Assembly: GCF_020520425.1 (NCBI RefSeq)
Contig: NC_079491.1
Location: forward strand, 23,675,449-23,739,448
Reading direction: 5' to 3'
From: Spinacia oleracea
Taxonomy: Eukaryota; Streptophyta; Magnoliopsida; Caryophyllales; Amaranthaceae
Length of the DNA stretch: 64,000 nucleotides
This document shows positions 1-64,000 of this stretch, piece after piece. The first letter of the stretch is position 1; the number at the start of each line of letters is the position of its first letter. The notes under the pieces are model-generated. The model was not told the origin of the DNA. It was given only the letters and a program-made list of their open reading frames with translations, and ran no database searches. The position numbers and the translations under genes were made by a program.

Positions 1-79
1 GTAATTATGTGATATATAATAGAAAAAATTACTATATGACCTCTAAACCATCTATATCATATTGTTTATTTTTATAATA

Positions 80-416
80 TAGTAATTGTTTTACAGTTAA
101 AGTTATTTTTCTATATAATATAGTTAATCTTTGGATAGAATAATTGTTCTCATCGAAATTACTATATTATTATTATTTATTTCATAGTTACTATTCTGAA
201 AATATAGTTACTTTACAGAACCTATAGTTTCTATAATTTACTCTTTTGTCTGCAAGAATGAATATGTAGTAGTAATTGTTTTACAGTTAAAATTATTTTT
301 CTATATGATATAGTTACTCTTTGGATAGAATAGTTATTCTTATCATTATTATGTTCATAGTTATTATTCTGGAGATATAGTTACTTTACAGAACCTACAG
401 TTTCTATAATTTACTC
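80..416. repeat. Two-copy direct repeat, about 190-bp period
   Basis: Copy 1 (80-243) and copy 2 (270-416) both begin with TAGTAATTGTTTTACAGTTAA and both end with a shared TTTCTATAATTTACTC block. They differ by point changes and small indels, the second copy being shorter. The unit is very AT-rich and contains many ATAGTTACT-like words. No coding potential is seen. It may continue to the left, because related words already occur before position 80. Confidence 0.7.
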
Positions 417-1660
417 ACTGTTAAAATTACCTAATTACCCTGGTCCATGGTAATCTTATGGTGGACCGGGTCCATGCAAGTGGAATTGTTAATTATTTAG
501 TTCATACGGAGTAGCTTTCTTATGACGCTTACACTTTCTCTCTCTCTACTGTGGTATCATGCTATCTAGAATTGTAGCATTTGGCTCCGAAAGCATCAAC
601 CAATCTGCTCCGTGATCTCGTATTGATCTAATCTGGATTCCATAACTTATAATCTCCAAGATCAATATATAAATGATTCCTATCAAATCAAATCTCCATT
701 ATTTTACAACTCAATTGAAGCTCTCTTCCTGGATTTGAGAATCGGAATTTCACAATCCGTACCAGGATTCCAGAAGTTGTAGTAAAGAGATTAAAATGTA
801 CGATTAGATGAATAATCGAATTGATAGCAGTAACAGATGGCAAATGCCTAACATCAATGTGGATAGCTAAACCGATTATGGAACTACAGATTCAATTGGA
901 AGTTTAAGTTTAAGTTAAAGTTGTGAAATGCTTAAACAACAGCCCTCGAGTCGAGTACAGCGACAACAATACAATGGCAATTAACTTTCCACAACAAAGG
1001 CATGAATCAATATTTACAGAGACACATTAGAGGGATGTAACGCCGCAAAATTTAACTCTTAAGCGTATATGGGTATGATACAAAAAAATAATCAACAAGT
1101 CTTACATAGACCAGCAAGTCACCTTAACCTGCTGCATCGTAGCCAAAATTGAAACCCATCCCTCACAAGAAAGATGAAAAAAAGGCCCAACCAACCAATA
1201 TAGTTGAGAATGCATAAAAAGGACCAATACTAGACACAAAATTGTGAATACAACCTTGGACACCCTAGGTGATGCCTAAATAAATACATAAAGAATGCGT
1301 ATTATACACCCTGCACGCATATCTCCACTTCTATCCATAAAAGTAGATCATATGTTTCCTAAACCCTACAAACCCCGAAAGGGATGTTGCAAACCAAGAG
1401 AAGTAGACATTTGTAGCTCATGCAAGACAACACCAGGCATCTTTCGACCAGGAAGTTATCCTAGGGGTAATGTGTGAGACCGAGACCCTTCCAACTTTCT
1501 CAATCTCTTTCCAGACAAATACCCCTTCAACTTCTTTACTGCCACAATCTTGGATACTGGTTGCATCACAAATGGACAATCGGAAATTCTTAAAGAAAAC
1601 CAAGTGGTGTGGTGTAAGTGTAAGTGTGTAACACTTGTTTGCTTACCCACAATAATGAAA
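417..1660. other. Spacer downstream of the importin gene
   Basis: I see no gene here. The part next to position 1660 should hold the 3' UTR of the minus-strand importin gene, but I found no clear AATAAA on that strand. The short open frames in it overlap each other on both strands and look like chance. Confidence 0.5.
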
Positions 1661-4600
1661 TCATGAGGAAGCAGCTGCTGCCTTTTCCATTTTCTCCTTC
1701 TCAATCTCCACCCGTCTTTGGTCAGCATGCTGGGCAACTCCGTTGGCCAGTGCTTGATATTGGAATTCAAGAGTTTGACTTAAATTTTGGAACCTTAATG
1801 GATCGGAAGCTTGCATGACTTCAACAATCAATTAATTCAAAAGTCAGTGACAAAGATAACTATATAAACTAAGCATGAAAGAATAATTGATTAAAATGTG
1901 TCCACTGACCTTTGACTGTATCAACAAACAATATGAAAGGATCAACCTCATCAATTGGAGATTGCAATTCTTCATCATCACTGTAATCATCATCAGATTC
2001 GTCATCATCCTCGTCAGTAGGTCTGAAAGCTTTAGCCTGCACGTGCAAAATTAATATCAATCAAATATCCACCATCCAACCACAGAAATAACACAATAGA
2101 AACAAAATGGAACAAAACCCTGTGCAGAAAAACGATTGCAATACTTTCATGCTACAAATATACAAAATTACCATACCTCATCTCCTGTTTGGTAAAATAT
2201 ATACAGAACAAGAACACAAAACGAAACAAGAAAATCCAGGTCAATTGCATAAAAAGGGAAAAGACAAATAAACACCACTAGGCAGAAGATTTTCTCTATA
2301 ACTGCAAAATATCATTACACAAGGTAATCCTACTACACCCACAACAAGGCAGGCTATGCTGCTCAACAGAAAATGGTCTGAATAAAGCATATAGAGAAAA
2401 TATACAGCATTTCTTCTTATACATTGGAAAGAAAAATCTATACGTGCTTCCAATCTTACTCCCGCCATTCTTTTTTAGAAGGAAAGTTTGTTTTAGTTGA
2501 CACACTTCTTATTTTGGCAAGTTTTGTAATGTAATATCACTTTTTCACCCTTACATAAATATGTGGGTACGTTAGTGTGTTAGTGGATAGGGATATTATT
2601 GTCTATTACCTTCCTTTATCACATTTTCTTAATATGTATGCCAAAAGAAAGTGTGTCAACTAAAAAAGAACGGAAAAGCATGCACTAATACAAGCATGTT
2701 GACGGGCATTGGAGTAGTGTAAAGTCCCCTTGAGAACTCAAATACTCCACAAGAGCAACTAAGCACTACTTTGAACTTCAGGATATGTAGCTCAAATTAT
2801 TAAATATAGGTTGTTTCTCTATATGTGGTGGGAATAGGTGAATAGCTACATATGAGTTTTAAGTTCTCAAGGGAACCACCAACGTTATGCAGCAGAATCA
2901 ATAACTTTTTTTCTTGACAAGTGTGTTCACGGAATCAAAAGGTTTTTCGTAACACTTTCAAAGCAATCTTGTGTTGAACTGCTCTCTGTTGGTAACAAAA
3001 TTTCTAAACATATTGCAAAAACCACATTTTTTTATTAATGATACTTTCTCCATTCTTAGTTGACACGTTTATTTTATCACGTTTGCCAACGCAAAACTTC
3101 AATCAATAATAGTACAGAGTATCTTGAAAATACGTAATGACATGAATCTAACAAAATTGATATTTTGAAAATATGTAATGACACGAATCTAACAAGATAC
3201 CACATGGCTATATTTTATCTCGAGTATAATTCACAAAAGATAGTCAAATTAATGTATGTGAATAGTGTCAAAAGTCAAAACGTGTCAACTAATAAAACAG
3301 GAGGAAGTATCTAGCTTCGAAAGCATGCAATATAAGGATCTCTGAGCATCCGGCTATTACTTACCGTAAGCACAAAATGACTGTCTAGTTATTCCATAAC
3401 ATAAACTATTTAAAGATCAACAACAATCACTCACCCGTGCGGCTAATCGACTCAGATGATTGCTATCAGCATCATCCCCTTCATCCTCATCAACTCCCAT
3501 TTCTTTGTCAGAGCCCTCACCTTCATCTTCACCGTCTGAATCAAAACCATCCATCTCATCATCATCTTCAGCCTCATCCTCCTTTGCAGCTTCTGTCACA
3601 TGAATAACAAATAAAATAAAATTATAATTAATTGCTGTATACACCCAAACAAAATAATATAATCCTAACACTTATAAAGCTTCATACTTTGATTACTATT
3701 CACCCAATAGTGCATTTACGTGCATGCCCCTCACTTCCTTCTTTGTTTTATTGTCTTAATCTTAACAATAGAGCATTTACGATTTCACCCTTCCATTGCT
3801 ATACAAAATGGGTATAATTTCCTATACATTGTACCTTCCAACTATCAATTAAAACGCATATGGTTTCTATTTCCTGTTACATGTAAATCGAACATCTAAC
3901 TTTAACATATCATTTCTAGCATTTACCATAAATTGTAAGTTCCTAGCTTTTAAGTAACATTTTTACAAAAATAATTTTGTATACCTTGGGGGATCGTGCG
4001 CCTAGTGTATCAAAATGATCAAACGAGCAACAGAGATTTCACATCTTTCTGAACCAAACATGCGAAGTACGAAAACATGAGAGCAGACATACCTGCAACC
4101 TGCTCCTTGTACGCAGCAAGCAGCTCAAGTGTAACCCTGAAAACACGTCCTAGGGCTTCCACTGGTAGTTGGTCAGCAGGAAGTGACAACAGCGACGTCA
4201 ATCCCAGACAGCACACTTTCTTATCATGCTCCCTACAAAATGAAATAGATATCATTCTAGTCCTCAACACAGATTCCAAAAAAAATGACACCTAGATAAC
4301 TTTTGCTCCCAAGTCAAAAGCAAAATAAATTTGGATGGAATACAATTGAGAAGGAAAAACTACCTTTTAAAGTTAGTACGCACACCGCTTCTTTTCACTT
4401 GCTGTATCATTTGGAACCAAAGAGTGAATATCTCTGCGGAGACACCTAACTGATGCAACACACTCAATGCTAAACTTGGATTGTAATAAAGGGCATTAGC
4501 AATCTGCAGGAAGAATGAACATAGAATTTCAAGATTAGAAGTAAATTGTAGCAGCAAAGCCCAGACAAAATGGGGAGCACATATATCAAGCAAAATGGTG

Positions 4601-7600
4601 AGCTCATCCACAATATACAATTTGAACACTTTGCAACTTCAGACATGCTTATATAAGAAGACAAAAAGCAGATAGTATTGGTTTTTTCCTAACTGAATGA
4701 GGCATGATTTACAAACGGTTTCTAAACTTCCATACAAGAAAGTAGTCTATGGACTATGGTGCAGAGTGTAGACTAATAGCGAAGCAAATAAACGGTTAGA
4801 AGCTACTAGCATACCACTTGCATCAGAAGGCATTTGAAATATGGTTTCTCAGCTCTACGCAGTCGCTCAACAGTGATCCTTAAGTAAGGCTCGATCCATT
4901 GGTCAACTTGGCCCTTGCAATTTTGGAATACGACTTCAATGAGCTTTGGCGCAGGCTCAATATCGCCATCTTCAAGATTGTTATCAGCCATTATCTGTAA
5001 ACAAAATCATTCAACCATCAGCTACCAGCACAAAAATGGTGCATATATAAAGCATAACAAGGATGATTTGATGACTTCATATGGAAGGTGAAGAAATGAA
5101 TAATTTCAAATCAACAAATAATGGCTCTTTCATTAGCTTAGATCAAAGTGACAATTTGTTGGGAATTAGAAACTTACACAGGAAATCATTTTCCATAGAC
5201 TTTGTTGGTAGTCTGGATCTTTGCAAGTTAGAAAATGAGCAGTGCTGCGGGAAATATAATTGTCCAGTGGTACCAAGATGTCTGCATCAAATCATCCATT
5301 GCAAAAAGAATTACTAACACCTCTAATTAAATCACCGAAATTTTAATAAGTTGTCAAAAAATAAAGCATGCCTGTTCCTAGAACAGTGAAAGGAAAACTA
5401 CAGAAGCCCAAGATAAACCAGCAGCCTCCTCAGCGCCACTTGAGAAAACCACAAGGTGATTTTAACCAAGATAATCAATTATGTATTTTAGGGAAAGCAC
5501 AAATCCACAAACTGGATGAAAATTATTCCTGTCAAATATAGTAACTTCTAATTTCTCAAATCTTTTTTCTAATAAAATTCATCGATAATAGAACTGAAAT
5601 TCAAATCACAGGGAGGAAAGGCAATGTATTAAAAATATATAGATGATGTCTCCTACTATTTGAACTTGCTGTCCAACTTTACATCCTTCAGTAGTCCCAA
5701 AATTTGACATCTCTCTTAGCTCTGCTTCTTAATCAACAAGCCTTGGGAACAAAATGTCTGATACTAGACATAATTACAAATTATATTTAGTAGTATTCAT
5801 CCAGCAACAGGCTCAAGAGCATCCTTGCAAAGGACGTATTTTTTTAGGAAACCTAGACAGTGGCAACCTAAATCTAAATAGTTTGCCGCAGCCCAAGAAA
5901 GTCAGCCTACAATAGATCACAGGCAGTAAATTCAATCAACAAAGTGCAACCACAGCACAACCAGGATTAAGGTGATTTGATTTTCAAGACGCAGACAACC
6001 GCCAAGGCATAAGTAATTTAGTACAGTAAGGCCAACCGCCAACCGCCAAGCCAAGTTTTCTGAAGGAACATAAGGCCCACAGACATGTTCTTATACCTTA
6101 TTATCTTCATTGACCTTGGCAAGTTTGCAACAGAATCTGAATTCCTAAGACAAGCTATTTCTTATAATATATATCACATTCCCTATATTGATCCCTTCAA
6201 GGAGTTTAATTAATTGTAAGGCCCCAAAAAAACGTTCTTGTATCGTTTCACATTGAAACGCTTGTCAGGTGACTTCTAGAAAGTGCTGGGCCGGGGGTTC
6301 CATGCGTGGATACTACAGTTCTGCAAGGGCTAATCCACCATCCAACCATATTTTTAACAAGTGAATGACTTTGTTCCTGAGTGCTGACCTATCTCATATA
6401 ATCAAACTAAAGTCAAAAGAACCTCAAAGCCACCATCTCAATGAATAGTTAGGATCGCATGAGCCTTGAGGCGTACGTCTACCCCCCCCCCCCCCCCCCC
6501 ACCACCACCACCACTTTCGGTAAGGAAATAGCAGGGTTGAATAAAAAAAGGATAGAGAAAATAACAAACAACACAGATTATTTATCACCGGAAATTTAAC
6601 TCTAAACTCAAGCATATTGGACTAGTCTTCCGATTCTATTATGCTGGTTAAGTTGTGAGACAAACGGTAATGACATGTTCTTCCGTTGACCCTTTAAAGG
6701 AGAGATACTTCTAAACAAGCTAAAAGGGTGTGAATAGAGAGGCAGACTACTTACTTGGAAAAAAATCAATAGCCCAATCTGACAGTGCCTCCATCATCAA
6801 AGGCCAAAGACTCCACATATCCAGAGAAATTGTAGGAGAAAAGAATGTCATATAGGACACAATCTCCAAAACTTCTTCGAAGACCTCTGCAAAGACAGAG
6901 CAGAAAATCAGAAATTGGAAAATGCTTAAACAATTCCAGACAGATTGCAACAGATAAATTTTTTTTAACTCAGACAGGTAACTAATTTACAACATAAAAC
7001 ACCATGCCTGCAAGCTATCCATTACACCCCTATTAAATAGGCAGATTCTATAAAATTTTGATCAATATTCCATCACTAGGCTACATTTCGAGAAGTTGAT
7101 CCCTGCCCTTAAGATCAATTCATATGTATACCAGATCAATCCAAGCTGGCATCCGGAAACCAAAGTGGTACTGCACATAAACAATATCTGCAAACCATCG
7201 GAAAAGAACCTTCACTGTCCTTGCATTGGATGCTTCAATCTTTGAGTTCATTAAATATGATTTTGGATGATGTGCTCAAGTAACACACTTGTGATGAACA
7301 CTTGTCAAATACTCTTATGTTTGTTTTTCAAACTGATAAAATCTTTCCCCTATTAGAAACTGGAAAAGCCAAAACAAACTTTCCCCTTTCTGAAACTGAC
7401 AAACCCAAACACCCCCCCCCCCCCCCTTGCAATGTTTTCATTTTTTGCAGTCTTCCATCTCCCACAGAAGTTGGCCCCACGGTATTGTATACCGTAAACA
7501 GAATCATAGACCATAACAAATTTACTCGAAAGAATTCAACTCAAAATTTTGCTACATCAGCACACCTGCTGTAAGGAGTAAAAACAACAATTTCCCAAGA

Positions 7601-10600
7601 CATTAGTTTAGAAGGAATTGGTAGTTGCTTCTTTATACCTCAGGTTACTCATATCGTGTGCTCTTCATAGTACAGTAAATGCTGAAAGGTATACGTATAG
7701 CTCGGGAAGACGGGAACTAAGATCGAAAGAGACAACTAAATATACTCCCTCCATCGAATTGATAGTCCCTACTATTTCCATTTTGGTCAATCTCAAATAA
7801 AAGTCCCATTTTATTCCTTGGTATGGATCCACCAATAAAAAAAATCCTTTCACTAAAAAAGAGTTCTCAACTCCCTTTCATTCCTTATGTGGTCTTCAAT
7901 TTCTCTCTCCTCCATTTGAAAGAATAAACTACCACTAATTTTGTTTTTCAGTGAGTCTACAAAAACTATATGCCAAAAGTGTTGGGAAGCCTATTAAGAA
8001 ATGGAAATGGAGCATCCAAGCTCTTTATATGTTACACAAGTAAATAGGGTATCTTAAAAGTTCGAAATATTCTGAACGTTTTACTTGGAGAAAAAAAACA
8101 CTATACTTAGTATTAAAAATTTGGGAAAATATACATTTGTTTCAAACATCACTCACCGTATCCTCAAAAAAATAAAAGGATCCTTCTACAGTATGCACAG
8201 CTTGTGTTTGTATCTATTTTGCCCATAATCCGGTACTCCTTGATAGTGTGTGTATGGGATCAAACGGCTAGTTCATCGAATAATGAGGATTTATAGTCTT
8301 CTACAGTTCTACTGATAATTTGCAGATGGATCATAAGATCACTCATTTAAAAAAAACATACATCCACCCTCCCCTTCCCTAACCCAAAAATTAAATAAAT
8401 GTAAAAGCATGAATGAAACAAATTCAGCGAAACTCAACGAAAGGCATACCTTGGCCATCAGTAGTCAACATCCTCCGCATTATAGGCAGAAGGGTAGGCT
8501 CAATTTGGGAAAAGAGATGAGGAAGCCTGCTGACGGATTCAAGAATTGTGCTAATAGCTCGTAAACAACCAACAGCCGCCAATGCACCACCTGGATCATC
8601 ACCCTCTTCATCAGCTTCAGCAGTACTCATACACTTCCAGAATGCAGCAGCCTGATCAAGCAAGGAGGAAGTATCATGGACACTGACCAACTATTACACT
8701 TGACTACATGACTATCAAAGCATATTAAGAAACTCATTACCAAATTCTGGCATAATCCAAAAGCATAGGGTGCCATCTCTTCCCCAAACTTGTCAACAAT
8801 AGTCTCCAGGGTGAATACAAGGTCTTCGTTTTCAACCTCATTCATCAGTTTGAAAAATTCTGGGAGAATAAAAGCTTATGAGAAGAAAATGCACAAGAAC
8901 AATATTGGCAAATTGAACCAGGTATCTAATTTACATACCATCAAGTAGTTGTGGAAGAATGGGTCGTATCTCTCCCAAATCTGCCAACAAATTGAATTTA
9001 AATAAGAAAGATAGTTCTTGATATGATACAAAACAAAAACAAACACGGATTTAGAAAACAGTTTTCAAGAACTCGGTAACAGGAACCTTTGCAAGCTTCA
9101 ACAAAAGAACGCAGTGCAAAGACTGAATCAACACGAACAGGAAGCTCTGGATCACGCAGCCCAGCCACCACACTGTGAAGTGCTTTTCGGAAATTGTTCT
9201 GGTCAGAGAAGTTAATGTGCGCATATTGGCCAGCAACCCATGCCGCCTGATATTACATGACAAAGAGAAAAATAAATAAATTTGAAAATTTGTGACACCA
9301 TGAAAAGCAACATGGTTGGAACATTACAACTCAAATATAAACCAGGAAAAAAGATACTACAACCTCCGGCTCTAACTAATAGACAACATTTCTATTTTAG
9401 ATTTTCCCACAATTACAGTCCACTCTCCAAATTTAGTTTGTTAAACTTACAAGTTACAACATGTCCAACCCCTCCGTCTCTAACTAATAGAATACCTAGT
9501 GGCATGGTGAAGAAGTATATACTGTGTATAGAGTAGGATAATAATGGTCCAATTCTTCTCCAAATGACCTTTAATCAAATGTGGATTAGTTTATGTTAGT
9601 TAAAAAAAATAAAGGAAAGGTACACTGAGCATAACACCCCCATCCCCAGGGGATGATGACCAATAGCTTGAGCCATACAAGAAGAAAAATAAAATAAAAG
9701 ATGAAAATTATAGTACAAAGCACGTAAAGGACTGAGAGGAGAAAGTAATCAGTGTGTAACGCCTTTACACTGTCCCTTGGAAAAAATAAAAGTGTCGGTA
9801 ACAAAAAAAACAACTACATCGCACAAGGAAGAATGAAGAAAAAATCGGCAAACCTTGGCTCTTAGGTGACCAGCAGGGCTATTAAACTCAGAAAATACGT
9901 ATTGCACTAACATGCGCTCCAACTCAGATTTGTATGGTGCAGTTTGTTTTAACTTATCACAAAGAGCACCAATAGCAAGAAGAGCACCATCTTTCTGCCG
10001 ATAGGGTTTGTGTTCCAATGGGTAGTCATCATACCTAGAGGTGGTAGGATTATGAGAACAACTATACAATAAATATAACCAGCAAACAGAGCATATGTTG
10101 AAGTGTTGAACCCAAGAAAACAAAAAGGAACGAAAAGTATACCTCTTTAGAATCTCAACAACAAACTGAATGAACTTCTGCAGGTTTTCTTTTCCACGTT
10201 TTCTGACCAACTCGCTGACAAAGTCCATCGCTGCAGTCCTTGGACTATATAGATCCTCTATAATATCTGCTCAGCATAAAAAATACATAAATTCATCTAA
10301 TTTCGGCAACCACCAATAAATGAAATTGAAATTACTTTAAAATGGAAAACAGGCTTTCTAGAACTGCAGAAAACCCATACAACTCACCATAGCCTTTTCT
10401 TACATACTCATGAGGGTCCTCATCCCAAAGCCTTTGATCGTTGTCGTTAAAGCACATCAGGGGGAAAATTATTTCAAAAAGGAGAACATCGAGTCGTGGT
10501 TGCAACAGTTGATACATACTGGACTTTGAGACACTGCCACAAAGAAATTAACAGTTCGAATAATCGTTATATTTATAGAAAAGGCTGTAGATTTCTGGCT

Positions 10601-13600
10601 GTAGTAGCCAGCAAAGTAAAATTGCAAATTCTGCCTCAGATTTACACCATCATTTCACAGATATACATGTTCTTTCTCAGACTTCAACCATTCATCACCA
10701 TTAACATTATCATTACCCCATTGCCTCAAAGAGGCTCCCGCAAGAAGCGGGGTAAGGGGGAGTCGGATGTACGCAACCTTACCCCTGCAATTGCAGAGAG
10801 GTTGGGGGGGGGGGGGGGTCAGATTTCAACCATCACATCAAAATATATAGATAGCTACAACATTTTCAAGACACATGTCCTACTCGAACAAATCAATAGT
10901 CTCCATCAAAAGATTATTTCAACCTTATTTCCGCAGCTAAACTTGCTTCCCTTGAGTTCAATCCAAAAGCAAGTGACTCCCCTTGGTTGACTCCTTATAG
11001 CTAGTGTGTAAGTCACATTTCATCCACTTGGCCCAATTAGAATGGGTTGAGATTTGATAAGCAAAGGGAGATCTAAACCCATCCTCATATCAACATATGA
11101 AACAATACCGTGTAACCACTCTTCCCCTTCTCTCCAAGCCCAACATTGAATAATTACATAAACAGTAAACATGAAAACCTAGATTCCTGACTGAAACTTT
11201 TGTCACAGATAACTAACAGACAGGCCTAGAGTACTTGTTTCCAGCAATCAAATGGAATAATAAGTTATAACAAAATATGGGACCACACCATCTTACCAAC
11301 TGTACCACCCCACCAGCTCACATCTCAAGCTTAGTTCAGTGACAGTATTTACATTGTTAATAAACTCAGTTTGTCAACAACACTAAAATAGGTGTAGGAA
11401 GGACAACTCAACTATATATATTGGCATCAAAGGAATAATAATTATGTAAGCAGGAACCTTCTCAAATATTTTAAATTGACATGACAAAAAGACTACACAA
11501 ACCTGTTGCTTAGATATTGGAGAACAAGATTGATAACTCTGTCAGGTAAGTAGCCACCAGCACGGATCACGTTTAACAGATTCAAATGGCACTCCAAAAT
11601 CTTCCCTGCATAATTCTTCTGAAACATCAAGGCGAAAGCCTTGTTCTCAGGGTTTTGGAGTCTCATATCTCCGAATCTGTTGACATCAAATTACACAAAA
11701 ATCATTAATTCTACAAATCAAATGCCTGCTTGTATGGACACCAAAGTAGGCAACTATTTCCAAAACTGTCTAAGACAAACGAGTATGCAAATAACATACA
11801 CACTGACCTTGTGTACAGCCGATTCAAGATGTGAACTGTCCATTTTTTTACCTTCCACCAACCCCAGGATTTTCTTTGATCAGGATCAGCAGGCTGGCCT
11901 TCTATTGGAACAGGCCGCTCTAAAATGTTTAAGAAAAGGAGCATCCAAGCATTGAACAAACTGGGTTCAAAAAGCTGTTTGGGTATCTCCAACTGAGAAG
12001 GCAACAAGTAAACTCTTGTGAATTCCAAATGAAAGTTGATGATATTGAAATCTTAATTGATATAAGACAAGAAAACATGTCATCCACAACAACAAAAAGG
12101 AACAGAACAAGAAGGTCCAACAGAAAACACATGGTAGATGACCAAAGGAATGCTATCCTTCTCAGAGCAGGAAACATACATAGATAGATGACCAAAATAT
12201 TTTACATATAAGCTTTATGAGTTCTGCCACATCAATTGAAGGATTGGGAATCTGGACAAGCTTGTTGAATATATTGAGCAAAGGAGGAAACGTCTCCTCG
12301 ACAATTTGATGCACAGGTGTCCTCTCATCATCTGACTTGAACCTGCAAAAAATACAACAGCAGGGGGGAAACCACTTATTGCTTAACTAATGGACCAGAT
12401 AAAGCCTACATTCCTTGGACTGAAAAGTTGACAAATTGGTAAAATAAAAAGAAAAAAAGATTTCTGCAAACACATAAAACCCAAGTAAGAAGGTCAATGG
12501 AGCTAAAGATGATTCCAATGGTGTAACTGCTAGTTATGTTAGGTGCTTCCTTCCTCATGGTTTATCCTTTAGACTACTCTCGTACAATAAAATAAAAATT
12601 CCTTGGTGATAACTGATGACTCCAACCTACGTAAAGGTCACAGATGCAGGCTGACCCCTCCCTCCATAAAATAAAATTTCCATGGTGATAACTGATGACT
12701 CCAACCTACGTAAAGGTCACCAATGCAGGCTGGCCCTCTCTTCCCCCTTCCTCCCTCCTTCGCCCTCTGACTATACAGTAGAGGGATAGATAGGTAACTT
12801 CGTCTACCTAATGGGAAGCAGAACTTCCTCAGAAAATTTATTATCTTTAGGAGAATCTCATCTATTTAATGAGAAGCTAAACTTCCTTAGAAGTGGTAAG
12901 ATAACTACTTTATTACCACAATGCAGTTTGAATGAAATAAAAGGTAAAACCAAGGATTCCAAAAGACTAGAAAAGAACAAGCCGGGATTAAAAAGATAAA
13001 ACAACATAGATTACTATTCACTATGTTTATCACCACGATACCTACAGTTATACATAATAATTGAGAAGATGGTTTGGAACTAACTAGACAATTACCATAA
13101 CATAACCGACCCACTATTACAAGCATATGTCAGGATAAAGAAATAATGTACTTACTCATATTTTCTAGCAAGAATCCGCAAAACAAACAGAGCACCATAG
13201 ATCTGTTGATCTTGCAAATTATGCTTCACCCAATGAAGAAGGCCAGGCCATTGCTCGGGGTAATCAGCATGAATAATTGTTTTGAGGCACTCACCCAATT
13301 GCACTCTGCAAATGGCAACCACAACAACATCAAATGATGGAGTTTCGGGTTCACATTAAAATTAAAATTAAAATAATAGCATGACAAGCACCATACCTTA
13401 AAAGAGGTGGAACTTGAACCACAAACACAAGGATATTCTCCCTCACTAAGGCTTTATCAGCTGGTGAGATCTTCGAATGCTCCTCTAAATATCAAAACCA
13501 CATAAATAGCATACATTATAAATATGGTGCGGACAGTCTACAAAAATTCAAGTCAAAGTTCCAAACAACACATGAAAGGTAACGAACCAGGGTCATGAGG

Positions 13601-14063
13601 CGACCAATTTTTAGCAATAAAGTTCTTGAAATGAATACTGGCAACCTGCCTCACTGCCATATCGCAATTCCCATCGACTATAATCTGTAATAGCCGGACC
13701 GTATGCTGGGGCGTAAATTGAATCTGCCATCATATAAAAGTACCACAAAACACCAATCAAATCACACTGTTTAATATGCGAAATTGCAAACAACATTACA
13801 AAAAAAAACCTAGATTACAGTCAAATAGCATATGATCAAGCTACAGAAATGAATAAATTCAACAATCGGATCACCAGAAGTGGCGCGATTAGACAAATAA
13901 AATCCAGCTCATGATCAAACAACGAAAAATAAAATGATCAAAAATTCCAACAATTCAAACAAAAATGGTTAACCTGATTAAGGCTATCTTCAGCAGCTTT
14001 GCGTTCATCGGGATTAGGACTAAGAGCAGCACGAAGAATCAGAGCCAGGCTCGGAAGATCCAT
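1661..14063 (-). CDS. SAD2: Importin-beta-type nuclear import receptor, SAD2 / importin-7/8 family
   Basis: Exons in coding order: 14063-13974, 13723-13588, 13484-13397, 13305-13156, 12342-12180, 11992-11808, 11676-11503, 10533-10388, 10266-10143, 10034-9854, 9246-9087, 8980-8939, 8859-8741, 8651-8450, 6886-6755, 5281-5178, 4994-4815, 4503-4364, 4232-4093, 3592-3435, 2036-1910, 1818-1661. All introns are GT..AG, all phases close, and the total is 3099 nt or 1032 aa, close to Arabidopsis SAD2. The protein starts [20 protein letters not shown]. An importin-beta N-terminal (Ran-binding) region occupies about residues 20-100, HEAT-type repeats follow, and a strongly acidic Asp/Glu stretch lies at about 886-965, ahead of the conserved [17 protein letters not shown] block. 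Known role of the family: karyopherin carrying cargo through nuclear pores with Ran-GTP; Arabidopsis SAD2 affects ABA and drought responses, trichomes and miRNA activity. The exon 16 donor was chosen as GTAAGT at 5177 because it alone keeps frame. Introns carry several MITEs. Confidence 0.96.
2459..2679. mobile_element. Degenerate Stowaway-like MITE in importin intron
   Basis: The left end follows a TA and reads CTCCCGCCATTCTTTTTTAG. Inverted copies of a TAGTTGACACACTT block lie near the two ends (about 2494-2508 and 2650-2664). The right end, GAACGGAAAAGCA, has decayed and shows no clear TA. It lies in the intron between coding exons 20 and 21. Confidence 0.55.
2725..2874. mobile_element. 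Small inverted-repeat element in importin intron
   Basis: The block CCCTTGAGAACT occurs near 2727 and its reverse complement AGTTCTCAAGGG near 2862, bounding about 150 bp with no coding potential. No target duplication is evident, so it is called only from the terminal inverted repeat. Confidence 0.4.
3044..3307. mobile_element. Stowaway-like MITE, 264 bp
   Basis: A TA dinucleotide flanks both ends (3042-3043 and 3308-3309). The left end CTTTCTCCATTCTTAGTTGA pairs with the right end, which contains TCAACTAATAAAACAGGAGG. The interior is non-coding. It sits in the same importin intron as the two preceding elements. Confidence 0.7.
6482..6500. repeat. Poly-C run followed by ACC repeats
   Basis: An uninterrupted run of about 19 C is followed by several ACC units, in the intron between importin coding exons 15 and 16. 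Similar C or G runs occur near 7411, 10805, 27036, 34117 and 45521. Confidence 0.8.
7741..7935. mobile_element. One-ended Stowaway-like fragment
   Basis: It begins TACTCCCTCCATCGAATTGA, typical of a Stowaway left end, and continues in AT-rich sequence resembling such elements. I could not find the matching right end, so its right boundary is a guess. It lies in the 1.56-kb intron between importin coding exons 14 and 15. Confidence 0.4.
10728..10818 (+). repeat. Short dispersed-repeat-like segment ending in a G run
   Basis: The segment contains GAGGCTCCCGCAAGAAGCGG, then GTACGCAACCTTACCCCTGC, then AGAGAGGTTG and a run of about 12 G. It resembles short dispersed repeats I have seen in plant introns, possibly SINE-derived, but I cannot name the family. 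It lies in the intron between importin coding exons 7 and 8. Confidence 0.4.
12587..12735. repeat. Tandem duplication, about 77-bp period
   Basis: The block GATAACTGATGACTCCAACC followed by TACGTAAAGGTCAC occurs twice, near 12607 and near 12684, with matching flanks on both sides. The copies differ at only a few bases, which suggests a fairly recent local duplication. It lies in the intron between importin coding exons 4 and 5. Confidence 0.75.
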
Positions 14064-14327
14064 AATTCAATCCTCAAAAACCCCTACCAAAAAAAAATGA
14101 TCGAAAAATCGGAAATGCAATAGTACAGTACCACCAAGCTGAACTCAATCCGGAAAAAAATTGATAAAATAAAAAAATAAAAAAAATAAAAATTGAGAAA
14201 ATTATCGGAAAAAATCTAAACCCTAGAGCTACAAAGGCTCTAGGGGTTTAGAGGAGAGAGAAAATGAGTGTAGGACTTTAATGGCGGAAAAGGAAGTGCG
14301 CAAAGGCAGACGAAGAGCACGAAGGTT

Positions 14328-14358
14328 GCGGAGAGAGAGAGAAAGCGGTGGGTATATA
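14328..14358 (-). promoter_or_regulatory. Candidate core promoter of the importin gene
   Basis: On the minus strand a TATATA word at about 14358-14353 is followed downstream by a CT-rich stretch (the GAGAGAGAGAAAG complement, about 14332-14345). This is a TATA plus pyrimidine-patch arrangement common in plant promoters. It lies about 290 bp upstream of the ATG at 14063. The transcription start was not observed. Confidence 0.35.
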
Positions 14359-14671
14359 AATGATTAGGGTTTTAGGATTTTGAGGTCTTTGTAAATTTAT
14401 TCTTAATTTTTTTTAATTAAGTTGGATTGGAGTGATAAATATTCGAAGCTACGTCGTTTAAAGCGAGGAGAATGGTGAATTTAAAGATTTTTCCAAGATT
14501 TGTGGGGATGGGTTTCGGGTTTCTATTCATTTTGGTGGACATTGTTTTGTGTAAAGATGCCGCACGTGCGGTTGGAGTAGTGAATTTGTTGCGGCACATG
14601 ATGAAATTGTAATAATCTGGCCAACTCATACCAACTGTTGTTGTCCTTTGCTATTTCTGCTGTGTTCTATG

Positions 14672-15540
14672 GAGGAATGCTACACCGTTGTCTACCAGCG
14701 GGTTTTTGCCCTTAGATCCGTTGTCTACTAGCGGGTTTTTACCCCATATTTAGAGCATCTCCAATGGTTGTAGTTAGGAACTAGCTTGAAATTTATAAAA
14801 GTTTCAAGCTAATAGCTAGACCATTGGAATGAAAATAACAAATTAGCTTTGCCAAGCAAATTAGCTTGTTAGCTCTTAAAATTGCCAAATAATTAATTGA
14901 CAAGTGGACAAGTGGAATAAATTTAAATAACAAGCTAGTTGATAGCCATTGGGGCACAAATTAGCTAGACAATAAAATAGCTTGAAATCTTATGTGGCAT
15001 AATAAGCTAATTGTCAAATTAGCTTACTATTGTGGATGCTCTTAGGGGTAAAATACTATTTTTTATTGCGTAAAAAGTCAAATCCATGGAATCTGATAAG
15101 TGAGATTTCGAATAAAAAACAAAGTATTAAGTATCCGCAACAATGACAATAATTATACAACAATGATAGTATTTTAATACAATAATGACAGTATTTATAC
15201 AAACGATGATAATACTTATATAACATTGTGTATACATACTTTTACTCATTCATTTAATATGCAACACTTTTACTATACATTTAAGTAGTCCCTTTACTTT
15301 TTCTATTTCATTTCATTTCCTTTTTTTGGGTGATTGACAGTATTTTAATACGACAATTACAGTACATATACAACAATGATAATACTTATATTACCGTTGA
15401 CAATATATAACAAGTTAGCAACATTTTTACACATTTATTTAAGGGTGGACCATCTTTTCCAATTTCTTTTCTTTTACTTTTTTTGTAGGGGGTGGGTATG
15501 GGGTAAAAATCCGCTGATGGACAGCGTCGTAGCCTACCTC
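14672..15540. mobile_element. Non-autonomous MULE-like element, 869 bp
   Basis: A 10-bp direct repeat GTGTTCTATG flanks the element exactly (14662-14671 and 15541-15550), the size expected of a Mutator-type target duplication. The ends are inverted repeats of about 40 bp that match at roughly 31 positions; the left begins GAGGAATGCTACACCGTTGT and the right, read inward on the other strand, begins GAGGTAGGCTACGACGCTGT. A second copy of the inner end (CCGTTGTCTACTAGCGGG, about 14720) lies just inside the left end. The interior is AT-rich with repeated GATAGTATTT/GATAATACTT words and no transposase. A Tourist-like element is nested at 14753-15041. Confidence 0.8.
14753..15041. mobile_element. 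Tourist-like MITE, 289 bp, nested in the MULE
   Basis: TTA occurs on both sides (14750-14752 and 15042-15044). The left end GAGCATCTCCAATGG and the right end CTATTGTGGATGCTC form a terminal inverted repeat with a few mismatches. The interior carries repeated TTAGCTTG/CAAGCTA words. The TTA duplication and end type suggest the PIF/Harbinger group. Confidence 0.7.
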
Positions 15541-15550
15541 GTGTTCTATG

Positions 15551-16063
15551 TTACTTGATACTTCATCTTCTTTTTATTTTTGTGAATTGTTAAATAACGC
15601 CTTAATTTTCCACAAAAGGTCTTAAAATTTCACATCTGTCCTATTATGCTCTAACTAATGACCCCCCCTCTACATGTTTATCCATTCACCTCACAAATTA
15701 GAAGGTTCAATTGTTTGTATATGACCGGATTAAAAGCACATTTTTTTTCAATTTAAAACACATTTTACAATTTCAAAGGACATATATTTTTCGTTAAGTT
15801 TATGTGCTTTGTTTAGTTTAAGTTAATCGTCATATAATTTTGCAATGGACAATCCAATTTTATCCTTAATAATTCAGTTATAGGTTTAATTAATCATATA
15901 TATACTTTGTTTTATTTTGACTTCAATACACATCTCGCACATTAGAATACTCACACTATCTATTATAATAATACCTCAGTTTCGTAACGATCTCAATATT
16001 TACTATTTGTACTAAGACAAAAGAGAAAGAATGTGTAAAAAGATGGGTGAATATAATAAAATA
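15551..16063. other. Spacer between MULE and LINE fragment
   Basis: AT-rich sequence in which I see no gene, RNA or complete element. Confidence 0.5.
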
Positions 16064-16400
16064 AGATGGATGGAACCGAGGGAAATTCTTTGGTGGGCAT
16101 TAAGTAGGAAAGGAATTCCGAGGAAGTATGTTGATATCATCAAGGACATGTATGATGGAGTTAGCACGAGTGTGCGAACTAGTGTTGGTAAGACTGAAGA
16201 ATTCCCCATTACGATTGGAGTGCATCAAGGTCCCGCACTTAGCCCCTGTCTTTTTGCAGATGATATTGGGTTGATTGATGAAACCAAAAAATGATTGGAA
16301 AGTAAGTTGGAGTTTTGGGGACAAACATTGGAATCTCGAGGTTTTAGGCCGAGTAAAAACAAGACGGAATATATGGAGTATAAGTTTAGGGACAACATAT
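16064..16400 (+). pseudogene. LINE (RTE-type) reverse-transcriptase fragment, broken
   Basis: One reading frame shows consecutive reverse-transcriptase blocks: EPREILWWAL, RKGIPRKYVDIIKDMYDG, TSVRTS, EEFPITIGVHQGPALSP, then LFADDIG with the catalytic FADD-type motif, then [20 protein letters not shown] and KTEYMEY. This order is typical of plant RTE-type LINEs. Between SPCLF and ADDI about 25 residues present in intact relatives are missing. A TGA stop lies at 16292-16294, and both ends of the enzyme are absent. It is a dead fragment; no target duplication or poly(A) tail is seen. Confidence 0.85.
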
Positions 16401-17045
16401 AATAGAGGGAGAGAATATACTTTTACTTTTTTTAGATGCATTTATAAAGTCCCTACTCCAAAAAAATGGTCATCTAATATATTCAAAGCATACACAAGCG
16501 AGTGACACATAGATAGAAATCAATCTCTCTCTTCCTTACTCTTCGTAATGTCATTAATCACAAACCCATAATGAAAGATATAGGTCATGTGGTTGTTTAG
16601 TAAAAGCAATTCAGGTTAATTACACATAATTCAGTAAGATCAAGTGATCGAAATGTTTAACTAAAGACTGCTTCCGATCCATTCAAATTGTTTTAGCCGT
16701 TTAATTTTATGAAGAATACTCATTGCATCTAAAGTATCACAATCATCAAGATAAGCGCAAGGTGATAGTGTAACCTTCTGTGGTGTCCTTGCACTATCCC
16801 CTAGTAGAATTTATTAAACTTGCAAGTAGTACTACAGGAAATAACCCTCCATATAATTTACTTGAAGTGGACTATTCAACAAATCTATTACAACAAATAA
16901 GAACATAAGTAACCAAATGAATAACTATAACTACATAAAAAAAATACAATAAATTCTAATTATAGTGGCGTATGATGTAATAACACTTGAAACATCTATG
17001 AGAAAACCAGCTGAATATGGGTGACTCCTAACTTGAGCGTATGAG
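16401..17045. other. Spacer downstream of lipoyl synthase
   Basis: No gene is seen. The right part should be the 3' UTR of the minus-strand lipoyl synthase gene. Confidence 0.5.
16810..16815 (-). terminator. Candidate poly(A) signal of lipoyl synthase
   Basis: AATAAA on the minus strand, about 230 bp downstream of the LIP1P stop codon. Position and sequence fit, but AT-rich DNA gives many chance matches. Confidence 0.3.
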
Positions 17046-20000
17046 CTATAACTCTGAGCCTGAGGTGCCTTTAGTTCTTTCCTTCACCATAGTCTGCACA
17101 AAGAGCTCTCCAGCTCGGTATGACGAACGTACCTACAAAGGCGGAAAGAAAAGCAAAATCCATTTACTCAGTAATAATTTCCACATAACACAGTATCAGC
17201 AGAGTAACAAGATAAATAGGTCAGACCATATAAGTACTTACAATTACACCACTGGATGAAGCATGTTTGACCTAGGAATTGTAAGCAATTTTGATTTTTT
17301 TTTTCCTTTTGTTACATAGGAAATGTAAGTAATGAAGTATAATGATGGAAACATGATTGTTTTGAGCTTCAAAGGACGTTCAGAAAAGTTCAATGTAGTT
17401 GTAGAGGCGTGTGACTAGCTTGACCAGTGCTGATTTGCTAATTTAACAGTCCACTCTTTGGGGGGTTTTTTAGCCATACATGAAACACAACTAAGAAGTA
17501 TCATCTTAATATTCAAATAAAGAAGGGCATGTGCTTACGAGAGGTCCACTGGCAACATAGCGAAAACCTATAGCTTCTCCATACTCCTTCCAGAAAGCAA
17601 ATTTTTCAGGAGTAACATACTCTTTTACTGTGAGGTGCAATGGTGTTGGCTGCAAGAAGACAAAAAATAAAGAGTTTGGGGTTAGTTTGATCTAATTACT
17701 AGTTCCTTAAGCTGAAGTCCTTCATGAATTGAATCAGAATAGAAAATAAAATCTCAATAATCCCCTCCCCTCACAAAAAGAAAGGGTTTGGTGGATTGGG
17801 GGTCAAGATAAAGTTAGACCTGTAAATACTGTCCAAGTGTTAGAATATCAACATCAATAGCCCGAAGATCAGTCATGGCTTCCATCAATTCATCATCTGT
17901 TTCCCCAAGCCCTAGCATGATAGAAGTTTTTGTAATCATCCCACGCTTGGTATTTTTTGCATGCTTCAGTACAGACATGCTCTGCTCATACCTGCATCAG
18001 CGACTAGAATCACTATCGCACTGTATATATGTGTCTTGAACATTAACATCCCATCCCAAACTGCATGTTGGAATAGGGTAACTTTTCAATGTTTAAGATA
18101 CAGAGAAGTTGCTGTTAGGAATCACAACAATTCACGAAGTAGATTCAGAAGGCCACAATGTCTTGCTCTCCTAGAAGAGGCAAGTTCTAAAGTTGGTTGG
18201 TTATAAGAACCCCATTAATCTGAATCCAGCAAAAGTGCAGAACATCCTTCAAAGTTGGCTATAGAACATCATTGATTTTTCATGACATTTAAACTCCCTG
18301 GTGTACCCACCCAATAAAACTAAAGTCGTGTTTTCCTGTGGGCCATGGCATGTTCCATATAAAGTGCATTACCAGAGAGTATACAAGTACATGGTGAAAA
18401 CTCCCTAATTTGAACTGTTAAGTAACCAGGAAGACAAACAAGGCCAAAGGTCAGATCGTTGGGATAGATGAACCATTCAGCAACATACATGCTTCCTTTA
18501 AATGCAGTATGAGACTCATATGCTAATATAGAAGTGTAGTTGTCTAAGTTGCTACGCAGTTAGTTATTCATACAACTTCAATTAACAACTTGTCTGATGC
18601 CCAAAAGATAATAAAGTTCTTTTATCAACTATGTCCTCTTCTTTCTCTTTCATTCAGTCTCTAGTTTAATGTGCACTCGATCTCATTCTCTGGCTCTCAT
18701 CTCTAACCCTTCTCCTGTGTGGCAGTCTGGCAGAGACTGGTTTTTCCTAGACATGGATCCCTTCTAGTTCTGAGATTTTCAAAGTTTGACTGCTTAAAAA
18801 ATCATGTTTGGTCTTATCACATAATCGGACAAGACAAGCCATGGCTCCTGTACCTGTAGCAGGTCTGTAACTTGTAGGGTCCAGTTCCCTCGAACCCGTA
18901 ATCTGTTAATATACGGCGTAGATCCCCAATATATTGATTTCAAAGGCTCTATATACTCATATAAGAAGCCCCCCGATCACCCATTTAAATTCTGCAAGAT
19001 GTGAAATATATGCATTTAGAAGACAGGCAGTTTTCACAATGTTGATGCTAACAACAAAAAACTGACCCTGCCCGAGGATCTCTCACTATACGCTGAAGCC
19101 GCTTGACAGTTTCAATGTTGTGAGCAAAAACATCTAAGCCCGAGTGCACCAGAGTATCTACAGCCTTCAAGTCTCCTCTAAAATCAGAAGTTAAGCATTC
19201 AACCATGATTTCAGGCTTGAGTGTCTGCATGATCAAATGTTTCCTCGTCAAACATCTTTTCTCTTTTTAAAAGAAAAGAAAGTAAAATGACACAGCTAGA
19301 GTACAAGAAAACTGAAAAAAATGATTTATAATTATACCACAAAAAGTACCACCTACCTTCATGGCTTTGACTGTTTGAGCAAAATGGCCGCTTCCACCAT
19401 CAGGCAAATCATCCCGATCAACACTTGTTAAAACAATGTAATCAACACTGCAAAATAAATTCCCAAATGATATCAGATTATAAGTCGATACATTTACCAC
19501 TCAGATAAGAATATAACTTTAATCAGCAATCAGAAACCAATTTTTCTAAAATAGAGCATACTCTTAACCAAAGAATTACCAGCTTTCCTGAATGACTAGT
19601 GTAGAATAGGCTATATTCTTAAGTTCTTAACAAAAGTATAGATAACCAATGATCCTATTCTCCAATAATCCAGGGCAAAGCACTAATTTGACCTAAGAAA
19701 TCATGCAGTATAAACTATAGACACAGAGCTGGGGGACCTTACTAAACAAATTTGAATTCGGAAATTCTAGGTGGCGGACCCTTGGTGTTGTGAAATTCTA
19801 GATGGTGGGAAAAAAACTCGAGTTTACAAAGTGACCCTAAGTTTTGTTAAAACCAATTACCGAGACATTATTCAGCCATTAGGTGCCAAGTAGGAACTAA
19901 CTGCTTGATTTAATGAACTAAAACAGTAAAATCATGACTTCCCCCTAAAATTTCCCGCCTTTGACTTCTTGCTAGTGGTTACAAACCCTTCACTATGTTC

Positions 20001-22069
20001 TCTTGCCTCAATTCTTCATTTTTACCAGAAAACCAATATTCCAGAATTCCAAGTGAACACCAATGCACTATGCACATCAACATGTCTACAAAAAAAAAAT
20101 CATCTAATATTCTAACTAATCCAATTTGTTCAGACACGTTATTACATTAAAAAGGCTGATTTTTTCAAATACTACCAAAAAACGCATCAGAATTTTTTAT
20201 TGACAAAATGCTGCTTCTTGTTGATTAACAATTTTTTGGGTCATATCCAACTACTACTTTACTAATTGATGCTAGTATCATATTGAAACTTTAGGTTGAA
20301 AGAAGCAAAACCTCAAGGAGGCGGTTGGTTTGCATAGTGATATGGGTTAGAGTGGTGTCGAGTAGAATCTTGATTCTTAATAGTTACACTTAAAGGGATA
20401 CCCCAAAAAGGAAATACGGACTATTTTTTAGAGTCTGAGGGTCGGGAGGGAGTAATACCATGTGTTTAGTTTTGTTTGGGAATGAATATTTTGCTTTTAT
20501 TTGACAGGAAAATCAAGATGTTGACTTATTTTTTGCGAATGGCCCAAAGGTTGACCTATTCTCATCAATGTTTTAATTATAATCAAATAGTTACACTTTG
20601 TCATAGACTCACACACGCATACAAAAAACCCAACTAAACCCGATTGGCAGGTGAAGTCCAACAATATTGAACATGTAGGTTGTAACAAAAAAAAATAGTG
20701 CACCGCACCGTACATACTATTGACGAGCAAGTTCAGAGGATAAATCATCATCTTATTCTTCCTTTCTTAGGCATAGTAGAGTACTAAGCGTACAGAGAAT
20801 AGATATTAGTACTTCAAATATTTTCCTGTATCCGAAATTCGAATACACTTAGACTATATTAGAAAGTTTAATATTCTAAGTCAGTCTAACATTGATATTA
20901 TGTACTTTTCTCAAATTATAAATGTTAACTAGAACTAGTTAGAGTTTGCGGGGGTATTCCCTGATCTCTCTCTACAGTTTTTACTTTCTAGGTTTGGATT
21001 TCCAAATAGAAAAGGGACTAACTAGGAAGAGAAATGTTTACCTTTAACTCAAAACAGTTAATAAATGGCACACTAACAATGTTTAGTGCTTATATACCAA
21101 TCAAAAAGCATCTTTAATGCAAAAAGAAAGCGAAGAGGGGGAGTAAAATAAGAAGAAATCTACCAAATCGTGCATTATACATACCCCCAACTTACGACAG
21201 CATTGGCTGTATTCTCTGGTTCCATTGGATCAGGTGGTGCAGGGTTTCTACTCGTTTTAACAGCACAAAATCTGCAACCGCGAGTGCATGTATCACCAAG
21301 AACCATAATCGTGGCTGTTGCAATTCCATCCCCACCTCCATTCCAACACTGCCATGTAAATTCCAGGTAGATGGTAAATGATCTGTATACTTCCCGTGCA
21401 AACAAACACATTGAAAAGCTTATTAAGTATTGTAATTCTAACTTACTCTTATCATGCCCTAAACAACATTTATTTTCTGTTTGAAATAAATATACTAGGA
21501 TTACTATTCATCAAAGTTTTTAGTATGCCACACATGTATAATTATATAAATGATCAAATGCAACAACAGACACTTAACAAGACACAACGATACCTATACA
21601 TCACCAAACCTTATCCTTCTCAAAAACTATTTATACAGTCAAGCTTAGCCACAAATATTCATCAAATGAATATGACCCAAAACAGAAATAAGAGAAACAC
21701 CTCTCCAATGTTGGGGCACTGGGCTTCTTCACAAACAGTGTGGAGATTCAAGCGAGAAAGAGACTCCTTCACCTCCTCAAATTTTTTCCCCTGAGGAGCT
21801 TTCTGCCTCAGCCATTTTGGTTTCTGTACATTTGGGTCCCTTCCCGTGTGCGGACCAATTCCTCCTGGGTATGGACCCACTTTTATCTCTGTCTTCTCCT
21901 TTGATTCCAACAAGTCCACATTCTCCATTCCTGATGAAGAATCCACCATCGAAGCAATTTTGCACCTTATGTTACGTGGTGGATAACAGCGATTCAGGTA
22001 ATGGAACTTGGGTATTGCTTGTTTTGGTATTGGCATCGACATTGGAGGCTTGATCATAGTTTGGCTCAT
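17046..22069 (-). CDS. LIP1P: Lipoyl synthase, chloroplastic (radical SAM)
   Basis: Exons: 22069-21701, 21348-21185, 19447-19357, 19224-19067, 17991-17820, 17649-17539, 17132-17046; 1152 nt, 383 aa, all phases close. The enzyme inserts two sulfurs into protein-bound octanoate to make the lipoyl cofactor. The three lipoyl-synthase cysteines C-x4-C-x5-C are C113, C118 and C124, split by the first intron. The radical-SAM CxxxCxxC is CTRGCRFC at 144-151. The RSSY motif, whose serine ligates the auxiliary cluster, is at 357-360. The first ~40 residues, rich in basic and hydroxylated residues with few acids, suit a plastid transit peptide, and the following sequence ([20 protein letters not shown]) fits the plastid rather than the mitochondrial form. 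There it would serve the plastid pyruvate dehydrogenase E2. A splice acceptor (TTTTTTCAG, exon from 22114) upstream of the ATG suggests an intron in the 5' leader. Confidence 0.96.
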
Positions 22070-22170
22070 TTTTTGTGCAGTTGAGTAATTTCAGTATTCG
22101 TAAGGTTCAGAAACCTGAAAAAATGTGAAATTGTTATTAAGGGGTATCCAATAATTTTATGCAGTGGGTC

Positions 22171-22878
22171 TAGGGGTGCAAACGAGCCGAGCCGAGCTTT
22201 ACGCTGTTCATGTTCATGTTCATTTAACTTATGCGAGCTCGAGCCTGAGCCCCGAGCTTTTAACCGAGCTCAAAAATCTGTTCAAGCTCGGTTCGTTTAA
22301 AAAGATTTTGTGTTAGCGAACTGTTCGTGAACGGCTCATTTATTAGTCGAGACGAGTTTATAAACGAGCTTTTTTCATGAACGACCTTTCTTAAACGAGA
22401 TTTAGAGTAAAACCACTTGAAAATCTAACAAATTATAATCATATCTAATAATAAAGATTAAAGTACATTACTTTATTTGATAAACAAACTAATAATTTAG
22501 AAAGAGTCAAAGAGCACTAATTTAGCAATTAAAATTTTATTTCAAAATATTTTTATTCTATTATAGACTTCAAAAGTTAAAATATGATTTTTATTTATAT
22601 TTGAAAAACGTATATATGGTAAAATATGATACACAACATAACTAGACGAACTTGTTCACGAACATAAATGAACGAGTTGTTCATGAACATAAATGAACGA
22701 GTTGTTCATGAACTTAAATGAACGAGCATACCTATATTCATGTTTAAGCTCGTTTATTAAGCGAGATTCAAAAGTTGTTCAAGCTCGGCTCGTATAATAA
22801 ATGAATGAACATGAACGAGCTTTAAACGAGCCCGAGCCCGAGTAGTTTATTGACCGGGTCGGCTCATTTGCACCCCTA
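22171..22878. mobile_element. Non-autonomous hAT element, 708 bp
   Basis: An exact 8-bp target duplication AGTGGGTC flanks it (22163-22170 and 22879-22886), the hallmark of hAT elements. The ends are TAGGGGTGCAAACGAGCC and GGCTCATTTGCACCCCTA, inverted with one mismatch and fitting the hAT end rule. The interior has many GAGCTCGA and GAACGAG words, including a repeated ATGAACATAAATGAACGAGT unit near 22660-22730, but no transposase. It lies about 100 bp upstream of the LIP1P start codon, probably inside a leader intron. Confidence 0.9.
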
Positions 22879-22886
22879 AGTGGGTC

Positions 22887-25307
22887 TAGTCATAAGACTG
22901 ATGAAATTGATGATTTAAATTTAAATCCCATATGTCCAAATTGTAAATTATATATCAAAAGTAACAAACATATTAATCAATCTACGTTTAGATATTTTCA
23001 AAGCAAAGGAGAAGTAAATAAACCTCATGAATCAGGAAGACAAGAAACCCAAGGGGGGTTTTGACCTAACCTATCTTCTCATGAACAGAACCACCACCAC
23101 CTACATTTCTTCACGCTCCAATATTCCAAAAAAAAAAAAATTTGCCTAAATTCTTATTCGGTCAAACTCAGAAATTAATTCAATCAAACTAAACATTAGT
23201 ATGCCCTTAAATCATCTGTCTTTTCACTATGCTCCCTCCTTGAAGAAAAAAACAAATCAACCCCCAAGACATAGTATAATTTAGTCAAAAACAAAATGAA
23301 TAATGAATTATAGGATTGTCAAATACAATTTTAAACTAGGTATATGCTATTTAACAAGGCCAACAGAATATATTTAACAACAAAAAATCCATCACAAAAT
23401 CAACAGAAAAATCCAAATAACAACAAAAATCCATGACAAAATCAACAGAAAAATCCAAAAAAAAAAATAGAAAGGAAAAGAAGCTAAACCCGAAAATAGG
23501 AGCGGCAGAGGAGAGATGGTTGGAAGTAGCCCAAATTGAAAATCCACAATGGCAGAGGCGCCGCCGACTAGGGGTGGTGATACAACTCACAACTGACAGT
23601 ATGGTGGTATTGTTGGAGGATTTTAAACCAGAACTCTGGAGGAGAAAGGAGATCGACACTGTATTACAACGAAATTGAGATCAAAACATTCCGCATTACA
23701 AGAATTAGTAGCAACTCTGATATAATTAGTCTTGATTGAATTATGATGATTGTTAACAGGGATTTGGAAATAAATAATAATGAAGGAATTACTCCGTATG
23801 AGGTTTTGAGGGAGAAGGTAAAATGGCGGAGTAAACAAAGAGTAGTTGGAGATTTGTTGTTCACCCGCTAAAACAGAAAATAGTTGGGGATTTTTTTGTT
23901 ATTTTATTGTGTGAGTGACGCCGTGACGGGTTGCGGACTTGGGGTAGTTTGCAGTATTGGTATTATCCATTGCGATTTTCAAAAGATTTTACTAAAACTA
24001 TGGAGTATTTTGACTATTTTCTAGTAGGCGTGGTTATTGGCTGGGTCGGGTTAATAGTGGGACGGGTCATATGAACATACAAGTAGGTCAGGGTCGGGTC
24101 ATAGCTAAAAGCTAATAGGGTCGACCAATATATATTTCATGCATGTTTCAGTTTAACCATACTGCAGTCAGTAGTGTGTATACACGCACCCCACAACAAT
24201 TTTGCTGTTGGAATTGAACATAATAAAACAATAATCAATCAAATTTTAACTTACAAGTTATGAAAAATATTGTACTTTTTAGATTTTGAATTGATTTTTC
24301 AATTGCCTGCAACACAATGTGTAACTGGAAACTCCATTGGGGTAAAGAATTGGTCGAGTTAAAAAGAGATAATGTCACACCTCAATCAAATTGATTAATT
24401 CAAAAACCAAAACACTAAAATCCAAAAGGAGGTATAAAACTAGAGCAAATTGAATGTAGGATTAAGAGGAGAGAGAAAGATATTTTACCTAATAAAGTAT
24501 TAACGAAGATTGCAGGGTCTTGCGAGGCTCCAGTGGATGAGGATTGATGGTAAGACGGTGGAGGCCGGTGGATTGGCGAGTAAGGAGGAGATAGAAAGCA
24601 GAGATCGTTGTATTGTGAATCGGAGAGGAGGAGAGATATCCCTGTTCATTGACCCTTGTATTTTCTATTCAAAGTTATTGGGATATTTTAATACCCTGTA
24701 ATTCTGTAAGAGCCATATATACAAATACCCTATAATAACTTTGTCCATTAATAAAATAAAGGGTCAAGACTATTTTAATATTGGTCCACTTTCTAAATTG
24801 CGTCCAACTAGGATTACTACGTAATAGATAACATAAATTTTTATTTACAAGTATAACATAAATTTTTATTTACAATAAATATTGTACATTGAAGCAAAAG
24901 TTAACTCAAAAAACTTTAAATTTACTCTTATATATGTAAAAGTTATCTATTTTCCAGTGATATAATTTTTATTTTTAATTAAAATTATTTCTTCAATATC
25001 ACTAAAAATGTATAAAATTATTCATTTAATCTTTTAAAATGTTTATCTATCAACTTTTGTTTTCATAATAAAAAAACATGAAATGCCCTCGAGGTTTGAC
25101 TTTATTCACCAAATACCCTCGTAGTTTCAGGTAATAACCATATACCAATGAGCTTTCATTTTCTTACATAATGTGACCCTGCCGTTAAGTGACCATTGAA
25201 TGACGGTTATAAATGTTTCCACCATATGCCCCTCTGGTATCTAAAACTTTCATCATATACCCCTATTAAGCAACGACTAGTTTTTCAAAACCTAACCCCT
25301 TAACTCA
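22887..25307. other. Spacer upstream of lipoyl synthase
   Basis: No protein gene is recognised. The part up to about 24000 probably holds the LIP1P promoter and any non-coding first exon. The stretch 25080-25300 has the character of old transposon sequence, with CCCTCGAGGTTTGAC-like and CAAATACCCTCG words, but no ends were found. Confidence 0.4.
23378..23460. repeat. Tandem repeat, two copies of about 43 bp
   Basis: The unit CAACAAAAATCCATGACAAA followed by ATCAACAGAAAAATCC occurs twice in a row with one or two differences. Confidence 0.7.
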
Positions 25308-26172
25308 AGGTGCGTTCGGCACCGTTGAAAATTTGCGTTTTTTTGTTTTTACTTCAGAAAAACGAAACCGATTCTGTTCGGGATTTTCGTTTTATAAAAC
25401 AACTTTTGCATTGATTTTTGAAAATAAAAAGGGCAAAGGGGAAACCACTTAAAGTGGTTTTTTATGTTTTGTTTTTGGAAAATGGATTACAGTGGTTTGA
25501 GATTTAGCCATACACCATAGTTTTTGCCAAGCCTATTTATCATGTTGTCCACAATGTTCTGACATTGAGTCTTGTTCCGACCTGTTTGGATATTTCTGAG
25601 AGAAGTTCCCGGTAAAGCTCCGACTAATTGCTTTTCTACGGTATCGTTTGTGCAAAAAACCATAACAATCGCCGAAAAACCCTATCGGGCGACACCGATT
25701 TGGTTAAAGTTGCAATCTCCAACTATCACCAAGTGACATGGGGAGATAAAAACAAGATGCAACAAATTGAAGAGGGGGTTATGGAGTTGGGTGAAGATCG
25801 ATGGTTCCACAATTAAAGGCATACGGTCGTCAATGATGGTGTGGCGAGGATAAAATGTCGCCAGTGAATCAGTGATGGTGTGGTGGTGGTGATAAAAAAA
25901 TTTAGAAAGGGGGAAGATAGTAATAATGGTATTATGAAGGTCCAAGGTACAATAACGGTTGCTAGTGGGAGACTGGGAGTTATGGAAATAATTTTGTTAT
26001 TAAAAGTTTTATTTTTATTTTAAATAAAAATATACCATTTAATTCATATATTTTGTAAAGTTTAAGTACACCGTCTTTTAGTTTTGAAATTATTATAAAA
26101 CCAAACTAAAATCTGTTTCTAGTTTTGCAAAAACAAAAAAAATCAAAAATTACAAGGATACCGAACAGGCCC
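25308..26172. mobile_element. PIF/Harbinger-like element, 865 bp
   Basis: TCA flanks both ends (25305-25307 and 26173-26175). The left end contains GGTGCGTTCGG and the right end CCGAACAGGCC, inverted with mismatches. Poly-purine tracts of the AAAACGAAA type near the left mirror AAAACAAAAAAAATC near the right. Short open frames inside match nothing I know. It lies just downstream of the CMSS1-like gene. Confidence 0.55.
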
Positions 26173-26359
26173 TCAGAAAGTCAAGTTGTCAAGTTGTTTC
26201 TCGTTTCTAAGTTTAACCAGATTGAGATTGCTTTCCCAATATAAATCTAGTACATGGGCAGGTACAATAAAAGAAAATGGTAGCTATAAAGAATATGGAC
26301 AAGTACAGTACAATCCAGTACTCTAACGACCAATACAATCTAACCAAAGATGACTTGGC

Positions 26360-29300
26360 TTATTGTTCTTCAGATTCATCCTCGCCCCGACCAGATTGAA
26401 TCGGTATTGGACCATACAAGCAAACACGTAGACTGCCTTGAAGGACTTTTTGGTGGAAATAGCACTTGTATAAATCCCAAAATTCATCCCTATCAGAATA
26501 TGCAGACATGTATCAGAATAGCCAAACAGATAGATCAATGAAAACAAAGTGATTTGCATAAAGCCATTACAGTTCTTCACTTCTATTTCCTGAGGTGAAG
26601 TACATAGAGTTATTATCCTGACAGTTCATAGAAAAATCTGCATACAAATTAAGTTCTTGTATTATAGGTACTTTTCCAGTTGGGCTCCGTTTGGTAGGGC
26701 GTAAAATGTTTTCATTGTAAAATGATTTTCCATGAAAAACATTTTTCAAGAGAAAACACAATTCCAAACTAGTTTTCCTTTGTTTGGTAACTTAAAGGAA
26801 AATGGAAGAAGATGGTGAAGATTGAGGGGAAGAAAGGAGAGGGAGGTAAGGAAGAAAGAAGGAAAAGTGGTTTCCCTCTATTTCAAATGGAAAAGGGTTT
26901 TCCACCTTTGAGGGAGTCATGGAAAATTGTTTTCCATCCCTTATCCAACCAAACAACGTAAAATGATTGAAAAGGGGAAAATCGTTTTCCATGAAAACGT
27001 TTTACGCCCTACCAAACGGAGCCTTAATGCACCTCGGGGGGGGGGGGGGGGGGGGAAGGGAAAGAAGGATTGGGTTAGCACGAATCTTCCTAAACAGTGG
27101 AAAGGATTCAGTTTATGAATCCATCCCTTACCTTCCTTTTGCCCTTTCCATATCCAAACAAGACAAAATAGATGTTTCATTCTTTCCCCCCCTCCATATC
27201 CATCTTTTAAGCATAAATAAAATTTATTTATGCCGCTAAAGGCTGCTCCTTGAGCATGCAATTTCAAAGAGAGATAGAGGAACTCTCCAACATCCACACA
27301 CACATGCGCGCTGCAGGCATGCCAACCAAACTCTCCAGCTTGAAAGGAGATAGATAGTGAACAAAAGAAAAACATATAAAACAAATTTTTTAAAGGGGTA
27401 ATCTACCTGATTTGTCGAAGGGTAAATAATGAAAGTCCTTTAACATCAGTATGCATATCAAGAACGACGACTTCGAGTCGTGAAAGTCCTAAAGCCTCCA
27501 TTTCACATAATTTCTTTATCCTGAAACAAAATAACAAGCCTTGTGAGACAAAGAGGAACATATGAGGAAACCATTCAAGAGAACATCTTCACACTCACTT
27601 TTTCTGTTTAATTTATCCTCTCCTGTACAAGACATGCACTGACATTGTCTGAAGCAAGACATCTACTTGTACCAAAAAAGTATTATATTACCACCTCTGG
27701 AAACGGAGTACAAGCAAAAGAGAAAAAGCTGTCCTCTAACAAAATATTACAAATAAACCCAGTTCCCTTGAACTTCCCCAACGTAATAATCCTTAAAATC
27801 CCCCGATGCCTTTTCCCATAACGACGCCAAAAAAGTGACTTCGTCCCACAGAAAATCAGAAGACAGACAAACATGTGAAAAGACCTGGGAGTTCCACAAA
27901 ATAGCCATGAACGCATTGTGCCATAACAACTTCTTCTCCTTACTCTTATGAAATTGCCATGAATGATAGTTGAGGCTATGGCTAACATAAATGGACTACT
28001 ATGGCCACTTGATCAAGGATTTCAGAAACTTTCTACAGAGGTCATAGTGGTGACCAATATGCTTTAAGGAGCTTACAATTGACGGATTCAAATGGTAATA
28101 GGTGACATCAGAAGTCTGTTATAGAATTGCCAAGTAACCCAATAAAATTGCTAATTGGGTTACTGAGGTCAAGCAAAAAAGAAGGGTCATAATTATCAAT
28201 CAAAAAGCAAAGGGCTTTTTACAAGGATTATAATATTTGATTCTACATTTTTCTTAGTCCTAATATATGCTAGTATTAAGACTCGGTAGAAAATTTTCCT
28301 AACCTTCAAGGTCTTACAATAACATAAATCTGATGGTGCAGAGGAGAGTTACAAAACGAACACTCCGTTTGTTTTGACGGAAAACACTTTCCCGGAGAAC
28401 AATTTTCCCATTTTCCTTTGTTTGTTTTGCTAAGGGTGGAAAACTATTTCCCCAAAGGCGGAAAATAACTTTCCCTAGGGGAAAACAACTTTCCTTTTGA
28501 AAAGAAGGAATGTAACATTTTCCTATCTTCTCCCTTACATTTCTTTTTCTCTCCTACTATCCATCATTTCTTTGCACTTCTATTTCTTTTTTGCTCTATA
28601 GTTTTTCTTGTAAGGAAACAAACAAAGGAAAACTATTTTCCCATGATGTTTTCTCTTGAAAATGTTTCCCTTTGAAAATCTTTTCCGTTGAAACAAACGG
28701 AGCCGAAATTGAATTTAATTAATTGATTGGTTTAACTAATATCTAAAATAGCAAATCAATAAGCAAACATATTTCCTACACAAAGAATTGAAGACAAATC
28801 AATGAAGTTAATTACCTGCTTGGTGTACCACTAGCGATATTCACACGATTTTTTAGAAGTGCTACCTGCAATTATCAGACACATGCGGTTTTCAATTCGG
28901 TGGCTCACTATAGAGGAGTAAGATGAAAACAAATTTAAAATCTAATACAAATTTCAAGGCCTTCACGGCTGCACCCCATTACGGACATAAAATGCACATA
29001 GACTGAAGTAAAAACATGCCCCAGCAAAAAAATAGGATTTAAAAGTTTTTAGTTCACGCCAATAATATACTTTAGAATTACAAAGAGGTATCAATGTATC
29101 ATATAACTTCATGACATGGAAAACAATAGGCAAAAGTTGATATGAAACATTTTCTATACATGCTTCAAGGTGGAAAGTTGATATGAAACATTTTCACACA
29201 CACACCGAGAACCAAACATACACGAGGAAAGATGTAGCAACTAGCAACAGAATTAAACAAAATTGACCTGGCAGAATGTATAGTTACAAAAGGTTTCTGT

Positions 29301-32300
29301 TTCATGTTAAGTTTATTTCATAAAGTCAACTTTAACACCAACATTACCCTCAACGCCTCTAAAGAAGTCCCCAAATTGATCAGGCTAGAGGGGATATAAT
29401 GTATACAGTCCTATTACTCCCATCCCTGTGATCACAAAGAGGTTTCTGAATTTGTTAAACCATGCATTTATTAAAAAAATCTCTTGAGGTAATTGGGCAG
29501 ATAACACCCTTACCCCAGAAAACATTATGATTTATACAAAAATACAAGGTTGCCAAGCATCTTTTCATCCATCTAGTTGTGAAGAAGGGCGAAGATACAA
29601 AATGTAACCTGCTCATCAATTTTCAAATGCTTTGAGAAAAGCTTCAAAGCTTGGCAATCTTTAGTCAATATCCGCAACCCCCTACAGATGTGGTGTGATG
29701 AAGGGAAAAAAAAAGATATTCAATGTCAAAACAATGCACAAGACATAGCCATTATTAAATATTCGTTAAGGTTGAAGCTGCAATCAGTATCAGTGAAATT
29801 AAAAAGGGTTGCTGCAAAGAACATATGTTTCTGAAGTGAAACTGATACGAACAAAGGGTAAGCTCAAACCTCAGCATTTCCAATGATTTTATAGCAGAAG
29901 CGCTAATAACCAGGACAGCTGGGCTCCCTGGATCCACTTTTCCCTCTACAAGCTGCGGTTCACAAAGCACTTCTTTCCATGATGATCCAAACACATCTTT
30001 GATATGTTTCCCTAAATTGTCAGTTTCTTGACTGATACTCTCTGACAACTTTGGAAAGTATGAATCTGTAATATATGGACCCGAGATAAGAGGTTAATAT
30101 GACACAGCTGTGGGTTTGCAGTCCAAGTGCATAATGTGGCAAACAAATTAATAAACTTTTTCCTAGTCAACACAAAGTTCCAGTCATGGACATACTTCGA
30201 CAGTTTCTAACTTTCTAAGATGATCCTTGGTCGTGGTACACATAAATCATCCTTGAAAGTCATTGAATATAAATGCATTTGTCTGGACATAAGTGTTAAT
30301 AACAAAATGTTACAAGGTGTAGTAAAAGAGAAGGTATGATCGGCAGAGAAAGGGAGAGGGAGGGAGAGGAGCACTTGAAAAAGGAAGAGTCAAACGAACC
30401 TATATTACAAGAAGAAGTATCTGACTCGGATACGTCAAGCTTGTCTATCTAACGAGGATCATACCGAAGAATTCCTTTTCTTTTTATGGCCTGTTTGGAA
30501 ACTATCATTTCATTTCAAATGATGGAATTGGCTCAAATAACCTGTTTGGAAACTAAAATAATTTGGATTTGACCCAATTCCAAACACTAAAACAGGCCCA
30601 GTTTCAGAATTTGAAATCCATAGTGAATGGCTGGCATTTGAAATCCACCGTGAATGCTCATCTTCTTCAAAGTATCCTCTCCTCCCTTCTCTCTCCTCAT
30701 CCACCATTGTTAACCTTAGCTTTCTCGTCTCAGATCTCGATAGACTCTCTCCTCCTCTCAACCTTCTTCAATTTGATTGTTGCCTCCAGTGCCGACTGAA
30801 GTTTTTGGATATTCGATCAACATTCCTCTCTTCTCAAGGAAAATTCAATGAGTTAAATGTTTTCCCAAATTCAAAGAGTTAGGGTTTAGTTTTCCCCAAA
30901 TTCAAAGAGTTAGGGTTTAGTTTTTATCCAAATTTGAAAAGTTAGTGCTTAGATTTCCCCCAAATTTGAAGCTGGTTCTAATTTTTTGTAGTCAGTTATT
31001 GATTAATTAAATAATTCCATGAATTAACTTATTTTTATTTGATTTTAAAGTGCATGTTGTTGGATTTTACAGAGTATTGAACACCTTCAATTTTGTTAAA
31101 ATGCCAATAACACTCGATCTTGCATTTTGAAGTACAAAGTACTCCGTATATAGTAGTATATCTTTAATAATGAAATTCCACTTTCTTCCCAAACATTATA
31201 GTGTAATTAAAATTCTAGAATTGAAATTAATAATGTTTTCCAAACACTTGATTTGGAATTCAAATTCAGAATTTCAATTTCCAGATTTCAATTCATGTTT
31301 TTCAAATGAAATCCAAGTTTCCAAACACTAACTTAAGGTATAACATACATATACAATAAATTTCCACAATCAAAGGCCTAGGCACTTCATCAAAGTTACA
31401 ACAAAAACCTAGTGCCTACTGCCTGCTGATGGACTGTTTTCCACGAGGAAAGTCTTGTTACGCTAGTCTTCTAAATCAGTTTTCAATATTATTTTCACCT
31501 CCAACATATATACCCAAGTTTAACATATTAACTAACAGTCCTAAGTTGCATCGTCCTGACTTGAACACTTTGACAACATTAGATTACCTGCCCATCGTGC
31601 TATTAGCATTTCACAATAGACAACGATAAAAATGAAGGTTCACCTAAATTATTCAAGATTCCAAGCTATCAAATCCCGATCAAAGGCAATGTTGCAGCTA
31701 ATATACTACTTAATATAATTTATGCATGACACGTGTGAACTTGGTTAGCAAGTACTAATTTATGAAACAAGCTATTCCCTTCTAGCCTCCACTTCCAGAT
31801 AATTAAATAAAATGTTTACTTCAAACTTGTCTGCTAATTAGGAATTTTGGACATTCTGAGAACTTTCTTTGAAATGTGTTATAAACAGACGCGCTGCAGA
31901 TGCTCTACTAGTCTAAGATTGTCAAGCTTCCACTATCATGACTAGTGTTACCTAATTTGCAGTGCGACCTAATCCTGTAAAATTGATCCAAAAGCGTTCC
32001 ACTGTATTAATTCGAACCTTCCGGGGGATTAACGAATAAGGTAACACGGATCATGACCGCTTTTGCTTTAGAAATGCTTTAATTTCTTAACTAATCGTTC
32101 CAGTTTCCGACTTTTTTAAGTAAAAAGGATAGAGTAGAAAACTAATCATAATACTAATTCGGACGCTTTCTAATTCGAATCAAAGCAGCTAGAAACTAAA
32201 TAATCCACATCAATAACGCGTCTGAGTCTGAGTCTTCCCTAAATTAAGTGATCAAGACTCAATAACAAATTCGCAGCAACCTCCTCGTCAGTAGCATAAC

Positions 32301-32804
32301 GCAACGGAAAACACAAATTACACCACCTAAACAGAACCCATAACTTCACTAAATGGAGTTGGCCCAAACAAAAGAAATCAAACTTCACCCATTCAATTAA
32401 ACGTGGATAGAAGTAGCATATACAAATTAAACATAGGTAATTATGAAAAATATATAAAATAAAGGGGGGAAAGAAAAACAACCTTTAAAGGATTCCAACT
32501 CGAGGGAAGAGAGTTTGATGCCATTTGCAGATTGAAATTGATCAACAAAAAACTTGCGACGCTCAGTGGGTGATAGAATTTGGGAAGTAACAACAGTTTT
32601 GATGGGTTTTTCAACCTTCAAATCCTTTTCAACTGGGTGGTTATCCTTCAATTCAATTTTATTCTTCTTGGGATTTTTAGTTTTGGCATTTTTAGTTTTG
32701 GGTTTTTTGGTATTGGGTTTTCTGGGTGCAAATGAATTTGGGTGTTTCTTGCCATATTTTGAGGGTTTGTTCTTGCCTCCTCTAGCAGCTTTGCCGGGCG
32801 CCAT
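26360..32804 (-). CDS. CMSS1/Cms1-like ribosome-biogenesis protein
   Basis: Exons: 32804-32483, 30065-29870, 29681-29609, 28865-28816, 27520-27407, 26489-26360; 885 nt, 294 aa, all phases close, near the length of human CMSS1. The first exon encodes a very basic Lys/Pro-rich N-terminus (about residues 1-75, starting MAPGKAARGGKNKPSKYGKK). The rest resembles a reduced DEAD-box-like fold: PAVLVISASAIKSLEMLR, a GTPSR segment at about 210-214 comparable to helicase motif TPGR, then LSRLEVVVLDMHTD, and a C-terminus beginning DEFWDLYKCYFHQ. No complete helicase motifs (GKT, DEAD) are present, as is normal in the family. Yeast Cms1 associates with the 90S pre-ribosome, so a nucleolar role in small-subunit processing is inferred. 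The last exon is short and isolated but its phase and sequence fit. Confidence 0.9.
26693..27023. mobile_element. Tourist-like MITE, 331 bp, in the last CMSS1 intron
   Basis: The ends are a 24-bp perfect inverted repeat, GGCTCCGTTTGGTAGGGCGT at the left and ACGCCCTACCAAACGGAGCC at the right, continuing imperfectly inward. The flanks are TTG (26690-26692) and TTA (27024-27026), an imperfect 3-bp duplication. The good match of the ends suggests a fairly young insertion. A G run of about 20 follows at 27036. Confidence 0.8.
28362..28703. mobile_element. Related MITE in CMSS1 intron 4
   Basis: The left end CTCCGTTTGTTTTGACGGAA and the right end TTCCGTTGAAACAAACGGAG are inverted with few mismatches. 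The interior is full of GGAAAACTATTTTCC-like words, as in the element at 26693-27023, and the outer CTCCGTTTG is shared, so both probably belong to one group. The target duplication is unclear. Confidence 0.65.
30487..31332. mobile_element. PIF/Harbinger-like element, 846 bp, in CMSS1 intron 1
   Basis: TTA flanks both ends (30484-30486 and 31333-31335). The left end TGGCCTGTTTGGAAACTATC followed by ATTTCATTT mirrors the right end, which has AAATGAAATCCAAGTTTCC then CCAAACACTAAC. Sub-terminal copies of CTGTTTGGAAACTA recur at about 30541. A repeated TTTCCCCAAATTCAAAGAGT unit lies near 30870-30920. No transposase is seen. A second member of the family is at 58906-60490. Confidence 0.7.
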
Positions 32805-34940
32805 TGTTGTTTGTATGTTGTTGCTGATAGCTTTTTAGTGTGGGTTGTTTTAGGAGTACAAGGGTTTAAGCATTTGCGGCCTGTGTCTGAGCAGGGTTTT
32901 ACGCCAACATAAGGGTTCGAGGTTCGAACGAAAAAGAGATTTGGGGTGAATAAGAGGTTTGGAAAATATTTTGGCCTCCTTCAATTCTTTGGTTCAGCGA
33001 CTACTCTTTCTGTTCCAAAATTATAGTATTTTTTTTTCTACGTCCTCAAATTTTGCCATAATTCATCAAACATCCATCAAATTTCAATAATTCATAAAAT
33101 ACCCCTCACAGTTCATATAAATACCCAAAATACCCCCTCACCGTTCATATAAATACCCAAAATATCCTTACTAATAATGGATCGTTAATCCGCTGTTAAC
33201 CAAGTTTCCAATTCACCCAAATGCCCCTATTTTGAAACTTATTTCACCAAATGCCTTTATTCTGAAACATATTTCACCAAAATGCTCCAAACTTAAATAT
33301 AGTTTTTTTTTTTTTTTTGACGGGAACTTAAATATAGTTATTCTGATGTTTCAACGGTTGTTTTTGTGTTTGAAAAGTAGTTGTTGGTCATGGTTGGCTA
33401 TAAAAATCCATTTGTTAAGTGGTTCTTGTAATTTAGATGTTATTTTAACTTGCTTTGCTAATTTCATAAGATTTGTGTCATGAGTTTTCTTTCAAAATCA
33501 CCATCCACACCCAATGAGTCCACATATATTAGAGTGCCTAACAAATTTTGTTATTCTAGTTAAGAATAAGTATCAAAAAACAATTCTCGCGTATTTTTCT
33601 TCTACAAGTCTGCAATCTGGTCACCCGACTATGTTGATTTATGCTTGGTTGAATATGTTGTTGCTAATTCCCAAAATGTTGGTTCTTATCTTCTAGCTTG
33701 AGTTTATGTACAATGTGAAATTATGGTCTTTTATGGCCTAACGATGCTTCATCCTTTTTGTTACATGCTTGTCCGTGTTAGTTTGTTATTTTAATATTCA
33801 TGAAGATACATTGGACTTCTTTGTGATGTCTCAAGAGTCAAAAGTAGATATTCTCTCCCATGCTTTTGTATAAGTGACGTATCTTTTTGAGAAATAAGGT
33901 TTTATATTATTGTAGGGTTCTAGGGTAATCTTATGTACTTCTGACCCTCACCGATCCCTCTAAATTTGCGTCTTCTCTAGTGTATTACGAAGTATAAATT
34001 TATCACCGAAAATGGGGGGACCCATGGTCTCTGCCAACTAAATTTGGCAAAACTAAGAAAAGTAACCCCAACCCAGTGACAATTGAGGAAAAAGAAAACA
34101 AAATATGATTGGTCCCCCCCCCCCCCCCTAAAATGAAAACGTAGAGGTCAGATGAATCACATGACTCCCTTGTTCAATATCTCCTAAATACTAAATCCAA
34201 CCTTATTAAAAAGAAATTAAAAATAAAACCCAAATCCTCAATATAATATTTGTCATGCTTTTTCAACTTTGTACTTTTGGTTTCTGAACTTCTTCGTCTT
34301 CATCCTGAAACACTCAAGAGTCAACAACAATAATTGTAATGTCATTACGCCAACCCAACGAAAAAATTCAATTGCAATCAACACATGTACATAGTATTAA
34401 ATAATGCAATCAATTTTCTATATTTTCCAATTCAGTTAAGTATAATGATTAAATTTTAGAATTTTCTATTTATTTATTTAGGGTTTAATTTCTAAATTAA
34501 GTTATAATGTGAGTTATAAATCATGTAGTTTTACTAATTCAAACACAACTAAGTTTACTTTTATGTTTATTTTCTATTTTTACATAAGCTCAATTTGCAT
34601 TAATTTAAACAAAGTTCACTTATTACACCAACAAACTAAAACAAACTAAACTACTAGGTCCATTTAGAAACCAACTTAGAAACATGGTAATAAAGGTAGT
34701 AAATTCTTCTTCTGTGGTCTTGAGTGCTGATAAGACTTAGCTCACAACACCTGGTAGGTGCTAGCGTGCCGAAGAATATATTACCAATGCTTTCTAGTTT
34801 CCATTTCAACTGTTGGTGGTGATTTCCTTATAGAGGACAACTGGTTTGCCTTTTTGTTAGATGTTAGATGGTTTGAGTAGCTCTCGAATTTACTACTTGC
34901 GTAAAAGTGTTTGGTAAATAAGATGTTAATTGTTTGTTTC

Positions 34941-34980
<40 letters not shown>

Positions 34981-36393
34981 AAGGGTATTTCTCATTAATA
35001 TTAGACAAATAGTTTATTATGCTAATTTTTTTGAATAAACATTGAATAAAACAAATTTATTTTCCCTTAAAGAAAATAAAATATATTTTTTTAAAAAATT
35101 ATTCTTAATTGAATGATGTTACAAGCATGATTACAAATTTGCAATAGTTTTCAAGTGCTTCAAAATACTAATATAAAATATACTCCAACAAGAAATGAGT
35201 AGCAAAAGGGGTGAAAGGAAGAAGGAGGCGAGAGTAATGTTTTTAGGAAGAAAATAATGTAATCCATGAGGTGCTAACCTTGGTATAGTTTTGTGCAATA
35301 TTATGACAAAAGAATCATTACTTTTACTTTCTCAAACCTTTAATTATAAAATAATCTTTTTTCCTCCAAACCTCGTTAACCAAACACGAAACATCCCTAT
35401 ATCCAGCGTTTCTAAAATTAGCGGGTTTGTGTCTTGAACCGCTTCCAATTTCCAACCAAACACTAAACAATGCCGAAGCCAATCTGAAATTAGCGGGTTT
35501 AGAAATCAAACCTTTAACAATGCCCAATATCTAAAAGCTCACCAAACAGGGCCAAGTATTTTCTTGTTTTTTTTTTAATTATCGAGTAGCAATGCAGTGG
35601 ACATTTGTGGCGCCAAACATCCGCATGTATCTGCTTCATACTCCGTACTTAATTATGGGATTTCCACTAAACAACGGTAAGACAATTTCATATCTCAAAT
35701 CATGGAGACAGTTTCATACCCTTTTTGGAGGAAGTTCATTTTCATTCAGATATTGTCTTTTCAAGTTGTTTAAAAGGCATGTTTAGTTGGTATTTGGTAA
35801 TGGTATGCGTCAGTGCGTGCGTTTGTTTCCTTTTATGGTCATTTTTAAATATACCAAGTACGGAGTATTATGTTAGCTCATCGAGTGCAGTGTTCATCTT
35901 TGACTTGTGTTTTATACTCCAATCGATTTATTAATTCATACTCCGTAATATCAAACTAATTTACACGAATCTATGTCAACTTGACAGTTTCAGCTTTACT
36001 CAATCACGTTTTCAGATCTAATTCTATTGTTTTTTTTGTTGTCTATGATTGATTTGATTGTCAGAAATGAAATTGTTTATTTCCAAATATGTGGGCTTTC
36101 TTCGTAAATTTTCATTACCATCTGTTACCACACTGGAACCAGTATGAAGTGGCGACGGACAACCGGAGATTATAAAAAAAAAATAAAAATAAATACATGT
36201 TGGGGATTGATGTCTATTATCATAAGACTTCCTTCACAAAACTGCATATAATATCATTGTCTAAACGGGCTAATGAGAGACTGCTTCTGTAGTTTGTCGT
36301 TGAAGGAGCCAACAGGTGTATTTACAAGTAAACAAAAAGGGAAAGGAATATGAATGTTTTGAGTTAGTAAACAAAATCTGTTTGTAGAAGAAG
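32805..36393. other. Divergent spacer between CMSS1 and MATE genes
   Basis: It should contain both promoters, CMSS1 to the left and MATE to the right. I see no coding gene. It holds a duplicated CAGTTCATATAAATACCCAAA-type block at about 33105-33165, a T run near 33302, a C run near 34117, and AT-rich sequence elsewhere. The open frames within are short and unlike known proteins. Confidence 0.5.
34947..34976. repeat. (TA)n microsatellite
   Basis: About 15 uninterrupted TA units in the CMSS1-MATE spacer. Confidence 0.85.
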
Positions 36394-39300
36394 ATGGAGG
36401 ACTCAAGTCCAGAAACCAGGCTCATTGTACGCCAAGATGAAAATGTTGATCACTTTAAGCAAAGAGTTTGGGAAGAATCAAAAAAGGTATGGGCGATTGC
36501 ATTTCCTGCAATGGTGTGTCGTGTAACCACTTATGGAGCTTATGTAGTTTCACAAGCTTCATTTGGGCATATAAGAGAAGTAGATCTTGCTGCCTATGCT
36601 CTTGTTCAAACTATACTAGTGCGTTTTGCCAATGGTATCTTGGTAAGTAATCTCCTTGCCATTAATATTACTTTGCATATTCTACAAGTATTCTTCTGCA
36701 AATTATAATCTTTACGCAATTTGATGCTTTGGGTTTGTTCTGTTAGCCTTATTTTGACTTATTTCAGACAAAATAACATAGCATTTATGGAAAAGGTATA
36801 GTATAGGCAATATGTTTATGATTTAGTTACTTTTCAGCTAGGGATGGCAAGTGTAACAGAGACTTATTGTGGAGAATCTTATGGAGCCAAACAATATGAG
36901 ATGATGGGAGTGCACTTACAAAGATCATGGATTGTAAATACTGCTGTAGCAACCCTGATGGTGCCATTCTATGTTTACGCCACACCTTTCCTTAGACTTC
37001 TAGGACAAGAGGAAGACATTGCTGTGGCTGCTGGAAACATATCTTTGTGGTTCATTCCCATTATGTATCTAAATGTTTATGGCATGACTATGCAAATGTA
37101 TTTGCAAGCACAAAATAAGAACATGGTGGTTACATGGTTATTTGCGATATTGTTTTTCGTACATGCCATACTGTCATGGATTTTTGTCTACATAATGGAT
37201 TGGGGGCTACCTGGGGTAATGATTGCACTCATCATAGCATTTGGAGTGAAGGTGCTCGGTGAGGCTGTTTACATTTTTGGAGGTTGGTGTCCACTTACAT
37301 GGAGAGGATTTGATAGAGCTGCTTTCACTGGTCTTATGCCTGTCCTCAAGTCCTCCACTTCTTCAGGCGTAATGCTCTGGTAAAATTTCACTCTCTTTAC
37401 ACTAACTGCGGAACAGTTTCTGCGTGCAATCAACCAAATTTTAGTAAGGAATAAGATTGTTTTGACATATACCACAGCATTTCAAGCTTTCATAATAAAA
37501 ATGACAAAGAAATGTGATCATCTTACTGTAGTGGAATTGGTGCTTGATTATGAATGGTTAAAATGTGTTACAACTGCTAACTTATTTCCTCTTTCAATAA
37601 TCTGGCATCTTCAAAAAATAGCGACAAATTTGACCATTTTCTGTATACAGATCCCTTGTATAGTCATTATAGTTAAACTTACTCCGACTCTCTGTCTTAA
37701 TTTAGTTGTCATAATGTCAGTTCAGATAAAGCTCATTTAGATTATTATGTGAAGCATGTTGTTTGTATATACTTTCACGAATTTCAAGTTCTTTCTTATT
37801 TGAGATAGTAACTATACAAATTCATCAAAGTATAATGCAATTCAACATATAATAAAAGAAATTGCTTATCCTTAAAGTTGACAGACAATAGAAGATCTCG
37901 CTTTTATTTTTTTCCCTCTGCTCTCCCACTACCCTTTCCTCTAGGGGGATTCTCATTGATGAGTTTTCATCTAATTTTACTAATTGGTTACTTTTTTCCA
38001 ATACCTTCCATAGCATCCAGGTGTGGTACAATGCTATTCTAGTTATATTAGCAGGATACATGAAGTACGCAACAGTTGCCATTTCCGCCTTCTCAATTTG
38101 GTAAGGGTTTTTGGCAGAATCATCTCTTTTCTTCTGGTAATTTTGCTTTTTAATCTTACTGACGATAACTTATCTTCAGCCTAAATGTGAGTACATGGGA
38201 ACTCATGATATGCCTTGGCTTTCTAGGTTCTGTATGGTAAGCCTCTTACTATTTACATTTTACTTAGCTTATGCTTATGTTTTAGGAGGAGCATTACTCA
38301 CTGGATAAATTTTCTCTGTAGTGTCCGTGTTTCAAATGAACTAGGAAGAGGAAATGGCAAGGCAGCAAAATTTTCAGTTGAAGTGATCTTATACACTTCG
38401 GTTATAATTGGCATATTCTTTTGGATTTTATGTTTGGCATTTGGCCATCAAATTTCTTACCTGTTTACAAGTAGTGAGCAAGTTGCGAAGGCTGTGTCTG
38501 ACCTTTCTGTCCCACTTGCGTTCTCAATCCTGTTAAATAATGTTGGACCAGTTCTATCAGGTAATACTGTTATTCTCCCGTGACAAAGAGTTGCCTATTT
38601 TGCTTATGTTTTTGTAAAGATTTTATTTTCTTCTATCATTGTGGCCTGTTATAATGCTTAGACAAAATATTCGACAGTCATAATCAGGTACGGTCAAAGA
38701 CTATAATGCAAAAGTTCTTATTTTGTAGGCAATATGATACAGAATCATGTATACTATCCTTGTTATGTATTACGAGTAGGAAAGTTGTTTATGGCAAAAA
38801 AATGAAGTTTCCATACCCAGTTGGACTATTAACCTTCCAACATGTGTGCATGAGCTGCAATGAAGAGTCCGAACTTAGATTGTCTTAACTTTACTGTTTT
38901 TGGTTGTCTCGTTTCAAACTGTAGTGAAATTACATTGTTTTTTTCTGACAGGTGCAGTGAAATTACACTGTGAACTAGAACTTTTCAGGATTGTTGTTCA
39001 TTGTTTGATCTTGTCACTTGGCAAAAGCAAAGATGAAGTTTTCCTAATTGTTTTATGACATTTCTTTCCATACAGGGGTAGCAATTGGCTGTGGATCCCA
39101 AGGAGTGGTAGCGATTGTTAATGTGTGTTCATATTATGTAATCGGGATACCAATTGGAGTTTTACTGGCATATGCTGGTCATATGGAGGTTAAGGTAAGA
39201 ATCTCTAGACTCTACCAATAACTGATAACATTCGACACAGTTTCTGATCGATTCTGTCTGAGACTGAAATATTTTTGCTGCTTCTCTGACTTAAAGAGAG

Positions 39301-39794
39301 GACCGAGAATAGAGTGCAATAGCTCTGCTTATAAACAGAAAGCAGCTTTTAGTTTTCAACTAAAAGTTCAATATTACTGTGGACATTTCCTGAAATGTCT
39401 GAAACATTTGGCATTACAACATTTCACCTTGACTTGTCTTTGGAATGGCCATTTCTACAGACTTACAGATTACCATTTCTGAAATTCAGAAATAGTACTC
39501 GCGACTAAAATATTAACTAGAGACAGGATGATATATTTCTTTATTTCATTAACCTGTTCTTACCTTGTGTTATAGGGAATTTGGATAGGAATGATGTGTG
39601 GAATGGTGACACAAACAGTGGCACTTCTATACCTTACATGGAAAATTGATTGGGCGGATGAGGTAACGCCAATTTTATTACTCGTATGAAGTAAGGTTCC
39701 TTAGGTCGTAATCATATTTAGCTGATTTATCAACATGTATCTTCTCAACTTACAGGTTAAAAAGGCATCAAAACGTCTGTATCATCTTTCCTGA
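36394..39794 (+). CDS. MATE efflux transporter (DETOXIFICATION family)
   Basis: Exons: 36394-36642, 36838-37379, 38014-38100, 38180-38236, 38322-38560, 39076-39194, 39576-39662, 39756-39794; 1419 nt, 472 aa, all phases close. MATE proteins export organic compounds in exchange for H+ or Na+ across the plasma or vacuolar membrane. The sequence has the expected two MatE halves with about 12 hydrophobic segments. The first-half signature GMASVTETYCGESYGAKQY is at about 85-103, and the second-half VRVSNELGRGN is at about 313-323. Hydrophobic segments include AILFFVHAILSWIFVYIMDW and VEVILYTSVIIGIFFWILCL. The exon 3 acceptor was set at CCATAG|CATCCAG because it gives the family sequence SGVMLC-IQVWYN; the nearby CAG|GTGTGG acceptor breaks frame. 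Substrate cannot be told from sequence. Closest plant class by eye is DTX, number unknown. Confidence 0.96.
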
Positions 39795-39925
39795 AAGACC
39801 ATTATGAATACTGTCAGTGCAAGCAGCTCACCGACTCATTGTTACATTGTAGAGCAGGGGGCTTGCAGAAAGAAAGGCTGTATTCTGTGTATGTAGTTTT
39901 GGTTCAGTGTTTCTCGTTTACAAAG

Positions 39926-39931
39926 AATAAA
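39926..39931 (+). terminator. Candidate poly(A) signal of the MATE gene
   Basis: AATAAA on the plus strand about 130 bp after the MATE stop codon, at a usual distance for a plant 3' UTR. Confidence 0.5.
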
Positions 39932-40356
39932 AAGGTCAATTTCACAAACTTACAAGAGTAAGGCCTGGGTTTTACTGCTGATATCAAATGACACAGGTTC
40001 GTAGCATTCCCAACAATATAAACTCGATTTATCAGTGTTCGACATGAACCCACTTCCCCCATTCTTTATCCATCCTATACACTTTCATTCCAAATCAGTG
40101 TAAGAATCCACAACAAACATCTGATTCAATAAATGTTTTTAATTGACCATGGCTAAATAGAGGAAAATAACCAGCAATGGATTGTGGTTCAGGTGCATCA
40201 AAAGAGCTGAAAGTAAGGTAATTTAAAATAAGCCTTTTTCGTCCATGTGCTAAAAAGTCAAGTCTCATGTTCTCTCTCCTCTTAGTTTGTGGTTCAAACT
40301 TCAGAGAGATAAAGGAAAGAAACAGAACAACTCATCTACTATCAAAAGTACTCAGC

Positions 40357-40735
40357 AATTTTTGTCACCACACTATCATTAGCAGCCAAGCCAGATTCTA
40401 TTTTCACAATTTTTGTCACCACACTATCATTAGCAGCCAATTCAGATTCTATTTTCACAATTTTTTTGTCACCACACTATCATTAGCAGCCAAGCCAGAT
40501 TCTATTTTCATCTCCACAGTATTAACATCCAGTGAGGTATCAAGAACATCAAAACTCATATCATTTGGAAAAGTCGTTGGCATCACTTCAAGTAGATGTT
40601 GGCCGTCAATCTCTTGTATTATGAGAGAGTCCTCGGATCACTGACGACAAACAAGTTTCATTTTACTCGATTTAGGAACCTCATAAGAAACTTCAGAAAT
40701 TGAAGAACCAAAAATTTCATAAAAGTTAGGGTTGC
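40357..40735 (-). pseudogene. Unrecognised decayed coding fragment with a 17-codon repeat
   Basis: On the minus strand one frame stays open from about 40735 to 40465 except for one TGA. It reads FYEIFGSSISEVSYEVPKSS, then after the stop SEDSLIIQEIDGQHLLEVMP and TTFPNDMSFDVLDTSLDVN. It runs into a 51-bp tandem unit present three times (40357-40407, 40408-40458, 40459-40510). The unit encodes VKIESELAANDSVVTKI or a close variant, 17 codons. The copy at 40459 has two extra T, which shifts the frame. Composition looks protein-like, but I do not recognise the family. It may be the remains of a gene's last exon or of a transposon protein. Confidence 0.5.
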
Positions 40736-41180
40736 AGGAGTATATTAAAATTAAAAAAAGAATAAAAAAAAAAGAATAGAGCACATACTGCCAACGAAAT
40801 GGGGTTGCAAGATTATATACGAACTACTAAATATAAAAATAGAAAAAACATAGCACGTATTGTGGTACTAAAGATTCAAGATTCTGCATCAAAGAATTTA
40901 GTTTTTTAAAATGAAGATTCGAATAGCAAACACACGATATGATTTAGTGTAGAAATGTAGAATTCATAACGTTGTGGGGTTTTGATTTGAAAACATTGTC
41001 TTATGTGACGAAAAAATGTTAGTATTTGATCGTATTCTAGCAATATAACAAGGTTAATAGTCAACCACCTAGAGAGTAAAGTTGGAAAAACTAAAAATAA
41101 TATTACTCACACCGAGTAACATATCAACACATTCTCCACCATAGGGAACAGTGGAAAAAACGAATACAAACATAGGGAAC

Positions 41181-41873
41181 ATTTGTTGAAAAAGACATGT
41201 AGATTTAATTAAATTCGTGCCAAGTGTATTATGTTCTAAATCAATGTTGCTTATGTTCTAAATAGGGAACATTGCGAAAATCATCTGTTAGATATGTAAA
41301 GGTTTGTATTTTTCTTGCATTTTATTTTGGAATCTCATTTTTGCAAAACAATGTGATAATACTATTAGATAAGATTATTTTAGTTAATTTCACCTTTGAG
41401 AATATTTGTTGATTAAAATAAGTTTTTGTATTATAAGAGTTGTTTTTTACTGCTACTTAGAATACAAAAACTTAACAATTAATTTCACTGTTAATTTGTT
41501 TTTCATGATCTGAAAATTCATTGAGTTTCTTTTGTTATTTTTTTTATAAGTTTCTGAAAATAAAGGAAGAAAATTTTGTTGAAAAAGACCTTAGATTCAA
41601 TTAAATTCGCGCCAAGTGTGTTAGGTTCTAAATCACCCTTGCTTATGTTCTAAATCAGTGTCGCTTATGGTCTAAATAGGGGAACATTGCGAAAACCATC
41701 TGTTAGATATGTAAAAGTTTGTATTTTCTTGCATTTTATTTTGGAATCTCATTTTTGCAAAACAATGTGATAATACTATTAGATAAGATTGTTTTAGTTA
41801 ATTTCACATTTGAGAATATTTGTTGATTAAAAGAAGTTTTTGTATTCTAAGAGGTGTTTTTGACTGCTACTGG
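41181..41873. repeat. Direct duplication, two copies of about 290 bp
   Basis: Copy 1 (about 41181-41460) and copy 2 (about 41574-41873) share long identical runs, including ATTTTGGAATCTCATTTTTG and ACAATGTGATAATACTATTAG, in the same orientation. The short spacer between them is not repeated. No coding potential is seen. It lies downstream of the ELMO gene. Confidence 0.8.
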
Positions 41874-42402
41874 GATGATCAATTTGCCAATTTCCATGGC
41901 GTTCTAGAGTCTGAAGATGGGTCATAGTCTAGAAAGTGTGGAAACTAAAACAATTGATTTTGCTGAAAGTACGAACTTACCATTTAATTGTTGAGCACAT
42001 TATATTGAGTACAATCAAAGTGCATGCACAGTATGAATACTGATCTTTTATTATTAACAACCTCCATTGTCATTTCTTATACTACGTGCATAGCAATTGA
42101 GTTTGACTACTATGTGAAGCAGTTTCTCTTGTCAGTGAGTTATAATCTTACTGATTCAGTGAGTAATTGACAAAAGTATCTCATTCTTGAGTTACAGGGG
42201 ATGCAACTTGATTTCACAATACTGCAACTCGTATAAATTTTGTGTTTCATGATGCCTGAATCCAATGCAGATACTAAATTTATCCTCATTGCGTATGTTC
42301 TAATTATCGTTGCGTATGTTCTAATTATTGATGCATATGTTCTAATTGTTGTATTTTCTATAGATAGTACGACATGCATTATTTTCTTGAATATTTATTT
42401 AA

Positions 42403-42473
42403 AACCTATTAGCTAAAGTGGTAGAGCAATGTGCCATTGCGCATGAATGTAGGTTCAAATCCTACATAGGTTG
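42403..42473 (+). other. tRNA-like sequence with pol III A and B boxes
   Basis: AACCTAT (42403-42409) pairs perfectly with ATAGGTT (42466-42472) as a 7-bp acceptor stem. The T arm GTAGG-TTCAAAT-CCTAC is perfect. TAGCTAAAGTGG fits the A-box and GGTTCAAATCC the B-box of an internal pol III promoter. The anticodon arm is irregular: ATGTG pairs with CGCAT but leaves a 6-base loop, so a working tRNA is doubtful. It may be a tRNA pseudogene or the head of a SINE. No intron or clear tail is seen. Confidence 0.5.
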
Positions 42474-42784
42474 TTGAGATTTGAGAACACACAATTTAGC
42501 TCCAATGTATTTATAGGCATATGTCCTACAAGGCTACAAGAGAGTTACCTTCTGCTTTAAAACTTAGTAGTGCAACTCTATCAACTGCATTAAGGTATTT
42601 AATTATTTATGATGTTGAGTCTTTGTTCAGTTAAAACATCACTCTTAATTATTGCATCACCATGTCTGCAAACCAACTTAAAAGTTAAAACACACAGATT
42701 TAAAAAAAATCCGAAATTTCTATCCAGAAACAAGCTCCTTATCGTAACAAACACTGTATACATTATATGAACTTTTGAACTAAA

Positions 42785-42790
42785 TTTATT
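42785..42790 (-). terminator. Candidate poly(A) signal of the ELMO gene
   Basis: AATAAA on the minus strand about 190 bp downstream of the ELMO-gene stop codon. Confidence 0.35.
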
Positions 42791-42975
42791 TACTGTAGTC
42801 TCTAGGCACAAGGTTCACGATCACTATGCTCATAAAGTACAAATTCTAACATAAAATTGTACATCTTTGTGCATGATCCAGTTCCTATTGACATATAGTA
42901 AAATAACTACACTGTTGACATTTTACGTAAAACCCAAATAGTTGTTGACGACGTAAAATTTGGTCACCTCAGGGC

Positions 42976-45900
42976 TTATCTTCTCAATAGGTTGTATGCA
43001 GGCAAATCTTTTACGCTGCAGACATCTTCCAACCCAAGCTCCCGTTCTAGTTGAGTTCTCGTAGATTTCAGAACATCCTGATAAATTATTCTCACACAAA
43101 ATTACTCAAAAGGAACGTCAACTGTTTCTTATCCCACAGATAAAAGACAAGGGAAGAATAAGGGCTTACATTAAACTCCATATATGATGCACGTTTGGCA
43201 AGCCATTGCGCGTCCATCATCAAAAAGGCTATACAATACAGATTGTCAAATGCCATCTCATCCTGTGCAAGTAATTCTAGAAATCGTGCCCCTGCTCTAG
43301 AAGTTGGCTTTCCTGCATTAAAAATTTGGACTCCGCTGCTTGTTATAATTTTGCTTTAAGCTACTACGGAGTACATGTTATCTTACGTTTCTTCTTCCTC
43401 AGCCTTCTCCAGGGACTAGGGAATGAAGGCATTTAATGAGAGTTGCCATGTTTTCCAAATTTGACAAGGTACAAGAAAAATTATTGAGTCACTAACCAGA
43501 TTGGAGATCCAGCATTTGTGCCAACATGAACGAAATGTTGATGCCAGCTACAGCAAAAGGATATTCCCACTCAGCCCTCTGTCCATCTTTCTTGTGCAAC
43601 AAACACTGGAAAGAATCCTGGAAAAGTGAGAAGATTCATCAGTTCGTACGTTTCAACTCCATCTTGACCAAAACGTTCCACATTATCAAAATTGTACAAA
43701 AATTTCTGTACCTACAAGGCTACAATAGATAATAAATGCTCCTCACCATAATGTCTCAATTTTACAAAGACCGCCAACTATTAAAAGAATACAGTGACAT
43801 GCTGAGAAAGTCATGTGCAAAAACATAAGTGGAACAGGAAACTTCTACTGCATCGACATCAAATAAAAGTGGACCATAAAAAATGAGGAGCAGCAGAGTT
43901 ACAGCCATGAACGCCAAAAGCAAAGGAAAGAGGTATGGAAAAGCTATTTGGATTGTGTTAGCCTTAATGGTGACAGGTCCACGTGTCAGATTGCAACAGT
44001 CCAATAAGATACAGACAATTTTAATGCAGTTAATGTTTCGTGCATGGAATGAGAAGAAAGCTCGTGTCAAGTTTGATGGAAGAATCCGGATAGGCAGTGA
44101 ACATGCTGCTGCTAGGATGACATATGGAGATGTAAAGGAGTGGGCAGATGTAATACAGCAACACTGCAAGAGTGCTGATGGAAGTATCAGGATAGGCAGT
44201 GAGAAATAATTGACAAAAATGTTCCTCTGGTGCCGAAAATGGATCAGCAGATCTTGCATTATCACATATCACACACACAACCACTGTTAGATTTTAAAAA
44301 TTGTTTTCTAAAATAAACATCTCGTCGATTTCATTGTCAGGCAGATTAGGGAAAGAAATGCGAGTGAAAAAGAATGTTCAAATTTATCAAATTAGTCACA
44401 CATTTGAAAGCAAAGTGGTCAAGAGTTAAAAAAAAAAATTAAAATATTAGATAGTTGGATACGTACCGGATATTTCTCAGCAAAATATATGAGATTCTCA
44501 AGTGATATGTATCCGCCACCCCTAGCATAAAAAGATAATCAAATTCTGGGAAGATGTAGGATGGTTTTTTATGTAAGGTGTAGTGTCGAACAGAAATTCA
44601 TACCTAAAATCTGTTGAGGGATCGGTTCCTTGCCAGCCCATTTCCTTCCATAGTTCTGATTTAAGAGGTGGGAGCTCCCTGTTGGGAAAAGCCAACCTCC
44701 AAAGCTGCTTAAGAGCATCCTGGAACAAAATATTTTCTTTCCCAATTTGATACTAGAATATATGCATTAATATACATAAAAAGATCCAACTTTAAAACAC
44801 ACACACACTCGCGCACTAGAAATACGATAATCCATTTAGAAATTATGTAACAAACTAACAATTATAAGGGAAAGAAGTGCCTGAGTAATGAGCTTTCCAT
44901 CATCACTTAGAGACTAGAGAAGGTGTGAAGAAATGGAAATCACAGCGTGAATAAATTCTAGATTCTGATCATCATCAGCTGCTCATCCAGAAAATCAATT
45001 GAATTGTTTCTAATATTAATATGGGTGTATACTGTATAGTAATAATCAAATGCAGTCCGTGTAGAATTAAATATAAATGTCCAATCGTTAGCAATGTAAA
45101 GCTCAGGAAATTGCTGAAATACAAGTATACAGCAAACACAATAAGCATTAACAACTACAAATCATAAACTTTGAAGCAAAACTCTCCAAAACGAACAGTC
45201 AGGTATCGACATGACATGACACACATGCAACTCAATAACAGAGCATTGTTGACAACTACTTATATATTAAAAAGGCAGGAACGAAATTAGCTGTATGTTG
45301 GCAGCATTTGTAAAAAAAAAAAAGAACAAAAAAGCTGTTTAATAAGTTAAACCTAGATATTCCTACTAGTCTACAGCTTATCAGAATCTTAATGTTTTTT
45401 TCAGACCGTATGCTAAGTTATAGACGAGGGGGATTTCCATGCGGTTCATAGCATTGCTGACTATTACATCTATCAGAACGGCAGCAAATAAATTAGCGTT
45501 TATGTTAGCAGCATTTGGTTGGGGGGGGGGGGTTGAATTTGAGAAAACCCAACCTGTTCGATAAGTTAAACCAAACATCCTACTAGTGTGGATCTTATTG
45601 AATCTTAATGTTTTCACTAGGTTTACCCGACCATGAAATATATCTCATGATCTTCCCTCGGTGTCTTGAAGGAATAACATGTCAATGCAATTTTCACTGC
45701 AGTGATACTGCTGCTAATCAAAATTTCACAAAATTGCATTGTTTCATACTTTCATAGACCATGCAATAAAACTGTCTAAATGACCATGAAATGAAGATCA
45801 ACCTGATGCTCTATCCGGCTTCCATCAAAAGGAACTTTCAACCTGCTTTGAAGCTGTCTGAGTCTTTCTTCCTAAAACAGCAACATGACAGCGCATCAAT

Positions 45901-48900
45901 TATGCAATTTAAGAAAATTTGAATCAAAGTAAAAGCAAGTGAAAAATAATGGTAGAAATAAAACCATTTCTCACACCCCCTCCCCATTTCCTTTATTCTC
46001 CTTGCATTCCGTGAATAGAAATAAAAGATCGGTGTCATGTAAAATGTGTCAAAAGGAAGAAAAGGCACGCACCTTCAGGAAAACAAAGTGTACTAAAAAA
46101 AGTAGCCCCCCTAATGCAGATGAAATGCCAGTTATTTATGAGAATATTGGATACTCTTAGATTGGAAAAGGAAACACTTCACAAAAAACATTAGAGGTTC
46201 GAAATTGATTCAATTTGTTACAGGAATGCCATTCTCTACTTCGTAAAATCAAGAAAACATAGGTCAACTGAGGAAAAGTAAAGCATCCTGAACACTGACT
46301 ATACCTGTAAAGATGTAAGAGCTGGTGCAAGGATAGGTGTCTGCGATGTGAATGCAGGACCCACAAGACGTCCAAGAAGTGACCTCGAACCAAGGATGAT
46401 ATTTGCTGGATGGCAATAACAATTTTAAACATACATTAGATAAAGCCATAAAGGACAGAGACAACTGCCATATGATAACAATGGTATAACATATCCTGCT
46501 CTGATCAAGCTTCCTACATTCCCAAAATTTCACAATGTCAAGCTTTTAGTTGACAACTCATTCAAGAAAGACACAATTAATCGATTATCACTTCATAAAA
46601 TATCATAAATTCATAATAGACTACAATCAACTCATGCCCCTTTTAGAACAAAGCAAAAAAGAATGCTATTCCCTCCGTTAATGAAAGTTCTTCCTGTTAA
46701 TTGGCGTTCCTTTTTGTTCTTCTCCACTATGAATCTTTTTTTTTTTGGGAAACTTTTTTCCCCAAAAAATACCCTCATTTTACGATTTAATATCCTACCA
46801 TATTTTACCTTTATTCCATTCACCTACCCAATTATTCCCATTGATTTCCCCACCCATCTTATTTAATTCATTCACCCCCCCCCCCCCTCCCCCCAATGAG
46901 CCAATTCATTCACCACCTTATTTTCTGATTTTTTTCATCAAATATCTCCACTTACTTAGTTTATTCATTTCTCTCTCTTTCCTTTATTCATAAAGTATAA
47001 TCTTATTTCTTTAATATTTTTTCTTACACCCAATCATTACAGATTCCAACTTTCTTAATTCCTTCCCCGATTCCAACCGGAGAGAAGAAAAGGGAACGGA
47101 GGGAGCACAATACCGGTACTTTGTCCATTTTGATATTTGGATAAAGTATTCGTTCCATCACGAAGACTGATTAACGTATAAGCTGAGCACATCTTTAGCT
47201 CCAAGAATTCCAAACATTGCCATATGTGGATAATTTGCATTATGATGAAAAGGATACAACCACGAGTATTTGGTCACAAGATCATAAAAGTACATCAACA
47301 TAAGAGATTATCCAAAATAAATTATATCACTTTCTGGGAGGAGTAGGTGAATCGCTAATGATGGCTTATTTCCCAATTTCTTTACAAACCATCATAAAAG
47401 AGACGTGATCCAAAACATGGGCTTAGTCACGACCAGTGTATAGAAAAGCTCAAAGTCATCAGGGAGCTTGTTGTACCTAGAAGCGCCTTGGGCATGCTTC
47501 ATTGAAGTGAACGGCATTGTATAAGTTCAAAAAATCTCACTGAAGTGCGCCTCTTGGCTGAGAACTTGCGCTTTAAGTGAGTTTTATGCACCTCACGTGT
47601 GCTACATCTTTGAATGTGCTTCGCCTAGAACTAAGAAAACGCTTTCCCCTATTGCATAGGCACGCCAACTTTTCATACACCGGTCACGACAACATAAAAT
47701 GATCAAACTCGAGTAAAGAAACATGTCAGAGAAGATTTGGTTGAGAAAGACTTCCTAGAAGACACATTAAATCATTTTTATGATCTGCAACAACGAAAAG
47801 TATCATCGTGTTTTAGTAAAGGGAGGGTGTTCCATCAATGTGTGTCTCAACAAGACCTTCATTAAATGGGGATACAAAAGAGAAGAACTCAAGCCGACAA
47901 CTCGTGAAGATCTTGGCGATGATTATGCAAGTCGAAAACATGGGGTAAATTGAGTATTACTGTTGAACACAAAGGTATACAATTACTACAAAATTCAGTC
48001 CTCAATTTTCCCTAACTCTTTGATGTAAAACTCGATCAAACTTGGATGTTCAAAGTCCATGGAGTTTATTAAGGTCACCATGTTATTCTATGTTTCCTGA
48101 AAATAATAGTCATTCTATAATATCAAATAAGACTTAAGTCTTTGAAATCTTAACTATATGAAGTTCTTTCGACAGAACATGAGTTTACAAATCTTGATCC
48201 CTTAATGCCATGTGAAGATGAGTTTACTTATTTAGCCGACACATACCCTGCCAAAACACCACTACATTAAGATCTACGGTTCCATGGAGTGATCTGCGTA
48301 GAACATCCCTGGATAACAGGCATCGGAATATTGGGATAAGCTTCACAAACGATGAATTACCTATTTATCCATACCATAATCATGCCCTGCATATAACATT
48401 GTTTCATAGCCGCGGCTACATAAACAATATTCTGGTTGGATCATCAATTAACATAAGTTCACGGAACTACCTTTATGATCTACGTTATGAAGCAGATCAA
48501 ATAAGCCATTACTCGGGGTTTCTTTTGGTTTTGATAATACTCCAAGGGAGATAATTGTGATTATAGTTATGAGTTTGAAGTATGCGCCAATCAAGTACAA
48601 GGTGAAATCTTATGTGATAATATGTGAGACTTCATACAATCTCCTCCTAGGACGACCATGGCTACGTGAGAATTAGGTGGTTGCATCAACGTTACATCAA
48701 AAAGCCAAAGGAATGTTGGCGTTTCCATCGGGCGTATACACGATTTACGGGGATGTTCATGGAACATCGCAATATGCCAAAGTAAATCAATTCGAAGAGT
48801 TTAATCTCATAGAAAATAAAGAAGATTACTTTTATGACAACGAGATCACAACATGGCCGACTCCGGTGATGAAACAAACACGCATGTGTTGGCCTATGTC

Positions 48901-51900
48901 TGAATCAGAACGAAACCAACCAAACTGGATCCCAGATAAGATCAAGGCGCAAAGGTTGCGCAAACGGCTTGAATGACTCTACTGAGAGGAACACCATGTC
49001 CATTGTGAAAGAATATTGACAGCTGCTAATGAGGTGGTTTATATCCACTCCATTATGGAGCCTCACATCTTTATGCGAAATTAATCCGGTAACACTAGCC
49101 TCATGTCACGTAGTGTGCAAAGCATGGACATCATGACTCTTGGATCGAGAAGACAACCAGTTGTATGTTGCCAAGCGCAAAGAAGAGGGAGTGCACTATC
49201 ATTAATCCTAACGGCAAGTAACAAACTCCCCGGTCTCCGGGTCATGAATGTGTTCATTAATCGTAACACCAAGTAACAAATTCCACAATCTCCCTATGTT
49301 GTTTCCAATCTTCTTTGCGCTTGGCAACATACACCGAGTTGACTTTTCGATCCAGGAGTCATGATGCGCATAACAAATTTTCCTATGCGTTGTTCCCAAT
49401 CTTTTTTGCGCTTGACAACGTACAACAGGTTGTCTTCTCGATCCAGGAGTCATGATGCCCATGCTTTGCACACTACTTGACATGAAGCTAGTGTAACCAG
49501 ATCAATTTTGCCTAAGAAGATATGGGGCTCCATAATAGAATGGAAAGAAACCACCTCATTAGCGGATGTCAATATTCTTTCACAATGGACATGGTGTTCC
49601 TCTCAGTAGAGTCATTCAAGTCGTTTGCGCAACCTTTGCGCCTTAATCTAATCTGGGATCCAGTTTGTTTGGTCACCTTCTGATTCAGAAATAGACCAAT
49701 GGATGCATGTTTGTTTCATAACCGAAGTCTACCATGTTGTGATCTCGTTATCATACAAGTAATCTTCTTTATTTTCTGTGAGATTAATCTCTTCGAACTG
49801 ATTTACATTGGCATATTGTGATGTTCCATGAACATCTTCGGGAATCGTGTACACGTCTCATGGAAACACCAATATTCCTTTGGCTTTTTGATGTAATATT
49901 GATGCAACCACCTGATTCTTAGGTAGTCATGGTCGTCCTAGGAGGAGATTATATGAAGTCCCACAGTTTATCACATAAGACTTCACCTTGTACTTGATTG
50001 ACCTATATTTCAAACTCAGAACTATAGTCACAGTTATCTCCCTTGAAGTATTATCAAAACCAAAAGAAAACCCCGAATATTGGCTTATTTCATCTGCTTC
50101 ATAACTTAGACCATATGTAGTTTCGTAAACTTATGTTGATTGATGATCCATTATCAACCAGAATATTGTTTATGTAGCCGATGCTACGAAACAATGTTAT
50201 ATGCAGGGCGTGATTATGGTATGGATAAATAGGTAATTCATTGTTTGTAAAACTTATCACAATATTCTGATGCTTGTTATCCAAGGATGTTCCACGCAAA
50301 TCACTCCATGGAACCAAAGGTCCTAGTGTAATGGTGTTTTGGCACGTTGATCAAGCTAATCAAGAGTCAAAGGTATCATGATCTTTGCTTCTGCATCTTC
50401 ACATTACATTAAGGGATCAAGATTTACAAACTCGTGTTCTGTTGAAGGAACTTCATGTGTAATTATTGAGATTTCAAAGACTCAAGTCTTATTTGATACT
50501 ATAGATTGACTATTATGTTCAAGAAACAAAGGAAAACGTGGTGACCTTAACAAACTCTCTGATTAGGCAGAGAGAATAGCATGGACTTTGTACATCCAGG
50601 TTTAACCGAGTTTTACATCAAAGAGTTGAGGAAAATTGAGACTGAATTTTGCAGTAATTGTTATACATTTGTATTCAACAGTTGTACTCAATTTACCTCA
50701 TGTTTTCGTACTTGCATAATTATCGACAAGATCTTCACGAGTTTTCGGCTTGAGTTCTTTTCATTTGTATCCCCGTTTAATGAGGTCTTGTTGGGCCTGG
50801 GGCACACATTGATGGAACACCTCCCCTTTACTAAATCACGATGATACTTTTTGTTGCTGCAGATCATCTAGCGTGTCTTCTAGGAAGTATTTCTCAACCA
50901 AATCTTCTCTCACATGTTTCCCCACTCGAGTTTGAACATATTGATGACCAATGTTCGTGCCCACGACAACATAATACGGAAATTGAGAGATCCAAGAATC
51001 TTGAAAATGGTCCTACAGGCTATCTGTGCCCACGGATGGAAGCTACCATGTCAAACGAAGACCCATAACAATCTTTTCACCGAGTATTCTATTCATCACT
51101 ATTGTAACTACAACATCCATGATATCAACCTTCAATTGAAGCCTAATAATAGAGGTTGTTATCATACATGTTATGCACAATGACAGCTAAAATGGTAAGA
51201 TGCAGCAGGGATATTTGAGTGGTTATTATGACACAAAAAAGATAAGCCCTGGTGCTTTAGTGAGATAAACTTAATAGAAGGAAGTTGTCAACTATAGAAT
51301 AGGAAGTATTAGGGCAAGAAAAAAAACCTAAAGGAAACAATAACTCACAGTCTAGCACACCATACTCCTTACTAGGTTTGATCCTTGGCGAAGCAAGAAG
51401 GAGAAATTGTACATGATCTTGCACACCTATATACTTGACCTTCAGGCCTTTTTCACCTCACTTGATTTCCACTTGTTTCAGGAGAAACAAGCTTAGAAGT
51501 TCAGTTCAAGGCCACAAGTTTAGATATTTCAAATAAGTTAAGTACAAGGTGAAGTGGCTTCAAAAAGGCGCACCACGCACGAGGTGCAACTTTTCTTTTT
51601 TTACACCATTTTGTTTTTAATATTTACCAAGTGTGCCTCACTTCAACCAGGCGTGCCTACATGCACATTGAGCTTTTTATACATTGGTTCAGGGAAAATA
51701 AGAGCTCCCCAGGTTCACTTCACAACTACAATAAGTTATATTTCAGATAAGTTTAGATAAGCCGTAATAAGTTTAAATAAGTAAAGTTCGGGGCTATTTG
51801 TTAAAATCAGTTGAAAAAAGCTTGGATAATGATTAATAGATCTAGGTGAAGAGAATCAAAGAGTTAGTAGATATTGACATAATAGACCTAGGTGAAGATA

Positions 51901-52764
51901 TTCAAAGAGTTGGTGGATATCGGCACTGACACATAGTATAGAAAATATAAACACAAAACTATACCATTCTGAAGGCCATTTTACCTACCAAGGTCACCTT
52001 AAGTTCTACATAATTCGTCACTTGTATACTTAAGATTTCATAGGAATATCATTGTTGTGTTTTTAGTTTTATAGCTTAGGTGAAGCATTTGAATAATGCC
52101 AATCGAAGGAAAATAGCAGTAACTTCAAATTTATTTATCTGCTTTGTTGTAGTTGTTGATTATCTATGCTTCGCACCCCTCTTAATTCCCGAAAAAGAAA
52201 CATCCTTGTCTACCTCCTACATTGTGGCAGGTTTTATATGTGCATCAGATTCTAACTACTCACATAGTCACATGTGATGTGATTGAAATTGCAATAGAAA
52301 GTTCCACAATCAGTTCAATGCAGTAAAGAAACACTTGCTTTGCACAAATTAATTAATTCATCTTAAGTGGCAATACGTAAACAAAAAGGTTAATGAGTTG
52401 CACATGAAGTACCTAGCCACTGAGCCCACTGCGCGAGCAGCTGCGAAAATATAAACGACCAATGAAGATTGACCTTCCTCCCTTGATCATCCAGTAGCTC
52501 TTCCAATGAATATTGCTAAAATTTAATACAACATTTAGAGATCAAACCATAATCATCATTCACCAAAAATCCCAGAAAGCAATACGAATAACGTTTTACA
52601 AGAAGAAAACAATTCACCTCACTATGTCTATCACCATACTCACGATGATTCCCAAGCAATGGCTCCCCTAAACTCCCGAAATCCGATGAATCGTAATGCT
52701 CACGCCTTCTACCATCAACATCCCCATGATGAAGCCTTCTCCTCAAAGTAGTCGACGGTGACAT
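42976..52764 (-). CDS. ELMO/CED-12 domain-containing protein
   Basis: Exons: 52764-52618, 52515-52413, 46405-46305, 45871-45803, 44719-44604, 44521-44467, 43617-43497, 43312-43170, 43077-42976; 957 nt, 318 aa, all phases close. The N-terminus (MSPSTTLRRRLHHGDVDGRR) matches plant ELMO proteins of the At1g03620 type. A hydrophobic stretch (LHWSFIFSQLLAQWAQWLA, about 68-86) may bind membrane. The ELMO domain covers about 118-310 and includes ELWKEMGWQGTDPSTDFRGG (about 162-181), EWEYPFAVAGINISFMLAQM, ASYMEFNDVLKSTRTQLERE and the C-terminal DLPAYNLL. In animals ELMO and ELMOD proteins act with Rac GEFs or as Arf GAPs; plant function is largely unknown. The ATG at 52764 is used because the frame upstream offers only TTG. 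A leader intron (about 52807-52988) is likely. Intron 2 is 6.0 kb and holds a large inverted retrotransposon repeat. Confidence 0.94.
46669..47106. mobile_element. Stowaway-like MITE in ELMO intron 2
   Basis: The left end TTCCCTCCGTTAATGAAAGT and the right end GGGAACGGAGGGAGCA form a terminal inverted repeat. TA precedes the left end, but the right flank is CAATA, so the duplication is imperfect. The interior is rich in T and C, with a C run near 46877. Confidence 0.5.
48180..48976 (+). pseudogene. Ty3/gypsy gag-protease fragment, left arm
   Basis: The frame shows GYINNILVGSSINIS, the protease region, then a segment ending LLGRPWLREN, and after a stop an open run VVASTLHQKAKGMLAFPSGV to QRLRKRLE (48677-48976). 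The order protease, LLGRPW, STLHQK is that of gypsy-type Pol ahead of reverse transcriptase. A 6-bp deletion at 48437/48438, seen by comparison with the other arm, removes the catalytic Asp codon and the next one. No reverse transcriptase follows. It is defective. Confidence 0.75.
49100..49500. repeat. Nested sub-repeats at the axis of the inverted repeat
   Basis: A unit with TTGCGCTTGGCAACATACA and CGATCCAGGAGTCATGATG occurs as direct copies near 49310-49375 and 49405-49460, and as an inverted copy near 49118-49185. A second unit, CATTAATCCTAACGGCAAGT, recurs near 49255 as CATTAATCGTAACACCAAGT. The axis of the large inverted repeat therefore consists of several smaller direct and inverted units. 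Confidence 0.7.
49600..50340 (-). pseudogene. Ty3/gypsy gag-protease fragment, right arm
   Basis: On the minus strand the frame reads FTNNELPIYPYHNHALHI and then GYINNILVDNGSSINIS. DNGSS matches the aspartic-protease active-site D-x-G motif; the Asp codon is at 50155-50153. Downstream, the GRPWL and TSTLHQK-type blocks seen in the left arm recur with stops and frame changes. It is a defective copy of the same element segment in opposite orientation. Confidence 0.75.
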
Positions 52765-53339
52765 AACCAAATTAACTCCAAATTCTTCTCTTGCAATCAA
52801 ATAGACCTAAATTGCGTCAAATTGGGCATGAAAATCATCAATTCTAATGAAAATTAACTAATCAAGAAAAATCTCCTAAAAACCCCATGATCAGAAACAA
52901 AAAATTGTAGTTTCAAAAATGAAAATTACCTAAAAATAAAGGATTCGCAAAAAAAATAAAAATGAATTTCTGAAACAGTATCTTATACCTTGCTTGGCTT
53001 GATTTCCAGTTTCCTTTAAATAACGCAAATAATTGAAAATCTTCAGAAGCAAGCAAAGAGGTAGGAAGAAGGTGATTGAATGATTAAGTGTTTGAATAAA
53101 TCGGAAGCTCGACTATTGGGGATTCTGAAATTGTAATTGGATAACTGACGTTTTTGCTCAAATTGTTAAGTACTTTTCAAATTGGAGTTGACGATGTAAT
53201 TTCTTCATTAAATTTTTATTTGTGTTACTTTCTTGTAGTTTAGTTTTAAGAGCTGACTGGTCATTTTATTTACTCATTTTCCAATGAAAACACGGTCTCT
53301 TTTTCCAATGTATTTATCCGTGATGACAATAAAATCTAA

Positions 53340-53997
53340 TCTAATATATATTATATAAATAAAGGAGGCATATTTGCTGAAATATTAAAGCGCCACCTGG
53401 GATTACTATTGGTTTCGGCTAATGTAAAATAAGATTTTTAATTTATTTTTGATTTTAAAAAATCAAGTGCCACGTAGATAATTAATTAGGTGTCACGTAG
53501 ATATTTTAATTAATTAATTACTAATTAATATGTATAATTCCTTTCGAAATCAAACACTCTAATAATTAAAAAATAAATCTAAAATAAAATTCATCCAAAA
53601 ATAAAACACTAATCTAAAAAATAAAATTCATCCAAAGTTAAACACTAATCTAAAACAAATTAAATCCAAAATCAAACACTAATTCAATATCAGAGCACCA
53701 CGTAGAAACACTAATGGTTTCGGCCAATGAAAAATAAGATTTCAAAATTGTTTTTGAATAAAAAAGTCGAGTGCCACGTATATATTTTTATTGATTAATT
53801 ACTAATATTACGTATATACAACTAATCCGAAATCAAACACTTTAATAATTAAAAAAATAAATCTAAAATGAAATTTAATCAAAAATCAAAAACTAATCTA
53901 ATATAATATATAAAATATAACAGTTAGTATATATAGAGAAGTTTTATTTGAACTTAACAATTTAATAGATTCGTGCATCGCACGGGCTAAAAACTAG
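53340..53997 (+). mobile_element. Non-autonomous Helitron, about 660 bp
   Basis: The 3' end has the classic form: a hairpin CGTGC-ATC-GCACG (53972-53984), then CTAG at 53994-53997, followed by T. The 5' end is TC preceded by A at 53340 (or 53335), next to TAATATATATTATATAAA. No inverted repeat or duplication is needed or seen. Inside, a unit with GGTTTCGGC, GTGCCACGTA and AAATCAAACAC occurs twice (about 53395-53640 and 53695-53890). No Rep/helicase is present. It lies upstream of the ELMO gene. Confidence 0.75.
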
Positions 53998-54089
53998 TAT
54001 TGTATATATGGGTAAATATTTAATCTAAAAAGTACTTAAAAGTTAGCCCAGTATAATATAAAAGTTATCTAATTTAGTGATAAATGTTA

Positions 54090-54348
54090 CTCCCTTCGAA
54101 TCTAAATGTTTTTCCCATTTAGAACCTTGACATTATTCACGATGGAAGAGAATCTTATAAATTACGTTCAATATATAAGAAAAAAACATAGTCATGTGGG
54201 GTCTTGTTTGATTCGTCTTAACGAATACTTTAATAATATGAAAATTTTATAATTTTTAATAACATGTAATTTGAGATATTAACGATGTAAATGTGCATTG
54301 GCATGTGTGCCAAAAGAAATTGGGAAAAACATTTAGATTCGGAGGGAG
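54090..54348. mobile_element. Stowaway MITE, 259 bp
   Basis: TA flanks both ends. The left end CTCCCTTCGAATCTAAATGT and the right end ACATTTAGATTCGGAGGGAG are an inverted repeat with one or two mismatches. First of three Stowaway elements in 1.4 kb. Confidence 0.8.
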
Positions 54349-54372
54349 TATCACTTAATAAAAAGTATAGTA

Positions 54373-54746
54373 CTCCCTCCGTTTCTTTTTGTTTGTTATG
54401 TTTAGACTTTTGCACGTTTTAACGTATAATAAAGATTTTTTTTTCTTTTTTATGAAAAAATAAACCCAAGTAAAATCTCAATCCACTAATCATTACAACA
54501 ACCAATAAGATTGTTTTATTTATTAAAATGAACCAATAATGGAAAAGCTCAAACATTGCTAACTTAACATACTTGGGAAATTGCACATATATTTAATGAG
54601 TTGAAAAAATTGGACCAATTAAAATTAAAAGATGGCACAAAAAATGATAGTATAATAAGTTTATAAAAGGAAATATTTCCCCACGTAACAAACATTGTGA
54701 AACACCTTAAAAGGAATACGTAACAAACAAAAAGAAACGGAGGGAG
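54373..54746. mobile_element. Stowaway MITE, 374 bp
   Basis: TA flanks both ends (54371-54372 and 54747-54748). The left end CTCCCTCCGTTTCTTTTTGT and the right end ACAAAAAGAAACGGAGGGAG are a perfect 20-bp inverted repeat, suggesting a young copy. Confidence 0.85.
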
Positions 54747-55148
54747 TAGTATTTTTTAAAAATTACTAAAAATGGATAAAGGTAATCATTTGACCATTTA
54801 AAATGTTTATCCATAAACGTAGAAAACTAGAGAGGGAGAGCAATAGAGGGGGATTAGTAGAGGATTGGAGGGGGTTTGTAAGTGAGAAAAATGGGTAGTA
54901 TTTATAGGGGTGAGAAAGGACTATTGCAAATACGGGGCACCTCAATGTTATAAGAAAGAAATATAGATTAGTAGGAGGATTTTGTAAATAAATAAATAAA
55001 TTTGATTAACCATGACTTGATTAACCTCTAGCCGCTTTCGTTTTATTGGCAAATTGGTAAATTACATTGCCAGGATGCTCAAACGGTCGATACGAGGTGC
55101 ACGTCTTAGGGGGAAATGAAGGTCATTAGCATCGTCAACTAAATAATA

Positions 55149-55487
55149 CTCCCTCCGTCCCGGAATACTCGAAACGGTTTGATCGACACAAAGTTTAATG
55201 CATTATAATTGACTTATTATTTAATTAGATGATAGTTGGTAGTGGAGTATTGTTTTAATATAGGTAGCGGAATGTGTGTCAACTTTTAAAGGGGTAGGGG
55301 GTTGGGGTGGGGTAGTGGAATTTTTTAATGTTTTTTAGGGAGTAGGGATGTAAGTGGATCCTTGGGTAAGTGAGAAATTGATACTCCAACTCCAATATTA
55401 CTAAAAGTTTCCATTTTTAGAAACGTTGCAAGTAATCCGGGACGACCTTATAAGGAAAGCGTTTCGAGTATTCTGGGACGGAGGGAG
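55149..55487. mobile_element. Stowaway MITE, 339 bp
   Basis: TA flanks both ends (55147-55148 and 55488-55489). The left end CTCCCTCCGTCCCGGAATAC and the right end ATTCTGGGACGGAGGGAG are an inverted repeat with one mismatch, and the pairing extends through CGAAAC further in. Confidence 0.85.
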
Positions 55488-55489
55488 TA

Positions 55490-56647
55490 TATTTTATGTC
55501 ATACTAGACAAGAAATAAGATAATCATTTTTGGAAAGAAGTTGTCGTCGTTTAAAAAAACGTCGAACGTTAGAAATGTAGACCCTAATTGACATAATTAC
55601 TAAAATGGCGTCCTATGAAAATTGGTCATACTCCGTATATTATTTACCTTACCCGAAGGCTCGTCTTAACAAGGTTGTTGTCGCATTGTTTGGACAATGA
55701 CATATTATACCATCTCTTAATCGTAATAGTAGTTTTTGGGAGATAGTACTTCTTGGAGTGCACTTTTTAGTAGTATTTCCTACATGGTGTACTTCCTGGT
55801 ATGAATAACATTATTCTTAAAAGCACTTATCACGTTCCATATTAGTAGTAGGGAGGCTAGTGGTTGTAAAATAATACTTCCTTCGTTCTTATTTATTTAC
55901 ATGACACAATTGAGTTTTTGATACTATTGACACAAACTCCTTTAACTTCCTTTTATGATTTATACTTACGAAAAAATATATCAACTTTTTATAACTTTTT
56001 ATAATTTTTACTTCACATGTACATTGTTTTTCTTGAGATAAAAGATGATTCAAACTTGAAAGGAATTCTATCTTCCTTGGTTGGAAGAAAAAAGACATAA
56101 CTGCAACGTAGAAGGAAGAAAAGTAATCTGTAGCAGTTATGTGGTTTCAACGTAGGGCCGTCAATTGATAGAAAGAGAGGAATGGTAGAATGAAGAAAAA
56201 GGGAGAGAGAGAGACAGGGTGAGGAAAGACAAGTCTAAAATACTAGAAAGAATTTTGCAATGGAGGAATGGTAGAATCTTCGCCTTATAGGTCGATCTGA
56301 TCCACAGACAATTGCTGAGAGTGGCTGTTGAGACAATTGTTCCCGACTCAGATTTCAGCTGTGAACATCATACAGCTAAATGAGATATAAGTTTTTCATT
56401 GTTACCTAAGAGAACTAAAAGCTACTCTGCTCGTTTTTAAAGGATACATGTCTAACTACAGATGTAAGATGGTTTTGTAACTAATAAATAACCCCCTTAA
56501 TGCTACACAACATCCATCAAAGTTGATAGACAGAGTATGGTGCCAAAAGGTGTATAGCCTACAAGTAAACAAGAGCCCCTAATAATGTACAGTCGCATGG
56601 GAGAAATATCAAATATCCCTCTCCCTTCTAAAAATGTCAGCATACAG
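55490..56647. other. Spacer downstream of the RPRD-like gene
   Basis: The right part (about 56300-56647) should be the 3' UTR of the minus-strand RPRD-like gene. A one-ended Stowaway-like start (TACTTCCTTCGTTC) lies at about 55874. No gene is seen. Confidence 0.5.
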
Positions 56648-59600
56648 TTACTGCCGCTGCACAGGTGGTGTTGAAGGCTGACTGTTTGACCCATAAAGAC
56701 CAATACCAGGTGGCCGATAGAATCCTCCACTTGCATTCTGTTGTTGAGGAGGCTGAAGCGGCTGTGAGCTTTGAGGCCCTGGTGGTCGTGCAAGTCCCAT
56801 GGAAACATGAGATGGAAAAGGAGGTGGTGGTGGTAAGCTGTTACTACCAAATCCATAAGGCATCATATTCATCATCATACCAGCAGACTGAGTAAACTGA
56901 TTAAGAACTGGATTGGTAGGTTGCAGAGATGGGGGAGGTGGCGGCAGGGGAGGCGGGCCCAATGAACCCTGCATGCTGGACTGGGAGGCTGGGTTACCCG
57001 ATATCGGTTGCTGGATAGGGGTAAAATAGGGTGAGCTACCTGGATCAAGGTTTGCAACATCTGCTCCTGATGATGGCTGTTCGAGTTTTTGCCGTTTTTC
57101 AGGAGAGAACATTGTCAAGTTAGCAGAAAACCCTCCCTTTCTCAAGCTATCATTCTTTGAAGCAGCCTCTTGTGCCACAAGGGAAGAAAGGACCGAGGTA
57201 AGCATCTGTGCTGAGGATGTGGAAGCAGCAAGCTTAGCAGCAACAGCAGCAGCTGCAGCCTTTTTACTATCTTCATCAGATGCTGTGAGTGCAGCAAAAG
57301 AGGTTACATGTTGATTAGGAGTTTGAGGAACTTGATGAACAGGAATCTGCTGATTGCCAATTGGTTGACTTGGAGGGATTTGAAGACTGCTTGTCGGCTG
57401 CAAAGAGTTATTATACTCTCCCGTCATTGGCGGTTCAGTCAATGCACGAACTGATCCAGCTGATAAACCGTGATCATGCGATGATACCTTTGGCCTCAGA
57501 ATTCCCACGTCATTAATCCGACTACGAGCAATCTGCAACTCCATGCACATCACCAACTCAGCGGCAAAATTATTTGGAGAAAATGAAGCAATAATTATAG
57601 TAAAAGGGCATAAAATGTAGTAAAAAACGAAGAAATTAACTTTCTTAATTAAACAAATCCGATTCTTACCTAAAGGCAGCAATTAGCATGATCTGTCTAC
57701 ATATACAACGACAATATTTCAAAACCCATAAAACAAATGATGGGAGTTCCACATGACATAGTATGGTAATCCTGAAAAAAACATGTAATGAAACTACACC
57801 ATAAGGGGTTATAACATTTTGAATAGCTTAAGGTTCAAATTCCCACCTCACATAATCTAAAGACTCGGATGTGCAATTACTCCTGAACGGCATTGGACCT
57901 TATCATCTAACAGATTCTTGAGGGTATTAGCTTCCCCTTGTGAAGTTTTCAAATTTTGAGGCTTAATTTTGGAGTCAAGTAATAACTTCCTACAGTTACG
58001 TTATTATTCTAATATTGTAGATTATTACTCAATAGTTAAAGGGCAAGTACTTTTGTTTTTGTCTTTACCCCTCTTAAATGTGAGTGACATTCCCTTCCTG
58101 TTTTTTCCAACATACTATGAAATACGGAGTTTATTTTTACTTAACGAAAAAACTTTAAGCTTGCCATTCAGATTCCCACTTGCGGTGAATTTCATGCCTT
58201 GTTGCCATCTCCTTTGGCTGACATAAGCAGAGGGAAGTTCTAACAATATAGTAGGTGCTATGGCGGAGCAAAAACATCAGGCTCTTCCCAAGTAGATCCC
58301 TGCGTCAAAAATATATGGCTGTTGTTTTCTTGGCCTCTCTTTGATGTCTTAATCTATTGGAAGAATCCTAATCTTTCCATAGCCAACGACCTCTCTGAGA
58401 GTTGAGACATTGATGTAAAAGATGAACTTGCATGTCAACAACGGAATTCTGAGAGTCTTACAAAAAGGAAGTAGCAACAAACCTTAATGTAAAGATCAAG
58501 TCTTACCATGAATACTGCCTGTCACAAAAGTACGAGTAGATCTTAAATGACTTTTGGACCACTGCTAGGAAACACGATTAAACTCAATTCATGGTCCAAG
58601 AACCAAGGCGCAGAATGCTCACACAAATATATAAGATCAAGATCATGTGAAAACGAGTAACTGTAAACTGAGATTATATCTCAATCTTGCATTGTCTTCT
58701 TAATATAAGGTCCAGAATGAACCTGTATCATGGAAAGGCGAGACTTGTTCTACCTACTTAGTTTAAATAACTTGCTTCTAAATAGAACTTTTAATGAAGC
58801 TTGTAGTATAGCCTAATTTTTAAAAATTCGTACTCCTTGATTGATACAAGTAATTAGGTTTTTTATGTTGATTACAGAATAAGAAATCTAAAGGTGATTA
58901 CCTTATGGCCTATTTGGGAACTAGAATTTCATTTGAAATTCTGGATTTTGCCCAATTAACTTGTTTGGAAAGACATGGAATTTGGATTTGGATTTGGCCC
59001 AATTCCAAGTCCCTTAGAAAACAAGGCCAATGTAAAGAGTTTGAAATGCAAATGAAATGTGGTATTTGAAATCCATTTATTTCGCTCTCTTCTCTACTCT
59101 CAGTCAACCTTTCTTCTTCTTCCTCTCTTCACTTTCCCTCCCCTCTGCCATTGATGAACTACCAAGATCTCGATCGACTCTCTCTTCCTCTCATGCCAGC
59201 CTCCATTTATTCTATCTCCTTCACCTACTACTCCTTATCTAGCTCTCCTCGATCACCCTTGTCTCATAGCCTCGTTGTCGTGGCCGCTTTGTAACCACTT
59301 CGCAACTTCGTTATCCTTGCCACCTTGTAACCTTATTGTCAACGCCAACGACCCGTCCATTCTCCTAATATCAATATGATTACGGCGCCATGAGAAGATT
59401 GAAGTGAATACAACGAAATTCCAAGAGTTAGGGTTTTGTTTTCCCCAATTTTGAAACTTGAAGCTGATATTAATTTTGGTAGTATATTGTTGATTAATTG
59501 GATAATTCCATGACTAGCATGTTTAATTGTTGTTGAATAACACATTTTTATTTGAAGTTGGGATTCTATTGAACATCATCCTTTTTTAACACCATTATTT

Positions 59601-62225
59601 TCCTTGATTGTTAATCTGATTTAAATATGTACTCCCTCTGTTCCATAATGTTCCTCACTTTTCCATTATACGCGGTCTCCAATGCACTACTCTGACCGTT
59701 AATAGTTTTAATTTTGCATTAGTAAAAATTATAAAAAATGATATTTAGAAAATTTATATTGAAACGAATCCAATAATATCCCACAAGTTAATATTTTCAC
59801 TCTTAATTATACTATTAATTAAGGTCAAAGTTTTTAAACTTTGACCATATGAATAGTAAACATGAGGAACATTGTGGAATTGAGGGAGTATGTACTAGGG
59901 TTGGGTGTATTGTTTTAATTGTTCTTCATAATCAGTTGATTTATAGTTTCGTTGGATTATTTTGGTGTAATATTTTTTAAAATGAACTAAGTAAAAATGT
60001 AATTATGCTTTTTTAAATGTACTTAATTTATTTATTTCTCCTGATTTTTATTTTTAATTCCTTGCGTTTTAAATTTTACATTTTTACTATCCTTTATGAT
60101 ATTTTTCTTTAATCTATATTATATATTTTTTCTTATTTTACTTCCATTTTTTCACTTTCCCCCTCTTCCTTGTTTATTCTTTTAACTTGCCGCTCCTTTC
60201 TTGTTTGATTGGTCACAATGACAATCTCCTATGTCGATTCATGTTATCCGACCCCCAAATGTTGGGACTAAGGCTTTGTTGTTGTTGTTGAAATAATTTG
60301 CTGTAAAATTAATATTCTAATGGTGAATTGAAATGTCTATTGTTGCCAAACAACATATTAAGAACTTGAAATTTCGGATTTCGAATTCTCATGTCTCCCA
60401 AAAACAAAATTCGGAATCAAATTCTAAGATTTTAATTCCAGAAATTGAAATTAACCATTTGAAATGAAATCCATGATTCCAAACGCAACCTTATTGGATT
60501 TCATTGAAATAAAAAGATAGGGAAAGGATTTATAAGATTCAAAAGTAAGGAGTTGAGAACGGCAATAACTAGAGATTGCGAAAAAGATGGGAGTTTTTAC
60601 GATAGAAACCCTGAATCAAACTGGACTGGACTCGAGCATTGAAGGAGAAGGAATTGATCACACATCCCACACAGTAATGTGTAAACTCTTTGAAACACCA
60701 TAGTAATTGATCAAATTGATATCATCGATCAAATTGTAATTGACGGAATATATCAGGTTAGAGATATAGGTATTATCCTCTAATCAATTTGTAATCCAAA
60801 ATCAGGGAACCCTATTGGTTAGTTTTGGTTATTTCTTTTGATTGACTATCGCTCGGAGGCAGAAATTTCTGATACGTGGTAAGATAACGGTTTTAATGGT
60901 ATGGTTGTTTAGAACTTAATACTTCCTCTGTTCTCAAATAAGTGCAACATGGGGGAGACTGACACGAAGATTAAGAAGACCCATGTCACGAGGAGAGAGA
61001 TAGAGAGAAACCATAAACCAACAGAAATGTACATTGCTTTTAGAATGGAAGAAGAATAACAAAAATATTAGCTCAATCATTTGTGTAAATCCCATGGAGG
61101 ATGTAGGTACAAATCCTACATGGATTGAAGGAATTATTCCACCTTATAACGCCCTATATTTTCACTAATCACCTTTTCAGAAACACATACCAATTATTTG
61201 TCAATTTATCATTCCTTTAATTGCTCTTTTGAAGCTCATACCAAGACAAACTCTTAAAGGAGCGAGGCACAAAAGCTCCCTTTGAGCCTCAACCCTTACT
61301 TCAAATAACCGATTTAGCGGTGGCACCTGCTTGCATGTTTCTTGAAAATGAGGTTAACATACTTTCTAGTCTAGTAAGCTACAATTTATCCTTAGTTTTG
61401 TTATACATGATTTAAAATAACGAGTGCTCTCAGTAGGGACTAGGGAGGAAGAGTTTTACCCGTAATTGACGCTGTAGAGTCTCAAGCTGCGCTTCCTGAA
61501 AGAATACAACTATTAGGAATGGTTTTCAGAAAACCGTAACATATACAAACAGATAAATGTGGAACATTCTGGAGTCCTTTCAGCTACCCTTGGTGCAAAG
61601 GTTTTGGTTGTCGATTTTCCTAGAAAGTTAAATTCCAAATTCATTGATGCTCTCCAACTCTACCTCTCTTTCCTGCTTCTACTTCTTGATGTGTGAACTT
61701 TTTCTGTGACAATGTTCGTGACAAGCCATGACCAATTTTAGACTTTAGGTAACCAACCAAGACAATCAAGATTGTCGCTTTATGATGAGATGGCTCAAAA
61801 GGTTGGAGGAAGTGGTTCAGGATTCTTGAGTAATGCCCAGTCTAATACACCATACTTCCTCCGTTCTGTTTTAGTTGACACATATTGACTTTTGAGTTTT
61901 GACACTGTTTATGTAATCTACTTTGAATATCATTTGTGATTAATACTTAATAAAAAAATGTAATCATGTGGATCTTGTTAGAATTGTCTCATTGTATAAG
62001 TTTATAACACCAACTTTTTATATGTTGATAAAAAAAATATATTAATGATTGAATTTTTGCATTGGAAAACGTAATACAAGAAACATCGTAAAATCCCTTA
62101 ACGGATGAAGTATTAAATAATTTGCAAGTTTGATAAGAAGCTAATGCTGCAGCACAATGCCTTGGCATCCATTGCAGCACATGATGATGGGAAAGGTATG
62201 AGTGCATCAAGCTCTCCCTCCCTCC

Positions 62226-62295
<70 letters not shown>

Positions 62296-62542
62296 TCCCA
62301 CACTCCCACACAAATGTTCCTTACTTTATCTCTTGCTCAAATTCCCTATGTCTAACAAAGTTAACAAAGAAATTCTATATTAGAGAAAAGCAAGAGACGT
62401 ACTTGATCCTGAACTGCCTCTTTTAGCAGAGAAACCAGAGTTACCCGGATGGCTTCTGTACCTTCAAGTTGTCGGACACATTCCTGAAGGACATTTTCCT
62501 GCTCCTGCATCTCATCTGCAACACCGGTCCCTGGCTGGATTC
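56648..62542 (-). CDS. RPRD/CID-family pre-mRNA regulation protein, 3' part
   Basis: Three exons are visible: 62542-62403 (two leading bases complete a codon from an upstream exon), 61495-61460 and 57532-56648; all phases fit, giving 352 codons including the stop. The first two encode a coiled coil (ENVLQECVRQLEGTEAIRV, SLLKEAVQDQ, EAQLETLQRQLR) typical of plant homologues of human RPRD1. The long last exon starts IARSRINDVGILRPK and encodes an Ala-rich block (KKAAAAAVAAKLAAS), then TSVLSSLVAQEA, then Pro/Gln/Met-rich tail sequence ending PPVQRQ. The family's N-terminal CID domain binds the phosphorylated RNA polymerase II C-terminal domain and acts at transcription termination; it is not in these exons and should lie beyond 62542, probably outside the window. 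Intron 57533-61459 holds a PIF-like element and a nested Stowaway. Confidence 0.88.
58906..60490. mobile_element. PIF/Harbinger-like element, 1585 bp, in RPRD intron
   Basis: TTA flanks both ends (58903-58905 and 60491-60493). The left end TGGCCTATTTGGGAACTAGA followed by ATTTCATTTGAAAT mirrors the right end, with TTTGAAATGAAATCCATGAT then CCAAACGCAACC. It shares end sequence and interior words (TTGGATTTGGCCCAATTCCA; GAGTTAGGGTTTTGTTTTCC) with 30487-31332. A Stowaway at 59632-59888 is nested inside. No transposase is seen. Confidence 0.7.
59632..59888. mobile_element. Stowaway MITE, 257 bp, nested
   Basis: TA flanks both ends. The left end CTCCCTCTGTTCCATAATGT and the right end ACATTGTGGAATTGAGGGAG form an inverted repeat with a few mismatches. 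It inserted into the PIF-like element, so it is the younger of the two. Confidence 0.75.
61855..62110. mobile_element. Stowaway MITE, 256 bp, worn
   Basis: TA flanks both ends (61853-61854 and 62111-62112). The left end is CTTCCTCCGTTCTGTTTTAG; the right end AACGGATGAAG is recognisable but has diverged. It lies in the intron between the first two visible RPRD exons. Confidence 0.6.
62229..62295. repeat. Compound (CT)n(CA)n microsatellite
   Basis: About 23 CT units are followed directly by about 10 CA units, then CTCCCACACTCCCACAC. It lies about 110 bp from a coding exon of the RPRD-like gene. Confidence 0.9.
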
Positions 62543-64000
62543 CTGATCGAAAAGAATTAATTGTCAGTTAGTACCACGTTTTGTTGGCACAAAATCATGG
62601 GAGGGATTCAAACTTCAACAGGAAGGAATGGAAAGAGACGGCAGAACACTAGAATAGTAATTACCACCACATGGCATAAATCCCACCCATTGTTGGAGCT
62701 TTTAGGGGAAATGAAAAGTAACTAGTTTGATGAGTTTGAGGATGATTTTAGGCTTTCCTCAATTTTATGATGAATTAACTCCAAAAAATTGTTAGGATTC
62801 TCTCACGATTAAGGAAACATGGAAAGCTGCTAATAACAGCTAAAAAGGTGATTTTATGTTTTTTAATTTTTGCTTGTGCAAACTAAAGGAGAAATCAAGG
62901 ATATCAATCCAATTAACCCATCATCAATGAAACCCCCAATTAGAGACTAAGATTTTCGTCAAAGATACAAGGAACGTGGGTTAGAGTGGTATGTGGTACG
63001 GGAACGCGGAATGCAACCTTTAAAGAACCCAGAACGTCTCAGTAATAAATAGGCTACTTTTAATGGATATTTCTAATAAAAATTCAAAATGTAGTTACAT
63101 TTTGCGAGGTGAAAAGAAAAAAAACAATTAATAAAGAAAAGCAGTGGCTGGTTGTATTGGGAGTAGTACTTTATATTTAATACATTTAATAACATAAGGT
63201 GGGAAAAGGTGAACAGACAAAGGAAAGGGAGAAGGTGAATAGTGGCTGACAGTTGCAACTTAAAAAGTCTGCCTTCATCCTCCTCTCCCTCCCTACACCA
63301 TACACATACATCTTTATCATGCGAACACCATTTATTCCGGCAAATGCACCGGTGTTCTCGCAACACTCAGGCTAGTAAAACCCTATGCTTTCGAGCTTCA
63401 CAACTTTATCGAAGTGCTTCAATTGTAGATCTAGGGTTTCAATTCGGGATTGTCACCTCCGGTGATCCCGTTCGCGAACCACATCGAACCGGGTACGAAC
63501 GAACCGAGTTCGCGGTTCGAGGCCACGTACCACGAACCGGGTAACACTGATTTCCTCCCACACAGTAAGAACAAATGAAAAGGAACGTTGATAACACCAG
63601 TCCAAACTATGCGTACCCTTCTTAAAACAGTCTCTACTTTTGAATATTAATGACGTCAGTTTTCCATCATAAATCAACAACTAGCAGAAAGTACAAGAAC
63701 GGAGAACTCAAAATAAGATTACAAACTAGTCCTATTTCGTGGAACTACCCCAACTCACTTCTAAATTACCCTGTTGCCTTAACCCACAAGAAGTTAAATA
63801 AGTTATCCACAAACACCACAGAATCGCCATAAATCATCTCACCGCAAAATCTTCTCCTCCTTTGCCTTCCAAATCCCACAAGTACGACTTGTGTAAGATC
63901 CAAAACAGTACGTGGAATAACCCGGTATTAATGGGAGAGCAAAAATACCCCAAAAATATTACTTGCCATCAAGACGTGTGAGCACGACTCACTATTAGCA
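62543..64000. other. Right-edge region, probably intron of the RPRD-like gene
   Basis: An upstream exon must exist because the exon at 62542 starts in mid-codon, but I found none here that I trust. At 63520-63540 and 62975-63015 related GTGGTACGGGAACG / CACGTACCACGAACCGG blocks lie in inverted orientation and may bound a transposon of about 570 bp. On the minus strand at about 63920-63770 an open frame (VLDLTQVVLVGFGRQRRRRF) is unlike anything I know. Confidence 0.4.

What the first reader, a model, noticed from the sequence alone, without database searches (positions are those of the whole stretch)
47690..50960. Intronic long hairpin built from a Ty3/gypsy segment
Two arms of about 1.5 kb, roughly 85-90 percent alike by eye, face each other inside intron 2 of the ELMO gene. 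Transcripts of the host gene would carry both arms on one RNA. In plants, long inverted repeats are processed by Dicer-like enzymes into 21-24-nt RNAs, as established for loci such as Arabidopsis IR71 and maize Muk. This intron could therefore be a host-driven silencer of a gypsy family and could influence splicing of the ELMO gene. The structure is seen; the role is inferred.
Basis: partly seen in the sequence, partly recalled or inferred. Interest (0 to 1): 0.85.

Follow-up and report, generated by a model that had tools for sequence, protein, structure and literature searches.

The report
Old transposon hairpin in plant intron
A fragment of an old jumping gene sits as two facing copies inside an intron of an apparently intact plant gene and could fold into a long RNA hairpin, but its sequence shows the wear of an unused relic rather than the marks of a working silencer.

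Summary
The inverted repeat is real. Left arm 47693-49186 (+) and right arm 49400-50946 (-) are 84.4% identical over 1560 columns with gaps counted, 87.3% without. It lies in intron 2 (46406-52412, 6007 bp) of a nine-exon ELMO gene on the minus strand. The arms are sister copies (100/100 support) of the end of a protease-like frame of a Ty3/gypsy element; full-length relatives in the same genome are 71-72% identical. A 13-bp direct repeat, CACGACAACATAA, flanks the unit, so the hairpin probably entered the intron as one piece. Host RNA is predicted to fold mostly arm to arm. Against a maintained silencer: arm differences are flat over codon positions; differences that keep G.U pairing in host RNA are not favoured (65:58); only 35 of 1474 and 8 of 1527 arm 21-mers occur exactly in eight sampled family places; and eight of nine sampled family rows have shorter tips than either arm. 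Best reading: a decaying fold-back relic, possibly diced at low level and methylated in cis. Small RNAs, expression and methylation could not be tested.

The parts
47685..47697 (+). left copy of 13-bp flanking direct repeat CACGACAACATAA (probable target-site duplication)
   Evidence: longest exact repeat shared by the two 60-bp junction stretches; 1 of about 20000 random 60/60 draws from the window shared a 13-mer; one search found the same pair
47693..49186 (+). left arm: gypsy protease-like coding segment, element-sense on + strand; stops about 50 bp short of the stop codon of the family's frame
49187..49399 (.). hairpin tip: about 11 bp unmatched to the element, then partial tandem copies of the segment end (49198-49241, 49254-49370) in the orientation of the right arm
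49400..50946 (-). right arm: same gypsy segment, element-sense on minus strand; read first in the ELMO transcript
50962..50974 (+). right copy of 13-bp flanking direct repeat CACGACAACATAA
46406..52412 (-). intron 2 of the ELMO gene (6007 bp; the other seven introns of the model are 82-1083 bp)
42976..52764 (-). ELMO/CED-12 family gene, model of nine coding exons, 318 aa, open throughout
   Evidence: PF04727, 3.6e-53
46667..47105 (.). dispersed repeat of about 440 bp elsewhere in intron 2, not part of the inverted repeat
   Evidence: 478 candidates in the first look, 40 scored, best long match 81%

Best explanation
It is a decayed, transposon-derived long inverted repeat. A piece of an old Ty3/gypsy element's protease-like coding region became a fold-back (hairpin) DNA, probably during reverse transcription or break repair, and was captured as one 3.26-kb unit in intron 2 of the ELMO gene, leaving a 13-bp repeat of the target on both sides. 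Since then both arms have mutated as ordinary non-coding DNA. Each ELMO pre-mRNA can carry both arms and fold them into an imperfect 1.5-kb duplex, which is normally removed with the intron. Some of this RNA may be cut by Dicer-like enzymes into 21-24-nt RNAs that act mainly on this locus itself. Shown: the arms, the host gene model, the flanking repeat, the family, the codon and pairing tests. Inferred: fold-back origin, insertion as a unit, transcription, splicing, dicing, self-methylation.
For: Arms are sister sequences, 100/100 support. Between arms the differences are flat over codon positions, 51/45/53 (p=0.71), while changes shared by both arms against six family copies are 46/32/85 (p=9e-7; contrast p=0.01), so the coding constraint seen on the shared branches is not seen after the arms split. 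13-bp direct repeat at both outer ends, and no match of this gypsy family listed in either flank. Predicted host-strand fold -2192 kcal/mol with 1363 of 1447 pairs arm to arm; -806 when one arm is turned round; -841 and -847 for two (mutually overlapping) window segments. No excess of G.U-keeping over A.C-type differences in host RNA, 65:58, p=0.59. Two other loci of the same family also carry inverted copies, L009 and L010, so such fold-backs recur.
Against: The left copy of the 13-bp repeat is preceded by and begins with letters (GTCACGAC) that resemble the element just outside the aligned arm, so part of it may be element sequence and not target. About 16 bp between the right arm's match and its repeat copy are unassigned. 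Long perfect stretches remain (longest 54 bp; 66 perfect 21-bp duplex positions), enough for dicing. Identity is somewhat uneven along the arms (chi-square 24.8, 13 d.f.). C-to-T changes are not significantly raised at CG sites (10 of 98 against 51 of 646 at CHH, p=0.43) and only weakly at CHG (12 of 81, p=0.056), so long-term methylation is not shown. No empty site was available.
Confidence: 0.7

Rival explanations
1. Trans-silencer: ELMO transcription drives a hairpin whose siRNAs silence a gypsy family, as Mu killer does for MuDR.
For: Long duplex predicted in host RNA; both arms lie in one intron; 193 of 1474 and 155 of 1527 arm 21-mers lie within two mismatches of the sampled family loci; MuK and IR71 show that plants dice such RNAs (PMC3431836 passages; PMC4687873 passages).
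Against: Matches over most of an arm outside the window are 70-75% identical; closer ones are short: 81% over about 340 bp, 73-79% over other partial stretches, 79-90% under 100 bp. Exact 21-mers 35/1474 and 8/1527 against 1150/1554 for a family member against five others. Eight of nine sampled family rows have shorter tips than the arms, and third-position differences are 26, 27 and 31 between L007 and three others against 53 between the arms. No sign of kept pairing.
Confidence: 0.08
2. Cis effect: the repeat makes a heterochromatic intron that changes ELMO splicing or causes early polyadenylation, as intronic transposons can in Arabidopsis.
For: Intron 2 is 6007 bp, other introns at most 1083 bp; in Arabidopsis, genes with longer, more methylated intronic TEs tended to show downstream transcription defects when the marks were lost (PMC4417168 passages); weak CHG-context C-to-T excess, 12 of 81, p=0.056.
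Against: Splice signals and reading frame of the model are intact; no significant CG-context decay; no expression or methylation data.
Confidence: 0.17
3. Two independent insertions of the same segment in opposite orientation, or an assembly artefact.
For: Inverted pairs of this family occur elsewhere.
Against: Arms are sisters with 100/100 support, end at nearly the same element place (L011 4646 and 4649) and share 219 changes against the family in 1377 polarised columns; about 13% substitutions between the arms speak against a fold-back assembly error.
Confidence: 0.05

Closest known systems
Maize Mu killer (MuK)
   Same: Inverted duplication of a partly deleted transposon; hairpin RNA processed to siRNAs there, possible here (PMC3431836, passages seen)
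   Different: MuK gives a perfect 2.4-kb hairpin against an active element; here the arms are 87% alike, no close target family was found, and the unit lies in a host intron
Arabidopsis endogenous inverted repeat IR71
   Same: Inverted-repeat RNA that DCL2, DCL3 and DCL4 process (PMC4687873, passages seen)
   Different: IR71 siRNAs were measured; here none could be looked for
Intronic transposons under heterochromatic marks in Arabidopsis (IBM2, CMT3, DDM1 dependent genes)
   Same: TE-derived DNA in an intron of a gene (PMC4417168, passages seen)
   Different: Here the TE piece is an inverted duplication; chromatin state unknown
Rice sirtrons (siRNA-rich introns)
   Same: Introns as possible siRNA sources (PMC5260113, passages seen)
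   Different: Defined by siRNA data, which are lacking here

Membership tests
Transposon-derived long inverted repeat | two long facing arms of common transposon origin | tested here: met
Ty3/gypsy retrotransposon fragment | homology to copies joined to gag, RT, RNase H and integrase in gypsy order | tested here: met
   arms to L011/L012. Downstream on the same strand L019 has PF03732 gag, PF00078 RT, PF17917/PF17919 and PF13456 RNase H-type, PF00665 integrase, in the order RT-RNase H-integrase, and its gag-bearing frame shares the protease-like stretch with the L012 frame that contains the arm segment. That both belong to one element is inferred: no LTR pair was found in L011, L019 and L020. 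Four open pieces of the arms gave no Pfam match
Ty3/gypsy retrotransposon, complete insertion | LTRs and a short (about 5 bp, recalled) target duplication | tested here: not met
   only an internal segment, flanked by a 13-bp repeat; no long direct repeat around it; family homology stops at both outer ends
endogenous inverted-repeat siRNA locus (IR71/MuK kind) | siRNAs from both arms | not testable with these tools
   no small-RNA data held
endogenous inverted-repeat siRNA locus (IR71/MuK kind) | RNA able to fold into a long duplex | tested here: met
   prediction only; imperfect, longest perfect run 54 bp
MuK-like trans-silencer | near-identical target family in the genome | tested here: not met
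   candidates scored: 40 of 60, 33 of 33, 38 of 38
ELMO/CED-12 gene (host) | ELMO domain | tested here: met

The most novel reading that the evidence does not exclude
ELMO transcription still feeds the hairpin to Dicer-like enzymes and gives 21-24-nt RNAs that keep intron 2 methylated and reach part of a divergent gypsy family through the few well-matched stretches: an intron-borne, gene-driven memory of an element whose own close copies are gone.
Probability: 0.12. Interest if true: 0.65.

Novelty: new member of a known kind. Interest (0 to 1): 0.27.

Why it matters
Long hairpins inside introns of active genes are natural tests of whether spliced-out introns feed RNA silencing. This one has clear ends, an open host gene and measurable decay, so it would be a good negative or weak-positive case. 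On present evidence it is an ordinary relic.

Tried and rejected
Selection on pairing: compared G.U-keeping with A.C-type arm differences in host RNA; no bias. Methylation decay: C-to-T by context; not significant. A closer parent family: searches with the whole left arm, the tip with the near part of the right arm, and the far part of the right arm found no long match closer than 75%. A larger element around the repeat: the left flank lists only a dispersed repeat at 46667-47105 (40 of 478 candidates scored), the right flank only short weak repeats; the flanks share the 13-bp repeat and otherwise only 11-12-bp words. A twin ELMO gene to serve as an empty site: the exon 2-3 stretch matched only the window's own gene; weaker relatives lie on C1, C2, C4 and C5. 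Genome-wide background rate of long inverted repeats: not obtained. LTRs of the family: no long direct repeat pair in the 27 kb held around one copy. Small-RNA papers naming spinach: eight listed of 681, none on this locus by title and abstract start. An earlier wording of mine, 'gag-pro segment', was dropped: the arm segment lies in a separate upstream frame.

Limits: codon and context tests used six family loci, L003-L008, out of 25 long match rows outside the window; the tree added pieces of L009 and L010. They were used because they were the loci handed out or fetched. The ten loci of the 21-mer test are eight distinct places, since L003 lies in L011 and L005 in L012. The codon test used only the stretch in one open frame of L005 (1071 sites) and columns where the outgroup rows agree for the shared changes. 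The relative age argument assumes similar rates. Right and left arm changes, 93 and 70, do not differ significantly (p=0.085).

Full report
Observation. The two arms exist as described. blastn of the region against the window gives 47693-49186 against 50946-49400, 1560 columns, 84.4% identity. A global alignment gives 1301 matches, 189 substitutions and 79 gap columns, 87.3% without gaps, K2P 0.14. The five other self-matches listed (over 100 bp, E <= 1e-10) are direct and at most 230 columns long. The arms differ too much, in substitutions and indels, to look like a fold-back assembly error.

Host gene. On the minus strand, nine exons placed by homology with GT/AG at each internal junction make a 318-aa protein that matches PF04727 ELMO_CED12 at 3.6e-53. 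Exon 2 ends at 52413 and exon 3 begins at 46405; intron 2 is 6007 bp, the others 82-1083 bp. The host transcript is the minus strand, so the right arm comes first. No transcript data were at hand.

What the arms are. In the window's own genome (894.2 Mb, 242 contigs) the left arm finds 43 matches, 40 of 60 candidates scored; 25 match rows outside the window's two arms cover nearly the whole arm at 71-72%. Searches with 49100-50000 (33 of 33 candidates scored) and 50000-50960 (38 of 38) gave 73-75% and 70-72% over most of their length. Closer matches are partial: 81% over about 340 bp (L009), 73-79% over other partial stretches, 79-90% below 100 bp. These copies continue on both sides as a long element; against L011 they are 91-97% alike, L009 86-87%. 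In L011 the arm segment lies at the 3' end of an 857-aa frame (3021-5594, minus). The counterpart frame of L012 shares a protease-like stretch (49% over 146 aa, 2e-38) with the next long frame downstream, which carries gag and a weak aspartic-protease match (656-746), followed by G-patch, RT, RNase H and integrase. The order RT-RNase H-integrase is that of Ty3/gypsy (recalled). LTRs were not found in the stretch held, so that all frames belong to one element is inferred.

Ends and tip. The outer ends of both arms match L011 up to 4646 and 4649. There lie two direct copies of CACGACAACATAA, 47685-47697 and 50962-50974; 1 of about 20000 random pairs of 60-bp stretches of the window shared a 13-mer. 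About 16 bp between the right arm's match and its repeat copy are unassigned. No poly-A run stands at either end. At the inner side the left arm stops about 50 bp short of the frame's stop codon, then the strand turns and shows partial tandem copies of the segment end before the right arm. This fits a fold-back DNA with a rearranged tip that was captured at a staggered break; the route is inferred. Whether the first letters of the left repeat copy are element or target cannot be decided.

Decay. Differences between arms fall 51/45/53 on codon positions 1/2/3 (356/359/356 sites); shared changes of both arms against six agreeing family copies fall 46/32/85. The shared branches thus show coding constraint, and the arms since their split do not. 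On a tree the arms are sisters (100/100) with tip branches 0.044 and 0.094; eight of nine family rows have tips of 0.004-0.022, L009 0.074. Third-position differences are 26, 27 and 31 between L007 and three other copies, 53 between the arms. At equal rates the arms split before most sampled copies spread. A polarised count gives 70 changes on the left and 93 on the right (p=0.085).

Hairpin. The 3261-nt host-strand RNA folds at -2192 kcal/mol with 1363 of 1447 pairs between arms; with the left arm turned round it is -806, and two overlapping window segments of that length give -841 and -847. The longest perfect duplex is 54 bp, with 66 perfect 21-bp and 40 perfect 24-bp positions. Dicing is possible if the intron is not destroyed first. 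But pairing has not visibly been kept: G.U against A.C type differences in host RNA are 65 to 58 (p=0.59). Opposite-direction hints: identity is uneven along the arms (chi-square 24.8, 13 d.f.), and CHG sites show a weak C-to-T excess (12 of 81 against 51 of 646 at CHH, p=0.056; CG 10 of 98, p=0.43).

Targets. Of arm 21-mers, 35 of 1474 (left) and 8 of 1527 (right) occur exactly in ten family loci (eight distinct places); within two mismatches 193 and 155; exact 24-mers 25 of 1471 and 1 of 1524. For L003 against five others it is 1150 of 1554 exact 21-mers. A trans role against today's family would rest on few stretches.

Same family, other fold-backs. L009 (C6:42828000-42837000) turns from sense to antisense, with arms of 1.24 kb, 89.9% alike, and L010 (C2:63686500-63696400) is a palindrome 96.4% alike over its 9.7 kb that reaches the start of the stretch held. 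Among the 43 rows these two and the window are the only inverted neighbours. Fold-back copies thus arise repeatedly without a host role being needed.

Known systems. MuK is a perfect 2.4-kb hairpin from a partly deleted MuDR that silences the active element (PMC3431836, passages). IR71 RNA is processed by DCL2/3/4 (PMC4687873, passages). Heterochromatic marks of intronic TEs matter for transcription of exons downstream (PMC4417168, passages). siRNA-rich introns are known in rice (PMC5260113, passages). The present locus shares the anatomy of these but lacks the near-identical target of MuK and has no RNA evidence.

Verdict. A real but drifting transposon hairpin in an intron of an apparently intact gene; new member of a known kind. 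Functional silencing is possible but unsupported.

Noticed in passing
L010:1-9713: Large palindrome of the same gypsy family, 96.4% alike, turning point near 4864 with almost no spacer, reaching the start of the stretch held.
   Followed up: partly
L009:2663-6431: Second fold-back copy of the family, arms 89.9% alike with about 1.3 kb between.
   Followed up: partly
L012:2106-4678; L019:5290-9501: The gypsy family seems to repeat a protease-like block (GRPWL..ASTLHQK) at least three times and an IMEPHIFL..VCK.WA block twice over two long frames; the latter gives a sub-threshold F-box-like match. A G-patch lies before the RT, and the gag model has two stretches in one frame.
   Followed up: partly
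L011:658-2178; L012:5516-6676: Open frame of 506 aa (386 aa in L012) on the strand opposite to the element's genes, between the arm-bearing frame and the gag frame; the L012 one had no Pfam match.
   Followed up: no
46667-47105: High-copy dispersed repeat of about 440 bp in ELMO intron 2; 478 candidates in the first look, 40 scored.
   Followed up: no
51444-51549 and 51687-51815: Short weak dispersed repeats right of the hairpin.
   Followed up: no
41229-41457 and 41643-41871: Direct duplication of about 230 bp, 94% alike, downstream of the ELMO gene.
   Followed up: no
G000 C4:65249224-65264925: ELMO relative with about 14 kb between neighbouring exon matches; possibly another long intron.
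   Followed up: no
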